Translations under genes and position numbers: made by a program
The notes under the pieces: generated by a model
Told to the model about the DNA's origin: nothing
The model's input: the letters and a program-made list of their open reading frames with translations, nothing else
Databases searched by the model: none
Shown here: one piece after another, positions 1-64,000 of the stretch
How positions within the stretch are numbered: the first letter of the stretch is position 1
How the letters are laid out: each line of letters begins with the position of its first letter
Source of the DNA: an uncultured Brachyspira sp.
GTDB lineage: Bacteria > Spirochaetota > Brachyspiria > Brachyspirales > Brachyspiraceae
Direction of reading: 5' to 3'
Length of the DNA: 64,000 bases
Assembly (NCBI RefSeq): GCF_944388875.1
Contig: NZ_CALXKQ010000002.1
Span: forward strand, 62,001 to 126,000

Positions 1-2968
1 AATATTCATAAGAAGCAGCTAAATTGAAGTATGCAGGATAAATAAGTTTTTCTAATTTGATAAGCTCTTCAAACATCAAAGCAGCTCTTTCATAATCATT
101 ATCCATAATAGCCTGATTGCCCACAGCAAAATAAACATTGGACATATCAAAGCCTATTGTAAGCATTCTCTCTTCTTCTTCTCTTTTTAAGTTTTTAAAC
201 TCTTCTATTTTTTGATTAGCTTCCGCTCTGGTTATTCCATTTTTGGCAGTATCTCCGTTTCCTATAAAGCCTAATAATTTTTGGTACATTTTTATTTTTC
301 TATTGTACATATCTATTTTGGCAAGGGAATAAGAACTTACAAATATTTCTCTTGTAAGAAAATCATAATGAGAAATCTCTTCAGCAGTTCCCTGCATAGT
401 GTAGCTGTTCCAGTAATCTTCTTCTGTTTTAAATTGAGGGAAAGGAAGTTCATACATTTTCACAAATGTTATCTCTTCATTACCATTATAAATATTCTTT
501 CTTTCAACAGAAATTAATCCCTCATCTAGTAAAGCATTTAAATCAGCGGCAACTTTTTCATTCTCATAATCCCTTTTTAAATGTTCAAATGCTATATTTT
601 TATAATCATTAACTGTAAGAACTTTAAAGAACTCTAATTCATCAACTAAAGCATATTTTATAGGCTGTACTTTAAATACTAATCCGTAAGCCTTAAAGTA
701 ATAATCTCCTAATCTGTAAAGTCCGTCACGCCTCCAAGCCATATAATAAGGTCTGCCAGAATCTATAAAATCTTTATCAACAGCATCGCTTATATCTCCA
801 AGCCATCTGCCGTCAGTTTTCATAAGGTTTCCATATATCCTTTCAAATACATTACCCTTTTGGTCATATATTTTTAAATCTGGTCTTCTTCTTTCAACCA
901 TAGTGTAATATACAAGTCCGAATACTTGGTTATCGCCTCCCTCTGTAGCAAATATTGCATTATCAGGAAGAGAGTTCATCATATTGTATGAATAGTCATG
1001 GTTGCTGTAATCTTTTGAGTTATTATTACGGCTTAGATTCATAACAAATATAGGTATCATTATCGCAAATATTGCTATAAGCGATATTGCATGATAAGGC
1101 TTTAATTTAGTATCGGCACTCTCTTCTTTAGCAGGCTTCAATACATTTTTTATATTAGTATTAAAGTATTCCATATACCACTGAATACCGAATCCAACTA
1201 TCACAATCATATATAAAGTAGCAGGCAAGAAAAATACTTCTACAAATGATAAAGTTCTTACACTTGGAGGAGGATTAGTATATGCCATGAGCGATACGGC
1301 AAAACTTAAAAGTCCGAATACTGAGAATATACCTATAAATTTATTTTTCTTAAATATTTGAAATAATCCAGGTATTAAGAATAAAAGTCCCAAAGCTGTT
1401 AATTGAGTTTTGAATATATTTATTAATGCACTAACCTGTTCTGGATGAAGTATGAATGCAGCTGCAACATCATTTCCAGAAGCTCCATACTGCTTTCTAT
1501 GTATCATACTAAATAAGTAGCTTAAATTCTCCCATCCTGAAGGTTCATTTAATTGTCCCCAGTTTAGAGGAGGCAAAGCTCTTGCTCTTATAGGCATGTA
1601 GGCATATATCATAACGCCAACTGCAAGCATTAAAAGCATTTTATAATAAACTATTGATATTCCTGTTATAAAGTCATTGTCATTATTAAATTTATCTATT
1701 TTGCATAAGAAGTATCTATAAACTAAACACCAAACTACAACTAAGAATAAAGGCCAGAATACTAAAAACATTCCTTTATAAAGAGTAGGGTATGTAGGAG
1801 CTTTTAAATTCACAAGCATATCAGGTCTTAAATAAGAACCATTTGCAAGAGCTGTAAATATGTCGCTTAATATATCCATATCAGCGAAAGGCTTAAATAT
1901 TATAGAAAATATTGAATCATTAGAAGCTACTCCAGGAGGGAAGTATAAATAAGCTTCATAATTCATAATAAATCTGTAATAACCAAATCCTCCTATAAAT
2001 AAGAGTACTAAAAATACAAATATTGATATAAAAGAAGTTTCTATATTATTGATATATCTGTCTTTATGCACCAAAAATAATACTATAGCTATAAACAAAA
2101 GCGGAGCAAAAGCGAAAGGCAAAGTTACATGGTGATTAGCAAGTGCTACTCCGTAAAGGAATCCGAAAGCCATTAGATGTTTGCTTCCGTAATATGGAAC
2201 ATCATCATCTGCATGCTTCCATACATTTTCAAGCCAATAAACTAATATTAAAAGCATAGAGGCTATTTGAAGTATATTTAAGCTGTAAACCTCAGCCATT
2301 GTAGCCTGAGCCCACATATTATCAGATATAGCAAAGGCAACACTTGAAAGTAAAGCTGGTATATGAACTATTGGAGAAAATCCTCTTTCTATCCTGTTTT
2401 GCCCTAATACTTTTACCATAATAAGATAGAAGAAAATCATTGCAAATGCGGCACAAGTACCAGAAAACAAATTTGTTCTCCAAGCTATATTTCCTATAGG
2501 TATATAAGTAAATAATTTGGACATTAATGTATAGAAAGGATATCCAGGGGCATGACCTACACCCAAAAAGTAAGCGGCAGTTGTAAGCTCTCCGTTATCT
2601 CCTGCAGAAAGCGAAGGAGTAAGTGTAAACAAATACAAAAAGAATGTGAAAAGAAAAGAAACAGCGGCAAATACAGCATCTATTTTTGAAAGATGATATG
2701 GTTTTATTTCATATCTTTTAAAAATAGGCTCTTGATTATCTTTTTTAGAAAACAGTTTGGAGATTATATTTCCTCTGCTTTCGTTTCTGCTATTTGCTTT
2801 TTCCTTCTTATTAACTTTTGTATTGCTTTTTTTATTACTTTGCAGATTATTAATATATTCTTCTATTAACTCTCTGTCTTTTTCCAGCTTTTTTGCAAGC
2901 TCATCAATGCTTTTATTTTTATAATTAGCTTTGATATACTCTTTTTCCAGATGAGAAAGTTTTGCCAT
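1..2968 (-). CDS. DUF2723 family polytopic membrane protein (partial, C-terminus off the left edge)
   Basis: The reading frame runs leftward from an ATG at 2968, preceded by an AGAGGAAA ribosome-binding site, and is still open at base 1, so about 989 codons are visible. A charged, Lys-rich cytoplasmic N-terminus of about 90 residues is followed by many hydrophobic segments. The hallmark after the first membrane segment is SAGDNGEL (Asp124, Glu127) followed by GVGHAPGYPFY, which is the signature of DUF2723, a family with a GT-C glycosyltransferase-like fold. The distal part is soluble and ends in a helical, TPR-like stretch. It probably sits in the inner membrane with the acidic motif facing the periplasm and may transfer a sugar from a lipid carrier. 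The substrate is unknown. Confidence in the family is good and in the activity low. Confidence 0.85.
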   Translation of the reverse strand, partial: MAKLSHLEKEYIKANYKNKSIDELAKKLEKDRELIEEYINNLQSNKKSNTKVNKKEKANSRNESRGNIISKLFSKKDNQEPIFKRYEIKPYHLSKIDAVFAAVSFLFTFFLYLFTLTPSLSAGDNGELTTAAYFLGVGHAPGYPFYTLMSKLFTYIPIGNIAWRTNLFSGTCAAFAMIFFYLIMVKVLGQNRIERGFSPIVHIPALLSSVAFAISDNMWAQATMAEVYSLNILQIASMLLILVYWLENVWKHADDDVPYYGSKHLMAFGFLYGVALANHHVTLPFAFAPLLFIAIVLFLVHKDRYINNIETSFISIFVFLVLLFIGGFGYYRFIMNYEAYLYFPPGVASNDSIFSIIFKPFADMDILSDIFTALANGSYLRPDMLVNLKAPTYPTLYKGMFLVFWPLFLVVVWCLVYRYFLCKIDKFNNDNDFITGISIVYYKMLLMLAVGVMIYAYMPIRARALPPLNWGQLNEPSGWENLSYLFSMIHRKQYGASGNDVAAAFILHPEQVSALINIFKTQLTALGLLFLIPGLFQIFKKNKFIGIFSVFGLLSFAVSLMAYTNPPPSVRTLSFVEVFFLPATLYMIVIVGFGIQWYMEYFNTNIKNVLKPAKEESADTKLKPYHAISLIAIFAIMIPIFVMNLSRNNNSKDYSNHDYSYNMMNSLPDNAIFATEGGDNQVFGLVYYTMVERRRPDLKIYDQKGNVFERIYGNLMKTDGRWLGDISDAVDKDFIDSGRPYYMAWRRDGLYRLGDYYFKAYGLVFKVQPIKYALVDELEFFKVLTVNDYKNIAFEHLKRDYENEKVAADLNALLDEGLISVERKNIYNGNEEITFVKMYELPFPQFKTEEDYWNSYTMQGTAEEISHYDFLTREIFVSSYSLAKIDMYNRKIKMYQKLLGFIGNGDTAKNGITRAEANQKIEEFKNLKREEEERMLTIGFDMSNVYFAVGNQAIMDNDYERAALMFEELIKLEKLIYPAYFNLAASYEY

Positions 2969-3053
2969 TAATTATTTCCTCTTATTATTTTATTATATAT
3001 TTAATAGTTTTCGATTGTTGTATTTTGGATATATGCGGCAATGAAGTTATTTT

Positions 3054-3079
3054 GTACTTTTTCCCGCCGCAAAAAGTAC
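3054..3079. repeat. short inverted repeat, possible dispersed intergenic element
   Basis: GTACTTTTT (3054..3062) and AAAAAGTAC (3071..3079) are perfect 9-bp inverted arms around a GC-rich CCCGCCGC loop. A nearby CAAAAAGTGC continues the pattern. It is the only GC-rich patch in the 313-base gap between the DUF2723 gene and the next gene. I recall similar elements between genes in Brachyspira, but could not check this. It could act as a terminator or be a small dispersed repeat. Nothing else recognisable lies in 2969..3281. Confidence 0.4.
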
Positions 3080-3281
3080 CAAAAAGTGCAAATACTTATT
3101 ATCTATTAGTTTATATAACTTTACATAATAATATAATTTTTTAAATAATTCAACTACAGAAATTACTATTATATAATAAAATCGCTTATTATTCAAGAAT
3201 GTAAAACTTATTTTGTATTGAAATAAAATAAGTTTTAAATTATAGTATAATTATATTGATAAGGCATATTTTGGAAATAAA

Positions 3282-3761
3282 ATGAAATTTGTAAAACAAA
3301 ATAAATTAACTATTATACTAATATTCATTATAATTTCTTACATATTTTATAATGATTTGATAAAAAATAATAATAAAAACTTAGAAAACAATATTCATAA
3401 ATTAAACTATATAGAAAATAACTATATTATAGAAAATAATTATAATACAGACTCTGATATTAAGTATCAAAACATAAGAAGATACAGAGATGTTGATCTT
3501 GACCTTGAAGAAGATAGAGTATTTATTATGTTTATAGGTTCTCTGATCATAGGTTTTTTACTTAGTCTTATATTATTATCAAAAAATAAATTTTCTAAAA
3601 AAGAATTAATTACTGCCAAAATAATACTCATTTTATCTGTTATAATTACAGGGATAATTATTTTTATAAATTATGAGAATATAAAAAACATATTAGAGTA
3701 TTTATCTTTACCTATAGGTTTTATAATAGGCTTTGTATTGGGAAGATTATTATTTAAATAA
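3282..3761 (+). CDS. small membrane protein, paralogue of 4104..4685
   Basis: This 159-aa protein matches no family I know. An N-terminal membrane segment (about residues 9-25) is followed by an Asn-rich extracytoplasmic stretch. Next comes an Arg/Asp-rich motif, IRRYRDVDLDLEEDR, and then three more hydrophobic segments. The next gene on this strand has the same plan: an IIIS-IFY first segment, an IRR-to-EED motif and a hydrophobic C-terminal half. The two therefore look like diverged tandem duplicates. The ATG has only a weak GGAA upstream. Codon use is extremely A/T-rich. The function is unknown. Confidence 0.6.
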   Translation: MKFVKQNKLTIILIFIIISYIFYNDLIKNNNKNLENNIHKLNYIENNYIIENNYNTDSDIKYQNIRRYRDVDLDLEEDRVFIMFIGSLIIGFLLSLILLSKNKFSKKELITAKIILILSVIITGIIIFINYENIKNILEYLSLPIGFIIGFVLGRLLFK

Positions 3762-3790
3762 AAATAATATATTTGTTTAAATTTTATTCT

Positions 3791-3994
3791 AATTCCCCGC
3801 CCTTTAAGAATTGTTAATCTCTTTTTCTATCAAACTTTATTTAGATTTAAAAGTTTATATTAAGTTTTTAGCACCCGCCCAAGATTTATTTAGAATTAAA
3901 AAATTTACTAACCGCACGATTAACTGATTTAAAAAAATAGTAAAATTAGAATTATTAAAATACTTTATTTTAAGGCTTCATTTACCGTGCGTTA
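3791..3994. repeat. intergenic repeat-like region with GC-rich boxes and an inverted pair
   Basis: The gap between the two paralogous membrane-protein genes holds two related stretches. Each begins with a CCCGCCC box (near 3796 and near 3875) and each contains TTTATTTAGA-TTAAAA. Further on, TAACCGCACG (3909..3918) is matched in inverted orientation by CGTGCGTTA (3986..3994) with one bulged base, enclosing about 67 bases. GC-rich boxes like these stand out strongly in this A/T-rich sequence. I recall similar intergenic blocks in Brachyspira genomes but could not check. No coding potential is seen. Confidence 0.5.
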
Positions 3995-4103
3995 ATATTA
4001 TTTTATTAATACACTATCTAGGTACTAACAAATAACTTGAAATAAAAATCAATTTATGATAAAAATGTATTATTTGCTTAAGCATTTTTTTAAAGAGGTT
4101 TAT

Positions 4104-4685
4104 ATGAAGATTAGTATATTAGCGGTTGTATTAATTATTATTTCTTTTATATTCTATACTGAAATGACAAAACATAATTATAATGTATATAATGTGAATG
4201 TAATAGAAGAAATTGAAGAAAACATTATTTATAATGGTAACTATATAGTAAGTGATAATGATATTATTTTAGAAAATGGTTATGATTTTAATAATAGTAT
4301 AGAAATTAAAGAAATTCGCCGCAGCTACCTCAGATGGAGAGATAGAGAGCATCCTAATGTAGATTTTGAAGAGGATTCAAAAGATTTATATGTGAGATTA
4401 ATAATAATATTTACGATTGGATGTGCTATTATAGGTGTTTTAATGGAGATACTATTTTTTAAAAACACCTCTTATAAATTTTATATTATTCTACTTGCAG
4501 TAATTCTTGTAATAAGTTCGGTTATTATTTATAAAATACATGAAAACTTGGCTATATTTAATATGGATGGAAGTACAGAAAGCATATTAGAATTATCAGC
4601 TTTCTTTTGCGGCGGTATAATATCATTTATAGGATTATTAATTAGTAAATACCTTAGATCTAAAGATAATAAAAAAAATAATTAA
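4104..4685 (+). CDS. small membrane protein, paralogue of 3282..3761
   Basis: This is a 193-aa protein of unknown function. The frame opens at 4056, but I prefer the ATG at 4104 because AGAGG sits eight bases upstream and the protein then begins with a clean membrane segment (MKISILAVVLIIISFIFY). After an acidic extracytoplasmic stretch comes RRSYLRWRDREHPNVDFEED, the counterpart of the motif in the upstream paralogue, and then three more hydrophobic segments. The shared order of first segment, Arg-rich motif, EED and hydrophobic C-terminal half supports common descent. The tail is Lys/Asn-rich. No enzymatic motif is visible. Confidence 0.65.
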   Translation: MKISILAVVLIIISFIFYTEMTKHNYNVYNVNVIEEIEENIIYNGNYIVSDNDIILENGYDFNNSIEIKEIRRSYLRWRDREHPNVDFEEDSKDLYVRLIIIFTIGCAIIGVLMEILFFKNTSYKFYIILLAVILVISSVIIYKIHENLAIFNMDGSTESILELSAFFCGGIISFIGLLISKYLRSKDNKKNN

Positions 4686-4831
4686 TAATCATAATAAATT
4701 AATGCTTGTATAACTGATGCAGAAAATCTTGTGAGATTCATTTTTGTGTGTGCATAAAAAATTATAAAATATAGAAGTTAATAAAATTTATTAGCTATAC
4801 AAAATTAAGAAATTATATTTTCTCCTTATAT

Positions 4832-5281
4832 CTATTTTGATTTTCTCTTTTCAATTCTTTTAATTATATAAATAATTACAATTGTAAATAAGATGAAAAT
4901 TAATCCTATAATTATATACTCTTTTAATGTAATATCCCCGAATAAAACCGAAGCAAAAAGATTGTTATATCCTAATAATAAGTCAGCAATATTTTTTTTA
5001 GCAGATAAAGTTGATTTTAAATCATTAGTATAATTATTTGTAATGTTTTGATTGTTCATAGCTGTATCATTTATAGTTTTAGGGGCATTAAAAAATGATG
5101 CATATAAAAGTATAAGAAAAAATACAAAAGCAGCAATTAATGTCTTTTTTATATTATCTTCATTTAAATTGAATAATGCCGTTATAACACCAATGGCTAT
5201 AAATATATATTCATAAGTATTTTCAATGTATTTTATTATAAAAAATCCTGATACTCCAAAAAATGCTATTAGTTTGGGCAA
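4832..5281 (-). CDS. small membrane protein of unknown function
   Basis: This 149-aa frame has a coherent membrane-protein composition. Hydrophobic segments lie near residues 20-40, 48-65 and 120-142, with an Asn-rich loop between the last two and a Lys/Arg-rich tail (IIKRIEKRKSK). The only start in frame is TTG at 5281, with a GAGA-like site very close upstream, so the start is uncertain. The gene is divergent from the helicase gene, leaving about seven bases between the two start codons if the helicase begins at 5289. Any promoter for the helicase operon must then lie inside this gene. No family is recognised. Confidence 0.5.
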   Translation of the reverse strand: MPKLIAFFGVSGFFIIKYIENTYEYIFIAIGVITALFNLNEDNIKKTLIAAFVFFLILLYASFFNAPKTINDTAMNNQNITNNYTNDLKSTLSAKKNIADLLLGYNNLFASVLFGDITLKEYIIIGLIFILFTIVIIYIIKRIEKRKSK

Positions 5282-5288
5282 GTTCTCT

Positions 5289-8200
5289 ATGATAATAAAA
5301 GAAATGTCATCTAAACCTTCAGAAAAGGAAGTAGAAGAATTAAATAAGCAGTTACAAAATAAAAAAGAAAAAGGAATTGATTTTAAAGTACCTGAAAATT
5401 TTAAAGAAGATATAGAAGCCGTTTCTAATAATCCTTATTTTATAGAGATGGCATTTGAATTAGATGAAGATACTTTAGATGATATAAAAGACAGAGATTT
5501 ATCAAAAGAAGAAATAAGGCAGTATGTTTATGACAATATATTTAAATATTTTAATGATGACGGTTTTATAGCATTATCTGCAGTAGGTGATTTTGTATTG
5601 ATAAGAAGACTTAGAGAATCAATAGCAAGTCTGGAAAGAGATGAGGGATACTGTCCTAATCTGGCATTATGGCTTTTTGATATTTCAAAGGCAGAAAGAC
5701 CAAATATTAATAGTGTAAAAATAGATAAATGGCTAAATAAATCAATAGAAAATAACAGAGAACAAAATATTGCTGTAAGAAAAATGCTTGCCGCTAAAGA
5801 TGTTTGTCTTATACAGGGACCTCCGGGTACAGGAAAAACTACAGTTATAGCTGAGGCAATATATCAATTTGCTTTAAGAGGGGAGAGAGTATTAATAGCT
5901 TCTCAGACAAACTTAGCGGTTGATAATGCATTAGAAAGACTAGCAAAAGAGCCTATTATAAGGGCTATAAGACTTAATGCTCAAAAAAGCACAGATGATA
6001 TAGCTCACATGACTGAAAACAAAGTATTAAGTTTTTTCTTTAAAAATATATCTGACAAATTAAAAAATGAATACTTAAATAAATGGGAAGCAAGCGAGAA
6101 ACTTGTAAATAATTTGGATTTATATTTAAGAGATATTAATCAGTATACTTCAAGAATAGAACAGCATAAAAAGCAATTAACTAATTTGAATGAAGAAAAG
6201 GATAGACTGAATAATCAGATAAATGATATTAATGAGAAGATTAATAATGTAAAAAATAAAAATAATGATTTAAACAGAATAAAACATCAAATTAATCTTT
6301 TTAATAAATTTATAAAAGAAAATAATGATACAGACTTTGTACTTCCTAAAGATTATATTAACTTAATATTAAATAATATAAATGATAAACTTTATTCTTT
6401 AGAGAATATAAAAATAGATTCTATTAATATTAATGATAATATGTCAGAAGATATACTTACAAAAGGCGTAAAAGAAATATATAAAAATATTAATTATTTT
6501 TATGAATTAAAAGAAAATATAGCATCTTCCAGCGGTATTGAAAAATCTCCTGAAAGTATACTTTTAGAAAGACAAATGAATGAGATAAAAGATAAAATGA
6601 ATGATGCTGATATATCTGATGATGATTATGATAAACTTTCAAAAGAGTTTAGGAAAATTAAAAAAGAGATATCTCAATTAAAAAACAATAGTTTTGAATT
6701 GAAAGAAACATATAAAGCATTATTAGATGAAAGTATAATAAAAGAATATAATGATACTAAAAATACTAATATTATAAAAGAATATATAGATAAAAATGTT
6801 TCAAAAATAGAGAAAATAAAAAATGTATTTAATAATATAGAAGAATATTCCAATAATTATAAAGATTCATTAAAAGCAGAAGACGTAAAAGAAATTGAGA
6901 ATCAATTAAAAACAGCACAGGGAAGAATAAAGACAATAGATAAAGAAGAGGAAAATTTAAGAAACAGCTTAAATGAAGACTATAAAAGAATAAGAAATAT
7001 AAAAAGAGAAACTAATATTGCTGAAGATACTCCCAATAATGAAATATATAATTTGTTATCCTCAAAAAGAGATGAAGCTAAAAATATTTTAGAAAATCAA
7101 AAAGAGTTTAGAGATAAATTTGGTTCTTTTATAAAAGATTTTAATGAAAGATTAGAACATGTAGATATTAATTATGAAAATGAATATTTTAAAGATACAT
7201 ATATAAACTCATGTAATGTAGTAGGTATGTCATGCACAGAAAATATAAAAACATTAGAAGATAAAGGCTTTAATGCATTTGATGTTGTTATAATAGATGA
7301 GGTAAGTAAAGCTACACCGCCTGAATTGTTAATGCCTATGCTTAGGGCAAAAAAAGTAATACTTGTAGGCGACCATAGACAGCTTCCTCCTCTTTTCGGA
7401 GAATATGAAAAATCGTATAAAGAGATTATTGACACTATAGAAGATACTGATGAAAACAGACAAGTAAAAAGCATTCTTACAGAAGAAAATTTTAATAAAT
7501 ATGAGAATATGGTAACCTCTTCAATATTTAAAACTTATTTTGAGCAGGCTCCTCAAGAAATAAAGCATTCATTATTAACACAGTTTAGAATGCATAGCGA
7601 TATTATGGAAATAATAAACAGATTCTATGAAAACAGATTGAATGCTGGTATTCCTAAAGATAAAGAAGGTACAGCTAAAGATCATCAATTAGAAATAAAA
7701 AGAACAAACGGACTTTCATTTATTAAAAGAGATAGGCATGCATATTGGATAGATTCTTCCGAAATAAAATTATCTCAAAATCAAAGAAAGCCTATATATG
7801 AATCAACAACTCAGACAAGCACCTCTATTCATAATGTACTTGAAGCATATATAGTGATAGAGTTATTAAAGCAAATAGCTTCAGAATATAAAAAATTGAA
7901 TTTAGAAGAAAAAGTTCAGGTTGGTGTTATAAGTTTATATCAGCTTCAGGTTAATAAAATAAGAGCTATGTTAAAAAATGAAAGAAGGAAATTTGATTTT
8001 TCTGCTATAAATATAGATATTAATACTGTTGACAGATTTCAGGGTAAAGAAAAAGAAATAGTAATAGTAAGTTTAGTAAGAAATCCGCAAACTGGAAAAT
8101 CAAAATCTAAACATATTACTGCTTTTGAAAGGGTAAATGTTGCTTTTTCAAGGGCACAGAATGCTTTAATAGTAGTAGGGGCAAAAAATATGTATGAAAA

Positions 8201-8375
8201 ATTAGATGTTGAACTTCCTAATATGAATAGAAAAGGAATAACAAAAAGAAAAGTATATAAAGAAATCCTTGAATATTTAAACATAAATGCCTGCATTTTT
8301 GAAAGCGATACTGTAATAGATTATAAAAGAGCAAATACAATATTAAATGAATATAACAGCAGTTCTAAAAGATAG
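5289..8375 (+). CDS. superfamily 1 (Upf1/DNA2-like) helicase with long coiled-coil insert
   Basis: This is the first gene of a five-gene operon, 1028 aa from the ATG at 5289. The frame is open to 5226, but that part overlaps the divergent gene, and an ATG at 5304 is also possible. The helicase motifs are complete: Walker A GPPGTGKT (177-184), motif Ia SQTNLAVDNAL, motif II DEVS (670-673), motif III GDHRQLPP (694-701), motif IV QFRMH, motif V VDRFQGKEKE and motif VI NVAFSRA. This order fits the AAA_11/AAA_12 helicases that include Upf1 and DNA2. Between motifs Ia and II lie roughly 400 residues of Lys/Glu/Asn-rich predicted coiled coil, far longer than the usual 1B insertion. It should unwind RNA or DNA with ATP. 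Its target is unknown, and the nuclease gene follows after 25 bases. Confidence 0.85.
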   Translation: MIIKEMSSKPSEKEVEELNKQLQNKKEKGIDFKVPENFKEDIEAVSNNPYFIEMAFELDEDTLDDIKDRDLSKEEIRQYVYDNIFKYFNDDGFIALSAVGDFVLIRRLRESIASLERDEGYCPNLALWLFDISKAERPNINSVKIDKWLNKSIENNREQNIAVRKMLAAKDVCLIQGPPGTGKTTVIAEAIYQFALRGERVLIASQTNLAVDNALERLAKEPIIRAIRLNAQKSTDDIAHMTENKVLSFFFKNISDKLKNEYLNKWEASEKLVNNLDLYLRDINQYTSRIEQHKKQLTNLNEEKDRLNNQINDINEKINNVKNKNNDLNRIKHQINLFNKFIKENNDTDFVLPKDYINLILNNINDKLYSLENIKIDSININDNMSEDILTKGVKEIYKNINYFYELKENIASSSGIEKSPESILLERQMNEIKDKMNDADISDDDYDKLSKEFRKIKKEISQLKNNSFELKETYKALLDESIIKEYNDTKNTNIIKEYIDKNVSKIEKIKNVFNNIEEYSNNYKDSLKAEDVKEIENQLKTAQGRIKTIDKEEENLRNSLNEDYKRIRNIKRETNIAEDTPNNEIYNLLSSKRDEAKNILENQKEFRDKFGSFIKDFNERLEHVDINYENEYFKDTYINSCNVVGMSCTENIKTLEDKGFNAFDVVIIDEVSKATPPELLMPMLRAKKVILVGDHRQLPPLFGEYEKSYKEIIDTIEDTDENRQVKSILTEENFNKYENMVTSSIFKTYFEQAPQEIKHSLLTQFRMHSDIMEIINRFYENRLNAGIPKDKEGTAKDHQLEIKRTNGLSFIKRDRHAYWIDSSEIKLSQNQRKPIYESTTQTSTSIHNVLEAYIVIELLKQIASEYKKLNLEEKVQVGVISLYQLQVNKIRAMLKNERRKFDFSAINIDINTVDRFQGKEKEIVIVSLVRNPQTGKSKSKHITAFERVNVAFSRAQNALIVVGAKNMYEKLDVELPNMNRKGITKRKVYKEILEYLNINACIFESDTVIDYKRANTILNEYNSSSKR

Positions 8376-8400
8376 ATAATAAATATAGAGGAAATAATTT

Positions 8401-10854
8401 ATGGAAATATCATCAATATCTTTTTCTAAGCCTTATATTAAATATGATTCTATTGTATACCATTTTACATCAAGAAAATCTATTGCTATAGAATGGGTTA
8501 TATTAGAATTAATAAACAGATATAGTAATGATAATGAATATGGCTCTATATCTATTAAAACAATACTCGAGAATATGCTTTTTATACCTGATACAGATTC
8601 TTTGGTACTGCCTTCTATTATAGAATTAATTAATTTAAGAGCTTTAGAAAGCGATTTTTATATAAACGAAAATACATCTTTAAGCAGTATTTCTTTATCT
8701 CAAATAAGGCTTACAGATTCAGGAAAAGAACTTCAGGCAAAAGGATTAATACCGGGAAAAGAAGCAGAGGACATTGTTTCTTTTATTTATGATATAAGTG
8801 AAAATATATTTGAATTATATGATGATAAACTTAAATTTGATAATTCTCCAAAAGGTATAAAATTGGTAGAATATGACGATGATGACGAAGAAGATGACGA
8901 TGATGATGATGAATATATATTTGATTTTAATAAAGCTAAATCAATATTAGAAGAATTAAAAAATAAAAATAAATTCTCTTGGCTTCAGCCTACATCAGAA
9001 ATAAGGGATATTGATAGAGGCGATATTCAGGTTCTTTGGAGAAATTTTAATGACAGAATAAATTTACTTGAAGACGGCAAAATAGAATTAAAAGATAAAA
9101 AAAATGATGATGATTTTAATAAATTACTAATAGAAAATATAGATAGTGTAGAAACATTACAAAACAATTATGATGATGATTTAGACTTATATGATTTTAA
9201 TTACAATAATTTCTCTAAAATACTTAATATATATGAAACTTCAAAAATTGATGAAAAATTAAAAAATATATTAGGCAGTAAAGATTTTGTTATAGTAAAT
9301 AAAAAACTTTATCAAGATGAAATAAAAATAAGTTCTAATCTTTTATTGGTATTCGGAAGCGATGATTTTTCTATAGATATAAAAGATAAAAAAATGACTT
9401 TATATATTGAAGATGATATGATATTAAAAAATTGTATAGCATTAAACAAAGATAAAACTAATGTATGTATATCAAATTTCAGAGTTCATAATGATTTCGG
9501 AGATGGTGTTATTAGTTTAGGATATTCTATTTCTCATCAAATTGATTTTAATGAAATTGTTTCAGAGTTAATAAATAAATACCAGATAAAAGATGCAAGG
9601 ATATTATTGATATCTTTAATTATAGGAGGAATTGAAGCATTCAGAAATAATGTTTTGTATTTGTTTAATATAATAGAAAACTTTGATGATGCTTTAAACT
9701 TTATATCAGATATTATTAATAATGCTAAAGCGTTAAAATTAGATGATAATCAGGCTAAAAATATTCTTAATCATATACTTTCAAACAATAAAAAAGTTAA
9801 TGATACAAAAACTATAAACTTATTAATAGCGTATTTGATGCCTATAGTTAATAGTAAAACACTTGATAATAATTCAATTTCAAAATTATATTTAAGTATT
9901 ATTAAAAGAAATAATATAAAGTCTTTAGATTATAATGATTTAAATACTTTATTTGATTATCTAAAACATATAAAGGCAGAAATTAAAGATATTGACAGTG
10001 TATCTAAAAACTTATATCAGAATGCATTTATTGATATGATGAAAAAATATATGTCTGATACTAAATACAGATTTGAAGAGTTTTCATCTATAGAAAAATC
10101 TATTAATAGTTTTGCTAATAATATAAAAAGTATAGAAGAAAGTTTAAAATTAAAAATAGGAGATATTTATAATAATATATCAGCTTCATCTTTAAGTCCT
10201 AAAATAATAGAATACTATAAAACCTCTAAAGATAAGGATAAAATACTCAATAATTTAAATAATATAGATAAAATATTAAAAGATATATCATCAAAACTTG
10301 AAATTACAGAAGAAGACTTTAAAAATAATGGTATAATAAATGCAGCATTGGAGAGTATAAAGTCAGCAGTTTATAAACTTAATGATAAATCAATAAATAA
10401 TTTTACTAAAGTTTATGCTGTTGATACTAATGTTCTTTTGAATGAACCTAAAATATTTGATTATATAGATAGTAAAACTCTTTTAATAATACCAATTACA
10501 GTTATAGAAGAATTAGATAAATTAAAAGAGAAGTCAGATGAAGATATGAAATTTAAAGCTAGAGAAGCTATAAGAAATATAGAAGCTAATAATAATAAAG
10601 CAAATATAAGAAAAGAAGATTATGACAACAGCATACTTCCAGAAGGTTTTGATAAAAATAAAAATGATAATAAAATATTAGCCGCTGCAATGAAGTTTTT
10701 AGCTAAAGATGTTGTTCTTATAACAGATGATAATAATTTAAAAGTTAAAGCTGATTCTCAGAGTATAAAATATATTTCTTTAGAAGATTTTAAAAATAAT
10801 AATTTGAATAAGAAAGATTCAAATCAAAAAGATAGTAATAATAATAAAAAATAA
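8401..10854 (+). CDS. PIN-domain nuclease protein with winged-helix-like N-terminus
   Basis: This is the second gene of the operon, 817 aa. The C-terminal 130 or so residues form a PIN domain with all four expected acidic positions: Asp675 in VDTNVLL, the Glu in VIEELDKL, the Asp in NDNKILAAA and the Asp in LITDDNNLK. PIN domains are metal-dependent endoribonucleases. The first 120 residues look like a winged helix, an acidic run (about residues 158-171) follows, and the middle is a long helical region of unknown fold. PIN proteins of toxin-antitoxin modules are about 130 aa, so this is not a simple toxin and no antitoxin gene is next to it. The gap to the helicase is 25 bases and the gap to the next gene is 17. 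Confidence 0.75.
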   Translation: MEISSISFSKPYIKYDSIVYHFTSRKSIAIEWVILELINRYSNDNEYGSISIKTILENMLFIPDTDSLVLPSIIELINLRALESDFYINENTSLSSISLSQIRLTDSGKELQAKGLIPGKEAEDIVSFIYDISENIFELYDDKLKFDNSPKGIKLVEYDDDDEEDDDDDDEYIFDFNKAKSILEELKNKNKFSWLQPTSEIRDIDRGDIQVLWRNFNDRINLLEDGKIELKDKKNDDDFNKLLIENIDSVETLQNNYDDDLDLYDFNYNNFSKILNIYETSKIDEKLKNILGSKDFVIVNKKLYQDEIKISSNLLLVFGSDDFSIDIKDKKMTLYIEDDMILKNCIALNKDKTNVCISNFRVHNDFGDGVISLGYSISHQIDFNEIVSELINKYQIKDARILLISLIIGGIEAFRNNVLYLFNIIENFDDALNFISDIINNAKALKLDDNQAKNILNHILSNNKKVNDTKTINLLIAYLMPIVNSKTLDNNSISKLYLSIIKRNNIKSLDYNDLNTLFDYLKHIKAEIKDIDSVSKNLYQNAFIDMMKKYMSDTKYRFEEFSSIEKSINSFANNIKSIEESLKLKIGDIYNNISASSLSPKIIEYYKTSKDKDKILNNLNNIDKILKDISSKLEITEEDFKNNGIINAALESIKSAVYKLNDKSINNFTKVYAVDTNVLLNEPKIFDYIDSKTLLIIPITVIEELDKLKEKSDEDMKFKAREAIRNIEANNNKANIRKEDYDNSILPEGFDKNKNDNKILAAAMKFLAKDVVLITDDNNLKVKADSQSIKYISLEDFKNNNLNKKDSNQKDSNNNKK

Positions 10855-10871
10855 TATTAGGGGGTATTGTT

Positions 10872-12011
10872 ATGAGCCATAATGATCAATACTATTATGA
10901 ACTAGAAAGAAGAAGACAAGAGCAAATAGCAAGAGAGAATGCTAAAAGAGATGTAATGAATGCTATTGCAAGACATAGACAGTCTGTACAAAATATTATT
11001 AATGAAGGACTTAATAAATATGTATCCTTACAAAATATAAACATAGAAATTCAAAATATAGAAAGAATTGTTAGTTCAAATCCTTTTTCAGCAAGAGATT
11101 TAAGTTACAGAGTAGAATCTGATATAAATTATTTAAGAAATGAGGCATTAATCAGAAAAAGAGAAGAAGAAAGAATAATAAAAGAGCAAAAAAATAAAAA
11201 TAAACAAGCTGTTTTGGATTATTTCAATAAAACTATAATGAGTATAGATGATATTATTTTAATTGATTTTGCCAGAGATAAATTTGATAATTTAAGAAAT
11301 GAATTATTAAATGATGAAGGCGTTACAGACAGTGAGATGAATGTTTATAGTAAAAAAATAGAAAGCAGAGTAAAAAATATTATAGATGAAGCTAATGCAA
11401 ATGCAGGCGAATGGAGAGCAAAAAAAGAAAAAGAGAGAGAAAAAAGAGTATTGCAGACAAAAATAGAAGATATTGAAGATAATCTAAAAAAAGAAAATAT
11501 TGAAAACAAAGAGAATATTGAAAAGAGAGAGAAATTATTAAAACAGATAGAAGCAGCCAAAGCGTCTTTAAATAATGATAATGTTTCAGAAAATATTGAG
11601 AGCATAGTAAAAGATGTTGAAATAATAGATAAAGAAACAGAGGACATACGAATAACAGAAGAAGTAAGAAAAGATGTTGTAAAATCTATAATAAAATCAT
11701 TAAAAGGAAATGAGTTTGAAGTTTCAGCACCAGAACTCATAAAAGATGATAATGGAGGAATAGTAAAAATCATAGCTAAAAAACCTTCTGGAAAAAGAGC
11801 CGTTTGTAAAGTAGGACTTAATGGAAAATTAGAATATATTTTTGATAATTATGAAGGTTTAACATGCGTTAAAGATATAGATAAATTTAATAAAGATTTG
11901 GAAGAAATTTACTCTATAAAATTGTCCGATAGAAAAGTATTATGGGAAAACCCTGATAAAATATCTAAAGGTGCTTTGGATATTAATAATACAGATAAAA
12001 GAACATTATAA
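10872..12011 (+). CDS. coiled-coil protein with a small C-terminal globular domain
   Basis: This is the third gene of the operon, 379 aa, with GGGGG upstream of the ATG. Residues 1 to about 275 are Glu/Lys/Arg-rich helix with heptad-like spacing. The last 100 residues differ, with a beta-rich pattern (KIIAKKPSGKRAVCKVGL, then KLEYIFDNYEG) and a conserved-looking end. No catalytic motif is visible. In this context it may be an adaptor linking the helicase and nuclease to the AAA+ protein, or a substrate of the AAA+ protein. I recognise no named family. Confidence 0.6.
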   Translation: MSHNDQYYYELERRRQEQIARENAKRDVMNAIARHRQSVQNIINEGLNKYVSLQNINIEIQNIERIVSSNPFSARDLSYRVESDINYLRNEALIRKREEERIIKEQKNKNKQAVLDYFNKTIMSIDDIILIDFARDKFDNLRNELLNDEGVTDSEMNVYSKKIESRVKNIIDEANANAGEWRAKKEKEREKRVLQTKIEDIEDNLKKENIENKENIEKREKLLKQIEAAKASLNNDNVSENIESIVKDVEIIDKETEDIRITEEVRKDVVKSIIKSLKGNEFEVSAPELIKDDNGGIVKIIAKKPSGKRAVCKVGLNGKLEYIFDNYEGLTCVKDIDKFNKDLEEIYSIKLSDRKVLWENPDKISKGALDINNTDKRTL

Positions 12012-12023
12012 GGAGCTTTATTT

Positions 12024-13871
12024 ATGGAAGAGAGAAAAATGGATTTATGGATTGAAAGATTTATAAGAGATTCTAAATTAAAAGGCTCTGTTATTTTAAG
12101 CGGAAATTCTTCTGATATAATAAGAAACAGAAAAACTGGAAAGTATGAATATATTTCAAATTATATTATTAAACTCTTAAATGAAGAGAGTAAATTTAAT
12201 AATGTTATAAAATGGGATAGAGTTGACGGCATTGATTATGATGTTTCAAAAATATCTAATTTGACATTTGCAGAAGAGAAAACAAATCAAGCACCAAGCA
12301 ATGCTTATGATTTGGGCGATGATGATGAGATGGCAGATAATCAAAACAACAATCAAGGACCTAAATATAAAGATATAGATGAGTTTTTTAATTATGTACT
12401 TCAGCAGATAAAATCAAAAGCAAATAATAAAATTTGTTTTATTATAGATTATTCTGATTATATATTCGGCTCTAATGCTTCTTTAAGTGAAAATGAAAGG
12501 AATTGGCTTGCCATAATAGGAAAGGCTTTAAGAGAATCTATGAATTATGATATGTTTGATAATGATTTTAAAGAACAAAAAAGATGCATAATCATAATTA
12601 CAAATAAACTTTCAGCAATACCTTCATCATACTATTTAAATAATCCTGATGTAAGTTGTATCAATATACCTTCTCCAGCAAGACCAGAAAGGGAAAGTTT
12701 TATATTAAATAATGAAAGTTTAATAAATTTAGATCCGCCTTTAGATGAGAACAGAAGAAATGATTTTATAGATTCTTTGGAAGGATTTAAATTAAAAGAT
12801 ATAGCTCAGATAATGAAGCTTTCAATGCAGACAGAGCCTAAACTCAGTGCTGATAAAATAATTAATCTATATAAATACGGTGAGAAAAAAAGTCCTTGGG
12901 AGGATTTAAGTAAAAATAAATTAGCTAATATAGAAAAAACTTTAGCTTTAAGAGTAAAAGGTCAGGATGAGGCTATAGAAAAAGTAAAAGATGTAATAAT
13001 AAGAGCATTTACAGGTTTTTCTGGAATACAGCATTCAGCAAAGCAAAAAAAGCCTAAAGGAGTATTATTTTTTGTAGGTCCTACAGGAGTTGGTAAAACA
13101 GAACTTGCAAAATCTTTGGCTGAGTTTTTATTTGGTGATGAAACAGCATGTATAAGATTTGATATGTCAGAGTTTAATCATGAACACAGCGATCAAAGAC
13201 TTGTAGGGGCTCCTCCTGGATATGTAGGCTATGAGGAAGGAGGTCAGCTTACTAATGCTATAAAAGAAAAGCCTTTCTGCGTACTTTTATTTGATGAAAT
13301 AGAGAAAGCACATGGAAGAATACTTGATAAGTTTTTACAAATACTTGAAGATGGAAGATTAACTGACGGTAAAGGAGAAACAGTATCTTTTTCAGAATCG
13401 GTTATAATATTTACTTCAAATATAGGAGCTAGTCAAATAGATTACAGTACTGATAAAAAACAAGTGTATCAGCAGTTTTTAGAGCATGTAAAAAAACATT
13501 TTGTTGAAGAATTAAAAAGACCAGAACTTCTAAATAGGGTTGGAGATAATATAGTGCCTTTTAACTTTATAGATGGTGCTGATTTCCTTAATAATATAGC
13601 AAGAGGCAAATTTAAGTCTATAGAAACATTTATTAAAGAAAAATACAAAGCTGAAATAAAGTTTGAAAATGATGAGAGTTCATATTTGGCAATATCTAAT
13701 TCTGTTGATATAAAAAACGGCGGACGAGGAGTTTTAAATGTGCTTGAAAGTAAAATCGTAAATCCGCTTTCTAATTTTGTATTTGAAAATATAGATTCTC
13801 TTCAGGGAAGGACTATAAAAATAATTCAGCTTAATCCTAAAAGAGCAGATTTTGAATTTGAATTAGAATAA
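12024..13871 (+). CDS. ClpB/ClpA D2-type AAA+ ATPase with degenerate N-terminal AAA module
   Basis: This is the fourth gene of the operon, 615 aa. The C-terminal half is a complete Hsp100 D2 module: Walker A GPTGVGKT (352-359), pore loop GYVG (399-402), Walker B LLFDE (Asp424, Glu425), sensor 1 FTSNIGA, arginine-finger region RPELLNRV and sensor 2 GGRG. The N-terminal 270 residues look AAA-like but lack a P-loop. VILSGNSSDI stands where Walker A would be, IIDYS ends at Asp142-Tyr143 in the Walker B position, and IIITNK resembles sensor 1. There is no Clp-N domain and no ClpP-binding loop that I can see. It likely remodels a protein complex with ATP. One base separates it from the radical SAM gene. 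Confidence 0.85.
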   Translation: MEERKMDLWIERFIRDSKLKGSVILSGNSSDIIRNRKTGKYEYISNYIIKLLNEESKFNNVIKWDRVDGIDYDVSKISNLTFAEEKTNQAPSNAYDLGDDDEMADNQNNNQGPKYKDIDEFFNYVLQQIKSKANNKICFIIDYSDYIFGSNASLSENERNWLAIIGKALRESMNYDMFDNDFKEQKRCIIIITNKLSAIPSSYYLNNPDVSCINIPSPARPERESFILNNESLINLDPPLDENRRNDFIDSLEGFKLKDIAQIMKLSMQTEPKLSADKIINLYKYGEKKSPWEDLSKNKLANIEKTLALRVKGQDEAIEKVKDVIIRAFTGFSGIQHSAKQKKPKGVLFFVGPTGVGKTELAKSLAEFLFGDETACIRFDMSEFNHEHSDQRLVGAPPGYVGYEEGGQLTNAIKEKPFCVLLFDEIEKAHGRILDKFLQILEDGRLTDGKGETVSFSESVIIFTSNIGASQIDYSTDKKQVYQQFLEHVKKHFVEELKRPELLNRVGDNIVPFNFIDGADFLNNIARGKFKSIETFIKEKYKAEIKFENDESSYLAISNSVDIKNGGRGVLNVLESKIVNPLSNFVFENIDSLQGRTIKIIQLNPKRADFEFELE

Positions 13872-13872
13872 T

Positions 13873-14442
13873 ATGTTATTAAATATTAATAGTATAAGAG
13901 AATGTACAGAATCTGAAGGTATAGGTAAAAGATTTGCATTATGGACACAAGGCTGCATGAAAAGATGCAGAAATTGCTGTAATACTCATATGCAGCCTAT
14001 TATAAAAAAACATATAGTAAATTGCGATGATATTATAGAGCAGATACAATGCAGTAAAGAAAAGTATAATATAGAAGGCATTACTTTGCTTGGAGGAGAG
14101 CCTATACTTCAGTCTAAAGGGCTTGCTTATATATCTAAATGGTGCAAAGAAAATAATTTATCTGTAATACTCTTCAGCGGATATACTTTAGAAGAAATTA
14201 AAACAGGTAATTTTGAAGGTGCTATGGAATTATTAAATTATACTGATGTATTAATAGACGGAGAATATATTGATGAGCTTTATGATGAGGATAGGGGCTT
14301 TATAGGTTCATCTAATCAGAAAATATATTTCTTTAGTAATACATACAGCCAAAAAGACTTTGATAATTATAATGGATATATTTCTGTTGAATTTATTATA
14401 GATAATAATACCATAAAAATAAACGGCTGGCCTACAAATTAA
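13873..14442 (+). CDS. NrdG-like radical SAM / 4Fe-4S activating enzyme
   Basis: This is the last gene of the operon, 189 aa. The cluster motif CX3CX2C is Cys28-Met-Lys-Arg-Cys32-Arg-Asn-Cys35, followed by an extra Cys36. It is preceded by SEGIGKRFALWTQG and followed by the GGEP SAM-binding motif, the layout of anaerobic ribonucleotide reductase activases. Length also fits NrdG. However, no glycyl-radical reductase (NrdD) gene is present in the window, and the gene begins one base after the AAA+ stop, so translational coupling is likely. I infer that the radical acts on a partner in this operon rather than on NrdD. A housekeeping NrdG placed here by chance cannot be excluded. Confidence 0.8.
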   Translation: MLLNINSIRECTESEGIGKRFALWTQGCMKRCRNCCNTHMQPIIKKHIVNCDDIIEQIQCSKEKYNIEGITLLGGEPILQSKGLAYISKWCKENNLSVILFSGYTLEEIKTGNFEGAMELLNYTDVLIDGEYIDELYDEDRGFIGSSNQKIYFFSNTYSQKDFDNYNGYISVEFIIDNNTIKINGWPTN

Positions 14443-14513
14443 ATTTGCAAAAAAAATTATTTATACTAAAATAATTCCTATAATATGATAAAAAAGAGAG
14501 AAGGAAACAATTA

Positions 14514-15251
14514 ATGGTTTATGATATATTTACAAATAAATTGTCCATAGGCTTAATATCCTATATGGTATTTATAATATCTGCAAGTACTCATGAATAC
14601 TCGCATGCAAGAACAGCATATATGCTTGGCGATGAAACAGCATTTAATCTTGGAAGGCTTACTCTTAATCCTTTTGCTCATATTGATATATTAGGAAGTG
14701 TAGTACTGCCTTTAATAGCTGCTGTTACAGGAATACCTGTTATAGGATGGATGAAAGCTGTGCCAGTAAATCCGTATAATTTTAAGAATTATGAGAGAGA
14801 TCAGGCATTGGTTTCATTTGCAGGACCTTTTGCTAATCTTATAATAGCATCTATATCTTTCATAATAATGAAAATACTTACAATGCCTATAGACGGTACT
14901 TTTGTTGTATATAAAATATTAATGACATTAGAGTCTTATAATAATGCTTTTTCAAATTTTGCTGTTAATGGACTTCCTATAATTTTAACAATGCTTTTTA
15001 TGTTTTATATGATTAATATAATGCTTATGTTTTTTAATCTTCTTCCATTTCCTCCTCTTGACGGCGGATGGATACTTAGATTCTTTTTATCAGACAAAGG
15101 CAAAAGTACTTATGATAAAATATATCCTTATGGATTTTTAATACTTTATGCTTTGCTGTTTTTTGGAATATTAAGAACGGTATTAGGATTTATACAAAAT
15201 ATGTCCCAGTATTTATTGGGTAAATCTATAAATGTAATATTTTCTATTTGA
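14514..15251 (+). CDS. M50 family (site-2-protease-like) membrane metalloprotease
   Basis: This 245-aa integral membrane protein has the zinc motif HEYSH (His27, Glu28, His31) in the first membrane segment. A GRLTLNPFAHIDILG stretch follows and the third ligand is in PPLDGGW (Asp183). This is the short M50B type without a PDZ domain, also called the Rip3/SpoIVFB-like group. It cleaves substrates within the inner membrane, and the substrate here is unknown. A GAGAAGGAAA site precedes the ATG. The gene's end overlaps the convergent outer-membrane-protein gene by eight bases. Confidence 0.85.
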   Translation: MVYDIFTNKLSIGLISYMVFIISASTHEYSHARTAYMLGDETAFNLGRLTLNPFAHIDILGSVVLPLIAAVTGIPVIGWMKAVPVNPYNFKNYERDQALVSFAGPFANLIIASISFIIMKILTMPIDGTFVVYKILMTLESYNNAFSNFAVNGLPIILTMLFMFYMINIMLMFFNLLPFPPLDGGWILRFFLSDKGKSTYDKIYPYGFLILYALLFFGILRTVLGFIQNMSQYLLGKSINVIFSI

Positions 15252-16140
15252 CGAATTTACCCTGCCACCAATCCCATTTAGGTGAATAGAACATATATTC
15301 TATGGCAAAATTAAATGTTGATGTATTAGGTACATATCCCTGTCCCCATACAACTTTATGATATGATACCGTCATATATAAAAAGTCTGATATTGTTGCT
15401 TTAAATTTTACAAAAGGTTCTAAATAAGTCATATTATTATCTTTTGTATATGGAAATACATAGGTAACACCTGTGTATAATGTTATAAATGGGGATGTTA
15501 TTATCTCTATTGCACCTACTATCTCTCCTATATTAAATATATCTTCAAGCAGATTATCTCTTGTATCAAATGTATATGCAAATAGAAAATTTACAGGTAT
15601 AACTTTAGGTATTCCAGCTATCATTATAGTTCCGTATATATTCAGAGGGTCTTTCACATCCTGATATAAAAAGTTATTTTTTCTAAATGTATATCCTACT
15701 CCAAACTTAGCACCTATAGATAAGTACCAATCCAAAAGAGTTGCTTTTACTGAGGCATTGATAGCATCAAATCCAAAGCTGTCATTCATATTTGTGGCAC
15801 TTGTTAAATCATTTCTTGAATCCTGTCTTTGATATATAAAACTTGTTGAAACACCTAATTCTATAAATTTTATTGGTCTGAATTTGAAATACGGCATAAA
15901 TGTGAAATATATATCTCTTCTGCTTATATTCTGATTGTATGGATCTAATGTATAAAGCTGTCCGTTAAACCAAGAATTGTATTCGCTGAATATTCCGCCT
16001 AATCCTACAGAAAACATTTTATTTTTTTCTATAAGCGGAGATATATCAAAATAATAATCATTTCTTTGTGCAAATGAAATTTGAGAAAAACATAAAAGTA
16101 TCAAGAAAGATAAATATATAATTAAAAATCTATTTTTCAT
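15244..16140 (-). CDS. exported beta-rich protein, putative outer-membrane protein
   Basis: This 298-aa protein starts with a signal peptide ending near ISFAQ (about residue 25). The rest is rich in alternating polar and aromatic residues, as in a small beta-barrel, with repeats of the type VGLGGIF, YLSIGAKFGVGYTF and FVKFKATISDFLYMTVSY. The C-terminus is aromatic (WDWWQGKFVK). I recognise no family. It is the last gene of a four-gene minus-strand envelope operon, 20 bases after the SurA-like gene, which fits an exported barrel and its chaperone made together. The outer-membrane location is inferred from composition only. Confidence 0.65.
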   Translation of the reverse strand: MKNRFLIIYLSFLILLCFSQISFAQRNDYYFDISPLIEKNKMFSVGLGGIFSEYNSWFNGQLYTLDPYNQNISRRDIYFTFMPYFKFRPIKFIELGVSTSFIYQRQDSRNDLTSATNMNDSFGFDAINASVKATLLDWYLSIGAKFGVGYTFRKNNFLYQDVKDPLNIYGTIMIAGIPKVIPVNFLFAYTFDTRDNLLEDIFNIGEIVGAIEIITSPFITLYTGVTYVFPYTKDNNMTYLEPFVKFKATISDFLYMTVSYHKVVWGQGYVPNTSTFNFAIEYMFYSPKWDWWQGKFVK

Positions 16141-16160
16141 AAAAAATTTAAAGACTTTAA

Positions 16161-17243
16161 TTAGTCCTTTTTTGGATTTAATAATGATAGATTTTTTTCT
16201 ATATTATGTCTATATCTCAAATCCGTAACTAATATTTGATATTTTTGCTGAGTTTTAGCCTCTATAACCAATGTTTCAAGTGCTTTTTGAGCATCAGCAT
16301 AAGGAAGAGAGTCTATATTATATACTTTGCCGTATTGTTCATACGCTAAATTAATCTCTTCTTCAGTAGGTTTAGGTATAGTTGATCTTATAACTTTATC
16401 TATATAATGAGATGTAACAGCACTTCTAGTTAAAAAGTTTTCTATAGATTTAGCCTGAGGTGTATCATAAAAACCTGTTTTTTTAGCTTCATAAATCATA
16501 ACCTCTCTTGCCACAAATGCTTTGAACATACCATCTCTTGCCTGTATTCTTAATGCAGCAGGTATATTTCCTCCAGCCTGTTTTAATGATTCATTAAACA
16601 TATCATTAAATTCTGATAAAGGAACTGTATATTCTTCTATAGTAAGGCATGGATCTCCATTAACAGAATATACCAAATTATAATTGGTTTTTGCTGACTC
16701 TATGATTTTATCATATTCATTACGCATTCGTTCCTGCAAAATAGTAGTTTCTATATCCATAGCAACCTGTTCATAAGTTACACTAGGACCTACAGCAGCC
16801 TGTATTCTTGCTTTATTATTGTTAAAAAATCTTCTTTTTTCTTCATCAGAAACTACTCCAAAGTCATCACTGACTTTTTCCTGCATATATAACTGAGATA
16901 TTTGATTATCCCTTTCTTTTGAGATTAAATTAACAATTTCTTCATCCTTATCATATCCTTCTTCAACAGCTTTCATATAAACTAATTCCTGTTCTATAAG
17001 CTGAGAGGCAAACTGCCATAATTGAAGATCATTTGTAAGAATAATATTTACCGCCTCTTCAGGTGCACCTCTTAATATAGAAAGATTTGAAAGTTCGGAC
17101 AGACAAGTTTCAACTGTAATAAGTTTTTTTACATTACCTTGAGCATCTCTTATTCTTATAACCCAATTAGAATCATCCTGAGAATATAAAAAATTAAATA
17201 ATAATGTAGTAAGTGAAACTATGAACAATAACTTTTTCAACAT
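16161..17243 (-). CDS. SurA-like periplasmic chaperone-type protein
   Basis: This 360-aa protein has a signal peptide (MLKKLLFIVSLTTLLFNFLYS) and a mostly helical body. Pairs of helices recur with a pattern like SurA_N: a DLQLWQFASQLIEQELVYMKAVEEGYDKDEE-type segment near residue 75 and a second RDGMFKAFVAREVMIYEAKKTG segment near residue 240. I do not see a parvulin (rotamase) domain, so isomerase activity is doubtful. It would hold unfolded outer-membrane proteins in the periplasm. Its operon partner is a putative outer-membrane protein. The SurA/trigger-factor-like fold is inferred from pattern, not from a search. Confidence 0.6.
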   Translation of the reverse strand: MLKKLLFIVSLTTLLFNFLYSQDDSNWVIRIRDAQGNVKKLITVETCLSELSNLSILRGAPEEAVNIILTNDLQLWQFASQLIEQELVYMKAVEEGYDKDEEIVNLISKERDNQISQLYMQEKVSDDFGVVSDEEKRRFFNNNKARIQAAVGPSVTYEQVAMDIETTILQERMRNEYDKIIESAKTNYNLVYSVNGDPCLTIEEYTVPLSEFNDMFNESLKQAGGNIPAALRIQARDGMFKAFVAREVMIYEAKKTGFYDTPQAKSIENFLTRSAVTSHYIDKVIRSTIPKPTEEEINLAYEQYGKVYNIDSLPYADAQKALETLVIEAKTQQKYQILVTDLRYRHNIEKNLSLLNPKKD

Positions 17244-17258
17244 ATATAAAAAATCCTA

Positions 17259-17654
17259 TTATAAATCAAAATCATCATCTGTATTTCTTTTATTTTTTCC
17301 CATGAACAAACTGAATATAGATTGAATAATATTAAACATGCTAAAATTATTCATAAAGTCTTTAGTTATTGCACTAAAACTATTAGCACTCTCTGCCAAA
17401 TTATTAAAAGTATCATGTACAATATCTAAAGTATTTTTTGCCTTATTTGTTTCTTCATCTATTGTGTTAGATATATTGTTAATTTTTTCACTAATAGATT
17501 CAACATTTTCTAATATCTTATCAAATCTATTAGTGAATCTAAAATAACTAGCAAGCAATACAAAGAACATAGCTAATACTAGTATAAGCACCGATATTGC
17601 AATAAAAGCTAATGATATAGCTATAACATTTATTTGAAATGTAATATCCTGCAT
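17259..17654 (-). CDS. DUF948-like membrane-anchored coiled-coil protein
   Basis: This 131-aa protein has one strong membrane segment (about residues 9-37). A coiled coil follows with Asn/Ile/Glu heptads (ENVESISEKINNISNTIDEE) and then a basic and acidic tail. This is the layout of DUF948 proteins, which often sit next to YtxH genes as here. Its start codon overlaps the YtxH stop by one base (TAATG), so the two are translationally coupled. The role is unknown, and envelope stress or general stress is the usual association. Confidence 0.65.
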   Translation of the reverse strand: MQDITFQINVIAISLAFIAISVLILVLAMFFVLLASYFRFTNRFDKILENVESISEKINNISNTIDEETNKAKNTLDIVHDTFNNLAESANSFSAITKDFMNNFSMFNIIQSIFSLFMGKNKRNTDDDFDL

Positions 17655-17917
17655 TAATCTTCAGCTTCTTCAGTAGATTTTTTTCTTCTTTTGTCAAAGA
17701 AATCATTAGTTTTTTCTTTGCCTTTTTCAACAAATTCTGAAGTTTTCAAAACACCTCTATGATAAATATCATCCACTTTATATTTAATATTTTCTACAGT
17801 TTCTTTAATATCTTCTCTTGTTTCTTCACCTGCTTTTGGAGCAAATAGTATACCTAATGCTACACCTGTTGTTATACCCAATAAGAATGAAAATATTCCT
17901 GATACTTCTTTAGACAT
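17654..17917 (-). CDS. YtxH-domain protein
   Basis: This 87-aa protein carries the YtxH signature: a glycine-rich membrane segment (FSFLLGITTGVALGILFAPK) directly followed by AGEETREDIKETVE and a charged helical tail. YtxH proteins are small membrane-anchored proteins linked to stress in Firmicutes. It is the first gene of the four-gene operon running down to 15244. AGGAGG lies ten bases before the ATG and a TTGACA/TAATAT promoter lies upstream. Confidence 0.85.
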   Translation of the reverse strand: MSKEVSGIFSFLLGITTGVALGILFAPKAGEETREDIKETVENIKYKVDDIYHRGVLKTSEFVEKGKEKTNDFFDKRRKKSTEEAED

Positions 17918-17953
17918 AATAAAATATCCTCCTAGGTTATATGCTTTATTTTA

Positions 17954-17982
17954 ATATTAAATTTAATTTACGTTTTTGTCAA
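17954..17982 (-). promoter_or_regulatory. sigma-70-type promoter for the ytxH operon
   Basis: On the minus strand TTGACA (17982..17977) and TAATAT (17959..17954) are separated by 17 bases. Transcription would begin near 17947, about 30 bases before the ytxH start. The -35 box is a perfect match. Confidence 0.6.
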
Positions 17983-18106
17983 CTAAATAAAACATTTTAT
18001 AAACCCTATTTTTGCATAAAAAGTAATAAAAAATAAATAGTAATATTGTTTTTTTATACAAAAGTATTAATATGTAATTTAAAATTATAATACGGAGATT
18101 ATTTAT

Positions 18107-18622
18107 ATGGAATTAAAGGTATTGAATAAGCAGAATAATTCAAGAATGTGTTTAGTATGCGGATTTAAAAATGATTTAAGTTTGAAAGCCGAGTTTTATG
18201 AACTTGAAGATAAATCATTATGTGCTTTAGTAACTTTTAAAGATGTTCATCAGGGATATCCTTCCAGAGTTCATGGCGGAATACTTGCTGCTATATTGGA
18301 TGAAACTATAGGGAGGGCTATGATGCCGTACACAGGAGAGGAGAAATGGGGCGTTACTATGACTCTTACAACTAAATACAAAAAGCCTGTTCCTATTAAT
18401 GAACAAATAAGAATAGTAGGAAAAATTACATCAGGAGATGGCAGAATTTATGAAGGAGAAGGTTATATACTTTTAAATGACGGAAAGATTGCTGCAACGG
18501 CTAAAGGAACTTATCTTTGTATGGGGCTTGATAAAATAGCTGAGATGGATCCTAATAATGAAGAGGATTGGTTTGTAGAGAAAAAAGAAAGCGATCCTAA
18601 AGCTATAGATATCCCTCAGTAA
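18107..18622 (+). CDS. PaaI-type hotdog thioesterase
   Basis: This 171-aa hotdog-fold protein has the motif RVHGGILAAILDETIGRAM, typical of the PaaI/4HBT thioesterases that hydrolyse acyl-CoA thioesters. The N-terminus has a CLVCG pair before the hotdog domain, common in one subgroup of this family. The last 30 residues are an acidic tail. The gene stands alone with ACGGAGA before the ATG, divergent from the ytxH operon. The natural acyl-CoA substrate cannot be told from sequence. The Mrr gene follows after 16 bases, so the two may be co-transcribed by proximity. Confidence 0.8.
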   Translation: MELKVLNKQNNSRMCLVCGFKNDLSLKAEFYELEDKSLCALVTFKDVHQGYPSRVHGGILAAILDETIGRAMMPYTGEEKWGVTMTLTTKYKKPVPINEQIRIVGKITSGDGRIYEGEGYILLNDGKIAATAKGTYLCMGLDKIAEMDPNNEEDWFVEKKESDPKAIDIPQ

Positions 18623-18638
18623 TTCGGAGTTTTTTATC

Positions 18639-19535
18639 ATGGCACTTTTAAAATACAGAGATTATGATAAATATGTATTAAAATTCTTCTATGAAGTAAA
18701 TAAACCAATGCATAGAAAAGATACATACGATAAATTAAAAGAGTATACCGATACATCTGATGAAGATTTCAGTATGATAACTAAAAATGGATATAATAAA
18801 TTTAATTCAAGAATTCATTGGTCTTTGGTTGTTTTAAAAAAAGCTCAGTTAATAGAAAATGTGGATAAGGGAGTTTATCAAATAACTGACTTCGGAAAAA
18901 AATTCTATGAAGAAAATCCAGATTTTGATTTTAAAACTTTAAAAGAAAAAACACCATATTTAGAAAACAGCAAAAATAATTCACATGACGATATATATGA
19001 AATTGAAGAAATAGAAGAAGATGAAAACAGAAACGAAATAGAAAAAAGCATTGAAGAGTATTATGAAAGCGTAGAAAAAGATATACTTGACAGGCTTCAG
19101 TCTATGGGAGAAAGCTCTGTTGATAAAGGCACTAAATTTGAGAATATATGCTTGGAACTGCTTGAAAAAATGGGTTATGGTAAAAAGTATAGAACTGGAG
19201 GAAGCGGAGACAGAGGAATAGATGGTACACTTACTATGGATAAATTCGGATTTGACATCATAGGTGTGCAATGCAAATGCTATAAAGAAAATAGTAAAGT
19301 TAATGATACTGAAATAACAAAATTTGCTCATGGGCTTAAAAATGTTAATGGTATAAACAGAGGTATATTTATAACAACTTCCGATTATACTCAGCAGGCT
19401 AAAAAGGTTGTAGAAGAATTAAAAGATGTAAAAATAATACTTATAAACGGATACAGACTTGCTAAATATATGCGTGAATATGAGGTTGGTGTTAGAGTTT
19501 TGGAAACTAGGAATATTTACGACATTATAATATAA
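18639..19535 (+). CDS. Mrr-type (type IV) restriction endonuclease
   Basis: This 298-aa protein has two domains. Residues 1 to about 100 are a winged-helix DNA-binding region of the Mrr N-terminal type (KYRDYDKYVLKFFYEVNKP). A Glu-rich linker follows. Residues 165-290 are the Mrr catalytic domain, with RGIDG (Asp195) and VQCK (Gln211, Lys213) forming the D-QxK active site of this PD-(D/E)XK family. Mrr enzymes cut DNA carrying modified bases and need no partner methylase, and none is present nearby. The gene sits 16 bases behind the thioesterase gene, with no other defence gene adjacent. Confidence 0.85.
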   Translation: MALLKYRDYDKYVLKFFYEVNKPMHRKDTYDKLKEYTDTSDEDFSMITKNGYNKFNSRIHWSLVVLKKAQLIENVDKGVYQITDFGKKFYEENPDFDFKTLKEKTPYLENSKNNSHDDIYEIEEIEEDENRNEIEKSIEEYYESVEKDILDRLQSMGESSVDKGTKFENICLELLEKMGYGKKYRTGGSGDRGIDGTLTMDKFGFDIIGVQCKCYKENSKVNDTEITKFAHGLKNVNGINRGIFITTSDYTQQAKKVVEELKDVKIILINGYRLAKYMREYEVGVRVLETRNIYDIII

Positions 19536-20009
19536 TAATTTTGAATTACAAAGCGTATGTTTCTTTTGCTGCTGTATTTTTATAATAACTACAATTTGTT
19601 TTTGAAAAAATACTGTAAATTAAAGTTTTTACAATATATAACAATTATTTTATAATTTAAAGCTAATCTTTAAACAAGTATATTTATTTAAAATAAATTC
19701 ATTTTAATCTTGATGTTATCGTATATATTTACTATAATTATTAATGAAATATAAAAAATTAGGGTACAATATAAAATACTTCATATATATTATTTATTAT
19801 TTGTAATATCTTTTATGTTATTTTGTAAGAGTCGACAATGATAATGAAAGTAAAAAAACATTTGATAAATATATATTTAACTTAAGTAAATTATATTTAT
19901 GTAATGTAAATAGAATTCGTTTTTTATTTACACTTTCACAGTAATAATAGCTGATAATTCCGATATTTTAATAAAATAAATTTTATTAATCACTTAAGGA
20001 TATGTAATT
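19536..20009. other. intergenic region with inverted repeat upstream of the substrate-binding protein
   Basis: This 474-base A/T-rich gap has no convincing frame. TGTAAATA (19905..19912) and TATTTACA (19925..19932) form a perfect 8-bp inverted repeat, about 80 bases before the start of the substrate-binding lipoprotein gene. It could be an operator or a leader hairpin for that gene. I see nothing else in the gap. Confidence 0.35.
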
Positions 20010-21014
20010 ATGATGAAATTTAGAATCGTATTTTTAGTATTATTTGCAGCATTGTCAATTTCATGTAAAGAGAAAACTTCAAATACTGCAGATGAGATTA
20101 AAACAGAGATTATAAGAGTAGGTTATATGCCTGATTTTTCAGGAACATCAGCTGCTGCTATAGCACAGGAGAAAGGATATTTTCAGGAAGAAGGCTTAAA
20201 TGTTGTATTACTCAAATTTTTAGACGGTCCTTCTGAAATTAATGCCATGCTTTCAAATAATTTAGATTTTGCATATATTGGACATGGAGCACATTCTCTA
20301 GCTATTCAAGGAAAAGTTAATGTATTATTTCCTAACGGCTTAAGTAAATCAGAACAGATTATAGCAAGAAAATCATCAGGAATAAATACAATTTTAGATT
20401 TAAAAGGCAAAACAGTAGCTGCACAGTTTGGAACTTCATCAGAAATATTTTTAAATCTTGCAATTAATAAACTTGGAATCAATAAAGATGAATTAAATAT
20501 TTTAGATATGAATGGTCCTAATATAGTGTCTGCTATGACCAATGGAACTATTGATGCAGCATCTGTACAAGCTCCTTATACATTTTCAATATTGAATACG
20601 CTTGGAGATGAAGCAGTACCTATTGCTTCAATTATAGATTATTCAGATTCTGGTGCATTCCCAAGCAGCTGGGTAGTTACTCCCGAATATCAAAATGCTA
20701 ATCCTGATATAGTTAATAGATTTTCAAGAGCTATACTTAAAGCTATGGATTATAGAGCTAATAATATGAATGAGGCTGTTGAAATAGTTGCAAGACAAAA
20801 TAATTCCCCAATTGAAACTGTTGCTTTAGAAAAAGAAACTGCTTTATGGTTTTCAGGTCAAAATGTAAAAGAAGCATATCTTAATGGAAAAGCAGCGGAG
20901 TGGTATAAATCTCAGCAGAATGTATTTATTTATACCAAAACTATTACAAATACTAGTGATATTAGTAAGTATGTACAGATAAAATATATGATTGATAATG
21001 TTTTTAATAATTGA
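20010..21014 (+). CDS. ABC transporter substrate-binding lipoprotein (SsuA/NMT1-like)
   Basis: This 334-aa protein has a lipoprotein signal (SISC, Cys19) and so is probably anchored in a membrane facing the periplasm. The body is of the SsuA/TauA/NMT1 type: VGYMPDFSGTSAAAIAQEKGYFQEEGLNV at the start, then DLKGKTVAAQFGTSSE and GTIDAASVQAPYTF. These proteins bind small ligands such as sulfonates, nitrate or thiamine precursors. No permease or ATPase gene is adjacent, so the partner must lie elsewhere or be missing. AAGGA precedes the ATG, and a hairpin terminator follows. Confidence 0.85.
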   Translation: MMKFRIVFLVLFAALSISCKEKTSNTADEIKTEIIRVGYMPDFSGTSAAAIAQEKGYFQEEGLNVVLLKFLDGPSEINAMLSNNLDFAYIGHGAHSLAIQGKVNVLFPNGLSKSEQIIARKSSGINTILDLKGKTVAAQFGTSSEIFLNLAINKLGINKDELNILDMNGPNIVSAMTNGTIDAASVQAPYTFSILNTLGDEAVPIASIIDYSDSGAFPSSWVVTPEYQNANPDIVNRFSRAILKAMDYRANNMNEAVEIVARQNNSPIETVALEKETALWFSGQNVKEAYLNGKAAEWYKSQQNVFIYTKTITNTSDISKYVQIKYMIDNVFNN

Positions 21015-21034
21015 TATTAAATGATTATATTGTT

Positions 21035-21081
21035 AAAGGCGATGTAGAAATTATTTTAGTATACATCGCTTTTATTTTTAA
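21035..21081 (+). terminator. intrinsic terminator after the substrate-binding protein gene
   Basis: GCGATGTA (21039..21046) pairs perfectly with TACATCGC (21062..21069). The stem extends to 12 bp with one mismatch and is followed by TTTTTATTTTTAATTTTT. Confidence 0.8.
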
Positions 21082-21128
21082 TTTTTGTATAATTTTCATA
21101 AAAAAGTAAAAAAAAATATTAAATGCTA

Positions 21129-21157
21129 TTGATTTTTTTGTATAGCTGCTTTATAAT
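21129..21157 (+). promoter_or_regulatory. sigma-70-type promoter of the str-S10-spc-alpha gene block
   Basis: TTGATT (21129..21134) and a perfect TATAAT (21152..21157) are spaced by 17 bases. Transcription would start near 21164, giving a leader of about 190 bases before rpsL. Confidence 0.75.
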
Positions 21158-21187
21158 GCTAGAACTTTCATAAAAGCGATTAAAGCG

Positions 21188-21221
21188 TATAGTATAGTTT
21201 TTCTTATGTTTTAATACTATA
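21188..21221 (+). promoter_or_regulatory. leader hairpin upstream of rpsL
   Basis: TATAGTAT (21188..21195) and ATACTATA (21214..21221) form a perfect 8-bp stem within the rpsL leader. It could be a binding site for feedback regulation, but the known S7 site of E. coli lies elsewhere in the operon. The function is unproven. Confidence 0.4.
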
Positions 21222-21353
21222 GTGCTCAGTGTATTAATGCTGTTTCGTATTTGAAGTAAAAACTGTGTTTAATTTATCGCCTTTCCGTTAGGATTAGGAA
21301 TTTTAAGAAATAAAAAATTTGTAAAAAATAAATATTAGAGGGTTTAGTATTTT

Positions 21354-21728
21354 ATGCCTACAATTAATCAATTAGTAAGAAAAGGTCGCAAGCGTATAAT
21401 AAATAAAACAAAATCGCCTGCATTAATGAAATGTCCGCAAAGAGAAGGAGTATGTACTCGTGTTACAACAACAACTCCTAAAAAACCTAACTCAGCTATG
21501 CGTAAAATTGCTCGTGTAAGAGTAACAAATGGTATGGAAGTAACAGCTTATATTCCTGGTATAGATCACACATTACAGGAACATAACCGCGTTCTTATAA
21601 GAGGCGGACGTGTTAAAGACTTACCTGGATGCCGTTATCACATAGTTCGCGGAAGCCGTGAAGCTACAGGTGTTGAAAAAAGAATGAAAGCTAGAAGTAA
21701 ATATGGTACTAAAAAACCAAAGGCTTAA
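21354..21728 (+). CDS. rpsL: 30S ribosomal protein S12
   Basis: 124 aa, full length. It keeps the decoding-site loop [13 protein letters not shown] and [14 protein letters not shown], the regions where streptomycin-resistance changes occur in other bacteria. The lysines at those sites are present, so the sequence looks streptomycin-sensitive at these positions. It is the first gene of the str operon, with AGAGGG before the ATG and the leader hairpin upstream. rpsG follows after 14 bases. Confidence 0.98.
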
Positions 21729-21742
21729 TGGAGTAAAGTAAT

Positions 21743-22213
21743 ATGGCTAGAAGAAGAAGAGCACAATCTAGAAAAATAGACGCTGATCCTGTATACGGCA
21801 GTGTTGATATAAGTAAATTTATTAATAAATTAATGTATGATGGAAAGAAAAGTAAGGCTGAAAATATATTTTATAAAGCTATAGATGTAGTTAAAGAAAA
21901 AACAAATAAAGACGGCTTAGAAGCTTTTAATGAAGCTATAGAAAATATTAAGCCTCGTGTAGAAGTAAAATCAAGAAGAGTAGGCGGTTCTACTTATCAG
22001 GTTCCAGTAGATGTAAGAGAAGACAGACAAAAATCATTGGCGTTCAAATGGCTTATAAACGCTTCAAGAAAAAGAGGCGGCAGAAGTATGGTTGAACGTT
22101 TATCAAATGAGATTGTAGATGCTATAGACGGAAAAGGTCAGGCAGTAGCTAAGAGAGATGAAGTTCATAGAATGGCTGAAGGTAACAAGGCATTCGCACA
22201 CTTTAGGTGGTAG
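21743..22213 (+). CDS. rpsG: 30S ribosomal protein S7
   Basis: 156 aa, usual length. It nucleates assembly of the 30S head by binding the 3' domain of 16S rRNA. The conserved [14 protein letters not shown] beta-ribbon and the C-terminal [16 protein letters not shown] are intact. In E. coli S7 is the feedback regulator of this operon. The rpsL-rpsG gap here is only 14 bases, so the E. coli-type site between those genes is absent. Confidence 0.98.
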
Positions 22214-22234
22214 TTTTTAAGGAGTAAGTAAAAA

Positions 22235-24316
22235 GTGGCACGTCAAATTTCATTAGAAAACACACGTAATATTGGTATTATGGCTCATATTGATGCTGGT
22301 AAAACTACTTTAAGTGAGCGTATTCTTTATTTTACTGGTAAGACCCATAAAATAGGAGAGGTTCATGAAGGTGCAGCAGAGATGGACTGGATGGAACAGG
22401 AGAGAGAAAGAGGTATTACAATTACTTCAGCAGCAACAACATGTTTTTGGAATGGAAACAGAATTAATTTGATAGATACTCCGGGACACGTTGACTTTAC
22501 TGTAGAAGTAGAAAGATCTTTGAGGGTATTAGATAGTGCCGTTGGTGTTTTCTGTTCAGTAGGCGGTGTTCAGCCTCAGAGTGAAACAGTTTGGAGGCAG
22601 GCAAGCAATTATAAAATTCCTAGAGCTATTTTCGTTAATAAAATGGATAGAATAGGTGCTAACTTCTATGCTGTTTTAGAACAAACAAGAGAAAGATTAA
22701 AAGCTAACAGCCACCCAGTAGTTATACCTATAGGTGCAGAAAGTAATTTCGAGGGTGTTGTTGACTTAGTAAATATGAAAGAAGTAATTTGGGTTTCTGA
22801 AGACGGCATGAAAATGGAAGAGAGAGAAATCAGACCTGAATTAAAAGAAAAAGCAGAAGAATACAGGAATTCATTGTTAGAAGCAATCGTTGAATACGAT
22901 GATGATGCTATGAATAAATTTTTTGAAGGTGAGGAAATAGATGTTCCTACTGTAAAAAGACTTATAAGAACAGCTACTTTATCAGCAGAGTTCTTTCCAA
23001 TGTTCTGCGGAACTGCTTTCAAAAATAAAGGTATTCAAGTATTAATTAACGGTATAGTTGACTATTTGCCATCTCCAGTAGACAGATCAGAAATAGAAGG
23101 TACAGATTTAGATGGTAATCCAATAACAAGAAAAATATCAGATGATGAAAAATTCAGTGCATTAGCATTTAAAATAATGACAGATCCTCATGTAGGAAAA
23201 ATAGCATTCTTCAGAGTTTATTCTGGTATATTAGAAGCTGGTTCTTATGTGTTTAACGCAACAAAAGGAAAAAGAGAGCGTATCGGAAGAATACTTCAGA
23301 TGCATGCTAATAAAAGAGAAGAAATTGATACAGTATATGCTGGTGATATAGCAGCAGCAGTAGGTCTTAAAGAAACAACAACAGGTGATACTTTATGTCC
23401 TGAAAATGCTCCTATAATTTTAGAAGCAATCAATTTCCCAGAGCCAGTAATCAATGTTGCTATAGAGCCTAAAACAAAAGGCGACAGAGATAAAATGTCA
23501 GTAGCTTTATCAAGACTTGCTGAAGAAGACCCAACATTCAGAGTAACATTTGATGAAGAAACAGGTCAGACAATTATTGCAGGTATGGGTGAATTACACT
23601 TAGAAATTATCTGCGACAGAATGAAAAGAGAATATAAAGTTGAGGCAAATGTAGGACGTCCTCAAGTATCTTATAGAGAAGGTGTTAAGAAAACTGTTGA
23701 AGTTCAAGGAAAATTTGTACGTCAGTCTGGCGGTAAAGGTCAGTACGGAGATGTATGGTTGAGAATAGGTCCTAATGAACCTAATGCAGGATTTAAATTT
23801 AATAATGAAATCGTAGGCGGTGCTGTTCCAAGAGAATATATACCAGCAGTAGAGAAAGGCTGTGTAGAAGCTATGAATACAGGTGTTCTTGCTAATTATC
23901 CAATGCTTGATGTTATAGTATCAGCTTATGACGGTTCATTCCACCCAGTAGACTCATCAGAAATGGCATTTAAAATAGCAGCTTCAATGGGATTCAAAGA
24001 TGGATGTAAAAAAGCAGATCCATATTTATTAGAGCCTATGATGACAGTAGAAGTTGTAACTCCAGAAGATTATATGGGTGATATAATAGGAGATTTAGCT
24101 TCAAGAAGAGGACAGGTTCACGGATTTACAGATAAATCAGGTTATAAATCAATTAATGCTACAGTACCTCTTGCTGAAATGTTTGGATATACAACAAGTA
24201 TCAGAAACGTATCTCAAGGTAGAGCAAGCTATACAATGCAGTTCTCTCATTACGAGGAAGTACCTAAAAACGTAGCAGATGAAATAATAGGTGCTAGAAT
24301 GGGTAATAATAAGTAA
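22235..24316 (+). CDS. fusA: elongation factor G
   Basis: 693 aa, full length, starting with GTG behind AAGGAG. It is a GTPase that drives translocation of tRNA and mRNA on the ribosome. G1 is AHIDAGKTT, switch [15 protein letters not shown]3 DTPGHVDF and G4 NKMD. Switch I is canonical here, in contrast to the neighbouring EF-Tu. Domains II to V follow, with the domain IV tip near [15 protein letters not shown]. It sits between S7 and EF-Tu as usual. Confidence 0.98.
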
Positions 24317-24390
24317 GTAACATAAATAAAAGGTTACTGATTAGTAAAATAAAAAATAATTCCTAAAGTATAAATAATTGGAGGATTAAA

Positions 24391-25617
24391 ATGGCTAAAG
24401 GAACTTACGAAGGTAAAAAAACACACGTTAACGTTGGTACTATCGGACACGTTGACCATGGTAAAACAACATTGACATCAGCAATAACAGCAGTATCATC
24501 TGCTATGTTCCCAGCAACAGTACAGAAAGTTGCTTATGACTCAGTAGCAAAAGCTTCTGAAAGTCAAGGTAGAAGAGACCCAACAAAAATATTAACAATA
24601 GCAACATCACACGTTGAATATGAATCAGACAACAGACACTATGCTCACGTAGACTGTCCAGGTCACGCTGACTACATTAAAAATATGATTACAGGTGCTG
24701 CTCAAATGGACGGTGCTATATTAGTAGTATCAGCAGAAGACGGTGTAATGCCTCAAACAAAAGAACACGTACTTCTTTCAAGACAAGTAGGTGTAAATTA
24801 CATCGTAGTATTCTTAAATAAATGTGATAAATTAGATGACCCAGAAATGGCAGAAATAGTAGAAGCAGAAGTAATAGACGTATTAGATCACTATGGTTTT
24901 GATGGTTCTAAAACTCCTATTATTAGAGGTTCAGCTATTAAAGCTATTCAAGCTATTGAAGCAGGTAAGGATCCAAGAACTGATCCAGATTGTAAATGTA
25001 TAATAGACTTATTAAATGCATTAGATACATATATTCCAGATCCAGTACGTGAAGTAGATAAAGACTTCTTAATGTCAATCGAAGATGTATACTCAATTCC
25101 TGGAAGAGGTACAGTTGTTACTGGAAGAATTGAAAGAGGTAAAATCAAAAAAGGTGATGAAGTTGAAATAGTTGGTATTAGAGATACTCAAAAAACAACT
25201 TGTACTGGTGTAGAAATGTTCAAAAAAGAGGTAGAAGGTATAGCTGGTTATAACGTTGGATGTCTTTTAAGAGGTATTGAACGTAAAGCAGTAGAAAGAG
25301 GACAGGTATTGGCTAAACCAGGTACAATTACACCTCATAAAAAATTCGAAGCTGAAGTATATATCTTGAAAAAAGAAGAAGGCGGAAGACACAGCGGTTT
25401 TGTAACAGGATACAGACCTCAAATGTACTTCAGAACAACAGACGTAACAGGAGTAATCAACCTACAAGAAGGTGCTCAAATGATTATGCCTGGCGACAAT
25501 GCTAACTTAACTATTGAATTAATTACTCCTATCGCTATGGAAGAAAAACAAAGATTCGCTATACGTGAAGGCGGTAAAACAGTAGGTAACGGTGTTGTAA
25601 CAAAAATATTAGAATAA
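24391..25617 (+). CDS. tuf: elongation factor Tu with unusual switch I
   Basis: 408 aa, slightly longer than the usual 394-400. It delivers aminoacyl-tRNA to the ribosome. G1 [10 protein letters not shown]3 DCPGHADY, G4 NKCD and G5 GSAIKA are canonical, as are domains II and III. The effector region is not: where most EF-Tus read EEKARGITINTSHVEY, this one reads [17 protein letters not shown], with about seven extra residues before it. The Thr that coordinates magnesium appears retained (LTI), but the Arg-Gly is lost. I recall the same in other Brachyspira, so it is probably a lineage trait and not an error. GGAGG precedes the ATG. Confidence 0.97.
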
Positions 25618-25632
25618 TAGGAAAAATAATGA

Positions 25633-25668
25633 GGGTATACCTTTGATTAATTAAAGATATACCCTTTA
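25633..25668 (+). terminator. hairpin between tuf and rpsJ, possible terminator or attenuator
   Basis: GGGTATA (25633..25639) pairs with TATACCC (25658..25664), and CTTT (25641..25644) pairs with AAAG (25653..25656) across one mismatch. A short TTTAATTAAATT run follows. It lies between the str and S10 operons and may reduce read-through. I see no clear new promoter before rpsJ. Confidence 0.55.
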
Positions 25669-25700
25669 ATTAAATTAAGAGAAAGCGAGTAATTCAAGCT

Positions 25701-26006
25701 ATGAAAGAACAGAAAATACGAGTTAAACTAAAAGCCTTTGATATTGAGCTTATAGATCAATCAGCTCAGTCTATAGTTGCTAGTGTAAAGAAAACAGGTG
25801 CTAGAGTATCAGGACCTATACCATTGCCTACAAGCATACGTAAGGTAACAGTAATAAGAAGTCCGCATGTAAATATTAAATCAAGAGAACAATTTGAGAT
25901 GCGTATATACAAAAGATTAATAGATATATTTGATGTAAACTCTCAAACTACAGATTCTCTTAAAAAATTAGCGCTTCCAGCTGGGGTTGATGTTCAGCTT
26001 AAATAA
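25701..26006 (+). CDS. rpsJ: 30S ribosomal protein S10
   Basis: 101 aa, full length. It is a 30S head protein and also the NusE partner in antitermination. The signature GPIPLPT and the loop [15 protein letters not shown] are intact. It opens the S10 operon, 83 bases after tuf with a hairpin between them. A 102-base gap follows before L3 and contains a weak stem (AGATAAA at 26026, TTTATCT at 26045). Confidence 0.97.
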
Positions 26007-26108
26007 GCGTTTAATGAAATATTAAAGATAAAGCTTTACTACGTTTTATCTGTAATAGTTTGATATAGTAAGAAAGTAGTAAGTAAAATCATTATAGAGG
26101 ATTCGCCG

Positions 26109-26762
26109 ATGGTAGGAATAATTGGCAAAAAATTGGGCATGACAACAGTTTTTGATGAAACTGGCAATGCTATAGCAGTAACAGTTGTAGAAGCTGGTCC
26201 ATGCACAGTTATGCAGATAAGAGATAATGAGAAAGACGGCTATAGTGCTATTCAATTAGGATATGGTTCCGTTAAAGAAAAGCATTTAAATAAGCCGCAA
26301 ATAGGGCAATTTAAAAAAGCAAATTTAGAGCCTAAGAAATATTTGAAAGAGTTCAGAATGGACGATGCTAGTTCTTATACAGTAGGTCAGGAGCTTAAAG
26401 TAGATATATTTCAAGCAGGCGATTTTATAGATGTTAGTTCTTTGAGTAAAGGTCGTGGTTTTGCAGGTGTAATGAAAAGACATAACTACGACGGCGGTCC
26501 TATGAGCCATGGTTCTAACTTCAGAAGAAGAGCAGGTTCTATAGGATGTAACAGTTATCCTGCAAGAGTATGGAAAGGTAAAGGTATGCCTGGACACATG
26601 GGCAATGCTTTAACTACTATACAAAACTTGAAAGTAGTTGAAATAAGACCAGATGATAATTTGATTATGATTAAAGGTGCTATACCAGGTGCTATTAACA
26701 GCATAGTTAAATTGACATCAGCTGTAAAAAAACGCAATAAGAAAAAGAACTCAATGAATTAA
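26109..26762 (+). CDS. rplC: 50S ribosomal protein L3
   Basis: 217 aa, slightly long. The long loop reaching the peptidyl-transferase centre (SHGSNFRRRAGSIGCNSYP followed by RVWKGKGMPGHMG) is present. The N-terminus GIIGKKLGMT is typical. The C-terminus has a short Lys/Asn tail. An AGAGGA site precedes the ATG. It is one of the first proteins to bind 23S rRNA. Confidence 0.97.
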   Translation: MVGIIGKKLGMTTVFDETGNAIAVTVVEAGPCTVMQIRDNEKDGYSAIQLGYGSVKEKHLNKPQIGQFKKANLEPKKYLKEFRMDDASSYTVGQELKVDIFQAGDFIDVSSLSKGRGFAGVMKRHNYDGGPMSHGSNFRRRAGSIGCNSYPARVWKGKGMPGHMGNALTTIQNLKVVEIRPDDNLIMIKGAIPGAINSIVKLTSAVKKRNKKKNSMN

Positions 26763-26780
26763 TTATGACAGGATGATAAA

Positions 26781-27428
26781 ATGGAAGTAGTAATACTAAA
26801 TGAAAATGGAGATAGCGTAGGCAATTTAGAGGTTGTTGACGAGATATTTAAATCAGAAGTTAACAATAATCTACTTTACGAAGCAATCAAAAATGAATTA
26901 GCTAACAGACGTCAGGGAACACACTCCACAAAAACCAGAGCAGAAGTTTCAGGTGGCGGTAAAAAACCTTGGAGACAAAAAGGTACTGGCAGAGCAAGAG
27001 CAGGTTCTACACGTTCACCAATTTGGGTAGGCGGTGGTAAAACACATACTCCTAAACCACGTGATTATAGCTATAGATTGCCAAAGAAAATGAAGCGTAA
27101 GGCTCTATTGTCTGTTTTATCTTTAAAATATGGAAGCAATGTTCTTAAAGTTTTTGAAGATTTCACTTTTGATTCACCAAAAACAAAAAGAATGGCTAGT
27201 TTTATAAGTAAGGTTAAAGAACCAAATACAAGAAAGGTAGCATTTGTAGTAGGTAAAGATGAATCTTTAGGTGATAATTATAATAAATTATTATTGTCAT
27301 TAAGAAACATCAAAGATTTAAAGCTTGTAAATGCAGACAGTATGTCTATACATCCTTTATTTTATGCTGATGAAGTATATTTTACTAAAACAGCTTTATC
27401 TAAATTAAATGCTAGAATTAAGGGTTAA
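26781..27428 (+). CDS. rplD: 50S ribosomal protein L4
   Basis: 215 aa. The exit-tunnel loop GGGKKPWRQKGTGRARAG is intact, the region contacted by macrolides in other bacteria. In E. coli L4 also represses the S10 operon through its leader. No equivalent S10 leader structure is evident here. It is co-transcribed with L3 (18-base gap) and L23 (5-base gap). Confidence 0.97.
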   Translation: MEVVILNENGDSVGNLEVVDEIFKSEVNNNLLYEAIKNELANRRQGTHSTKTRAEVSGGGKKPWRQKGTGRARAGSTRSPIWVGGGKTHTPKPRDYSYRLPKKMKRKALLSVLSLKYGSNVLKVFEDFTFDSPKTKRMASFISKVKEPNTRKVAFVVGKDESLGDNYNKLLLSLRNIKDLKLVNADSMSIHPLFYADEVYFTKTALSKLNARIKG

Positions 27429-27433
27429 AAAAT

Positions 27434-27733
27434 ATGAGCATGTATTCACTTTTAATTGAGCCTATACTTACAGAAAAAAGTAATATGCTAAGAACTGAGC
27501 CAAAAGGAACAGAAAAGCGTTATTATGTATTTAGAGTAAGACAGGATGCTAATAAGCAAGAGTTAATGAAAGCGGTTGAAAAAATATTTAATGTTCATCC
27601 GTTGGATTGCAAGATAATAAATGTTAAGCCAAAAAAGAAAAATCGCAGAATGAGCAGACGCGGATATACACGCAGTTATAAGAAAGCGATAATAGTTCTT
27701 GACGGCAAAGAATCAATAGATATAGTAAAATAA
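27434..27733 (+). CDS. rplW: 50S ribosomal protein L23
   Basis: 99 aa, usual length. It lies at the tunnel exit, where it docks trigger factor and SRP. The typical PILTEKS (here EPILTEKSN) start and NVKPKKKNRRMSRRGYTRS loop are present. It follows L4 after five bases and precedes L2 after 12. Confidence 0.97.
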   Translation: MSMYSLLIEPILTEKSNMLRTEPKGTEKRYYVFRVRQDANKQELMKAVEKIFNVHPLDCKIINVKPKKKNRRMSRRGYTRSYKKAIIVLDGKESIDIVK

Positions 27734-27745
27734 TGAGGGACACCG

Positions 27746-28582
27746 ATGGCTATTAAGAAATTTAAACCGACAACACCAAGTTTACGCTATCGTACAGTAG
27801 TGGACTTTTCGGATATTACGACAAATGAGCCTTGTAAATCATTAGTATGCGGAAAAAAACGTATAAGCGGACGCGGTTCTAATGGTCGTATCACTATGCG
27901 TCGTCGCGGAGGCGGACATAAAAAACTTTTTAGATTTGTAGATTTTAGAAGAGATAAGCATGATATAGAAGCAAAAGTAGTTTCTATAGAGTATGATCCA
28001 AACAGAACTGCTCGTATAGCACTTTTACACTATACAGATGGCGAAAAAAGATATATAATATGGCCATTGGGATTAAATGTAGGAGATAGAGTAGTAAGCG
28101 GAGAAAATGCAAAAGTTAAAGTTGGATGTACTTTGCCATTGAAAAAAATTCCATTAGGTACTATAATACATAACATTGAAATTACACCTGGAAAAGGCGG
28201 TCAGCTTGTTAGAGCAGCAGGCGGCGGTGCACAGATAACAGCTAAATCAGGCGGTTACTGTGTAATAAGACTTCGCTCAGGTGAAGAAAGAAGAATACTA
28301 GAAAATTGTTATGCTACTATAGGTCAAATTGGCAATTTAGATCATTTCAATACTACAGATGGCAAAGCTGGTACTACTAGACATAAAGGCAGAAGACCAA
28401 AAGTTAGAGGTGTTGTAATGAACCCAGTAGATCACCCACATGGTGGTGGTGAGGGTAAAAGCGGACAAGGTAATCCGCATCCAGTTTCACCAACAGGAGT
28501 ACCTACTAAGGGTTACAAAACAAGAAAGAAACATAAGTATTCTGATAGATTAATATTAAAAAGAAGAGGGGGTAAGAAATAA
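27746..28582 (+). CDS. rplB: 50S ribosomal protein L2
   Basis: 278 aa, full length. It is needed for subunit association and sits near the peptidyl-transferase centre. The conserved [19 protein letters not shown] segment with its key histidine is intact. The stop overlaps the S19 start by one base (TAATG), which suggests coupled translation. Confidence 0.98.
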
Positions 28583-28851
28583 TGTCTCGCTCTATAAAAA
28601 AAGGACCTTTTGTAGATAAGAATCTTTTTAAGAAAATACAGGCTGGAGATAATAAGCACCAAATAAAAACTTATAGCCGTGCTTCAACAATTATTCCAGA
28701 GATGATAGGTTTTACTATAAACGTGCATAATGGTAAAACATTTGTAGCTGTTTATATACAGGAAAATATGATAGGTCATAAATTAGGCGAATTTGCACCA
28801 ACAAGAAAATTTATATCTCATGCAGGTGCCGCTAAAGTAGGTAAGAAATAA
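28582..28851 (+). CDS. rpsS: 30S ribosomal protein S19
   Basis: 89 aa. It binds 16S rRNA in the head together with S13. The [12 protein letters not shown] start and [13 protein letters not shown] segment are standard. It begins on the last base of the L2 stop codon. L22 follows after 11 bases. Confidence 0.98.
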
Positions 28852-28862
28852 GGATTTAGACT

Positions 28863-29270
28863 ATGGATTATAAAGTAAAGGTACGTTATTTACGCATTGG
28901 TCGCAGAAAAGTAGCAAGATTACTTCCATTTGTAAAAGGCGAATATGTTAATCATGCTATATCTAATTTAGCGACAATGCCGCAGATGTCATCAGTAGTT
29001 CTAAGAAAGGCTATTAAGAGCGGAATAGCTAATGCTATATTCCAATCAAGAAATATCAATCCAGATACATTATGGGTAAAAACTGCTTTTGTAGATAAAG
29101 CTCCAACATTAAAGAGAATACGTGCAGCAAGCAGAGGCAGTGCTGATCCAATATTAAAAAGACTTTCACATATTACTATAGTATTAAGTGATGATAAAAA
29201 ACCTGAAAAGAAAAAAATTAAAGTTAAGAGTGCTAAATCAGAAGAAGCACCTAAAGCAGCGGAGGTATAA
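28863..29270 (+). CDS. rplV: 50S ribosomal protein L22
   Basis: 135 aa, longer than the usual 110. The core, with the tunnel beta-hairpin and RIRAASRGSADPILKRLSHITI, is normal. The extra part is a Lys/Glu/Ala tail (about 25 residues) that looks disordered. It binds several 23S domains. It is three bases upstream of S3. Confidence 0.97.
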   Translation: MDYKVKVRYLRIGRRKVARLLPFVKGEYVNHAISNLATMPQMSSVVLRKAIKSGIANAIFQSRNINPDTLWVKTAFVDKAPTLKRIRAASRGSADPILKRLSHITIVLSDDKKPEKKKIKVKSAKSEEAPKAAEV

Positions 29271-29273
29271 ACT

Positions 29274-30011
29274 ATGGGTCAAAAAGTTAGTCCAATAGGC
29301 TTAAGACTCGGAATTAATAAAACTTGGTCTAGCAGATGGTTTGAAGACAAAAGAACTTATGCAGACAGTTTGCATGAAGATTTATCTATTAGACGCTATA
29401 TAATGAATTATTATTATAAAACATTAAAAGAAGAGCAGAAAAAAATCGGCGGAAAAAAAGAGTCTTTTGACCCTGCTATATCTAATATAGAAATAGTACG
29501 TTTCCCAGATAGAATTAATATATTCATAGCAACTGCAAGAGCTGGAGTAGTTATAGGACCTAAAGGTCAAAGAGTTGAAACTATAAAAACAGCAGTACAA
29601 AAAATGGTTAAAAAACCAGTTCACTTCTCTATCACAGAGATAAGAGATGCTGAATTAGACGCTACATTAGCAGCTCAAAGCGTAGCACGTCAATTAGAAA
29701 TGCGTATTGCTTTCAGAAGAGCTATGAAAAGTGTTATAACTCAAGCTATGAAGAAAGGTGCTAAAGGAATAAAAGTTATGTGTTCTGGACGTTTAGCAGG
29801 AGCTGATATTGCTAGAACAGAACAATATAAAAATGGTTCAGTACCTTTACATACTTTAAGAGCTAATATAGATTATGGCACTGCAGAAGCCCTAACTACA
29901 TTTGGTATTATCGGAATAAAAGTGTGGATCTATAAGGGAGAAATTCTTGATAAAAAAGAACATAAGCAAGATGATGCAGGTAAAGTTATCAGTGCCAAAG
30001 GAGATAGATAA
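29274..30011 (+). CDS. rpsC: 30S ribosomal protein S3
   Basis: 245 aa. The KH domain has [14 protein letters not shown] (residues near 95-110) and the C-terminal domain has the [13 protein letters not shown] motif. It forms part of the mRNA entry helicase with S4 and S5. The C-terminus is a charged tail. The stop overlaps the L16 start by one base. Confidence 0.98.
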
Positions 30012-30424
30012 TGTTACAACCATCAAGAACTAAGTATCGTAAGCAGCATAGAGGCAGAATGAAAGGTAAATCAAAAAGAGGAAGTAATTTAACTTTTGGA
30101 GATTACGGTTTGATGGCATTAGAGCCTGTATGGTTAACAGACAGACAAATTGAAGCTGCACGTATTGCTATATCAAGACATGTTAAACGTGTAGGTAAAA
30201 TGTGGATAAAAGTATTTCCAGATAAGCCTTATACTAAAAAACCTGCTGAAACTAGAATGGGTAAAGGTAAAGGTAACGTTGAATATTGGGTAGCTGTAGT
30301 TAAGCCTGGAAAAGTAATATTTGAAATAGCAGGTGTTCCAGAAGAGTTAGCTCAATCAGCTTTCAGACTAGCTGGTTTTAAGCTTCCTATAAAAACTAAG
30401 TTCATTAAGAGGGAGGCTATATAA
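30011..30424 (+). CDS. rplP: 50S ribosomal protein L16
   Basis: 137 aa, usual length. It shapes the A-site tRNA binding region of the large subunit. The N-terminus [18 protein letters not shown] and the region [20 protein letters not shown] are conserved. The start and stop each overlap a neighbour by one base (S3 and L29), so S3, L16 and L29 are translated as a tight set. Confidence 0.98.
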
Positions 30425-30630
30425 TGGCTAAAAATAAAAAAGATTATAAGTCATTAGGTTTAGAAGAGCTTAAAGGTGAACTTCTAAAATTAGAAAAAGA
30501 ATATCAAGAGCATAGATTTGAAAAAGTTGTTGGCGATGCAAGACAAACACATCAGCTAAAAAAAGCTCGTAAAGATATAGCTAGAGTTAAGACATTTATT
30601 CGTCAGCATGAACTTGGTATAAAAAAATAG
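30424..30630 (+). CDS. rpmC: 50S ribosomal protein L29
   Basis: 68 aa. It is a two-helix protein at the tunnel exit next to L23. The LGLEELKGELLKLEKEYQEHRF helix and the closing KARKDIARVKTFIRQ helix are typical. It begins on the last base of the L16 stop. Confidence 0.95.
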   Translation: MAKNKKDYKSLGLEELKGELLKLEKEYQEHRFEKVVGDARQTHQLKKARKDIARVKTFIRQHELGIKK

Positions 30631-30645
30631 TGAGGTATTACTACA

Positions 30646-31005
30646 GTGGAAAGCAAAGCAAAAAAATATAAAAGAGTACTTGAGGGAATTGTAGTTTCTG
30701 ATAAAATGGATAAAACTATAGTTGTAAAAGTAGAAAGCAAGCAGAAACACCCTCTTTATGGTAAAACTATTAGTAAAAATAAACGCTATAAAGCTCATGA
30801 TGAAAAAAATGAATGTGTAGAAGGCGATTTAGTAAGAGTAATAGAGTGCAGACCTCTTAGTAAAGATAAAAAATTCAGATTAACAAAAATAGTTAAGAAA
30901 GCTGAGCGTATAGAGAAAGATTCTATGGATAGTGATGTAGAAGGCGTATTAAAACGTGAAAAACATGCTCCAGAAGCATCAGTTTCACAGGTTGAAGGAG
31001 AGTAA
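30646..31005 (+). CDS. rpsQ: 30S ribosomal protein S17 with C-terminal extension
   Basis: 119 aa, against about 85 in most bacteria. The OB-fold core is normal ([17 protein letters not shown] and the [12 protein letters not shown] end). The extra 35 residues are acidic and basic, without clear structure. The start is GTG at 30646 behind a GAGG site. It is a primary binder of 16S rRNA. Confidence 0.95.
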
Positions 31006-31010
31006 GAACT

Positions 31011-31379
31011 ATGATACAAGTACCAACTACTCTTAATGTAGCCGACAATACTGGCGTAAAAAAATTAAAATGTATTAAGGTATTAGGAGGAAGCAGACGC
31101 AGATACGCTACTTTAGGCGATGTAATAATCTGCTCTGTAACAGATATAATTCCTACTTGCTCTATAGAAAAAGGTAAAGTAGTTAAAGCTGTAATAGTAA
31201 GAGTTAAAAAAGAAGTTAGACGTCCAGACGGTTCATATATACGTTTTGATGAGAATGCTGCTGTTATAGTAGATGATAAAAAAGAGCCTCGCGGTAAACG
31301 TATATTCGGACCAGTAGCACGTGAGCTTAGAGATAGAGGCTTTATGAAGATAGTATCACTTGCACCAGAGGTAATATAA
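31011..31379 (+). CDS. rplN: 50S ribosomal protein L14
   Basis: 122 aa, exact family length. It forms the intersubunit bridge with 16S rRNA and also binds the silencing factor RsfS. The [15 protein letters not shown] start and [19 protein letters not shown] end are typical. L24 begins one base after the stop. Confidence 0.98.
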
Positions 31380-31380
31380 T

Positions 31381-31722
31381 ATGATAAAGAAAAAAGATTT
31401 AAGTAAGACAAAATACAAAGTAAAAAAAGGCGATACTGTTGAGGTAATAGCTGGAGAACAAAGCGGAGAACGCGGCGAAGTATTATCTATAGACAGAGAA
31501 AAAGGCAGAGTTTTCGTAAAAAATATTAATATGGTTAAAAAGACTATGCCAAAAAGTCAGGAAAATCAGAAAGGCGGTATAGTTGAAAGAGAAGCTTCAA
31601 TACATATTTCTAATGTTATGGTAGTGAATAAAGGCGGAAAAGCTACTAGAGTTGGAAGAAAAGAAGTAGATGGTAAATTAAAAAGATATGCCAAAAAATC
31701 GGGCGAAGTTCTTGATAAGTAA
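31381..31722 (+). CDS. rplX: 50S ribosomal protein L24
   Basis: 113 aa with a KOW motif (KKGDTVEVIAGEQSGERGEV) near residue 18. It starts assembly of the large subunit and lies close to the tunnel exit. The end is Lys-rich. One base separates it from L14 and 16 from L5. Confidence 0.96.
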   Translation: MIKKKDLSKTKYKVKKGDTVEVIAGEQSGERGEVLSIDREKGRVFVKNINMVKKTMPKSQENQKGGIVEREASIHISNVMVVNKGGKATRVGRKEVDGKLKRYAKKSGEVLDK

Positions 31723-31738
31723 GCAGGAGAAGTAAATT

Positions 31739-32302
31739 ATGTCAGTATTAAAAGATAGGTATGAAAAAGAGATTAAACAATCTCTGCTAAAAGATATGAA
31801 TTTAAGCTCTACAATGGCTATTCCTAAAATTGAAAAGATTATAATCAATATGGGAGTAACTCAGGCAGTATCAGATAAAAAATATGTTGATTCTGCTGTA
31901 GAAGAACTTAGCCAAATAGCTGGACAAAGAGCAGTAGTAACAAGAGCTAAAAAGTCTATAGCTAACTTCAAATTAAGACAAGGTATGCCTATAGGATGTA
32001 GAGTAACATTGAGAGGCGATAGAATGTACGATTTTCTTGAGAGATTAATTTTTATCGCTTTGCCAAGAGTAAGAGATTTTCAAGGTATTCCTAGAAAAGG
32101 ATTTGACGGAAACGGTAATTACAATTTAGGAATAAAAGAGCATACAATATTTCCAGAAATAAGTTTTGATAAAACAGATGCTGTAAAAGGCTTAAATATA
32201 ACAATAGTAACAACTGCAGATAATGACGAAATGGCACGCACATTATTAGAGAGAGTTGGTTTACCATTTCGTGCTGCACCTAAAAGTCAGGAGAATAAAT
32301 AA
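31739..32302 (+). CDS. rplE: 50S ribosomal protein L5
   Basis: 187 aa. It binds 5S rRNA in the central protuberance. The conserved [11 protein letters not shown]-like stretch (here [18 protein letters not shown]) and [20 protein letters not shown] are present. The last base of the stop is the first base of the S14 start. Confidence 0.97.
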
Positions 32303-32487
32303 TGGCTAGATTAGCACTTAAAGTTAAAGCTACAAAAAAACAAAAATATAAAACAAGACAATATAACAGATGCCCAATATGCGGTAGACCAAGAGCTTAT
32401 ATAAGACAGTACAAGATGTGCAGAATATGTTTTAGAGATTTAGCTAATAAAGGTTTAATACCGGGTGTAACTAAGTCTAGTTGGTAA
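32302..32487 (+). CDS. rpsZ: 30S ribosomal protein S14, zinc-binding short form
   Basis: 61 aa, the short S14 type with a zinc ribbon. The Cys pairs are CPIC and CRIC, 12 residues apart. This C+ form needs zinc, unlike the longer zinc-free S14. It assembles late into the 30S head. It overlaps L5 by one base. The symbol rpsN is also used. Confidence 0.96.
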
Positions 32488-32503
32488 TTTAAGGAGAGTA
32501 TAA

Positions 32504-32905
32504 ATGAGCGTACATGATCCAATAGCAGATGCTTTAACTATAATTAGAAATGGATGCAGAGCAAAAAAAGATGCTGTAACTATACCTTTTTCTACAAAAA
32601 TGGAAAATATACTTGCAATTTTGAAGAAAGAAGGATATATTAATGACTTCAAAAAAGTAGAAGTAAAAGATAAAAATTTCTTCCGCATAGAGATAGACTT
32701 AAAATATTATGAAGGAAGCTCAGTAATAGAGGGCATTCAAAGAGTATCAACTCCTGGTTTGAGAGTTTATACTTCAGTAGGCACTATACCTCAGGTAAAA
32801 AATGGTTTTGGTATATCTGTGATATCTACTAGCAAAGGCGTTATGACTGATAAAGAAGCCAGAAAAGAGAATGTCGGCGGCGAAGTTTTATGCTATGTTT
32901 GGTAA
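32504..32905 (+). CDS. rpsH: 30S ribosomal protein S8
   Basis: 133 aa, usual length. It is a central-domain binder of 16S rRNA, and in E. coli it is the repressor of the spc operon. The MSVHDPIADALTIIRNG start and STSKGVMTDKEARKENVGGEVLCYVW end are standard (family consensus GGE-LCYVW). AAGGAGA precedes the ATG. Confidence 0.98.
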   Translation: MSVHDPIADALTIIRNGCRAKKDAVTIPFSTKMENILAILKKEGYINDFKKVEVKDKNFFRIEIDLKYYEGSSVIEGIQRVSTPGLRVYTSVGTIPQVKNGFGISVISTSKGVMTDKEARKENVGGEVLCYVW

Positions 32906-32926
32906 TAAATTAAGAGGGTATTAATA

Positions 32927-33499
32927 ATGAGTAGATTAGCGAACAAACCTATAGCGATTCCTAAAGATGTTGAAGTTAAAATAGACGGTCATAAAGTAAT
33001 CGTAAAAGGTAAAAGAGGAGAGTTGACAAGAGAGTTTTTTGATTATATAATACTTGAACTCGAAAATAATTCTCTTTGGGTTAAACCTCCTAAGATTGAA
33101 AGTACTGACGAGAAAGCTATTAAAGAAAATAGAGCTAAATATTCTGCACAATTAGGTTTAGTGTGGAAACTTATTTCTAATATGATAGAAGGTGTTACTG
33201 CTGGATATAAAAAAGTTCTTCAGTTAGAAGGTACAGGTTATCGTTCTAATGTACAAGGGGACATTATAACATTGCAATTAGGTTTTTCAAGTGATGTAAA
33301 AATGAAAATACCTGCAGGTATTAAAGTAACAGTAGAGAAAGACACTAAAATCATTATCGAAGGTAATGATAAAGAACAAGTAGGCGAGCTTGCTATGAAT
33401 ATCAAGAAAAAAAGACCTGTTGAACCTTATAAAGGCAAAGGTGTTAGATTTGATGGCGAGCATGTAAAAATGAAAGAAAGTAAAAAAGCTGCTAAGTAA
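32927..33499 (+). CDS. rplF: 50S ribosomal protein L6
   Basis: 190 aa, about a dozen longer than usual through a loop near residues 50-65 and a Lys tail. The signature KKRPVEPYKGKGVRF is intact. It sits near the sarcin-ricin loop and the factor-binding site. L18 follows after ten bases. Confidence 0.96.
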   Translation: MSRLANKPIAIPKDVEVKIDGHKVIVKGKRGELTREFFDYIILELENNSLWVKPPKIESTDEKAIKENRAKYSAQLGLVWKLISNMIEGVTAGYKKVLQLEGTGYRSNVQGDIITLQLGFSSDVKMKIPAGIKVTVEKDTKIIIEGNDKEQVGELAMNIKKKRPVEPYKGKGVRFDGEHVKMKESKKAAK

Positions 33500-33509
33500 G
33501 GGGTAAGCT

Positions 33510-33866
33510 ATGGGTTTAAGAGAAAAAATTAAAGCTCAACGTGAAAGAAGAAAGAGAAGTATACGTATAAAAATAGAAGGAAGTTCAGAGCGTCCAAGAC
33601 TTACAGTTTATAAAAGTCTTAAATATGTATCTGCTCAAATAATAGATGATAGTAAGGGTGTAACTTTAGTATCAGCATCTTCTCAGGAAAAAGATTTAAA
33701 AAGTGGTAAAAATGTTGATGTAGCTAAAGAGATAGGTAAAGTTTTAGCTGCTAGAGCAAAAGAGAAGAATATTAGTGAAGTTGTATTCGATAGAAACGGC
33801 TATATATATCATGGAAAAATAAAATCCTTAGCTGACGGTGCTCGTGAAGCAGGATTGAAATTTTAA
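33510..33866 (+). CDS. rplR: 50S ribosomal protein L18
   Basis: 118 aa, usual length. It binds 5S rRNA with L5. The [18 protein letters not shown] stretch and the end [15 protein letters not shown] (here [17 protein letters not shown]) are typical. AAGGGG precedes the ATG. Confidence 0.97.
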
Positions 33867-33877
33867 GGAGTATTACC

Positions 33878-34396
33878 TTGGCACACGATATGAACAACAA
33901 CGAAGAAAAAAGTATGTATGAAGAACGCCTTATAACTTTAAACAGAGTAGCTAAAGTTATGAAAGGCGGAAGACGTTTTAGATTTGCCGCTTTAATGGTT
34001 TTAGGTGATAAAAATGGTCATGTTGGTTTAGGTTATGGTAAAGCTAATGAAGTACCAGATGCTATTAGAAAAGCTATAGAGCAAGCTAAGAAAAACATGA
34101 TAGAAGTTAACTTAAAAGGTGAAACTATACCTCATAATACGGTTGGAGTATTTAGAAGCAGCAGAATAATAATGAAACCAGCTTCTAAAGGTACTGGAGT
34201 TATTTCAGGCGGTCCTGCTCGTGCAGTATTAGAATTAGCAGGAGTTAAAAATATTCTTTCTAAATCTCTTGGAAATAACAATTCTATGAACTTAGCTAAA
34301 GCTACATTTGAAGGTTTGAAATCTTTAAAAACTGTAGAATATATGGCTAATAAAAGAGGAATTAGTATAAACCAAATTTATGGGAGGACTGAATAA
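33878..34396 (+). CDS. rpsE: 30S ribosomal protein S5
   Basis: 172 aa from the TTG at 33878, which has AAGGAG seven bases upstream. An in-frame ATG at 33890 is too far from that site to be preferred. The double-stranded RNA-binding part ([21 protein letters not shown]) and the spectinomycin loop region [14 protein letters not shown] are present. It shares one base with the L30 start. Confidence 0.97.
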
Positions 34397-34575
34397 TGGC
34401 TAAAGTTGTAATAACATTAGTTAAATCTCCTATAGGCTATGAAAAATCTCAAAGAGATACAGTTGTAGCTTTAGGTTTCAAAAGAGGAAAAAGAGTTGTA
34501 GAACATGAAGCAACTCCTCAGATAAATGGAATGATAAATAAGATATCACATCTTCTTAAAGTAGAGTATAAGTGA
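34396..34575 (+). CDS. rpmD: 50S ribosomal protein L30
   Basis: This 59-aa gene lies between S5 and L15. The ATG overlaps the S5 stop (TAATG) and the stop is TGA at 34573..34575. The translation begins [15 protein letters not shown] and continues [23 protein letters not shown], matching the family's KRSxIG and GMI patterns. Position in the spc operon fits. L30 is dispensable and absent in some bacteria, so its presence here is worth recording. Confidence 0.93.
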
Positions 34576-34586
34576 GGGCTTAGCAA

Positions 34587-35075
34587 ATGGCACAAGAAAA
34601 TACAAAAATATTAAGAGCTCCTAAAGGTTCAAGTAAAAAGCGTCATAGGGTAGGACGCGGTCAGGGTTCTGGATGGGGCTGTACTGCAGGCAGAGGTGAT
34701 AAAGGTGCACAATCTCGTGCAGGATACAGCAGAAGAGCTGGTTTTGAAGGCGGACAAATGCCTTTGCATAGAAGAATTCCAAAAAGCGGATTCACTAATG
34801 CAGCTTTCAAAAAATTTGTAAATATTATCAATGTAGGTGATTTAGATTCCATAGGTAATGAAATAAGCAGAGAAACTTTATTAAAATTAGGTTTTCTATC
34901 ATCTAAAAGAGATTATATAAAATTGCTTTCTATGGGCGAAGTAAAAAGTGCTATTACTATTACCGTTGATATGGCTAGCAAAAAAGCTATAGAAAAAGTT
35001 GAAAAATCAGGCGGTAAGGTTATAATAAACGAACGTAAAAAATATATTAGAAAAAAAGAAGATAAAAAATCTTAA
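34587..35075 (+). CDS. rplO: 50S ribosomal protein L15
   Basis: 162 aa. The Gly-rich N-terminus KRHRVGRGQGSGWGCTAGRGDKGAQSR and the GFEGGQMPLHRRIPK stretch are conserved. The C-terminus carries extra Lys-rich residues. It helps organise the central 50S core. SecY follows after 11 bases. Confidence 0.97.
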   Translation: MAQENTKILRAPKGSSKKRHRVGRGQGSGWGCTAGRGDKGAQSRAGYSRRAGFEGGQMPLHRRIPKSGFTNAAFKKFVNIINVGDLDSIGNEISRETLLKLGFLSSKRDYIKLLSMGEVKSAITITVDMASKKAIEKVEKSGGKVIINERKKYIRKKEDKKS

Positions 35076-35086
35076 GGTAAATTATA

Positions 35087-36427
35087 ATGCTGAAATCATT
35101 AACTAATATATTTAAAGTACAAGAATTAAGAAGCAGAATCCTATTTACTATTTTAGCCATATTGGTTTACAGAATAGGAAGTCATATTCCGACACCTGGT
35201 ATAGATCCTACCGCTTTATTAAGTTTTTTATCCTCATCGCAGGGCGGTGCAGGACTTTTGACTATAATGGATTTATTTTCAGGCGGTGCTTTATTCAGAT
35301 TTTCTATATTGGCACTAGGTATAATGCCTTATATTTCTGCTTCCATTATTATGCAGCTTTTGGGTGTGGTAATACCAGCACTCGAAAGAATGCAAAAAGA
35401 AGGTGAAAGCGGTCGTAAAAAGATAAATCAGTATGTTAGATATCTAACGCTTGTTCTTTGTATGATACAATCTGCAGCTATGGCTAGCTGGATACAGAGT
35501 ATAAATGAAGGTGCTATGATCTTTATGAATCCTGGAATTGGATTTATACTATTAGTGGTTGTAACGGCTACAGCTGGTACCATGTTCTTAATGTGGCTAG
35601 GTGACCAAATTACAGAACGCGGCCTTGGTAACGGTATATCTGTTATAATTTTTGCTGGTATAGTTGCTCGTATTCCTGCTGGTGTTTATGATGTTATACA
35701 GAAGAGAGATAGTGAATATTTGAATTCTTTAGTTATAGTTCTTTTCTTCATAATTTTTGCAATAGTTATATTCTGTGTAGTTTATGAGGAAAGCGGACAG
35801 AGAAGAATTCCAGTACAGTATGCTAAACGTGTTGTAGGAAGAAAAGTATTTGGGGCTCAATCAACTCATATACCTTTCAAAATCAATCCGTCTGGTGTAA
35901 TACCTATAATATTCGCTTCAGCTTTAATGGCTATTCCTGCTCAGGTAGCAAGCTTAACTAGAGGTGTTCAATGGAGATGGCTTGATGCATTGCTTAGATT
36001 TTTCTCTTATGGAAGCTGGGCGTATATCATTCTTTATTGTCTTTTGGTTATTATGTTTGCGTATGTTTATACATCAGTACAGTTCAATCCAGATGATATA
36101 GCAGAGAATCTTAAGAAATCAGGAGGTTTTATACCTGGTTATAGACCTGGTACTCAAACTGCTGAATATCTTAAAACAGTATTAAGCAGAATAACTATAG
36201 GCGGTTCAATATTTTTAGCAGCTATAGCAGTATTTCCTGATTTGATGTCTAAGATTCCTATATTTGCTCCTTTCAGAGGTACGAATAATTCACTTGTATA
36301 TTTGATGGGCGGAACTTCAGTGATGATTAGTGTTAGTGTTGCTGTTGAGTTATTAAAACAAATAGAATCCTATTTACAAATGCATAACTATGACGGCATA
36401 TTAAAGAAATCTAAGGTTAGAAGGTAA
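35087..36427 (+). CDS. secY: preprotein translocase subunit SecY
   Basis: 446 aa with ten hydrophobic segments. It forms the protein-conducting channel in the inner membrane with SecE and SecG. The start ([24 protein letters not shown]) and the [11 protein letters not shown] and [16 protein letters not shown] regions are canonical. The next gene is infA after five bases. The adk and map genes, commonly between them, are missing. Confidence 0.98.
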
Positions 36428-36432
36428 TCAAA

Positions 36433-36651
36433 ATGGCTGAAAAAGAAAATATAGAGATAGAGGGTATAGTAGTAGAACCTCTTCCGAATGCTACTTTTAG
36501 AGTGGAATTAGAGAATGGTCATAAGATATTAGCACATATATCAGGAAAGATGCGTATGAATTTTATACGTATACTTCCAGGTGATAAGGTAACTATAGAA
36601 ATGTCTCCCTACGATTTAACAAAGGGTAGAATAATTTATCGTTATAAGTAA
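36433..36651 (+). CDS. infA: translation initiation factor IF-1
   Basis: 72 aa OB-fold protein with the conserved [21 protein letters not shown] start and [18 protein letters not shown]. It binds the ribosomal A site during initiation. The end [13 protein letters not shown] is standard. It is co-transcribed with secY and rpmJ. Confidence 0.97.
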
Positions 36652-36676
36652 ATAAAGTAAATGGAGATTAGTTACA

Positions 36677-36793
36677 ATGAAAGTAAAAAGTTCTATAAAA
36701 AAACGCTGTAATGACTGTCAAATAGTTAAGAGAAAAGGCGTAGTTAGAGTTATATGTAAGAAAAACCCAAGACATAAACAAAAACAGAAGTAA
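36677..36793 (+). CDS. rpmJ: 50S ribosomal protein L36, zinc-binding form
   Basis: 38 aa between infA and rpsM, with GGAG nine bases before the ATG. It begins [14 protein letters not shown] and keeps the zinc ligands Cys11, Cys14, Cys27 and His33. It is therefore the zinc-dependent form. The stop is TAA at 36791..36793. Confidence 0.95.
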
Positions 36794-36815
36794 TTAATTT
36801 AAGGAGATAATTAAT

Positions 36816-37205
36816 ATGGCACGCTTAATGGGTGTTGAAATAAGAAATAATAAAAGAATAGAAATAGCCCTTACTGATATATATGGTATAGGCCGTACTC
36901 TTGCTCATGTTATTTGTGATAAGGCTAATATAGATTATTCTATTAAAGCTAAAGATTTAACAGATGCTCAAATTACTGCTTTAAGAGATGCTATAGAAGC
37001 AACTACTAAAGTAGAAGGTGATTTACGTACAGAGCTTTATAACAATATAAAGCGTTTAAAAGACATTCACTCATATCGTGGAATGCGTCATATTAAAAGG
37101 CTTCCTGTACATGGTCAGCGTACCCGCACTAACTCTCGTAATGCTAGAGGCGGCGGAGCTAGAAAAGCTATAGCTGGTAAGAAAAAAGCACCAGGTAAGA
37201 AGTAA
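36816..37205 (+). CDS. rpsM: 30S ribosomal protein S13
   Basis: 129 aa, slightly long at the C-terminus. It bridges the head to the large subunit and touches P-site tRNA. The RGMRHIKRLPVHGQRTRTNSR motif and the Lys-rich tail are typical. AAGGAGA precedes the ATG. Confidence 0.98.
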   Translation: MARLMGVEIRNNKRIEIALTDIYGIGRTLAHVICDKANIDYSIKAKDLTDAQITALRDAIEATTKVEGDLRTELYNNIKRLKDIHSYRGMRHIKRLPVHGQRTRTNSRNARGGGARKAIAGKKKAPGKK

Positions 37206-37226
37206 AATAATTAATGGGGGAGAATA

Positions 37227-37637
37227 GTGGCTACTCAAAAAGGTAAAAAAACTCTAAAAGATAAAAAAATTAAAAAAGATAGAAAAGTTGAAGCTTTTGG
37301 TATAGTACATATAAAAGCTAGCTTTAATAATACAATAGTTACTATAACTGATAGAAACGGCGATACTCTATCATGGGCTAGTGCTGGTTTGGATGGAGAG
37401 TATAAAAGCAGTAAAAAATCTACTCCTTTTGCAGCTCAGGTGGCTAGTCAGAAAGCATCTGAAAAGGCCTTTGCAATGGGTGTTAGAGAAGTTGAAGTTT
37501 ATGTTAAAGGTCCTGGAATGGGAAGAGAAAGTTCTATAAGAGCGGTTGAAGCTGCAGGACTTAAAGTTAAACTTATTAAGGATGTTACTCCAATGCCTCA
37601 TAATGGATGCCGTCCTAGAAAAAGAAGAAGAATATAA
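37227..37637 (+). CDS. rpsK: 30S ribosomal protein S11
   Basis: 136 aa, starting with GTG behind GGGGGAG. A basic N-terminal extension ([14 protein letters not shown]) precedes the core with [16 protein letters not shown] and the end [12 protein letters not shown]. It lines the mRNA path in the 30S platform. Confidence 0.97.
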
Positions 37638-37674
37638 TTTTGTATTTAAGTTGTAAAATAGGAGATAAATAATT

Positions 37675-38301
37675 ATGGCAAGATATAGAGATGCTAGTTG
37701 TAGATTATGTCGCCGTGAAAAAACTAAACTTATGCTAAAAGGCGAGAGATGTCTTACTGCTAAATGTGCTATAACAAAAAAAAGAGATGTACCTGGTCCT
37801 GCTAACCGTAAAATGAAACAGTTATCAGAATATGGTATTCAGATGAGAGAGAAACAAAAAGTAAAACGTATTTACGGAGTGTTAGAAAAACAATTTAGAA
37901 ATTATTATCATGAAGCTGTACGTGTTGCTGGCGTATCAGGTGAAAATTTGCTCAGATTATTAGAATTACGTTTGGATAATGTTATTTACAGACTTGGTTT
38001 TGCTAGAAGCAGAAATCAGGCTAGACAATTTGTTGCTCATGGTTTTATATCAGTTAATGGTAAAAGCATGACAATTCCTTCATACTGCGTTAAAGTTGGA
38101 GATAAAATTTCTTTAACAGAAAGAGGAAATGCCATAGCTGAAGTAAAAACTATAGTTGAAGGTTTAAAAAGTGAATATGTTCCTGCTTGGTTAAGTTTAG
38201 ACCTTTCTAGTAAAACAGGTGAAATAGTTACTTTACCTATAAGAGAACATATAGAGTATCCTATTAACGAACAGCTCATCATTGAGTACTATTCTAAGTA
38301 A
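37675..38301 (+). CDS. rpsD: 30S ribosomal protein S4, zinc-binding form
   Basis: 208 aa. The N-terminus carries Cys9 and Cys12 (CRLC), then Cys26 and Cys31 (CLTAKC), the zinc-binding version. The S4 RNA-binding domain (RLDNVIYRLGFARSRNQARQ) follows. It starts 30S assembly, and in E. coli it represses the alpha operon. AGGAGA precedes the ATG. Confidence 0.97.
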   Translation: MARYRDASCRLCRREKTKLMLKGERCLTAKCAITKKRDVPGPANRKMKQLSEYGIQMREKQKVKRIYGVLEKQFRNYYHEAVRVAGVSGENLLRLLELRLDNVIYRLGFARSRNQARQFVAHGFISVNGKSMTIPSYCVKVGDKISLTERGNAIAEVKTIVEGLKSEYVPAWLSLDLSSKTGEIVTLPIREHIEYPINEQLIIEYYSK

Positions 38302-38331
38302 TGGAACTCTTTTATAAGGGGTATTATAAGA

Positions 38332-39306
38332 ATGGCATTAAAAGAAATATTAGAATCTATTAGACGTCCTCATAGAGTTACTTTTGAAGCTAAAGATTTG
38401 ACACCTAGTTACGGTAAATTTATAGCTCAGCCTTTTGAAAGAGGATATGCGGTTACAGTTGGAAATGCTTTAAGAAGAGTATTATTATCTTCTATACCTG
38501 GATATGCTATTGCTGCAATTAAAATTTATGGTGTTAGTAATGAATTTGAAAATGTTCCCGGAATGAAGGAAGACACTATAGTGATGATTATGCATCTTAA
38601 AAATGTAGTGGTTTCACTTCCAGAGCATTTGGATACTAAGACTATACACATGAAAAAGGAAGGTCCTTGTGTTATCACAGCTGGAGATTTAGTAGAATCA
38701 GATTCTGAAGCTGTGGTTCATAATCCTGATTATTATATAGCTACTATTGCTGAAGGGTATACTTTTGAAATGGATATTCAAATTGAAGGAGGATACAGTT
38801 ATGTTCCTGCTGAATTGAATATGGAGCTTGTGGAAGATGTTAATGCTATTGCCATAGATGCTATATATTCACCTATTTTAAGTGTTAAATATAGTGTTGA
38901 TGACATAAGAGTTGGACAGCGTATAGATTACGGCAGACTTACTTTAGAAATAGAAACTAAAGGTAATGTTGCACCTGACAAAGCTCTTTCTTGGGCAGCT
39001 AAGATATTAAGAGAAAATCTCACTCACTTTATGCAGCCTGAAGAGGCTAATGGAGATGATGGAAAAATAGAAGAAGCTCCTAAAGATTCTGTTCTTGATT
39101 CTTTAAAGGGTAAACACATAGAGGAAGTTGAATTTTCAGTTAGAACTGCTAATTTCTTAATGTCTTCCGATTTAAAAACTTTGGATAAGGTTGCCGTTAA
39201 AACAGATGCTGATCTTTTAAGACTTGCTGGTGCTACTGAGATGATCATAGAAGAAATTAAAGAAAAACTTGCTGAATATGGTGCTCATCTTGGTATGAGA
39301 GGTTAA
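38332..39306 (+). CDS. rpoA: RNA polymerase alpha subunit
   Basis: 324 aa. The N-terminal dimerisation domain (FERGYAVTVGNALRRVLLSS, GPCVITAGDL) is followed by a short linker and the C-terminal helix-hairpin-helix domain (LRLAGATEMIIEEIKEKLAEYG) that contacts UP elements and activators. Its place between S4 and L17 is the usual alpha-operon order. Confidence 0.98.
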   Translation: MALKEILESIRRPHRVTFEAKDLTPSYGKFIAQPFERGYAVTVGNALRRVLLSSIPGYAIAAIKIYGVSNEFENVPGMKEDTIVMIMHLKNVVVSLPEHLDTKTIHMKKEGPCVITAGDLVESDSEAVVHNPDYYIATIAEGYTFEMDIQIEGGYSYVPAELNMELVEDVNAIAIDAIYSPILSVKYSVDDIRVGQRIDYGRLTLEIETKGNVAPDKALSWAAKILRENLTHFMQPEEANGDDGKIEEAPKDSVLDSLKGKHIEEVEFSVRTANFLMSSDLKTLDKVAVKTDADLLRLAGATEMIIEEIKEKLAEYGAHLGMRG

Positions 39307-39329
39307 TATAAACTTTTAAGGATAGTAAA

Positions 39330-39716
39330 ATGAGACATAGAGTTACAGTAAAAAAATTTAATAGAACAAGTGCACATAAAAAAGCTATGCTTTCTAATAT
39401 GCTTACTTCTCTTTTAAAATATGAAAAAATAGAAACTACTAAAGAAAAGGGAAGAGCTATAAAACAATTAGCTGATAAAATTATTTACAAAGCTAAAGTT
39501 GATAATGTTCATAATAGAAGAACGGTTGCTAAATATGTTAAAGATAAAGCAGTACTTGCAAAACTTTTTAAAGATATAGCTCCTAGATATGCTGCTAAAA
39601 ATGGCGGTTACGTAAGAAAAATTTTATCATATAAAAGATTCGGTGATGCAGCTGATATGTGTGTAGTTATGCTTTGCGAATCTGACAGCTCTTCTGTTAA
39701 AACTGAAAATAAATAA
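39330..39716 (+). CDS. rplQ: 50S ribosomal protein L17
   Basis: 128 aa. The MRHRVTVKKFNRTSAHKKAMLSNM start is the family signature. It sits at the tunnel exit. It closes the alpha operon. No classic terminator follows, only the hairpin just before rho. Confidence 0.97.
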   Translation: MRHRVTVKKFNRTSAHKKAMLSNMLTSLLKYEKIETTKEKGRAIKQLADKIIYKAKVDNVHNRRTVAKYVKDKAVLAKLFKDIAPRYAAKNGGYVRKILSYKRFGDAADMCVVMLCESDSSSVKTENK

Positions 39717-39785
39717 ATTAAATAATTCAAATTATAAATCAATATATAATATAGCAATTTAAAAAATAAATAATATTTATGTTTA

Positions 39786-39810
39786 AGTTATAGCGTTATT
39801 CGCTATAACT
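39786..39810 (+). promoter_or_regulatory. perfect 10-bp hairpin in the rho leader
   Basis: AGTTATAGCG (39786..39795) and CGCTATAACT (39801..39810) form a perfect stem with a 5-base loop, ending 31 bases before the rho start. No U-run follows, so it is unlikely to be a simple terminator. It may be part of rho autoregulation or a protein-binding leader structure. Confidence 0.55.
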
Positions 39811-39841
39811 AGACATTATATATTATTTATGGAGGATTATT

Positions 39842-41344
39842 ATGGCTTCTATAAAGAAACATGCTAAAACATCTGTTGAAAATGAGGAATTGGAAAATAG
39901 TGCTGCTGCTGTACAACAACCTGTGAAGCATAGAGCTATAAGAAAAAAAGTAGTAAAATTGGACGCTAATACTGAAAATAATACAGAGTCAAATACTTCT
40001 GATAAAGAAGAATTAAATGTTCAGAAAGATACGATAGAAAATGATAAAGTTATTAATAGACCTCATGATATACTTTATATTAGTAAACTAAGTTCTTTGA
40101 CTTTTGAAGAGCTTTTAGAATTTGCTGAAAGTTATGGAATAAAAAAAGATACAAACAATAACATAAGGCGTCAGGAATTAATGCATTCCATACTGAGGGC
40201 ACAGATATCTATGGAAGGTAAAATTGTTGCTGAGGGAACTTTAGAAACTTTGCAGGATGGTTTCGGTTTCTTACGTTCTAAAAACAGCAATTACTTGGTT
40301 GGACCTGATGACATATATATTTCACCTGCTCAGATAAGACTTTTCGGACTTAGAACAGGAGATGTTATTACTGGTGAAGTTAGACCTCCTAAAGATAATG
40401 CGGGAGAAAAATTCTTTGCATTGCTTAGGATAGAAAGTGTTAATGGAGAAGAGCCGAATAATTTATATAAAAGACCTTTATTTGACAAACTTACACCTAT
40501 TTTTCCTAATGAACGTATAGATTTAGAGTTTGCTCCAAATAAGATTTCTACCCGTATTATTAATTTGGTTTCACCTATAGGTAAAGGACAAAGAGGATTA
40601 ATTGTAGCTCCTCCTAAGGCAGGTAAAACTATGATGCTTCAGGAAATTGCTAATGCAATTTGTAAAAATTATCCTAATATTAAATTGTTTATTTTACTTA
40701 TTGATGAGCGTCCTGAAGAAGTTACAGATATGAAAAGACAAGTTCCAGAAGCTGAAGTTATAGCTTCTACATTTGATGAACTTCCTGAAAGACATTGTCA
40801 AGTTTCAGAAATGGTATTAGAAAAAGCTAAAAGATTAGTAGAAAATAAACATGATGTTGTTATAATATTAGATTCTATAACCAGACTTTCAAGAGCTTAT
40901 AACTTAGTTGTTCCAGCAAGCGGTAAAGTTTTAACAGGCGGTGTAGATTCTAATGCTCTTCATAAACCTAAAAAATTCTTTGGGGCTGCAAGAAATATAG
41001 AAGAGGGCGGATCTCTTACTATAATTGCTTCTGCATTGGTTGATACTGGAAGTAAGATGGATGATTATATCTATGAAGAGTTTAAGGGTACTGGTAACAT
41101 GGAGCTTCATTTAGAGCGTAAATTTGCCAATAGAAGAATTTTCCCTGCCATTGATATTGATTCTTCTTCTACTAGAAGAGATGATTTACTTCTTAATGAT
41201 GAAGAACTTGCTAAAATGAATCTGCTTAGAAGTGCCTACGGACAAAGTATTAATATTGATGAATATGAATTTATAGAAAAGATGATAGCCAAAATGAAAA
41301 ATACTACTAATAATTCTGAATTTTTAAAAGTATTAAATTCATAA
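39842..41344 (+). CDS. rho: transcription termination factor Rho
   Basis: 500 aa, against about 420 in E. coli. Residues 1-75 are an extra charged, Asn/Glu-rich stretch. The Rho N-domain, the RNA-binding cold-shock-like domain ([15 protein letters not shown]) and the ATPase domain follow. Walker A lies in VAPPKAGKT and the Walker B aspartates in [11 protein letters not shown]. It ends transcription by pulling on RNA as a hexamer. N-terminal extensions of Rho are known in several phyla and can alter RNA binding. GGAGG precedes the ATG. Confidence 0.97.
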
Positions 41345-41368
41345 TTCTTTTTTTAGGATTTTATCATT

Positions 41369-41926
41369 ATGGCAAAAAATTCTGAAGAAGAAAATAGAAT
41401 ACTATTTGAGTTCTATTTGAAACATGGATATTTTCCTGATGATAAAAAAAAGGAAAATATAAAAAAGTCAGAAAATACTAAAAATTATAATGATGAATAT
41501 GCAAAAAAAGAAGCATATACGAAAGAAGATGAGGAAATGTTTTTAAGTGCAATTGAAAATCTCGATTGCACTAATCATTCTAAAAAATCTATTTACGATA
41601 AAAGAAATAATTATAAATTTAAGCCTAATGTAAAAAATGCATCCCCAAAAGACAGACTTGATTTGCATGGATGTACTAGAGAAATAGCATTACATAGAAT
41701 AAGAAAATTTATATTAGAATCAAAAAAAAATAAGCTAAGCCCTGTTCTAATAATACATGGTAAAGGTTTTAGAAGTGAAAATGGAATACCTGTACTCAAG
41801 GATTTAGTTGAATATTATATTGCAACTGAGGGAAAGCATTATATCAAATATTCCTCCGATGCTCCTTCAAATCTTGGAGGAAGCGGTGCTAAAATAATAT
41901 ATTTGCATATTAATAATGATAATTAA
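41369..41926 (+). CDS. Smr-domain protein
   Basis: This 185-aa protein has a low-complexity Lys/Glu-rich first half. Its second half is an Smr domain: DLHGCTREIALHRIRKFI, the LIIHGKG motif and a closing SNLGGSGAKIIYLH. Smr domains are nucleases or nucleic-acid-binding modules, also found at the end of MutS2. The first half could be a linker. It follows rho after 24 bases, and its end overlaps the convergent GHKL gene by four bases. Confidence 0.85.
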   Translation: MAKNSEEENRILFEFYLKHGYFPDDKKKENIKKSENTKNYNDEYAKKEAYTKEDEEMFLSAIENLDCTNHSKKSIYDKRNNYKFKPNVKNASPKDRLDLHGCTREIALHRIRKFILESKKNKLSPVLIIHGKGFRSENGIPVLKDLVEYYIATEGKHYIKYSSDAPSNLGGSGAKIIYLHINNDN

Positions 41927-42732
41927 TATTTATTATAAACTGTGAAGCTGAATTGCTGTTTTATTGGAAGAATTAATTTTGAATGTGTTTTATTGTTTTC
42001 ATCGAATATTTTTAAGCAAGTATGCGGATCTAGATTCTGATTGAAAAGTCTTAAATCACATAAAGCAAGTCCAAAACCTGCACTCTCGCTGTTATCTAAT
42101 TGCTCCATAAAGAAATTTTCTACCATATTTTTTTTATAATATTCTTCAAATGTGAGTCTTTTTGAATCTATTCTAGTTCTGCTTATCATTATAAGAGGAG
42201 CATCATTTATAACTTGAAACTCTAAATTATTTTTATTTAATTTTACGGATAATTTTATTATGAATTTCTTTTTTGTATCATTTCTATATGAAAGAAGTTT
42301 TTTATATTTCTCTTCATCTATTTCTATATTGCTGTCCATATCTTTTATTAAATTATTTTCCAATTTTATAATTTCTTTTAATATTTTTTTAGATTCATCG
42401 TCTTTAAATATATCAGAATATTCACTCATTATATTATAATCATAAAAATATTCATCAGTATCTATCTTTGGATTAAACTCTTTATGTTTTTGTCTTAAAA
42501 TTTTTATTGTTATTATATGCAAATATCTAGCTTTAATAGCATTTGATATAAGCTCCATTATAATGTAAGAAGCATCATCGCAATACTTTTCTATCTTATT
42601 TTTTTTTAACACCTCTTCTATTATAACCATAACCTTTTGTTTGGTTTCATTATTAAGCCAAATAATATCAAATTCTAAAGAAGATTTTTTATTAGATTTT
42701 ATATATTCTCTTATATCATCCAAATTTGTCAT
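41923..42732 (-). CDS. GHKL-type ATPase-like protein linked to lpxB
   Basis: This 269-aa protein has a histidine-kinase-type ATPase pattern: an N-box in IIMELISNAIKA, a G1-like VINDAPLI, and a G2 box ESAGFGLALC. About 100 residues of charged insert split the domain. I see no histidine-phosphorylation domain and no sensor, so it may be an anti-sigma-type or regulatory ATPase. The start overlaps the lpxB stop by four bases (ATGA), so the two are translationally coupled. Its role in or near lipid A synthesis is unknown. Confidence 0.65.
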   Translation of the reverse strand: MTNLDDIREYIKSNKKSSLEFDIIWLNNETKQKVMVIIEEVLKKNKIEKYCDDASYIIMELISNAIKARYLHIITIKILRQKHKEFNPKIDTDEYFYDYNIMSEYSDIFKDDESKKILKEIIKLENNLIKDMDSNIEIDEEKYKKLLSYRNDTKKKFIIKLSVKLNKNNLEFQVINDAPLIMISRTRIDSKRLTFEEYYKKNMVENFFMEQLDNSESAGFGLALCDLRLFNQNLDPHTCLKIFDENNKTHSKLILPIKQQFSFTVYNKY

Positions 42733-43859
42733 GATTCTATAATCTCTTTTGCTACTCGTTCTAGCACATTTTTTTCACCTAAAGTATCTCTCACTCTAAG
42801 TAAATTACTGCTTATTTTGGTATAATATTCCTTATCCGTTAAGTATTTTATAATATAGCTTGTAATAGCATTAGGATTGCAGTCGTTTTGCAGCAATTCA
42901 GGTGCGGCTTCCTCATTAAGAAGTACATTAGGCATACCGACATATTTTATATTTGTAAGCAATTTACCTAGAAAAAATGTAATATAAGAAATTTTATAGC
43001 ATATAACCATAGGCTTGCCGTAACATGCAGCTAGAAGACTTGATGTACCGCTTGACATTATTAGAGCATCAGAATATGAATAAACATAGTCTTTATCATC
43101 TCCGCATAATAAAGAATATGATATTCCTTTTAAAATATTACTATATTCTCCTAATATTTTTTCTATAGGTTCTTTGTATTCAGGATATGCTATAGGTATT
43201 ACAAATCTTATATTTGAAGAAAGCATATCGTTTAGTATTTTCATAGATTTTATAAAAACAGGGGCTAATTTTCTTATTTCCTGATACCTGCTTCCAAACA
43301 ATATGCCCACTGTATATTCTTTTTTAGGCATATTTAGTTCAGGTATAGGCTTATCATAGTCTAAATCAGCAAAAGGATGCCCGCTGCACATAACATTGCA
43401 TCCGTATTTTTTATATACTTCATAATCAAATAAAAATGGCGTTATTATTTTTCTTGCAGAAAGAAGTTTTTTAGCATTCCAAGCACCCCATATACCTACA
43501 TGAGGAGGAAAATAATATATATATTTTATATTATTAGCCTTACAATATTTAGCCAATAAAAGATTAACGCCTTGATTATCAACTAACAGCATTATATCTA
43601 CCTTATTTTTTTTAAGATAGTCCTGCAAAATATTAAATGCTCCAAGTTTTTTAAATGCATAAACAGGATTAGCTCCTTCAAATATTCCCATAGTTGATAG
43701 TGTAGACATATCAGACAAAATATTTACATTTGCCTTTTGCATTTCCACACCGCCAAAACCATCTAAAATAACATCTGGTTTTAATTCTTTTATTTTTTTT
43801 GCTAATAAGGCACCCTGAATGTCCCCTGATACTTCGCCAGTAGCTATAAATATTCTCAT
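42729..43859 (-). CDS. lpxB: lipid-A-disaccharide synthase
   Basis: This 376-aa GT19-family enzyme joins UDP-diacyl-glucosamine to lipid X to give the disaccharide of lipid A at the inner membrane. ATGEVSGDIQGALLAKKIKE at the start and the later SGTSSLLAACYGKPMVICYK donor-binding region fit the family. The sequence is divergent from the E. coli enzyme. It follows lpxA after 23 bases. Confidence 0.85.
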   Translation of the reverse strand: MRIFIATGEVSGDIQGALLAKKIKELKPDVILDGFGGVEMQKANVNILSDMSTLSTMGIFEGANPVYAFKKLGAFNILQDYLKKNKVDIMLLVDNQGVNLLLAKYCKANNIKYIYYFPPHVGIWGAWNAKKLLSARKIITPFLFDYEVYKKYGCNVMCSGHPFADLDYDKPIPELNMPKKEYTVGILFGSRYQEIRKLAPVFIKSMKILNDMLSSNIRFVIPIAYPEYKEPIEKILGEYSNILKGISYSLLCGDDKDYVYSYSDALIMSSGTSSLLAACYGKPMVICYKISYITFFLGKLLTNIKYVGMPNVLLNEEAAPELLQNDCNPNAITSYIIKYLTDKEYYTKISSNLLRVRDTLGEKNVLERVAKEIIES

Positions 43860-43882
43860 GTTTTTACGTTTGTTTAATTTTT

Positions 43883-44677
43883 TTATACAGTCTTTTTTGG
43901 GGTAATACCACGTTTTGCCTTGGATATAAATATTACAATTTCTTTAGCTATATCATTTAATGAATTATCATTTAAGTATGTATCTAAAAATTCCTGTTTA
44001 GTTTTATTCCAATTGTACCACATATCATAAGCCTCTTCAGCCTGAGATATCTGTTCAGATGTAAACCCCGCCCTTCTCATACCAACTAAATTTAGTTTAT
44101 AAATAATAGCCTCTCCTGCATGAGCAGTTAAAGCAAAAGGAAGTATATCTCTCCCAACTGCTGACATACCGCTAATCATAGCATATTGCCCTATAGCACA
44201 GAACTGATGTATTACGCAGTTTCCAGATATAAATGCCCCTTTTTCAACTCTTACATGACCTGCAACTAAAGCCCCATTACATATAATAACATTATCCTGT
44301 ATCTCACAGTCATGTGCAACATGTCCTGTAGCCATTATGTAGCAATTATTTCTTATAATAGTTTTGGCATTTTCTTTAGATGCTCTATGAAGATTGGCAA
44401 ACTCTCTAATTTCATTGCCGTCGCCTATTTCTAGGAAAGTTACTGTTTTTCTATCGAAATGTATATCCTGAGGTAAATTTCCTAGAACGGCATGATCATG
44501 TATTATATTATTTTTTCCTATAGTTGTATATTCTTTTATTACAGAATGTGCTCCTATAGTAGTATTTTCTCCAATACTTACTTCTCCTTCTATTACAGCA
44601 TAAGGACCAATTACGGCACTATCTGCTATTTTTGCTGATTCTGATATAATTGCAGTTTTATGTATATTATTTGACAT
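43883..44677 (-). CDS. lpxA: UDP-N-acetylglucosamine acyltransferase
   Basis: This 264-aa left-handed beta-helix enzyme catalyses the first acylation of lipid A synthesis. Hexapeptide repeats run from residue 5, and the motif TATGHVAHDCEIQDN (ATGHVAHDC) contains the catalytic histidine. HQFCAIGQYAMISG is also typical. It lies nine bases after fabZ, the usual pairing. The acyl-chain preference cannot be judged. Confidence 0.93.
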   Translation of the reverse strand: MSNNIHKTAIISESAKIADSAVIGPYAVIEGEVSIGENTTIGAHSVIKEYTTIGKNNIIHDHAVLGNLPQDIHFDRKTVTFLEIGDGNEIREFANLHRASKENAKTIIRNNCYIMATGHVAHDCEIQDNVIICNGALVAGHVRVEKGAFISGNCVIHQFCAIGQYAMISGMSAVGRDILPFALTAHAGEAIIYKLNLVGMRRAGFTSEQISQAEEAYDMWYNWNKTKQEFLDTYLNDNSLNDIAKEIVIFISKAKRGITPKKTV

Positions 44678-44685
44678 TTTATTTC

Positions 44686-45150
44686 CTATTTCTCTATTTT
44701 CATGGCTTCTTTGTCTACTAAAAATAAACCCAAATCAGCAGAGCAGGCTAATTTATCATTTACTTTTACTTCTCCATGTGTTTTAAGTAAAGTTCCATTA
44801 AAGGCATCAACTGTTATAAACATATTCATAATATCTCCCGGTATAACAGGATTTTTAAACTTTACATTATCTATTTTAGCAAAGAACATAAATTTTTTGC
44901 CGTATTCATCAGGTTTTAATAATTTTGTATAGCAGTATATTCCAGATGTCTGAGCTAATGCCTCAACCATTAAAACACCCGGCATTATAGGACTTTCAGG
45001 AAAATGCCCTGTAAATTGAGGCTCATTAAATGTAACATTTTTTACAGCATGTATTTTGCCTTCTTCAATACTTTCTACTCTATCAACAAGCAGAAATGGG
45101 TATCTATGAGGAAGAAGCTCCATTATTTTAGTTATATTAATTTTTTCCAT
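44686..45150 (-). CDS. fabZ: 3-hydroxyacyl-ACP dehydratase
   Basis: This 154-aa hotdog enzyme dehydrates 3-hydroxyacyl-ACP in fatty-acid synthesis and competes with LpxA for the substrate. LLPHRYPFLLVDRV and GHFPESPIMPGVLMVEALAQ carry the catalytic His and Glu. It is the first gene of the fabZ-lpxA-lpxB-GHKL operon, with a promoter upstream. Confidence 0.95.
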   Translation of the reverse strand: MEKINITKIMELLPHRYPFLLVDRVESIEEGKIHAVKNVTFNEPQFTGHFPESPIMPGVLMVEALAQTSGIYCYTKLLKPDEYGKKFMFFAKIDNVKFKNPVIPGDIMNMFITVDAFNGTLLKTHGEVKVNDKLACSADLGLFLVDKEAMKIEK

Positions 45151-45199
45151 TATTAAATAAATCCTTAATTAAAAAAAACTTTAATACATTGTAAAGAAA

Positions 45200-45227
45200 A
45201 TTATATCATATAAAAACAAAGTTACAA
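45200..45227 (-). promoter_or_regulatory. sigma-70-type promoter for the fabZ operon
   Basis: On the minus strand TTGTAA (45227..45222) and a perfect TATAAT (45205..45200) are 16 bases apart. Transcription would begin near 45193, some 40 bases before fabZ. Confidence 0.55.
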
Positions 45228-45356
45228 GTATAAAAATAATTAATATACTTATATAAATATAATGATTTTATTGATTAAAAAGTTTATTTGCATTTCATAA
45301 TGCTCATATAACTTATTTTCTATAGAGTTTTTGATTTTTATAATAATAATTTTATT

Positions 45357-45500
45357 TTATTTATGCATTTCTTTTTTTTCATTTTCAACCATATCTTCTA
45401 AATAGGCTTTAATAAATATGTAATTATGCATCTCTTCCAAGTTCTGATTATTATTAATTTTTTTATCTAAAAATTCTATTAATTCTTCTTTCGTTTTCAT
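45357..45500 (-). CDS. 47-aa small acidic/helical protein
   Basis: This small gene has an ATG at 45500, AAAGGA seven bases upstream and TAA at 45359..45357. The protein begins MKTKEELIEFLDKKINNNQ and ends YLEDMVENEKKEMHK. It is amphipathic and helical, with no signal or Cys. It lies in a 511-base gap (45151..45661) otherwise empty apart from the fabZ promoter. The good ribosome site and balanced helical composition favour a real gene. I recognise no family. Confidence 0.6.
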   Translation of the reverse strand: MKTKEELIEFLDKKINNNQNLEEMHNYIFIKAYLEDMVENEKKEMHK

Positions 45501-45661
45501 AATACAATCCTTTAATAGTTTACTCCCAATAACTCCTATTTTTAATTTGAAAGGAATTATTTAAAAAACATATAACATTATTTTCAGTATGTCAAGCTAT
45601 AAAATAAGTGTATTTTAAGTAATTTTTATAAGAGATTTAATTACAATATCTTATTTATTTG

Positions 45662-46852
45662 TCAAACATTAGACATCTTAAAAATATTATAAACATCTTC
45701 TTTGCTCAAAGCTCTGAAATGTTTAAACTCTAGTTTGCCGTCTTTTATGCATCTTCTTGTTAAATCTTGTAAAACCTCTTCGCTTTGCACTCCAATCCCT
45801 AATTCTGTGAAGTTAGTAGGCATATTTATTTGTTTAAAATATTCTATTGTTTTTTCTATTGCCTTAATTCCAGTATCATCGTCATCAATATTCCAAACAT
45901 TTTTTGAGTATTGAATAAATCTTTCTTTTTTATCTTTAAAACAGTATTTAGCCCAAGAACCCCACATTGCAGATAGGCTTGCTCCATGTGCTACATCAAA
46001 TTTAGCACTTAATTCATGTCCGAATTTATGAACTATAAAATCAAAGTTAAGTCCCAAACCTGTTATAGTATTATGCGATAAACTTCCGCACCACATAAGC
46101 TCGCTCATAGCATCATAATTATTTTTATCTTTCATAGCTATTAAGCCATTTTTAAAAATAGTTCTTAAAACAGCCTCAGCAATAGCATCCGTAGTCTGAT
46201 TATTATCTCCGTTTGCCGATCCTTCGCTGTCTCCGAAATATCTGTCAAATGTATGCATAAGCATGTCAGCTATACCACATGCCACTTGATAATAAGGCAA
46301 AGTAAATGTAAGGCATGGATTCATTATGGCAAATTTAGGACGGTTAAAATCGGTTGCAAGTCCTCTTTTATCAAGAGTCTCTTCATTAGTCAATACTGCA
46401 GACATGCTTGTTTCACTTCCAGCAGCAGATATTGTAAGTATGCATCCTATAGGAAGACTTTTTTCAACCTTTTTTATTCCAGTCCAAAAATCCCATATAT
46501 CAGTGTCTGGATTAGCAGCTCCATGTGCTATAGCTTTCGCACTGTCAATAACGCTTCCGCCGCCTACAGCAAGTATGAAATCTGCTTTAAAATCTATTGC
46601 CTTTTTAACGCCTTCTTTTGTATAAGATAGGGTAGGATTGGCGCGTACTCCGCCGAATAGTTCATATTCTATATTTTCGCTTTTTATTATATTTTCTACT
46701 TTTTCTAATAGTCCGCTTTCTTTTACGCTTTTAGAACCGTATACTATAAATACTCTTTTTCCATTATAATTTTTTATTTCTTTAGCAGTATTTATTTCTG
46801 TATCTTTTCCGAATATTACTTTTGTAGGACAGTTAAATATAAAACTTTGCAT
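45662..46852 (-). CDS. iron-containing alcohol dehydrogenase (BdhA/YqhD-like)
   Basis: This 396-aa group III alcohol dehydrogenase starts with FNCPTKVIFGK, and GGGSVIDSAKAIAHG is the nucleotide-binding loop. Metal ligands are in ACGIADMLMHTFDRY and in IVHKFGHELSAKFDVAHG. The nearest relatives by pattern are NADPH-dependent butanol dehydrogenases of fermenting bacteria, so it likely reduces aldehydes to regenerate cofactor. It stands alone. Confidence 0.88.
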   Translation of the reverse strand: MQSFIFNCPTKVIFGKDTEINTAKEIKNYNGKRVFIVYGSKSVKESGLLEKVENIIKSENIEYELFGGVRANPTLSYTKEGVKKAIDFKADFILAVGGGSVIDSAKAIAHGAANPDTDIWDFWTGIKKVEKSLPIGCILTISAAGSETSMSAVLTNEETLDKRGLATDFNRPKFAIMNPCLTFTLPYYQVACGIADMLMHTFDRYFGDSEGSANGDNNQTTDAIAEAVLRTIFKNGLIAMKDKNNYDAMSELMWCGSLSHNTITGLGLNFDFIVHKFGHELSAKFDVAHGASLSAMWGSWAKYCFKDKKERFIQYSKNVWNIDDDDTGIKAIEKTIEYFKQINMPTNFTELGIGVQSEEVLQDLTRRCIKDGKLEFKHFRALSKEDVYNIFKMSNV

Positions 46853-46944
46853 ATAATTTTACCCCATATATTAATTGTGATAAATATTATAATTATTTTT
46901 TATATATAATACAAGTAATATTATAGTTTTTATTATTGTAATAT

Positions 46945-47988
46945 TTATTTATTTTTTAACTCTTTAAGACTCAAAGCAGTATAAGATTTTTTATCAACTT
47001 TTAAAACCTTGCCTACAACTTTTTTATAATTTTTTGCCGCTATTCCTATGCATGGTCTTAATGCTATTAAATCTTTTTCTTCTATAATTTCACCCTTAAG
47101 CATTGAATGATTAAGATATATTCCTCTTTTGGCATATACAAGTTCTTTTTTTTCCTGCTTGCTTAAAATATGTTCTTTTTTTAGAGCTTCTTTTCCTCCG
47201 AGCATGATTAAAGTATCATTCAAAGATTTTACTAAATTTCCCATTCCAATCATATCTAAACTAATAACATGATCTCCAGTCATTTTTTCAGGCGTAACAG
47301 TAAAATGCTTTTCTATTATTTTTGCTCCCAAACTAACGGCTATAATAGGAGCTTCTATTCCAATGGTATGATCCGAATATCCTATTATATTTTTTTTGAA
47401 TAGATTTTTCATTACGGATATTCTGTTTAATCTTGCATTTTTCATAGGGGTAGGATACTCTACAGAACAGTGTAAAAGTGCAACTTCATTATTATGCAGT
47501 ATTTTTAATGCCTCTTTTATATCCTTATTTAAAGCAAGTCCAGTAGAAAGTATTACAGGTTTTTTTGTTTTTGCTACAGCATTTAAAAGAGGATAATTAT
47601 CGATATCACATGAAGCTATTTTTATTATTGGAATATCATAATAATTTATATCATTAACAGCATCTATTGAAAAAGGGGTTGTAATAAATATTATATTATT
47701 TTTTTTGGCTTCTTTTATTAATACTTCATACCATTCTTTTTTAAATACTATATTATCCACTTCATCAAGAGCATTTTCTTTTAATTTTAGAATTTTAGTA
47801 TACTCTTTTGATGCAAATAGAGTTTTTTGAGTAAAGCTTTGAAACTTAATAGCATCTGCACCTGCTTTTGCGGCTTCATTTACCATTTTTACAGCCATTT
47901 TTAAATCGCCCTCATGATTGCATCCAGCTTCAGCTATTACAAAGCAGCCTTTCTTATTGATTAAATCTTTTAATTTTAAGTTAGCCAT
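46945..47988 (-). CDS. NeuB-family sugar-acid synthase (sialic / legionaminic / pseudaminic type)
   Basis: This 347-aa enzyme of the NeuB family condenses phosphoenolpyruvate with an amino sugar. The N-terminal TIM barrel has VIAEAGCNHEGDLKMA, AIKFQSFT, SDHTIGIEAP and EKHFTV, and the C-terminal SAF domain spans about residues 285-345. Which nonulosonic acid is made cannot be told. No neuA, neuC or transferase gene lies nearby. Surface or flagellin glycosylation is a plausible use. Confidence 0.9.
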   Translation of the reverse strand: MANLKLKDLINKKGCFVIAEAGCNHEGDLKMAVKMVNEAAKAGADAIKFQSFTQKTLFASKEYTKILKLKENALDEVDNIVFKKEWYEVLIKEAKKNNIIFITTPFSIDAVNDINYYDIPIIKIASCDIDNYPLLNAVAKTKKPVILSTGLALNKDIKEALKILHNNEVALLHCSVEYPTPMKNARLNRISVMKNLFKKNIIGYSDHTIGIEAPIIAVSLGAKIIEKHFTVTPEKMTGDHVISLDMIGMGNLVKSLNDTLIMLGGKEALKKEHILSKQEKKELVYAKRGIYLNHSMLKGEIIEEKDLIALRPCIGIAAKNYKKVVGKVLKVDKKSYTALSLKELKNK

Positions 47989-48100
47989 ATATTTTATATC
48001 CCTATAAGTTATGTATTGTTTATATTATCGAAATATCAAAATTAATTATTAGTATAATATGTTTTGACTTGAAAAAGAGAATTTGGAATTGAAAAGATGA

Positions 48101-48172
48101 GCTGGTGATGGGACTTGAACCCGCAACCGGCTGATTACAAATCAGCTGCTCTGCCAATTGAGCTACACCAGC
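48101..48172 (-). tRNA. tRNA-Thr (anticodon UGU)
   Basis: On the minus strand the 72-base cloverleaf runs GCTGGTG...CACCAGC. The acceptor stem is 7 bp, the anticodon stem GCTGA/TCAGC encloses loop TTTGTAA with anticodon TGT, and the T arm reads CGGGTTCAAGTCCCG-like (GCGGGTTCAAGTCCC). CCA is not encoded. Confidence 0.96.
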
Positions 48173-48184
48173 GAAGTGATTATC

Positions 48185-48212
48185 ATTATACTATAAACAT
48201 AAAAAAAGTCAA
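48185..48212 (-). promoter_or_regulatory. sigma-70-type promoter for tRNA-Thr
   Basis: On the minus strand TTGACT (48212..48207) and TATAAT (48190..48185) are 16 bases apart, putting the start just before the tRNA 5' end at 48172. Confidence 0.75.
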
Positions 48213-48228
48213 GCGTTTAATTATTTTT

Positions 48229-49113
48229 TTACCATTTTTTATTTATAACTTCATCATAATAAGGTATAGAATCTATTGCTCCTTTTCTAGTAACTGTTAT
48301 ATTAGAAACTTTTGTTGCAAAAATAATAGCTTCTTCTATTGTTTTATTATCTGCCATCATTCTTAAAACACCGCCTAAAAAACTATCCCCAGCAGCAGTG
48401 GTATCAGTAACATCAACTTTATACGCATCAAAATGCTTTCTTTCTATTTTGTTATTATTATTACTTATAAAATCACATCCATTAGCACCAAGTGTTAATA
48501 TTATATTTTTTACTCCGCATTCAAAAGCATAATCTATACCGCCTATAATATCTATCTCTGTTTCATTAGGTATTAATATATCTATACAATTTAAAAACTC
48601 TTTATCAATTTTTACAGCAGGCGATGGATTAAGAACTACAGTTTTTCCAAGTTTTTTTGAAATTTTAGCTGCATATTTTGCAATTTCTAAAGGTATTTCA
48701 AGCTGCATCACAATAATATCATAGCTGTTTAATAATTCTTCTTTTATATCATCTTTATTTATTAATGCATTAGCCCCTTGTGCTACTATAATGTGATTAG
48801 CTCCGCTCTCCGTTACCGTAATTACTGCTATGCCCGTTGATACATTATCTTTGATTATTAGATTATCTATATTTACATTGTTTGAAGATAAAGCCTCTTT
48901 TAGATCTTTTCCAAAACTGTCATTTCCAATAGCGCCAAGCATGCTGACATTTCCTCCAAGTTTTCCAATGGCACATGCTTGATTAGCTCCTTTTCCTCCA
49001 TTACTTGTAGAAAAGTTATTGCCAAGTATTGTTTCTCCTTCTTTTGCAAAACGTGGAGTTGTTATTACTAAATCTTTATTAATGCTTCCTATTACTAAAA
49101 CTTTTTTACTCAT
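48229..49113 (-). CDS. rbsK: ribokinase (PfkB family)
   Basis: This 294-aa PfkB-family kinase phosphorylates ribose at O5. NGGKGANQA near residue 40 is the ribokinase-specific substrate motif, and DTTAAGDSFLGG carries the catalytic Asp and anion hole. No ribose transporter is adjacent. It shares only six bases of spacing with the chemoreceptor gene upstream, so the two may be co-transcribed. Confidence 0.88.
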   Translation of the reverse strand: MSKKVLVIGSINKDLVITTPRFAKEGETILGNNFSTSNGGKGANQACAIGKLGGNVSMLGAIGNDSFGKDLKEALSSNNVNIDNLIIKDNVSTGIAVITVTESGANHIIVAQGANALINKDDIKEELLNSYDIIVMQLEIPLEIAKYAAKISKKLGKTVVLNPSPAVKIDKEFLNCIDILIPNETEIDIIGGIDYAFECGVKNIILTLGANGCDFISNNNNKIERKHFDAYKVDVTDTTAAGDSFLGGVLRMMADNKTIEEAIIFATKVSNITVTRKGAIDSIPYYDEVINKKW

Positions 49114-49119
49114 AGGAAA

Positions 49120-51090
49120 TTATTTTCCAAAGTGAAAGAATTTCATTAAATCAGCAAGTTTCTCAGTTTCCTTTTCCATATCAATTACTATATCAGCATT
49201 TGTTTTAACTAAATTAGTATTCTGCTCAGCACTTATATCAACACTGCTTACAGCACTTTGAACTTCTCTTGCAGATGCATCCTGCTGAGTGGAAGATTCA
49301 ACCATCTGATTTACTATATAGCTGCTTTCTTTGGCTTTATTTGTAATATCTTCCAAAGCCTCCATAGTTTCTTTTATTTTTAAATTTCCCTCTTTTATTT
49401 TTTCTATGCTGTTATTAACTATATTTGTAATATTTTTTACAGATTCCTGAGATGTCTGGGCAAGATTTCTAACCTCAGCAGCAACAACAGCAAATCCTTT
49501 TCCCTGCTCTCCAGCACGTGCCGCCTCAACAGAAGCATTAAGAGCAAGTATATTCGTCTGCATAGCGATATCATCTATCATTTTTGTTATATTGGATATT
49601 TCAGCGGTTGCTTTAGTTATGTCTTCCATTAAATCCATAGACTCTCTTGATAAGCTGTAGCAATGCTCACTTGAATTTGTTAATACTTGTATTTTATCAT
49701 TAGTTTTAACTATATCATTAGTAGTTTTATCAATAACTTTTAATGTATTTGTCATAGTTTCATTTATAAGTTTTAAATCATCTCTTTGTTTTTCTGTTCT
49801 GTTGGATAAATCAATACTTCCTGCTGTAACATTTTTGCTTGCATTTTCCATAGCATTAGTAGAATCTAATATTTGCTTTATTATATTGGATAATCTATCC
49901 TGTGTGTTTTGAAGCGAATTAAATATCATGCCTATTTCATCTTTTCTGCTGTTTAATGTTTTGTTGTCATAAGAGCTTAAATCTCCGCTGCTTAATTTTT
50001 CTGACATGAATAATACTTTTAATATAGGGTCTATTAAACTTTTCTTTATTAAAATGTTTATTATAATTAAAAATATTATAAGTATAGCTATAGCTAAAAC
50101 GGATGTGATAATGGCATTTTGTATATTTTCTTTTAATATAACTATTTCAGGAACGCTTACTAATAAACCTATTGCATTATTATTGTCTTTTAATGATGAT
50201 AATGGTATTAAAACATTAAATATTTTTTGATTATCAATTTTATTTATAAAAGAAAATTTGGTATTATTTTTTATATTATTTACTATATTTCCAGCATTCT
50301 TTGTATATATTGATGAAATTTCCTGTCCTATGTTTTGAGAATTTGTAGAAGCAAGTATTATGCCATACTGATTTATTAAATATCCAGACATTCCTTTATT
50401 AGTAGATATATCAGAAACTATTCTAACTAAATTATCAGCTGAAAAATCAACACCTATCATTCCTAAAAATTTACTTGAGTTATCTAATATCGGCTCTACT
50501 ATGCTTACAGTAAGTACAGTATCAGCACCCACATAAGTATCATCGACTTCAACATCACTTATATAAAGCTGTTTAGTATCTCTTGGTATTGTGTAATAAT
50601 CAGGATTTGCATCAAATTCATCCTGATAAACTTTATCATAAGTAACAGTATTATCATCATAGAAAAAAGCAGGTCCGTATCTTCCATCTCTTTCAGAACC
50701 ATAATCGGTATCAATAAAAGCATTATCCCTTCCGTCAAAAGCATTATTTTCCCACATTTCATATATAGCAAACAGTCCGTTCTTATTTTTTAACAGCTCT
50801 CCCAATACAGCAGCATGGGATTCTCTAGTAATTGTGCCGCTTGAAATATCATTTTTTAAAGAATATGCTACAGTTTGAAGCATTGCTATATAAGACATAA
50901 TTTCTTTTTCTATATCTTTAGCGTATGTACTAACCATATATTCTGCAGAGGCAAATCCTTTTTGTTTAGAAGTGCTGATATTATGACTTACCATATATCC
51001 TATTATAGCAATGAACATTATTAATATTGATACTGTTAATAGTACAAAGATTTTAAATTGAAGACCTAATCTTTTCTTATTATTATTCAT
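49120..51090 (-). CDS. methyl-accepting chemotaxis protein with dCache domain
   Basis: This 656-aa chemoreceptor has an N-terminal membrane segment (about residues 12-32), a periplasmic dCache-type sensor (residues 33-310, with the segment [12 protein letters not shown]), a second membrane segment, HAMP and the signalling helix pair. The tip [30 protein letters not shown] is canonical and would contact CheA and CheW. The ligand is unknown. The dCache core does not match the amino-acid-binding motif closely enough to call. Confidence 0.93.
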
Positions 51091-51219
51091 AAATTAAACC
51101 TTTAATACACAATATTTTATATTAAATTAAATATACATTTAATTTAAAAAAATAACAACATAAAAAAGTGATATGTATACTATATTTTATTTAAAAAATA
51201 AAAATGAAAATATATAATA

Positions 51220-52260
51220 TTATTTTACTCTTTTTATTTTTACCCCAAAACGTTCTTCTACTAAACTTATAAGTTCAGGCAATTTCTGTTCAGCTATCAT
51301 TTTTAATTTTTCTCTGTTTATATTCTGTGCAGGTGCTCCAAGCATAATAGAATTAGAATCTATTTTCACATTAGACATTACAGCAGCTCTTCCTCCAAGT
51401 ATTACTCTATCCCCAAGCACAACATGATCAGCTAAAGCAGCCTGACCTCCCAATATACAATGATGACCAATTTTACTGCTTCCTGCTATACCAACTTGAG
51501 ATACTATTATTGAATGATCTCCTATATCGCAGTTATGTGCTATCTGTACTAAATTATCTACTTTTACGCCTTCTCTAATAATTGTAGAGCCCAAAGTAGC
51601 TCTGTCAACGCATACATTTGCCCCAAGCTCCACATCATCCTCTATAATAACATTTCCTCTTTGAGGTATTTTCATCTGTTTGCCGTTTACTTCAAAGAAT
51701 CCGAATCCGTCATTTCCTATAACAGTTGATGAGCCTATTATAACTCTATTTTTTATTATGCATCTGTCATGTATGGATACATTTGAATATATAGTGCAGT
51801 TTTCTCCTACAACAACATCATCTCCTAAAAATACATTAGCCTCTATAATTGTTCCGCTTCCTACCTTTGTATTTTTTCCAATATGTACATTATCCCCAAT
51901 ATAAGCATTATCAGATACTTCTGCATTTTCTTTTATAACAGCAGTTTTTTCTATAACTCCCAATGTATATTTTTTATCTTCAAACATTATATATAATAAT
52001 TTAATAAATGCCTCTTTAGGATTATTATATATAATAGCTGTTTTATTTTTGAAATCTTTTATTTCATTTGCAGTTTCTTCTCTCAAAATTAAGGCATTAG
52101 CATTACTATTTAAAGCTTCCTGTAAATATTTATTATTATCAATACAAACAATAGAGCCTTCTATTATACTATTTATAGGAGAGAGGGTAGTTATTTCTTT
52201 ATCTCCGTTGCCTATAATATTTTTTGCCTGTAAAAGATTAAATATATCTTTAGCTTTCAT
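51220..52260 (-). CDS. lpxD: UDP-3-O-acylglucosamine N-acyltransferase
   Basis: This 346-aa enzyme catalyses the third step of lipid A synthesis. The N-terminal uridine-binding part is followed by a hexapeptide-repeat beta-helix, with the catalytic histidine in [16 protein letters not shown] precedes the ATG. It is the last gene of the tamB-bamA-skp-lpxD operon. The other lpx genes sit 6 kb away on the same strand. Confidence 0.93.
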
Positions 52261-52303
52261 AATGCAAAATGCCTCCTATTATTTTGATTTATACACTAGA
52301 AAA

Positions 52304-52726
52304 TTATCTCATTAAAGAACTTTTAACATTAGCTATAACAGCATCAGTAATATCAAAATTTCTGTCAGCATAAAGAATAGAATGTTCAGTTCTTTCTAGT
52401 ATTAAAGTATATCCTTCTTTTTTTACTATAGCCATAAGAGAAGCTGCCACCTGTCTTTTAACCTCTCCTCTCAATGAATAATCTCTGTTTTGTGCTATAG
52501 AAGTGTCTTCCATATTTGCCTGAGTATCCTGATTTTTATATTGTTCTAATCTCTCTTTTAATTTTTCATTAAGCTCCTGATTTCCAGTAACCTCTTTTAT
52601 TACTCTTTCAAGATCAATATATCCTACTTTAGTAAGCCTATAGGATTGAGTAAATACTCTAGGACTTATAATAGAAACTGTAAGAACAGCCACAAATAAT
52701 AAACTCATAATATAATACTTTTTCAT
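52304..52726 (-). CDS. skp: Skp/OmpH-type periplasmic chaperone
   Basis: 140 aa from the ATG at 52726, which has AAGGAG seven bases upstream and gives a signal peptide at once. The frame opens at 52798, but the extra 24 residues overlap bamA and lack a ribosome site. After the signal comes GYIDLERVIKEV, the OmpH start, then a coiled-coil arm and ILERTEHSILYADRNFDIT. It would chaperone unfolded outer-membrane proteins to BamA. Confidence 0.85.
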   Translation of the reverse strand: MKKYYIMSLLFVAVLTVSIISPRVFTQSYRLTKVGYIDLERVIKEVTGNQELNEKLKERLEQYKNQDTQANMEDTSIAQNRDYSLRGEVKRQVAASLMAIVKKEGYTLILERTEHSILYADRNFDITDAVIANVKSSLMR

Positions 52727-52758
52727 TTTTCGCTCCTTATTATTATAAAAATTATATC

Positions 52759-55386
52759 TTAATAGAAAGGGTGATTCATAGTGAATGCAATTCCCCATCC
52801 TTTACCAAACCATTTTCCAAGAGGCGTATAACCATCTCCTTCAAAATCTTGAAGTCCTTTTTTGTAATACTGCGTATCTTCTTTGTTATAAACGAATCTC
52901 TTAGCAATATAGAATCTTATATTAAATATCGGTATAGTAAGTCTCAAACCCACACCTACGGAATATATATACTGAGAAGGATCGAATATATCTTTGATAT
53001 CCATAAATTGAGAAGGATAAGTATAAGCATCTCCATCTCGGTTAAGTCCAGTACTTGCAGGAAGCCATAACTGACCAGCATCAAAGAATGTAACGAAGCC
53101 CATAGTTTTTGGTATTATAGGTATGCGAAGTTCAGCAAAGAATCTCACTTTAGCTCTTCCGTAACTCCAAGAATCTATTGAATTATTATCTCCTACCATA
53201 TCATAAGTTGATAATCCTCTGTTAGCTTTAAAAACAGTGTATTTAGAAGTATCCCATCCGCGTACATCTTCAAATGGGTTAAGATAATATAATACATCAG
53301 CATCATTTTGCAGAGGAAGTCCTGGTGTTGCAATTATTTGTCCTAATTCCCCGTAGAATGCAAATGACAGCCAATCTGTTGCAGGAACAGCCAAGAATCC
53401 TGTTAGATTTAATCTTGTTAATTGAGTATGTCCAAAGTAGAAATCAACTATACCTCTCAAGAAACTTCCTCTTGTAGGGTTTAAATAGTCGTTTCTGCTG
53501 TCCCTTAGCAATGAATATGATATAATAAATGTTGTAAACCAATCACTCTGCCATCTCTGGAAAGAACCGTCTTTTTTATTTATTCTATGAACCAAATATT
53601 TTTTTATGTCGCTAAGTACATAATCAGGACCTGCAGCAGTTGCCCCCTGATCATGCCATTGCTGATACTGCTGTACTATTGTGTCAAATGTTAAGAAAGT
53701 AGAATAGTAGTCGGCAAAATAATAACCAAGCCTTACTATACCTTCAAAACCATGTCTTGTATAGTATGAATATTTAGGTATACCGAAAGAATCATAGTCT
53801 ATAGTATATCCTGTATTTACACCTTCATTGAAGTATGATAAGTCAATACCGAGATATATAGGCAGATTAAGCAGATAAGGCTCAGCAAAATTAACAGCTA
53901 TACGTTTTTGAGTTTCTCCAAACTCACCGCTTAATCCTAACTGCAAGCCTCTTCCCAAAAAGTTATTTTCTCTTATAGAGGCAAATACTTTAAAACCAGA
54001 ACCAGTAGAGAAACCGCCTCCTCCTGAAACCATAGCAGTTTTTCCTTCTGATACATTTAAAGTTAATTCCATTAATCCTTCAGCAGAACCAGGTTTTACT
54101 CCTATATTAATATTGTCAAAGAATTGAGTATTGTATAATCTCTCCTGTACCCTTTGTATTTTGGCAGTATTGAATACTTCACCAGGTTTTATATCAACAT
54201 ATCTCTGTATAACAAAATCTTTAGTTTTAGTGTTTCCTGCTATAGTGATATTTTCTATATGTGCTTTATCATTTTCTACTATATCGTACATTATGTTGAC
54301 TATCTTGTTTTCTTCATTAACTGTAATTACAGGTATAACTTGTCTGAAAATATATCCTCTCTCAGAATATTTATTTTGTATGCCCTGATAGTCAGTCATG
54401 TGATAAGTGTAATTATACAATGCACCTTTTTGGGATTTTATGTCCTTTTGTATATTTTCAGAAGATATAATAAAGTTTCCTTTAAATCCTATATCTCCGA
54501 AATAGTATTTATCTCCCTCTGTAATATATACATCTATTATCAAGTCCTGTTCATTTTTTACCTGAGGATCTCTCCATTGATATGTAAATGTAACATTATC
54601 TACCTTAGCTCTGTAATATCCTCTGTCGGCATAATATTTTACAACCTTTGATTTATCATCTTCAAATTTAAACTCATTAAATTTACCAAGAGATAAGAAT
54701 CCGTTTTCTTTAGTGGACATTTGTCTTTTAAGTTCATTATCAGAAAAATGAGTATTGCCGTGAAATCTTATATTTGCTACTTTTACCTCATTGCCTTCAA
54801 CAATATTCATCTCTATTGTTACATCTGAAGCATCTTTATTTTCTATAACTTTAGGCTCTACATAAGCTTTTAAATAACCCTTATCCTGATAGTTTGTTAT
54901 TATAGCATTTACAGCATCATTAAGTTTCTGAGGTATATACGGATCTCCAGCCTTCATAATAGGCTTTATGGCATCATTGAGTGCTGTTCTGCTTAAACGT
55001 TTATTGCCTATATATTCTATATTCTTTATGATATATCTTTCGGCAACTACAATATTAAGCGATACTCCGTCATCTTCTCTGTTTGCATCAATGGCAACCC
55101 TATCAAATAATTGGGTATCAAACAGCTTCTTTATAGCCTCATTTATCTGAGCTCTTTGAAATTTACTTCCAACTTTTATTGGGAAACTGTTTTTTATCTG
55201 ATCTTTTGTAAGCCTAGCCTCGCCTATAACATCTATAGATTTTATCACTAAGCCTTCATATACAGCTATATTCCTAGCATTCTGTAAATTTTCAAAGTCG
55301 CTTTCTGCCGCTATTAATATTGCAAAAGCAGCAGCAAGCACAGTAAATGAAAATAAAATAATACAATTTTTCTTGATAAAATTCAC
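52759..55386 (-). CDS. bamA: outer-membrane assembly protein BamA
   Basis: 875 aa. I choose GTG at 55386, with GGAG six bases upstream. An in-frame GTG at 55398 is possible but lies closer to nothing. The start overlaps the tamB stop by one base. A signal segment is followed by five POTRA repeats and a 16-strand barrel. The barrel keeps the VRGW motif (FEDVRGWDTS) and ends with an aromatic residue. It inserts beta-barrel proteins into the outer membrane. Confidence 0.95.
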   Translation of the reverse strand: MNFIKKNCIILFSFTVLAAAFAILIAAESDFENLQNARNIAVYEGLVIKSIDVIGEARLTKDQIKNSFPIKVGSKFQRAQINEAIKKLFDTQLFDRVAIDANREDDGVSLNIVVAERYIIKNIEYIGNKRLSRTALNDAIKPIMKAGDPYIPQKLNDAVNAIITNYQDKGYLKAYVEPKVIENKDASDVTIEMNIVEGNEVKVANIRFHGNTHFSDNELKRQMSTKENGFLSLGKFNEFKFEDDKSKVVKYYADRGYYRAKVDNVTFTYQWRDPQVKNEQDLIIDVYITEGDKYYFGDIGFKGNFIISSENIQKDIKSQKGALYNYTYHMTDYQGIQNKYSERGYIFRQVIPVITVNEENKIVNIMYDIVENDKAHIENITIAGNTKTKDFVIQRYVDIKPGEVFNTAKIQRVQERLYNTQFFDNINIGVKPGSAEGLMELTLNVSEGKTAMVSGGGGFSTGSGFKVFASIRENNFLGRGLQLGLSGEFGETQKRIAVNFAEPYLLNLPIYLGIDLSYFNEGVNTGYTIDYDSFGIPKYSYYTRHGFEGIVRLGYYFADYYSTFLTFDTIVQQYQQWHDQGATAAGPDYVLSDIKKYLVHRINKKDGSFQRWQSDWFTTFIISYSLLRDSRNDYLNPTRGSFLRGIVDFYFGHTQLTRLNLTGFLAVPATDWLSFAFYGELGQIIATPGLPLQNDADVLYYLNPFEDVRGWDTSKYTVFKANRGLSTYDMVGDNNSIDSWSYGRAKVRFFAELRIPIIPKTMGFVTFFDAGQLWLPASTGLNRDGDAYTYPSQFMDIKDIFDPSQYIYSVGVGLRLTIPIFNIRFYIAKRFVYNKEDTQYYKKGLQDFEGDGYTPLGKWFGKGWGIAFTMNHPFY

Positions 55387-58300
55387 TAAAATCTCCACCG
55401 TGTAACTATATTAAAATCTTGACCTTTTCCTCTTATATCGAAAGGGTTTATTTTATATTCAAAAACAAAATTTGCAAGTTTATAATTTTTTAATAATGAC
55501 ACTTCAAAACCAAATTGATGGTCAAAATAGTATGGATCAACAGGCTTATTGTTTACGCTAGGTCTTGTGGTATCATTAACTCTATATGTAACATCGTATT
55601 TTAAATATAAATATTTAGACACATATTTGCCTATTCCAACGCTTGTATTATCCCATACGGATGTAGGGCTTAAATTGTTGTTATTTGTTACAAACAGCAG
55701 ATTGTTCACTACTGTAGGACTTAAGTTTATATAATCTATTCCTAAAAATTGTCTTATCCATCTTTCTACTGGTCTTAATACAGTACTTCTTAAGAGCAAG
55801 TCGCTGTAATTCATGGTAAGCTGCTGAAGCTGATCATTATTCACGGTGCTTCTATTGGCAGTGCTTTCTGCAAACATTTGATCTTCCCTGTTTCCAAATG
55901 AGCCTTGAGGTATTCCTGCAAGCTGATTAACTTGATATTGTCCTAATGCAGGTATTGTATAGAATCTTACAGGAGAAATTCTTGAATTGCTTGAAGATAC
56001 CAGCTGCGATAATCTTGCATCCATTTCCATGTACAGCGTAACGCTTTCTCCTGCTAATTCATTTTCAAATGATTGAGATGATGTATTTACTGTTGTAGTA
56101 GGATAATATTTTTTATATGTATATGCTGTGGCTTCTATTATAGGATCCAAACTATTATTAGGCGGGAATGTAACAGAGCCTCTTTCTAATTGATATATAT
56201 TTTGAAGATAATATATAGTTCCTCTATCAACATTAACAGTTCCTGCCAATTCTATGCCGTCCATAAGAGTATTGTATACACGCATTTTAGAGCCTTCTTC
56301 AAGATATACATCTCCTACTAAATTGTGGGCTACTCTTACTTGTCTCCAAGCCTCTATTGTAAAATCCCAATATATTTTGCTAAGCATTCCGTAAACACGC
56401 TGTCTGTATGTATTTTGAGATGATGTCATAGTAAGCTGAACATCGCTTTTCATTAAAGTTAATATTCCTCCTATTCTAGGAGAAGCTATATTTCCTCCTA
56501 CTGTAATATCAACATGAACAGGACCTCTTACTTTTGTAACGCCTAAGTTTAAATTGCCGTCTAATAAACCTAATTGTTCATCTGAAGAAAGCAGATCGAA
56601 AGCCATATAATTGATACTGTTTTTGAATATCTCTGCCTCTCCTGTTATGCTCAAATTTTTCTTTTTCTTTGAGGTAAATGTTAAGTTGTTAACATTGAAC
56701 ATGTGTCCGTCAAAATTAAAATCAACTATAGTATCATCAAATACATCATTGAAATATGCTATTCTTACTTTTCTGCCATGTCCTAAAAATCTTCCGTCTA
56801 TGGCAACATTATCGCTGTCGCCATGAACATGTGCATATAGTGTATATGGTTTTCCGTCTACCATAAAATTTGTAGGCGATGAATGTATCTCTGTGAATAA
56901 TACATTAAATATCTCAAATACCTCTACATTTATAATATCTGAAGTAATAAGCAAATCAACCTGATCTCTTCTAGTATTTTTTATTACGCCGTCTATATTG
57001 AGCATATTAAGATTATCATATACGTAAATTAAATCTGTTCTAGTTAAGCCTTCTTCTTTTGTTATAGTTCCATTAATACCATGCTTTTTAGTATTTGTAA
57101 ATGTTATATTATCACCGTCGTATGTAACAGTGGTACCAAACTCAGGAAGTTTTCTTTTATTTATTGTTATTGGAGTTGTTTGTATTCTGAATTCCTGTCT
57201 TCCATCAACCAGTCTTCTCATATTATAGTCTATAGTTCCTGAATATGTACTGAAGATGAATAAATTGTTTACTTCAACTTTCATATTCTGAAGGTCTTTA
57301 GAGAAATAAGCATAAGGTATTTTTACTTCCTGTTTTTTAGTGAATGTTTTTGATAACACATTTCCGCTGCTTCCTGTTTTGGTTACCAGTACATCTTTTA
57401 ATTCTAATTCGCTTGATTTATAATATCCTGTTAAAGAAATATCAAATCTCTCGCCCGGAATTTGAAAATCTTTGATATCTATTTTTTCAAGATAAATTAC
57501 AGGATCATTCATCAATCCTATTACAGTGGCATTGGCAGTTAATATGCCGTAAAATTTTCCATTAATATCAAATGGCAGCTGGCTTACAGTTACTTTTCCG
57601 TATATATTATTTTTATTTATAGATGAATCTAAAGCAAATATTCCATTATTTTCTATATCCTTTAATAAAGCTGTGAACTTATTTATTCCGTCACTTGAAC
57701 TTAATATTCCGTTTCCTGATACTCTGTTTTCTCCATAATCTAATACTATATTCGTAAACATTATGCTTTGATTTGATAATTCAAATTGAGTATTTAAAGC
57801 AAATATCGGTGCCAAATTCTTTTTAGCTTTAATATTTCCATATATGTATATTGGTTTTTGAACATAATTATTTATATCAACATCTACATCAATGTCTATA
57901 TCTTTAATTTTTAATTCATTAGGAGTATTTATATTCAAATCTAATATTCCATTTGTAGATATTGAGCCGTTAGCTATAATTTCTGATTTATCTGTTGAGG
58001 CATATATGATTCTGCTTCCATTAGTTGAAGTTGTACTAAATCCGCTTAATCCGTAATTTCCTGCTGGTGTATTTAAATTTCCTTTTATCTTTACATTAAA
58101 ATTTTTATCATATTCTATTTTTGCATTGGCATTTATACCGCTGTCTTCTGAAAGTCTGTAATAAATATCATCAATATCTATAATATTCTGATAAGCAGAC
58201 ATTCCTATTCGTATTAAATATTCTTCTGTATATATTTTTCTTGAAGAAGCCTTTAATGTATGAACTTTGCCTTTTCCCTGAGTGTACATAGCATTGCTCA

Positions 58301-59831
58301 TGCTGTAATCTATATTTAATGATGATAAATTATCTATAATATTTTGACCTAATAATACAACAAATATATCCTGAGGTATTACTCCATTAGCAGACGCCAA
58401 TATAGGTGCTGTATTATCCAATGAAAAACTGGCATTAAAAGGCTGTTCATATTTATTTGCAGCCAAATTTAAAGATATCTTTTTTTCAGGTCTATTGTAT
58501 ATAAAATTAAAAGATAACGGCTTTTCTAATGTATTTGCATAAGTTAATGATGAAATTGTGAATCTAGACCTTATTTCTTCTTCATCAACCTTTGTCGGTC
58601 TTAAATTAACTTTAGCAGACAGATTATTTGCTCCTGCTTTTATATTATTTGCACTTACAGAAAGTACGCTTGATATAGGATCGCTTAATGGCACTATACC
58701 GCTTGCTATTATATTTCCTTCTAAAGCATTTATATTTGCATTTGAAAGTATTATATTGTTATTTGTAAGTTCTGCATTTACTGCTAGATTAAATAATTTA
58801 TCTCTGACTTTTAAATTAAAATCCACGTATGAATCTTGATTTGTAGAATAGTGTCCGTAAGCATTTATATCTGCATCCCTGAAAGTAGATATAGCATTGC
58901 TTATAGATGATATTGTTTTATTATCTAATTTCACAAATTTATGTATTATAGGAGTATCTAAAGCTATATTCATAAATTTATATATTGTATCTTTTGTTAA
59001 TTTTATATTTGTAATGGAAAAATCTAATCTTTGAGTACTGTATTCATAATTTGCTTTTATAAAATCATCTTTTTTATTGTTATGCAGTCCTGCATTTAGC
59101 CTGTCTGAATAATTAGTGGCGAATAATGTATAATTAAATAAATCTCCGTTTTCATCTTTGGCATATATTTTTGAAATTATTTCAGATAAATTAGTTGAGC
59201 TTTCTAATGAAAAATGAACTAAGGTAGCATCGGGAAGATTTATATTGTAGGATAGAAAATAGCCGTACGATCTGAAATTTCCATTAAGCGAATTAGCAGA
59301 AGCTTCGGTTACATTATTATTATCATCTATTATTTTAGTTGAGAAATTTGCTATATTTATATTTTTATCCATAAGTATTGGAATTATAGTATTTACAGTA
59401 TTTTTTACTTTCTCATAAAGATTTTTATTTGTGTCTCCGCTTTGGAATATTGACATGTCTAATAATGTTGGGTATATTTCAGCATTATTCACAGTTATAT
59501 CGCTCAGTAAATATAAAGGATCTCTTTTTATAAATATTCTTAATAGATTAAATCTTAAAGATGCTCTGTCCATATTGAAGAAAGCATCATCAGTATTTTT
59601 TGAATAAAGTTTTACATTGTCTAAAACTATCTCTAATCTGTATGATATACTTATATCTGATATAGATATGTCAATAGGACTTACTTTATTTATATAAGTT
59701 ATGATATTATCCAAATATTTTTGTTTATTAGATAATACCAATGATATACTAAACATGGCAGGTATTATAAAAGCTATCAAGGTTGTAGCTATGTACATTC
59801 TAAATCGCGAGTACTTTTCTGTTTTACGCAC
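55386..59831 (-). CDS. tamB: TamB-like AsmA-family protein
   Basis: 1481 aa, starting with GTG at 59831 behind AAAGGA. An N-terminal membrane anchor is followed by a very long beta-rich body, as in bridge-like lipid-transfer proteins of the AsmA/TamB group. The C-terminal DUF490 domain (MLSKIYWDFTIEAWRQ, FGFEVSLLKNYKLANF) ends in an aromatic residue, the usual TamB end. It likely moves phospholipids between the two membranes. It is the first gene of the operon with bamA, skp and lpxD. Confidence 0.9.
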   Translation of the reverse strand: MRKTEKYSRFRMYIATTLIAFIIPAMFSISLVLSNKQKYLDNIITYINKVSPIDISISDISISYRLEIVLDNVKLYSKNTDDAFFNMDRASLRFNLLRIFIKRDPLYLLSDITVNNAEIYPTLLDMSIFQSGDTNKNLYEKVKNTVNTIIPILMDKNINIANFSTKIIDDNNNVTEASANSLNGNFRSYGYFLSYNINLPDATLVHFSLESSTNLSEIISKIYAKDENGDLFNYTLFATNYSDRLNAGLHNNKKDDFIKANYEYSTQRLDFSITNIKLTKDTIYKFMNIALDTPIIHKFVKLDNKTISSISNAISTFRDADINAYGHYSTNQDSYVDFNLKVRDKLFNLAVNAELTNNNIILSNANINALEGNIIASGIVPLSDPISSVLSVSANNIKAGANNLSAKVNLRPTKVDEEEIRSRFTISSLTYANTLEKPLSFNFIYNRPEKKISLNLAANKYEQPFNASFSLDNTAPILASANGVIPQDIFVVLLGQNIIDNLSSLNIDYSMSNAMYTQGKGKVHTLKASSRKIYTEEYLIRIGMSAYQNIIDIDDIYYRLSEDSGINANAKIEYDKNFNVKIKGNLNTPAGNYGLSGFSTTSTNGSRIIYASTDKSEIIANGSISTNGILDLNINTPNELKIKDIDIDVDVDINNYVQKPIYIYGNIKAKKNLAPIFALNTQFELSNQSIMFTNIVLDYGENRVSGNGILSSSDGINKFTALLKDIENNGIFALDSSINKNNIYGKVTVSQLPFDINGKFYGILTANATVIGLMNDPVIYLEKIDIKDFQIPGERFDISLTGYYKSSELELKDVLVTKTGSSGNVLSKTFTKKQEVKIPYAYFSKDLQNMKVEVNNLFIFSTYSGTIDYNMRRLVDGRQEFRIQTTPITINKRKLPEFGTTVTYDGDNITFTNTKKHGINGTITKEEGLTRTDLIYVYDNLNMLNIDGVIKNTRRDQVDLLITSDIINVEVFEIFNVLFTEIHSSPTNFMVDGKPYTLYAHVHGDSDNVAIDGRFLGHGRKVRIAYFNDVFDDTIVDFNFDGHMFNVNNLTFTSKKKKNLSITGEAEIFKNSINYMAFDLLSSDEQLGLLDGNLNLGVTKVRGPVHVDITVGGNIASPRIGGILTLMKSDVQLTMTSSQNTYRQRVYGMLSKIYWDFTIEAWRQVRVAHNLVGDVYLEEGSKMRVYNTLMDGIELAGTVNVDRGTIYYLQNIYQLERGSVTFPPNNSLDPIIEATAYTYKKYYPTTTVNTSSQSFENELAGESVTLYMEMDARLSQLVSSSNSRISPVRFYTIPALGQYQVNQLAGIPQGSFGNREDQMFAESTANRSTVNNDQLQQLTMNYSDLLLRSTVLRPVERWIRQFLGIDYINLSPTVVNNLLFVTNNNNLSPTSVWDNTSVGIGKYVSKYLYLKYDVTYRVNDTTRPSVNNKPVDPYYFDHQFGFEVSLLKNYKLANFVFEYKINPFDIRGKGQDFNIVTRWRF

Positions 59832-60022
59832 TCACAAAATCCTTTTTAATTCATTTTTATTTATTATACACTATAATAAAAATATAGTAAGTATTATAAA
59901 ATAAAACCTATTTATATAAAATTTGTTATATCTGAACTATTTATTTTCGGAATTTTTGTATTTATACTTATTTCTATATGAACAATTTATTTTGAAACTT
60001 TTATGTACATAAAAAATATAAT

Positions 60023-60051
60023 TTGACAAATAAATAAAATAAAAGTATAAT
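60023..60051 (+). promoter_or_regulatory. consensus sigma-70 promoter for the EIIA gene
   Basis: TTGACA (60023..60028) and TATAAT (60046..60051), both perfect, are spaced by 17 bases. Transcription would start near 60058, 34 bases before the gene. Confidence 0.85.
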
Positions 60052-60091
60052 ATTATCTAGTAGTAACAGTTTATTATCTGGGGGTATGTGT

Positions 60092-60526
60092 ATGTTAAAA
60101 GAATTAATAAGAAACAAAATAGATATTGTTAAAAGTGTTTCTAATTGGGAAGAAGCTATAAGAAAAGGTGCACAGTTATTGCTTGACAATAAGTGTATAG
60201 AGCCTAGATATGTAGATTCTATCATAAAAAACATTAAGGAAACAGGACCTTATATTGTACTTGGAGATGGAATGGCTATGTCCCATGCCAGACCTGAAGA
60301 TGGGGTTTTAAAAAACGGTATCACTTTGCTAAAAATTTCTGATGGTGTGGATTTTGATGAAAAAAATAAAGTATTCTTATTATTCACATTAGCAGCTGAA
60401 AATAATGATCATCATCAGGATTTAGTAGAGGAGATAGCTGATTTATTAAATGAGAGTGAAAAAATTAAAAGAATAATGTACGATGATTTAACTGATTTGG
60501 AAATATACGATATTATACTTCAATAA
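60092..60526 (+). CDS. PTS EIIA protein, ascorbate/fructose type
   Basis: 144 aa from the ATG at 60092, which has GGGGG at a good distance. An ATG at 60086 is too close to that site. The active-site histidine is His65 in MAMSHARPEDGV. SVSNWEEAIRKGAQLLL and IEPRYVDSIIKNI match the UlaC (ascorbate) type closely by pattern. No EIIB or EIIC is adjacent, so it could act with components elsewhere or regulate instead of transport. A bidirectional terminator follows. Confidence 0.85.
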   Translation: MLKELIRNKIDIVKSVSNWEEAIRKGAQLLLDNKCIEPRYVDSIIKNIKETGPYIVLGDGMAMSHARPEDGVLKNGITLLKISDGVDFDEKNKVFLLFTLAAENNDHHQDLVEEIADLLNESEKIKRIMYDDLTDLEIYDIILQ

Positions 60527-60542
60527 CTAAATTGGAATAAAA

Positions 60543-60574
60543 AAAGAGGTATTAAATAATTTTAATACCTCTTT
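60543..60574. terminator. bidirectional intrinsic terminator
   Basis: AAAGAGGTATTAAA (60543..60556) and TTTAATACCTCTTT (60561..60574) form a perfect 14-bp stem, with an A-run before it and a T-run after it. It serves the EIIA gene and the convergent metallopeptidase gene. Confidence 0.9.
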
Positions 60575-60584
60575 AATTTTTTAA

Positions 60585-61292
60585 TTAATCTCTTCTTCTT
60601 TGAGCAAGCATTAATAATCTCAATAGTGTTAGTATAGCAGTAACAGCAGCGGCAACATAAGTTAAAGCAGCAGCAGATAAAACCTTTTTAGCACCATAAA
60701 GTTCTTCCTGATCCAAAAATCCGCCTTTATCGAGTATCTTTATAGCTCTGTTGGAAGCATCAAATTCTACAGGCAATGTTACAAGCGAGAAAAATACAGC
60801 AAAAGCAAAAAGTATTATGCCAGCCATCATTATATAATATGAAAAACTTCCAGCTCCTCCTATAACCAATCCTATTAATACCAAATATGGACCGAATTGA
60901 TCTCCTATAGCACATAAAGGATAAAAACCATTTCTTATAGAAAGCGGTGCATATCCTCTGTCATGCTGTATTGCATGTCCTACCTCATGAGCGGCAACAC
61001 CCAAAGCTGCAACATCAGTACCGTCATAAACTCCAGCAGAAAGTCTTAATACTCTTGAAGAAGGATCATAATGATCTGTTAATGTTCCTGCTATTCTTTC
61101 AACTGGTATATCTATTCCATAGCCTTCTAATATATATTTTGCAGTTTGAGCACCTGTTATTCCTCTTTTATTTTCCATTCTGCTATATTTAGCATAAGTT
61201 CCTTTAACTTTCATCTGAGCCCAGAAACCAAGAAGTATTCCCGGAAGCAGTATCCATATATATCCGAAATAATATTCAAAATATCCAAACAT
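60585..61292 (-). CDS. YugP-type zinc metallopeptidase
   Basis: This 235-aa membrane protein has the zinc motif HEVGH (His102, Glu103, His106) and hydrophobic segments at both ends (from residue 11 and in residues 125-185). LRLSAGVYDGTDVAALGVAAHE is the family signature (YugP/DUF2268-like neutral zinc metallopeptidases). The substrate is unknown. An AGGAGG site precedes the ATG. It ends just before the shared terminator. Confidence 0.85.
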   Translation of the reverse strand: MFGYFEYYFGYIWILLPGILLGFWAQMKVKGTYAKYSRMENKRGITGAQTAKYILEGYGIDIPVERIAGTLTDHYDPSSRVLRLSAGVYDGTDVAALGVAAHEVGHAIQHDRGYAPLSIRNGFYPLCAIGDQFGPYLVLIGLVIGGAGSFSYYIMMAGIILFAFAVFFSLVTLPVEFDASNRAIKILDKGGFLDQEELYGAKKVLSAAALTYVAAAVTAILTLLRLLMLAQRRRD

Positions 61293-61551
61293 TGAAAAAA
61301 CCTCCTATTTTTTAGTATTTTTCATTATTATTTGTGTATATATTATAACATTTTTTTATAACTATGTTAATAGCTTCATTGTAAAACAAGCAGAATAAAT
61401 TTTTTATACTATCAAATTTTGATAATTAAATTTTGTTTATTATATTTTTTATAATGATTAATATACTTGTTTCAAAAGTACTTGACAATATTATACAAGA
61501 CTATATATAAAATTGTTATATTGATAAATTATAAAAATAACGTTTTACATG

Positions 61552-61580
61552 TTGTACAACTTATTATTTTAGTATATAAA
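61552..61580 (+). promoter_or_regulatory. promoter-like pair before the candidate RNA
   Basis: TTGTAC (61552..61557) and TATAAA (61575..61580) are 17 bases apart. Transcription would start near 61587, right before the structured region. A second TTGACA at 61482 lies further upstream with a weaker -10. Confidence 0.5.
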
Positions 61581-61586
61581 TATATA

Positions 61587-61695
61587 GTTGTTAGCTGCTT
61601 CCAAAAGAAGTGTGGGATCGGCACGGCTGTTTAGCCCCCGCAATTATAAATAAAAATAGTTTTGAAACAAATCTATTTTTATTTGCAGCATAAAA
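61587..61695 (+). ncRNA. candidate structured RNA of unknown class
   Basis: No reading frame fits the GC-rich island in the 487-base gap 61293..61779. On the plus strand it folds as follows: GCTGC (61594) pairs with GCAGC (61685) to close the structure. Inside are CTTC/GAAG (61598/61607), TGTGGG (61611) with CCCGCA (61637) capped by GGCT-GTTT-AGCC, and a perfect 12-bp stem AAATAAAAATAG (61648) with CTATTTTTATTT (61673). One U.G pair (T61613-G61640) fits the plus strand and not the minus. I could not match it to SRP, 6S, tmRNA or a riboswitch class. Confidence 0.4.
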
Positions 61696-61779
61696 ATTTA
61701 TTATTTTAAGCTAAAAATATATTAACAATATTATAATATACTTACTTATTACTAAAAAACATTTATTACTATAATAGCA

Positions 61780-62769
61780 TTAAAATATTTTATCAGAATT
61801 TTTTATAGTGTATTCAATAGTTTTTCCTACAGCTTCCAAAGTTTTTTTATCCAATTTATCTATAGTATCTTGGCTTGTATGATGAAAAGGGTATCCCATA
61901 TCTATAACATCTATAAATGGTATTCTTTCATTTAAAAATGGAGTATGATCATCAGTTATAGTTCCGTAATGTTCATCAAAAAAATATTTTCCGTATCCCA
62001 AATCACTGGCATATTGCCATACTTTATTATATATGGATGAATAATAAGTATGTGCAAAACTTTCATATTTGAATTTAGCAGTTTTGCTTCCTACCATATC
62101 AAGCAGTATTCCGAATTTTATTTTTTGCTTATCTATTATTTTATCTCTTAATATAATCTCATTTACAAATGCTATGCTCCCTTGTATCCAATCTGTTTCT
62201 ATTAAAGAACTGCCATATACATCAAATAAATTTCCGTCATCTTCCAAATCAAATAAAACAAAGCACACACTGTAAGGCAGGTCATTATGATTTTTTAAAG
62301 CCCTCATAAGTTCAATAAGTACACCGCTGCTGCTTGCTCCGTCATTAGCACCGCTTATAGGTTTATCTCTGTTAAATTCAATAGGGTCTTTTTCTGCAAC
62401 AGAACGGCTGTCAAAATGACTTGCTATAATTATATAATCATCTGTTTTGCCTTTTAAGAAAGCATAAATATTTTCTCCGATTCTTCCTTTTATATATGGA
62501 GCTTCAAAATTATGACTATAAACTTCATATCCTATATTAGAAATTTCCTGTTTAAAAAAACTTCTTACTTTTTTATGAGCTTCGCTTCCATAGTTTCTAG
62601 GTCCTAAATCAGTTTGAGCTTTTATGTATTTATATGCATTATCAACATCAAAATATAAGTTTTCATTTATGTTTCTAGACTGCTTTTCATCAGATGTATT
62701 TGCTTTAGCATTAGTGCATGAATATAAAAATATCATTGTTACCGCAATGAAGATTGATATATATTTCAT
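61780..62769 (-). CDS. M28-family lipoprotein, glutaminyl-cyclase-like
   Basis: This 329-aa protein has a lipoprotein signal (LYSC, Cys18). The metal-binding pattern of M28 enzymes is present: HFDS, GANDGASSSGV, DLEDDG, DMVG and HHTSQDT. The stretch DDHTPFLNERIPFID closely resembles glutaminyl-peptide cyclotransferases, so it may form N-terminal pyroglutamate on exported proteins. An aminopeptidase is the alternative. A sigma-28-like promoter lies upstream, divergent from flaB. Confidence 0.8.
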   Translation of the reverse strand: MKYISIFIAVTMIFLYSCTNAKANTSDEKQSRNINENLYFDVDNAYKYIKAQTDLGPRNYGSEAHKKVRSFFKQEISNIGYEVYSHNFEAPYIKGRIGENIYAFLKGKTDDYIIIASHFDSRSVAEKDPIEFNRDKPISGANDGASSSGVLIELMRALKNHNDLPYSVCFVLFDLEDDGNLFDVYGSSLIETDWIQGSIAFVNEIILRDKIIDKQKIKFGILLDMVGSKTAKFKYESFAHTYYSSIYNKVWQYASDLGYGKYFFDEHYGTITDDHTPFLNERIPFIDVIDMGYPFHHTSQDTIDKLDKKTLEAVGKTIEYTIKNSDKIF

Positions 62770-62877
62770 AACTTAATAAGTCCTTTTTATATAGAAAATA
62801 TAAATAAGTCTAATATAGTATAAGTTAAAAGTCAATAAATAGTCAGTATAACTATATTTTTATATACTAAAATGCCC

Positions 62878-62904
62878 CTATCGGTATTTTTTTATAAAAA
62901 TTTA
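62878..62904 (-). promoter_or_regulatory. sigma-28 (FliA)-type promoter for the M28 gene
   Basis: On the minus strand TAAA (62904..62901), 15 bases and ACCGATAG (62885..62878) match the flagellar consensus TAAA-N15-GCCGATAA at ten of 12 positions with exact spacing. The transcript would begin near 62870, about 100 bases before the gene. Confidence 0.6.
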
Positions 62905-62907
62905 GTC

Positions 62908-62936
62908 TTTACTTTTTTTTTAAAAGATATTATAAT
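62908..62936 (+). promoter_or_regulatory. sigma-70-type promoter candidate for flaB
   Basis: TTTACT (62908..62913) and TATAAT (62931..62936) have a 17-base spacer, with a second TATAAT at 62937. Transcription near 62943 would give a 129-base leader. I found no sigma-28 motif in this direction. Confidence 0.5.
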
Positions 62937-62960
62937 TATAATATATTGAAAGTTAATATT

Positions 62961-63005
62961 ATGTTGCTATTTTTTAGGGGATGACTAAATAGCGGGATGA
63001 AACAT
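62961..63005 (+). promoter_or_regulatory. flaB leader hairpin with two GGGATGA motifs (CsrA-like sites)
   Basis: ATGTT (62961) pairs with AACAT (63001), and GCTATTT (62966) pairs with AAATAGC (62987). GGGATGA occurs once in the apical loop (62978..62984) and once in the bulge between the two stems (62994..63000). GGATG is the core of the CsrA consensus. A third GGA is in the Shine-Dalgarno (ATGGAGGG, 63059). Confidence 0.6.
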
Positions 63006-63071
63006 AATATAAATGGCTTTAGAAAATAAAAATTACAAAAATATTTTAAGCACTATTCATGGAGGGTAGTT

Positions 63072-63908
63072 ATGATTATCAACAATAATATTTCTGCATT
63101 AAATGCAAACAGACAATTGAACTTAACAGGAAGTTCAATGACTAAAACAATAGCTCAGCTTTCTAGCGGTCAAAGAATTAACACTGCTGGAGATGATGCT
63201 TCTGGTTTAGCAGTATCTGAAAAAATGCGTTCTCAATACCGTGGTTTACAACAAGCTACTAGAAACGCTCAAAATGGTATTTCTTTCATTCAAACAACTG
63301 AAGGTTACTTAAATGAAACTACTAACATTATGCAAAGAATGAGAGAATTAGCTATTCAATCTGCTAACGGTATCTATTCTGACACTGACAGAGCTTTAAT
63401 ACAAATCGAAGTTAATCAATTAGTATCAGAAGTTGACAGAATTGCTTCTCAAGCTGAATTCAACAAAATGAACATGTTAACAGGACGTTTTGCTGCTGAT
63501 AGTCAAACTCCTATGACTTTCCACATCGGTGCTAACATGGATCAAAGAGTATCAATAAACATAGGTTCTATGACTGCTGCTAACTTACAAGTTGGAGGAG
63601 ATACTCCTATTTCTATTTCTTCTGTTGAAACTGCTAACCAAGCTTTAGGAAGAATAGACGAAGGTTTACAAATGGTAGTAGCTCAAAGAGCTGAATTAGG
63701 TGCTGTTCAAAACAGAATGGAATCTATGGTAAAAAGCTTAATGATAGCTACTGAAAACACTATAGCTTCTGAAAGCGTTATACGTGATGCTGATATGGCT
63801 TCTGCTATGGTTGCTTATACTCGTGAACAAATCTTACAGCAAACTGGTGCAGCTATGTTAGCTAATGCTAATATGAAAAACCAATCTATAATGAGAATTA
63901 TTGGATAA
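63072..63908 (+). CDS. flaB: flagellin FlaB (periplasmic flagellar filament core)
   Basis: 278 aa. The N-terminus MIINNNISALNANRQL and the LSSGQRINTAGDDASGLAVSEKMR segment, plus the C-terminal SVIRDADMASAMVAYTREQILQQTGAAMLANAN, are the D0/D1 flagellin domains. The variable middle is very short, as in spirochaete core flagellins of the periplasmic filament. GGAGGG precedes the ATG. Codons such as GCT, CAA and AAC are used more than in neighbours, consistent with very high expression. A strong terminator follows. Confidence 0.97.
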   Translation: MIINNNISALNANRQLNLTGSSMTKTIAQLSSGQRINTAGDDASGLAVSEKMRSQYRGLQQATRNAQNGISFIQTTEGYLNETTNIMQRMRELAIQSANGIYSDTDRALIQIEVNQLVSEVDRIASQAEFNKMNMLTGRFAADSQTPMTFHIGANMDQRVSINIGSMTAANLQVGGDTPISISSVETANQALGRIDEGLQMVVAQRAELGAVQNRMESMVKSLMIATENTIASESVIRDADMASAMVAYTREQILQQTGAAMLANANMKNQSIMRIIG

Positions 63909-63945
63909 TTTTTCTTAAAAAGCGGATTATTACAAATGTAGATAT

Positions 63946-63983
63946 AAAGCCCATTGGTAGAAATACTGATGGGCTTTTTATTT
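63946..63983 (+). terminator. intrinsic terminator after flaB
   Basis: AAAGCCCAT (63946..63954) pairs with ATGGGCTTT (63969..63977). The stem extends through two G.U pairs and GTA/TAC to a GAAA tetraloop, and a T-run follows. Confidence 0.92.
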
Positions 63984-64000
63984 GTACATTATCTGTTTTA

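Follow-up and report, generated by a model that had tools for sequence, protein, structure and literature searches.

A mobile five-gene operon of Brachyspira that couples a Upf1-like helicase and a PIN effector to an AAA+/radical SAM core: a candidate anti-invader system

Five tightly packed genes in a 64,000-nucleotide stretch of an uncultured Brachyspira sp. (the window; contig NZ_CALXKQ010000002.1, positions 62,001 to 126,000) encode, in this order, a helicase, a winged-helix-like (wHTH-like)/PIN protein, a coiled-coil protein, an AAA+ ATPase and a radical SAM protein, and they raise the question of whether such an assembly is one unit and what it does. In a preliminary description, made from the sequence of the window, they were tentatively read as a switchable nucleic-acid degradation machine. 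The coordinates of the five open reading frames (Table 1) bore out that the genes are co-directional and separated by 25, 17, 12 and 1 bases, and inspection of the motifs agreed that those of the helicase, PIN, AAA+ and radical SAM proteins are intact.

Table 1. Positions of the five genes and their principal features in the window
Feature	Position	Strand	Basis or remarks
Gene 1, Upf1-like SF1 helicase, 5'-truncated	5226..8375 (alternative start 5289)	+	1049 aa here; Pfam AAA_11/AAA_12; motifs; orthologues
Helicase breakpoint	5226..5262	+	∼250 N-terminal orthologue codons missing upstream; blastn/tblastn
Gene 1 Walker A	5817-5840	+	
Gene 1 motif II	7296-7307	+	
Gene 2, effector: winged-helix-like N-terminus, helical middle, C-terminal PIN RNase	8401..10854	+	PIN_4 1.3e-23; model; alignment of nine
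wHTH-like region, gene 2 residues 28-104	8482..8712	+	AlphaFold2 secondary structure, pLDDT 73-90; alignments
PIN domain, SMG6-like, gene 2 residues 674-793	10420..10779	+	PIN_4 match; best solved-structure match
Gene 3, coiled-coil protein; C-terminal domain conserved	10872..12011	+	Alignment of eight sequences; homology to kinase-form coiled-coil proteins
Cys332 of gene 3	11865..11867	+	Invariant in five-gene form; aligns with WC cysteine (98%) of kinase form
Gene 4, tandem AAA+ ATPase, 615 aa	12024..13871	+	D1 degenerate, lacking Walker A (about 1-295); D2 active, Hsp100/ClpB-type (297-600); pore loop GYVG
Gene 4 D2 Walker A, GPTGVGKT	13077..13100	+	Near-invariant in 65 homologues
Gene 5, NrdG-like radical SAM protein, 189 aa	13873..14442	+	Fer4_12 7.9e-30; NrdG 95.9 bits
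CX3CX2C [4Fe-4S] motif, gene 5	13954..13977	+	Motif search

The recurrence of the five genes together in distant phyla, on which the preliminary description had placed weight, was found, with the identical order outside the genus: in another spirochaete family, where the operon lies inside a type III-A CRISPR locus; in a Clostridia genome; on proteobacterial plasmids of five lineages (Moellerella, Polaromonas, Photobacterium, Acinetobacter and Leisingera), of which two are conjugative; and in a recombinase-bearing element, a contig with two serine recombinases. An intact operon of this kind is that of Polaromonas pPNAP02, whose five genes encode WP_011798091 to WP_011798095. The opposite expectation, co-occurrence within the genus only and in variable order, did not hold, given the identical order in another family, another class and on plasmids. 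Since the same order of all five genes recurs in several phyla, the set is far beyond chance, and by sequence the five genes form a single unit, found again on plasmids and in distant phyla. In a tree of the AAA+ protein, all 11 sampled five-gene copies were set apart together by a single branch (100/100), and the Clostridia copy was sister to that of the other spirochaete family.

Within the genus, the genes for a GT and a thioesterase are ∼105–116 bp apart in at least five genomes and 10–11 kb apart in two operon-bearing genomes, an arrangement that identifies the operon as a clean accessory insertion between them. GT–thioesterase stretches of 0.1–0.9 kb in other species were considered as operon remnants and rejected, being empty or holding an unrelated ATP-pyrophosphatase-like gene. 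The five-gene form was present in 5 of 26 genomes of the genus and in one of ∼290 Clostridia, and the profile of its coiled-coil protein matched nothing in three further classes (369, 289 and 295 genomes); as the samples of these three classes contained no positive control, rarity is likely rather than measured. No close match was obtained in E. coli genomes. When viral contigs were searched with the single AAA+ protein or with the coiled-coil protein of locus L167, nothing beyond the known records appeared, and the conserved D2 alignment recovered one five-gene element, L167. Phage genomes gave mostly ClpB-like D2 matches to the AAA+ protein and no match to the effector protein. The cassette is horizontally spread and likely to be rare.

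Gene 1 contains the intact helicase motifs GPPGTGKT, DEVS, GDHRQL, QFR, TVDRFQGKE and NVAFSRA, and a large helical insert of ∼490 residues separates Walker A from motif II; this spacing is ∼490–520 residues in most helicase orthologues, L166 being shorter. As a correction to the preliminary description, the helicase gene is not complete. Orthologues measure 1274–1631 residues overall and 1284–1317 residues in same-genus relatives, and ∼247–277 N-terminal residues of the latter are absent here: homology to three same-genus relatives, at the level of both DNA and protein, begins only at about 5253–5262 (blastn/tblastn), and the missing residues were found neither in the window nor anywhere in its own whole genome. 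Unrelated small membrane ORFs lie upstream of the breakpoint. All five operon copies of the genus carry a lesion (the other four are frameshifted, interrupted by a stop or deprived of the PIN domain), and the window operon is displaced from the site occupied in relatives. The window copy is 5'-truncated and probably impaired or decaying. For this copy only, we consider the chances evenly balanced that it is no longer functional, a decaying relic of such a system, because the loss of ∼247 helicase residues, the displacement and the damage to the remaining four genus copies are offset by full-length genes 2–5 with intact motifs, by the intact core of the helicase, by the possibility that a shorter helicase starts from the ATG at 5226 or 5289, and by the chance that frameshifts in draft genomes are sequencing errors.

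The second gene encodes a putative effector with an exchangeable end. Its residues 28–104 were modelled by AlphaFold2 as helix-helix-helix-strand-strand and are kept where the PIN domain is lost or replaced; in this medium-confidence model, built on seven sequences, the N-terminus is wHTH-like. The C-terminal domain has the fold and the conserved acidic residues of PIN RNases (DTN at D675, EELD, NDNK and TDDN). Human SMG6 is its best match among solved structures, which supports the comparison with UPF1 and SMG6 made in the preliminary description; Nmd4 bound to Upf1 is also among the matches. The C-terminus varies between loci: PIN is present in most operons, absent from L025 and L155, and replaced in L167 by a HEPN-like end with RNSLIH (sub-threshold in Pfam, E 0.14). 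As these two five-gene operons are without any recognisable nuclease, PIN cannot be the sole output.

A helicase joined to such a nuclease might serve the cell itself, in stress response or RNA quality control: helicase and PIN would act on cellular mRNA that has stalled or been damaged, much as UPF1 works with SMG6 or Nmd4, and the AAA+ and radical SAM proteins would answer proteotoxic or redox stress. The structural matches of the PIN domain are in keeping with this, as are the nearest PDB neighbours of the helicase (SMUBP2/DNA2/NAM7) and the reported core status in P. aeruginosa of a presumed sister operon; nevertheless, we hold it to be unlikely in view of the very patchy distribution of the five-gene form, its carriage on plasmids, the loss or swapping of the effector and the damage to every genus copy. 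Somewhat less likely again is a toxin-antitoxin-like or maintenance module, in which the other proteins restrain a PIN or HEPN RNase toxin and what is protected is the element, not the cell. PIN and HEPN are common toxin folds, the operon occurs in five plasmid lineages, and recombinases or integrases adjoin it, but it is large, with an active helicase and an Hsp100 motor, its nuclease is missing from two operons, chromosomal copies sit between conserved genes, and this explanation overlaps the defence reading.

The remaining three genes seem to provide the control. Gene 4 had been described as a ClpB-like D2 module; its D2 motifs are indeed present, including the Walker B LLFDE, but the first ∼300 residues form a degenerate AAA+ domain, so that the protein, as read from its sequence, is a degenerate D1 followed by an active Hsp100 D2. 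It resembles ClpB/ClpC Hsp100 proteins in the sequence and fold of D2, the pore loop and the Walker motifs; assignment as a ClpB disaggregase was rejected (279 against an NCBIfam cut-off of 1232 bits, and no Walker A in D1). The D2 signature comprises RLTDGKGETV and GGRG. Gene 5 has the CX3CX2C and GGxP features of the radical SAM superfamily, with catalytic residues invariant in 47 homologues, and shares its fold family, CX3CX2C and a GSxNQ motif with NrdG/PFL activases. Assignment as an NrdG activase was likewise rejected, its score lying below the NCBIfam cut-off of 126.1 bits and no glycyl-radical enzyme being encoded in the operon, where neither an RNR nor a PFL family was found; among the neighbour proteins of all sampled loci, just two RVxGY-like strings were seen.

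These three genes (coiled-coil, AAA+ and radical SAM) constitute a conserved core that is older than the five-gene form and is present in at least 10 phyla. Among 48 flanked loci from an AAA+ scan, the radical SAM and coiled-coil genes were each found at 34 and a kinase at 33. Elsewhere, in a sister (kinase) form, genes for a Ser/Thr kinase, an FHA protein and a PP2C accompany the core, often together with a giant kinase–DUF4011–Upf1-like helicase–MTES_1575 nuclease protein that matches the PADLOC candidate PDC-S37 (∼495 bits). The coiled-coil proteins of the two forms matched each other (hhalign 93.9%, E 1.6e-7), a match that appeared after plasmid orthologues were added to the profile and not with close relatives alone, and the two types have in common a C-terminal domain whose near-invariant cysteine could be structural. 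The earlier view of the five genes as one operon unit thus stands for their recurrence, but has to be modified in that the helicase/nuclease half is an exchangeable partner of the core and PIN is optional. Many loci have the core without a helicase, as would be expected if the AAA+ and radical SAM proteins belonged to a peptide or protein modification pathway with the helicase and nuclease genes as mere neighbours; we consider this very improbable, because the helicase keeps its place in all 11 sampled five-gene operons, is fused or adjacent to a kinase in at least 12 sister loci, and is accompanied by no precursor-peptide gene that we could see.

Some of the loci have defence surroundings. 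Besides the five-gene operon within the type III-A CRISPR locus, sister forms lie beside type I-B and III-B cas genes and beside an anti-phage dCTP deaminase/dGTPase, although clear defence neighbours occur at only a few of about 40 loci (a plain count with no matched background). Against the defence reading, the presumed sister operon has been reported as core genes in P. aeruginosa, which would fit a housekeeping role as well; what has been reported as the right flank of cDHS1, a P. aeruginosa defence hotspot, has the appearance of this sister operon.

The preliminary description could name no matching defence system, and this was partly correct. CoCoNuT Type II/III systems encode CnuH, a Upf1-like SF1 helicase in which Walker A precedes a large helical insert; the next gene encodes the effector CnuE, which combines a wHTH domain, a helical region and an exchangeable nuclease (HEPN, PLD), with Vsr fused to the helicase in III-B and kinase or phosphatase genes in some types (PMC11090510). 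The window operon has a CnuH–CnuE-like pair, a Upf1-like helicase with a long helical insert and then an effector gene with a putative wHTH part. However, its five proteins include no McrB-type GTPase (NxD motif), the AAA+ protein being AAA_2/ClpB-type with a dead D1, and gave no match to McrC/DUF2357; membership in CoCoNuT was rejected on these grounds. The operon further adds a radical SAM enzyme, a cysteine coiled-coil protein and a PIN effector, and the CoCoNuT paper makes no mention of PIN effectors or radical SAM (PMC11090510). The helicase is MkoA-type (PADLOC PDLC03920, 339 bits, a family-wide rather than specific similarity), but the operon has four further proteins and no PLD or NERD domain; Mokosh type I was rejected, the nuclease being PIN_4 with no MkoB match. 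The PADLOC entry for PDC-S37/Hhe-like DUF4011 helicases is a single protein whose likeness lies in the sister form, whereas the window helicase, to which no nuclease is fused, matches it weakly (57 bits). FtsH ternary systems combine AAA+ proteins with radical SAM effectors in predicted conflict systems built on vWA and FtsH-type proteins (PMC7159879), and this candidate was rejected as well, as none of the five proteins scored above cut-off for a vWA or FtsH family. With UPF1–SMG6 and Upf1–Nmd4 of eukaryotic mRNA decay, the operon shares a Upf1-like helicase and an SMG6-like PIN domain; it differs in being bacterial and mobile and in having the AAA+/radical SAM core, and the likeness is one of domain content. 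The core matched no dedicated PADLOC family, and no description of it was found in the searched literature, which leaves out most subscription journals and preprints.

Taken with its mobile and defence contexts, a helicase–nuclease machine remains the best reading of the operon, and we consider it probable, with some reserve, that it is a mobile anti-invader RNA-degrading system resembling the CnuH–CnuE module of CoCoNuT without McrBC. In its working half, the Upf1-like SF1 helicase would load on RNA or ssDNA of an invader or of stalled translation and bring there the wHTH-like protein with its exchangeable RNase end (PIN here). The control half would consist of the Hsp100-type motor (D1 inactive, D2 active), the cysteine coiled-coil protein and the NrdG-like radical SAM enzyme. 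In the most likely scheme, this enzyme would modify or charge the coiled-coil protein at or near its cysteine, and the AAA+ ring would thread or remodel either that protein or the effector complex, turning the helicase–nuclease on or off; the kinase/FHA/PP2C circuit of the sister form may add a phospho-switch. That RNA is the target and phages the adversary, what the radical SAM enzyme acts on, and in which direction the AAA+ protein works are what we infer. More tentatively, and with the balance of probability somewhat against it, the operon may represent a new class of immunity or RNA-decay control, in which the radical SAM enzyme activates the coiled-coil protein, the motor uses it to switch a helicase–RNase complex with exchangeable nuclease ends, and the three-gene core is a general switch plugged to different effectors and kinase circuits.

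The pairing of a UPF1-like helicase with an SMG6-like PIN nuclease is used in eukaryotic mRNA surveillance. We found no described defence system in which radical SAM chemistry on a partner protein acts as the switch; the product of viperin is a nucleotide. As the right flank of cDHS1 looks like the sister operon, many laboratories would already hold it unnamed. The pairing of a near-invariant cysteine with a radical SAM enzyme offers a direct and testable chemical hypothesis. If the reading is true, the operon would be an undescribed modular conflict system, in which a UPF1-like helicase and an SMG6-like PIN nuclease are joined to a radical SAM/Hsp100 switch.

The five co-directional genes of the preliminary description were borne out, all lying on the forward strand with intergenic gaps of 25, 17, 12 and 1 bases, and the helicase and PIN proteins, whose key motifs it had called intact, do have intact helicase motifs I–VI and PIN acidic residues. 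The G+C content of the operon is 25%, against 30% for the window. An Mrr-type restriction endonuclease gene was also observed 4 kb downstream of the operon.

Features of the five-gene operon in the window and of related or nearby genes (L numbers are loci in other genomes)
Feature	Sequence	Coordinates	Strand	Pfam
Gene 1, Upf1-like helicase	window	5226/5289-8375	+	AAA_11/AAA_12
Gene 2, PIN protein	window	8401-10854	+	PIN_4
Gene 3, coiled coil	window	10872-12011	+	no significant match
Gene 4, AAA+	window	12024-13871	+	AAA_2, weak ClpB D2-small domain
Gene 5, radical SAM	window	13873-14442	+	Fer4_12/Radical_SAM
Small membrane ORF	window	3282-3761	+	no family matched
Small membrane ORF	window	4056-4685	+	no family matched
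Thioesterase	window	18107
Mrr-type endonuclease	window	18639-19535	+	Mrr_cat, Mrr_N
Second helicase-related ORF (1084 aa, open at end)	L159	3-3254
Gene 2 without PIN domain	L155	3657-5069
Gene 2 without PIN domain	L025	9612-11696
Decapeptide-repeat protein	L045	14431-15456
Two-part AAA protein	L048	9342-11129
Two-part AAA protein	L047	2046-3860
Two-part AAA protein	L049	4790-6298
Kinase-form coiled coil, MSGPK start	L093	17403
Kinase-form coiled coil, MSGPK start	L122	17041
Kinase-form coiled coil, MSGPK start	L156	2343

Recurrence in distant phyla, which had been proposed as a check, was found for all five genes together in a fixed order, so that the operon is neither confined to Brachyspira nor variable in arrangement. 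The identical order was observed in another spirochaete family (G059, L026; identities of 57% for the AAA+, 53% for the radical SAM, 42% for the helicase and 38% for the coiled-coil protein), on plasmids of Moellerella wisconsensis and Leisingera thetidis (both conjugative), Polaromonas naphthalenivorans, Photobacterium toruni and Acinetobacter sp., and on a viral-collection contig (L167/L173) that starts with two serine recombinases. The form is nevertheless rare: it was found in one (G567, L155) of about 290 Clostridia-class genomes sampled and was absent from samples of 369, 289 and 295 genomes of three other classes. In the AAA+ tree (45 rows), 11 of 11 sampled five-gene copies fell on one side of a branch with support of 100/100, and the G059 copy was sister to that of the Clostridia genome, a placement that implies horizontal transfer.

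Within Brachyspira the operon is accessory, being present in 5 of 26 genomes. The glycosyltransferase–thioesterase spacer measures 105–116 bp in at least five operon-free genomes (G003, G004, G009, G020 and G023) and 10–11 kb in G017 and G005, where the operon occupies it. The window operon has moved, since it adjoins an M50 peptidase gene and the thioesterase gene is 3.7 kb away. Its helicase is truncated: orthologues have 1274–1631 residues, homology to same-genus relatives begins only at base 5253–5262, and the first ∼247 residues were found neither upstream in the window nor elsewhere in its own genome. Two adjacent small membrane ORFs of similar sequence (73% DNA identity over 48 nt, with more short repeats) are probably tandem paralogues adjoining the breakpoint. 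Damage of some kind affects all five genus copies, the others showing an AAA+ frameshift (G017), a helicase frameshift with a radical SAM stop (G005), a radical SAM frameshift with a stop (G012) and a missing PIN domain (G019); such frameshifts could reflect sequencing errors where the assembly is a draft, but the G017 genome is one contig. The plasmid copies and that of G059 seem undamaged.

The core of coiled-coil, AAA+ and radical SAM genes is older and wider than the five-gene form. Searching with the D2 end of the AAA+ protein recovered relatives from many phyla. At 48 loci the flanks reached 4 kb or more on both sides, and there the same-strand partners were radical SAM (34), coiled coil (34), Hanks-type kinase (33), FHA (19), Upf1-like helicase (10) and PP2C (9). 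All three core genes occur together in Bacillota, Pseudomonadota, Actinomycetota, Bacteroidota, Verrucomicrobiota, Spirochaetota, Ignavibacteriota, Gemmatimonadota, Chlamydiota and Thermodesulfobacteriota; the AAA+ gene of about 14 of the 48 loci, which lack such partners, may be a different paralogue. One large branch carries a ∼2000-residue fusion of kinase, DUF4011, Upf1-like helicase and MTES_1575 nuclease, which scored ∼495 bits against the PADLOC candidate PDC-S37. On an Aristaeella plasmid, the kinase form reads DUF4011 helicase, kinase, coiled coil, FHA, radical SAM, AAA+ and phosphatase in one row. A protein with W-K-N-A-G-F-S type repeats is encoded upstream of another kinase-form operon (L045).

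The AlphaFold2 model of the AAA+ protein (pLDDT 83, 42 sequences) aligned over the entire D1 and D2 of ClpC/ClpB. D1 lacks Walker A, whereas in 65 sequences the D2 motifs, the GYVG pore loop and the GGRG motif show little or no variation; the protein is therefore an Hsp100-like ring in which D1 is dead and D2 live. The degenerate D1 is more widespread than this system, given that three other two-part proteins combine a similar N-terminal domain with an FtsH/CDC48-like second AAA domain. The coiled-coil C-terminal domain is common to the five-gene and kinase forms (hhalign 93.9%, E 1.6e-7; reversed control 0.2%), and a cysteine conserved at 98% in one set aligns with an invariant cysteine of the other. 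The N-terminus MSGPK, strikingly conserved across phyla, was found in 23 of 59 kinase-form coiled-coil proteins by a simple motif scan. The radical SAM protein keeps CX3CX2C, GGxP, GSxNQ and the C-terminal Gly without exception in 47 sequences.

Gene 2 encodes a conserved, winged-helix-like N-terminus (helix-helix-helix-strand-wing-strand in the model), followed by helices and a variable end. The closest solved structure to the PIN end is human SMG6; in L167 the end is HEPN-like with RNSLIH. Its best Pfam match, HEPN_RiboL-PSP, is sub-threshold (E 0.14), and the motif arises in 1% of shuffles. The end is missing in G019 and G567, whose five-gene operons come from different classes; the N-terminal part is therefore probably functional by itself. 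Conflict systems typically have toxic ends that can be swapped.

The G059 operon lies within a type III-A CRISPR-Cas locus; a second helicase-related ORF was observed in the same genome near the operon and CRISPR adaptation genes. Sister forms adjoin type I-B (L045/L106) and type III-B (L116) genes, and one on a cyanobacterial plasmid, verified there by its AAA+ match only, lies close to anti-phage genes for dCTP deaminase and dGTPase. The operon flanking the P. aeruginosa defence hotspot cDHS1 on the right would be a sister operon, judging from its gene content and from other Pseudomonas genomes with an identical order (L103, L156 and L157). In these individual cases, the neighbouring genes are suggestive of a defence role.

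Because PIN and HEPN domains act as RNases and the helicase belongs to the Upf1 type, RNA is the likelier target; single-stranded DNA is a possible one, and a PD-(D/E)XK-type nuclease is present in the kinase form. Among described arrangements, the CnuH–CnuE pair of the CoCoNuTs comes nearest; in these Type IV restriction systems, an Upf1-like helicase whose Walker A is followed by a long helical insert is coupled to a wHTH protein with an exchangeable nuclease end (PMC11090510). Motifs I and II of the window helicase are likewise ∼490 residues apart, gene 2 follows the CnuE-like plan, and the core stands here in place of McrBC. This core would control the helicase–nuclease: the radical SAM enzyme would act on the coiled-coil protein, with the shared cysteine as prime candidate, and the AAA+ ring would remodel the complex. 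The sequences themselves show the anatomy, conservation, mobility and exchange of effectors, whereas a defence role, the target, the chemistry and the direction of control are inferred. No description of the core or of the five-gene operon was found in the open-access literature, and parts are already known (the PDC-S37 helicase, CnuHE-like pairs and MkoA-like helicases); the system is therefore rated as a variation on known themes, with a fair likelihood of meriting a class of its own.
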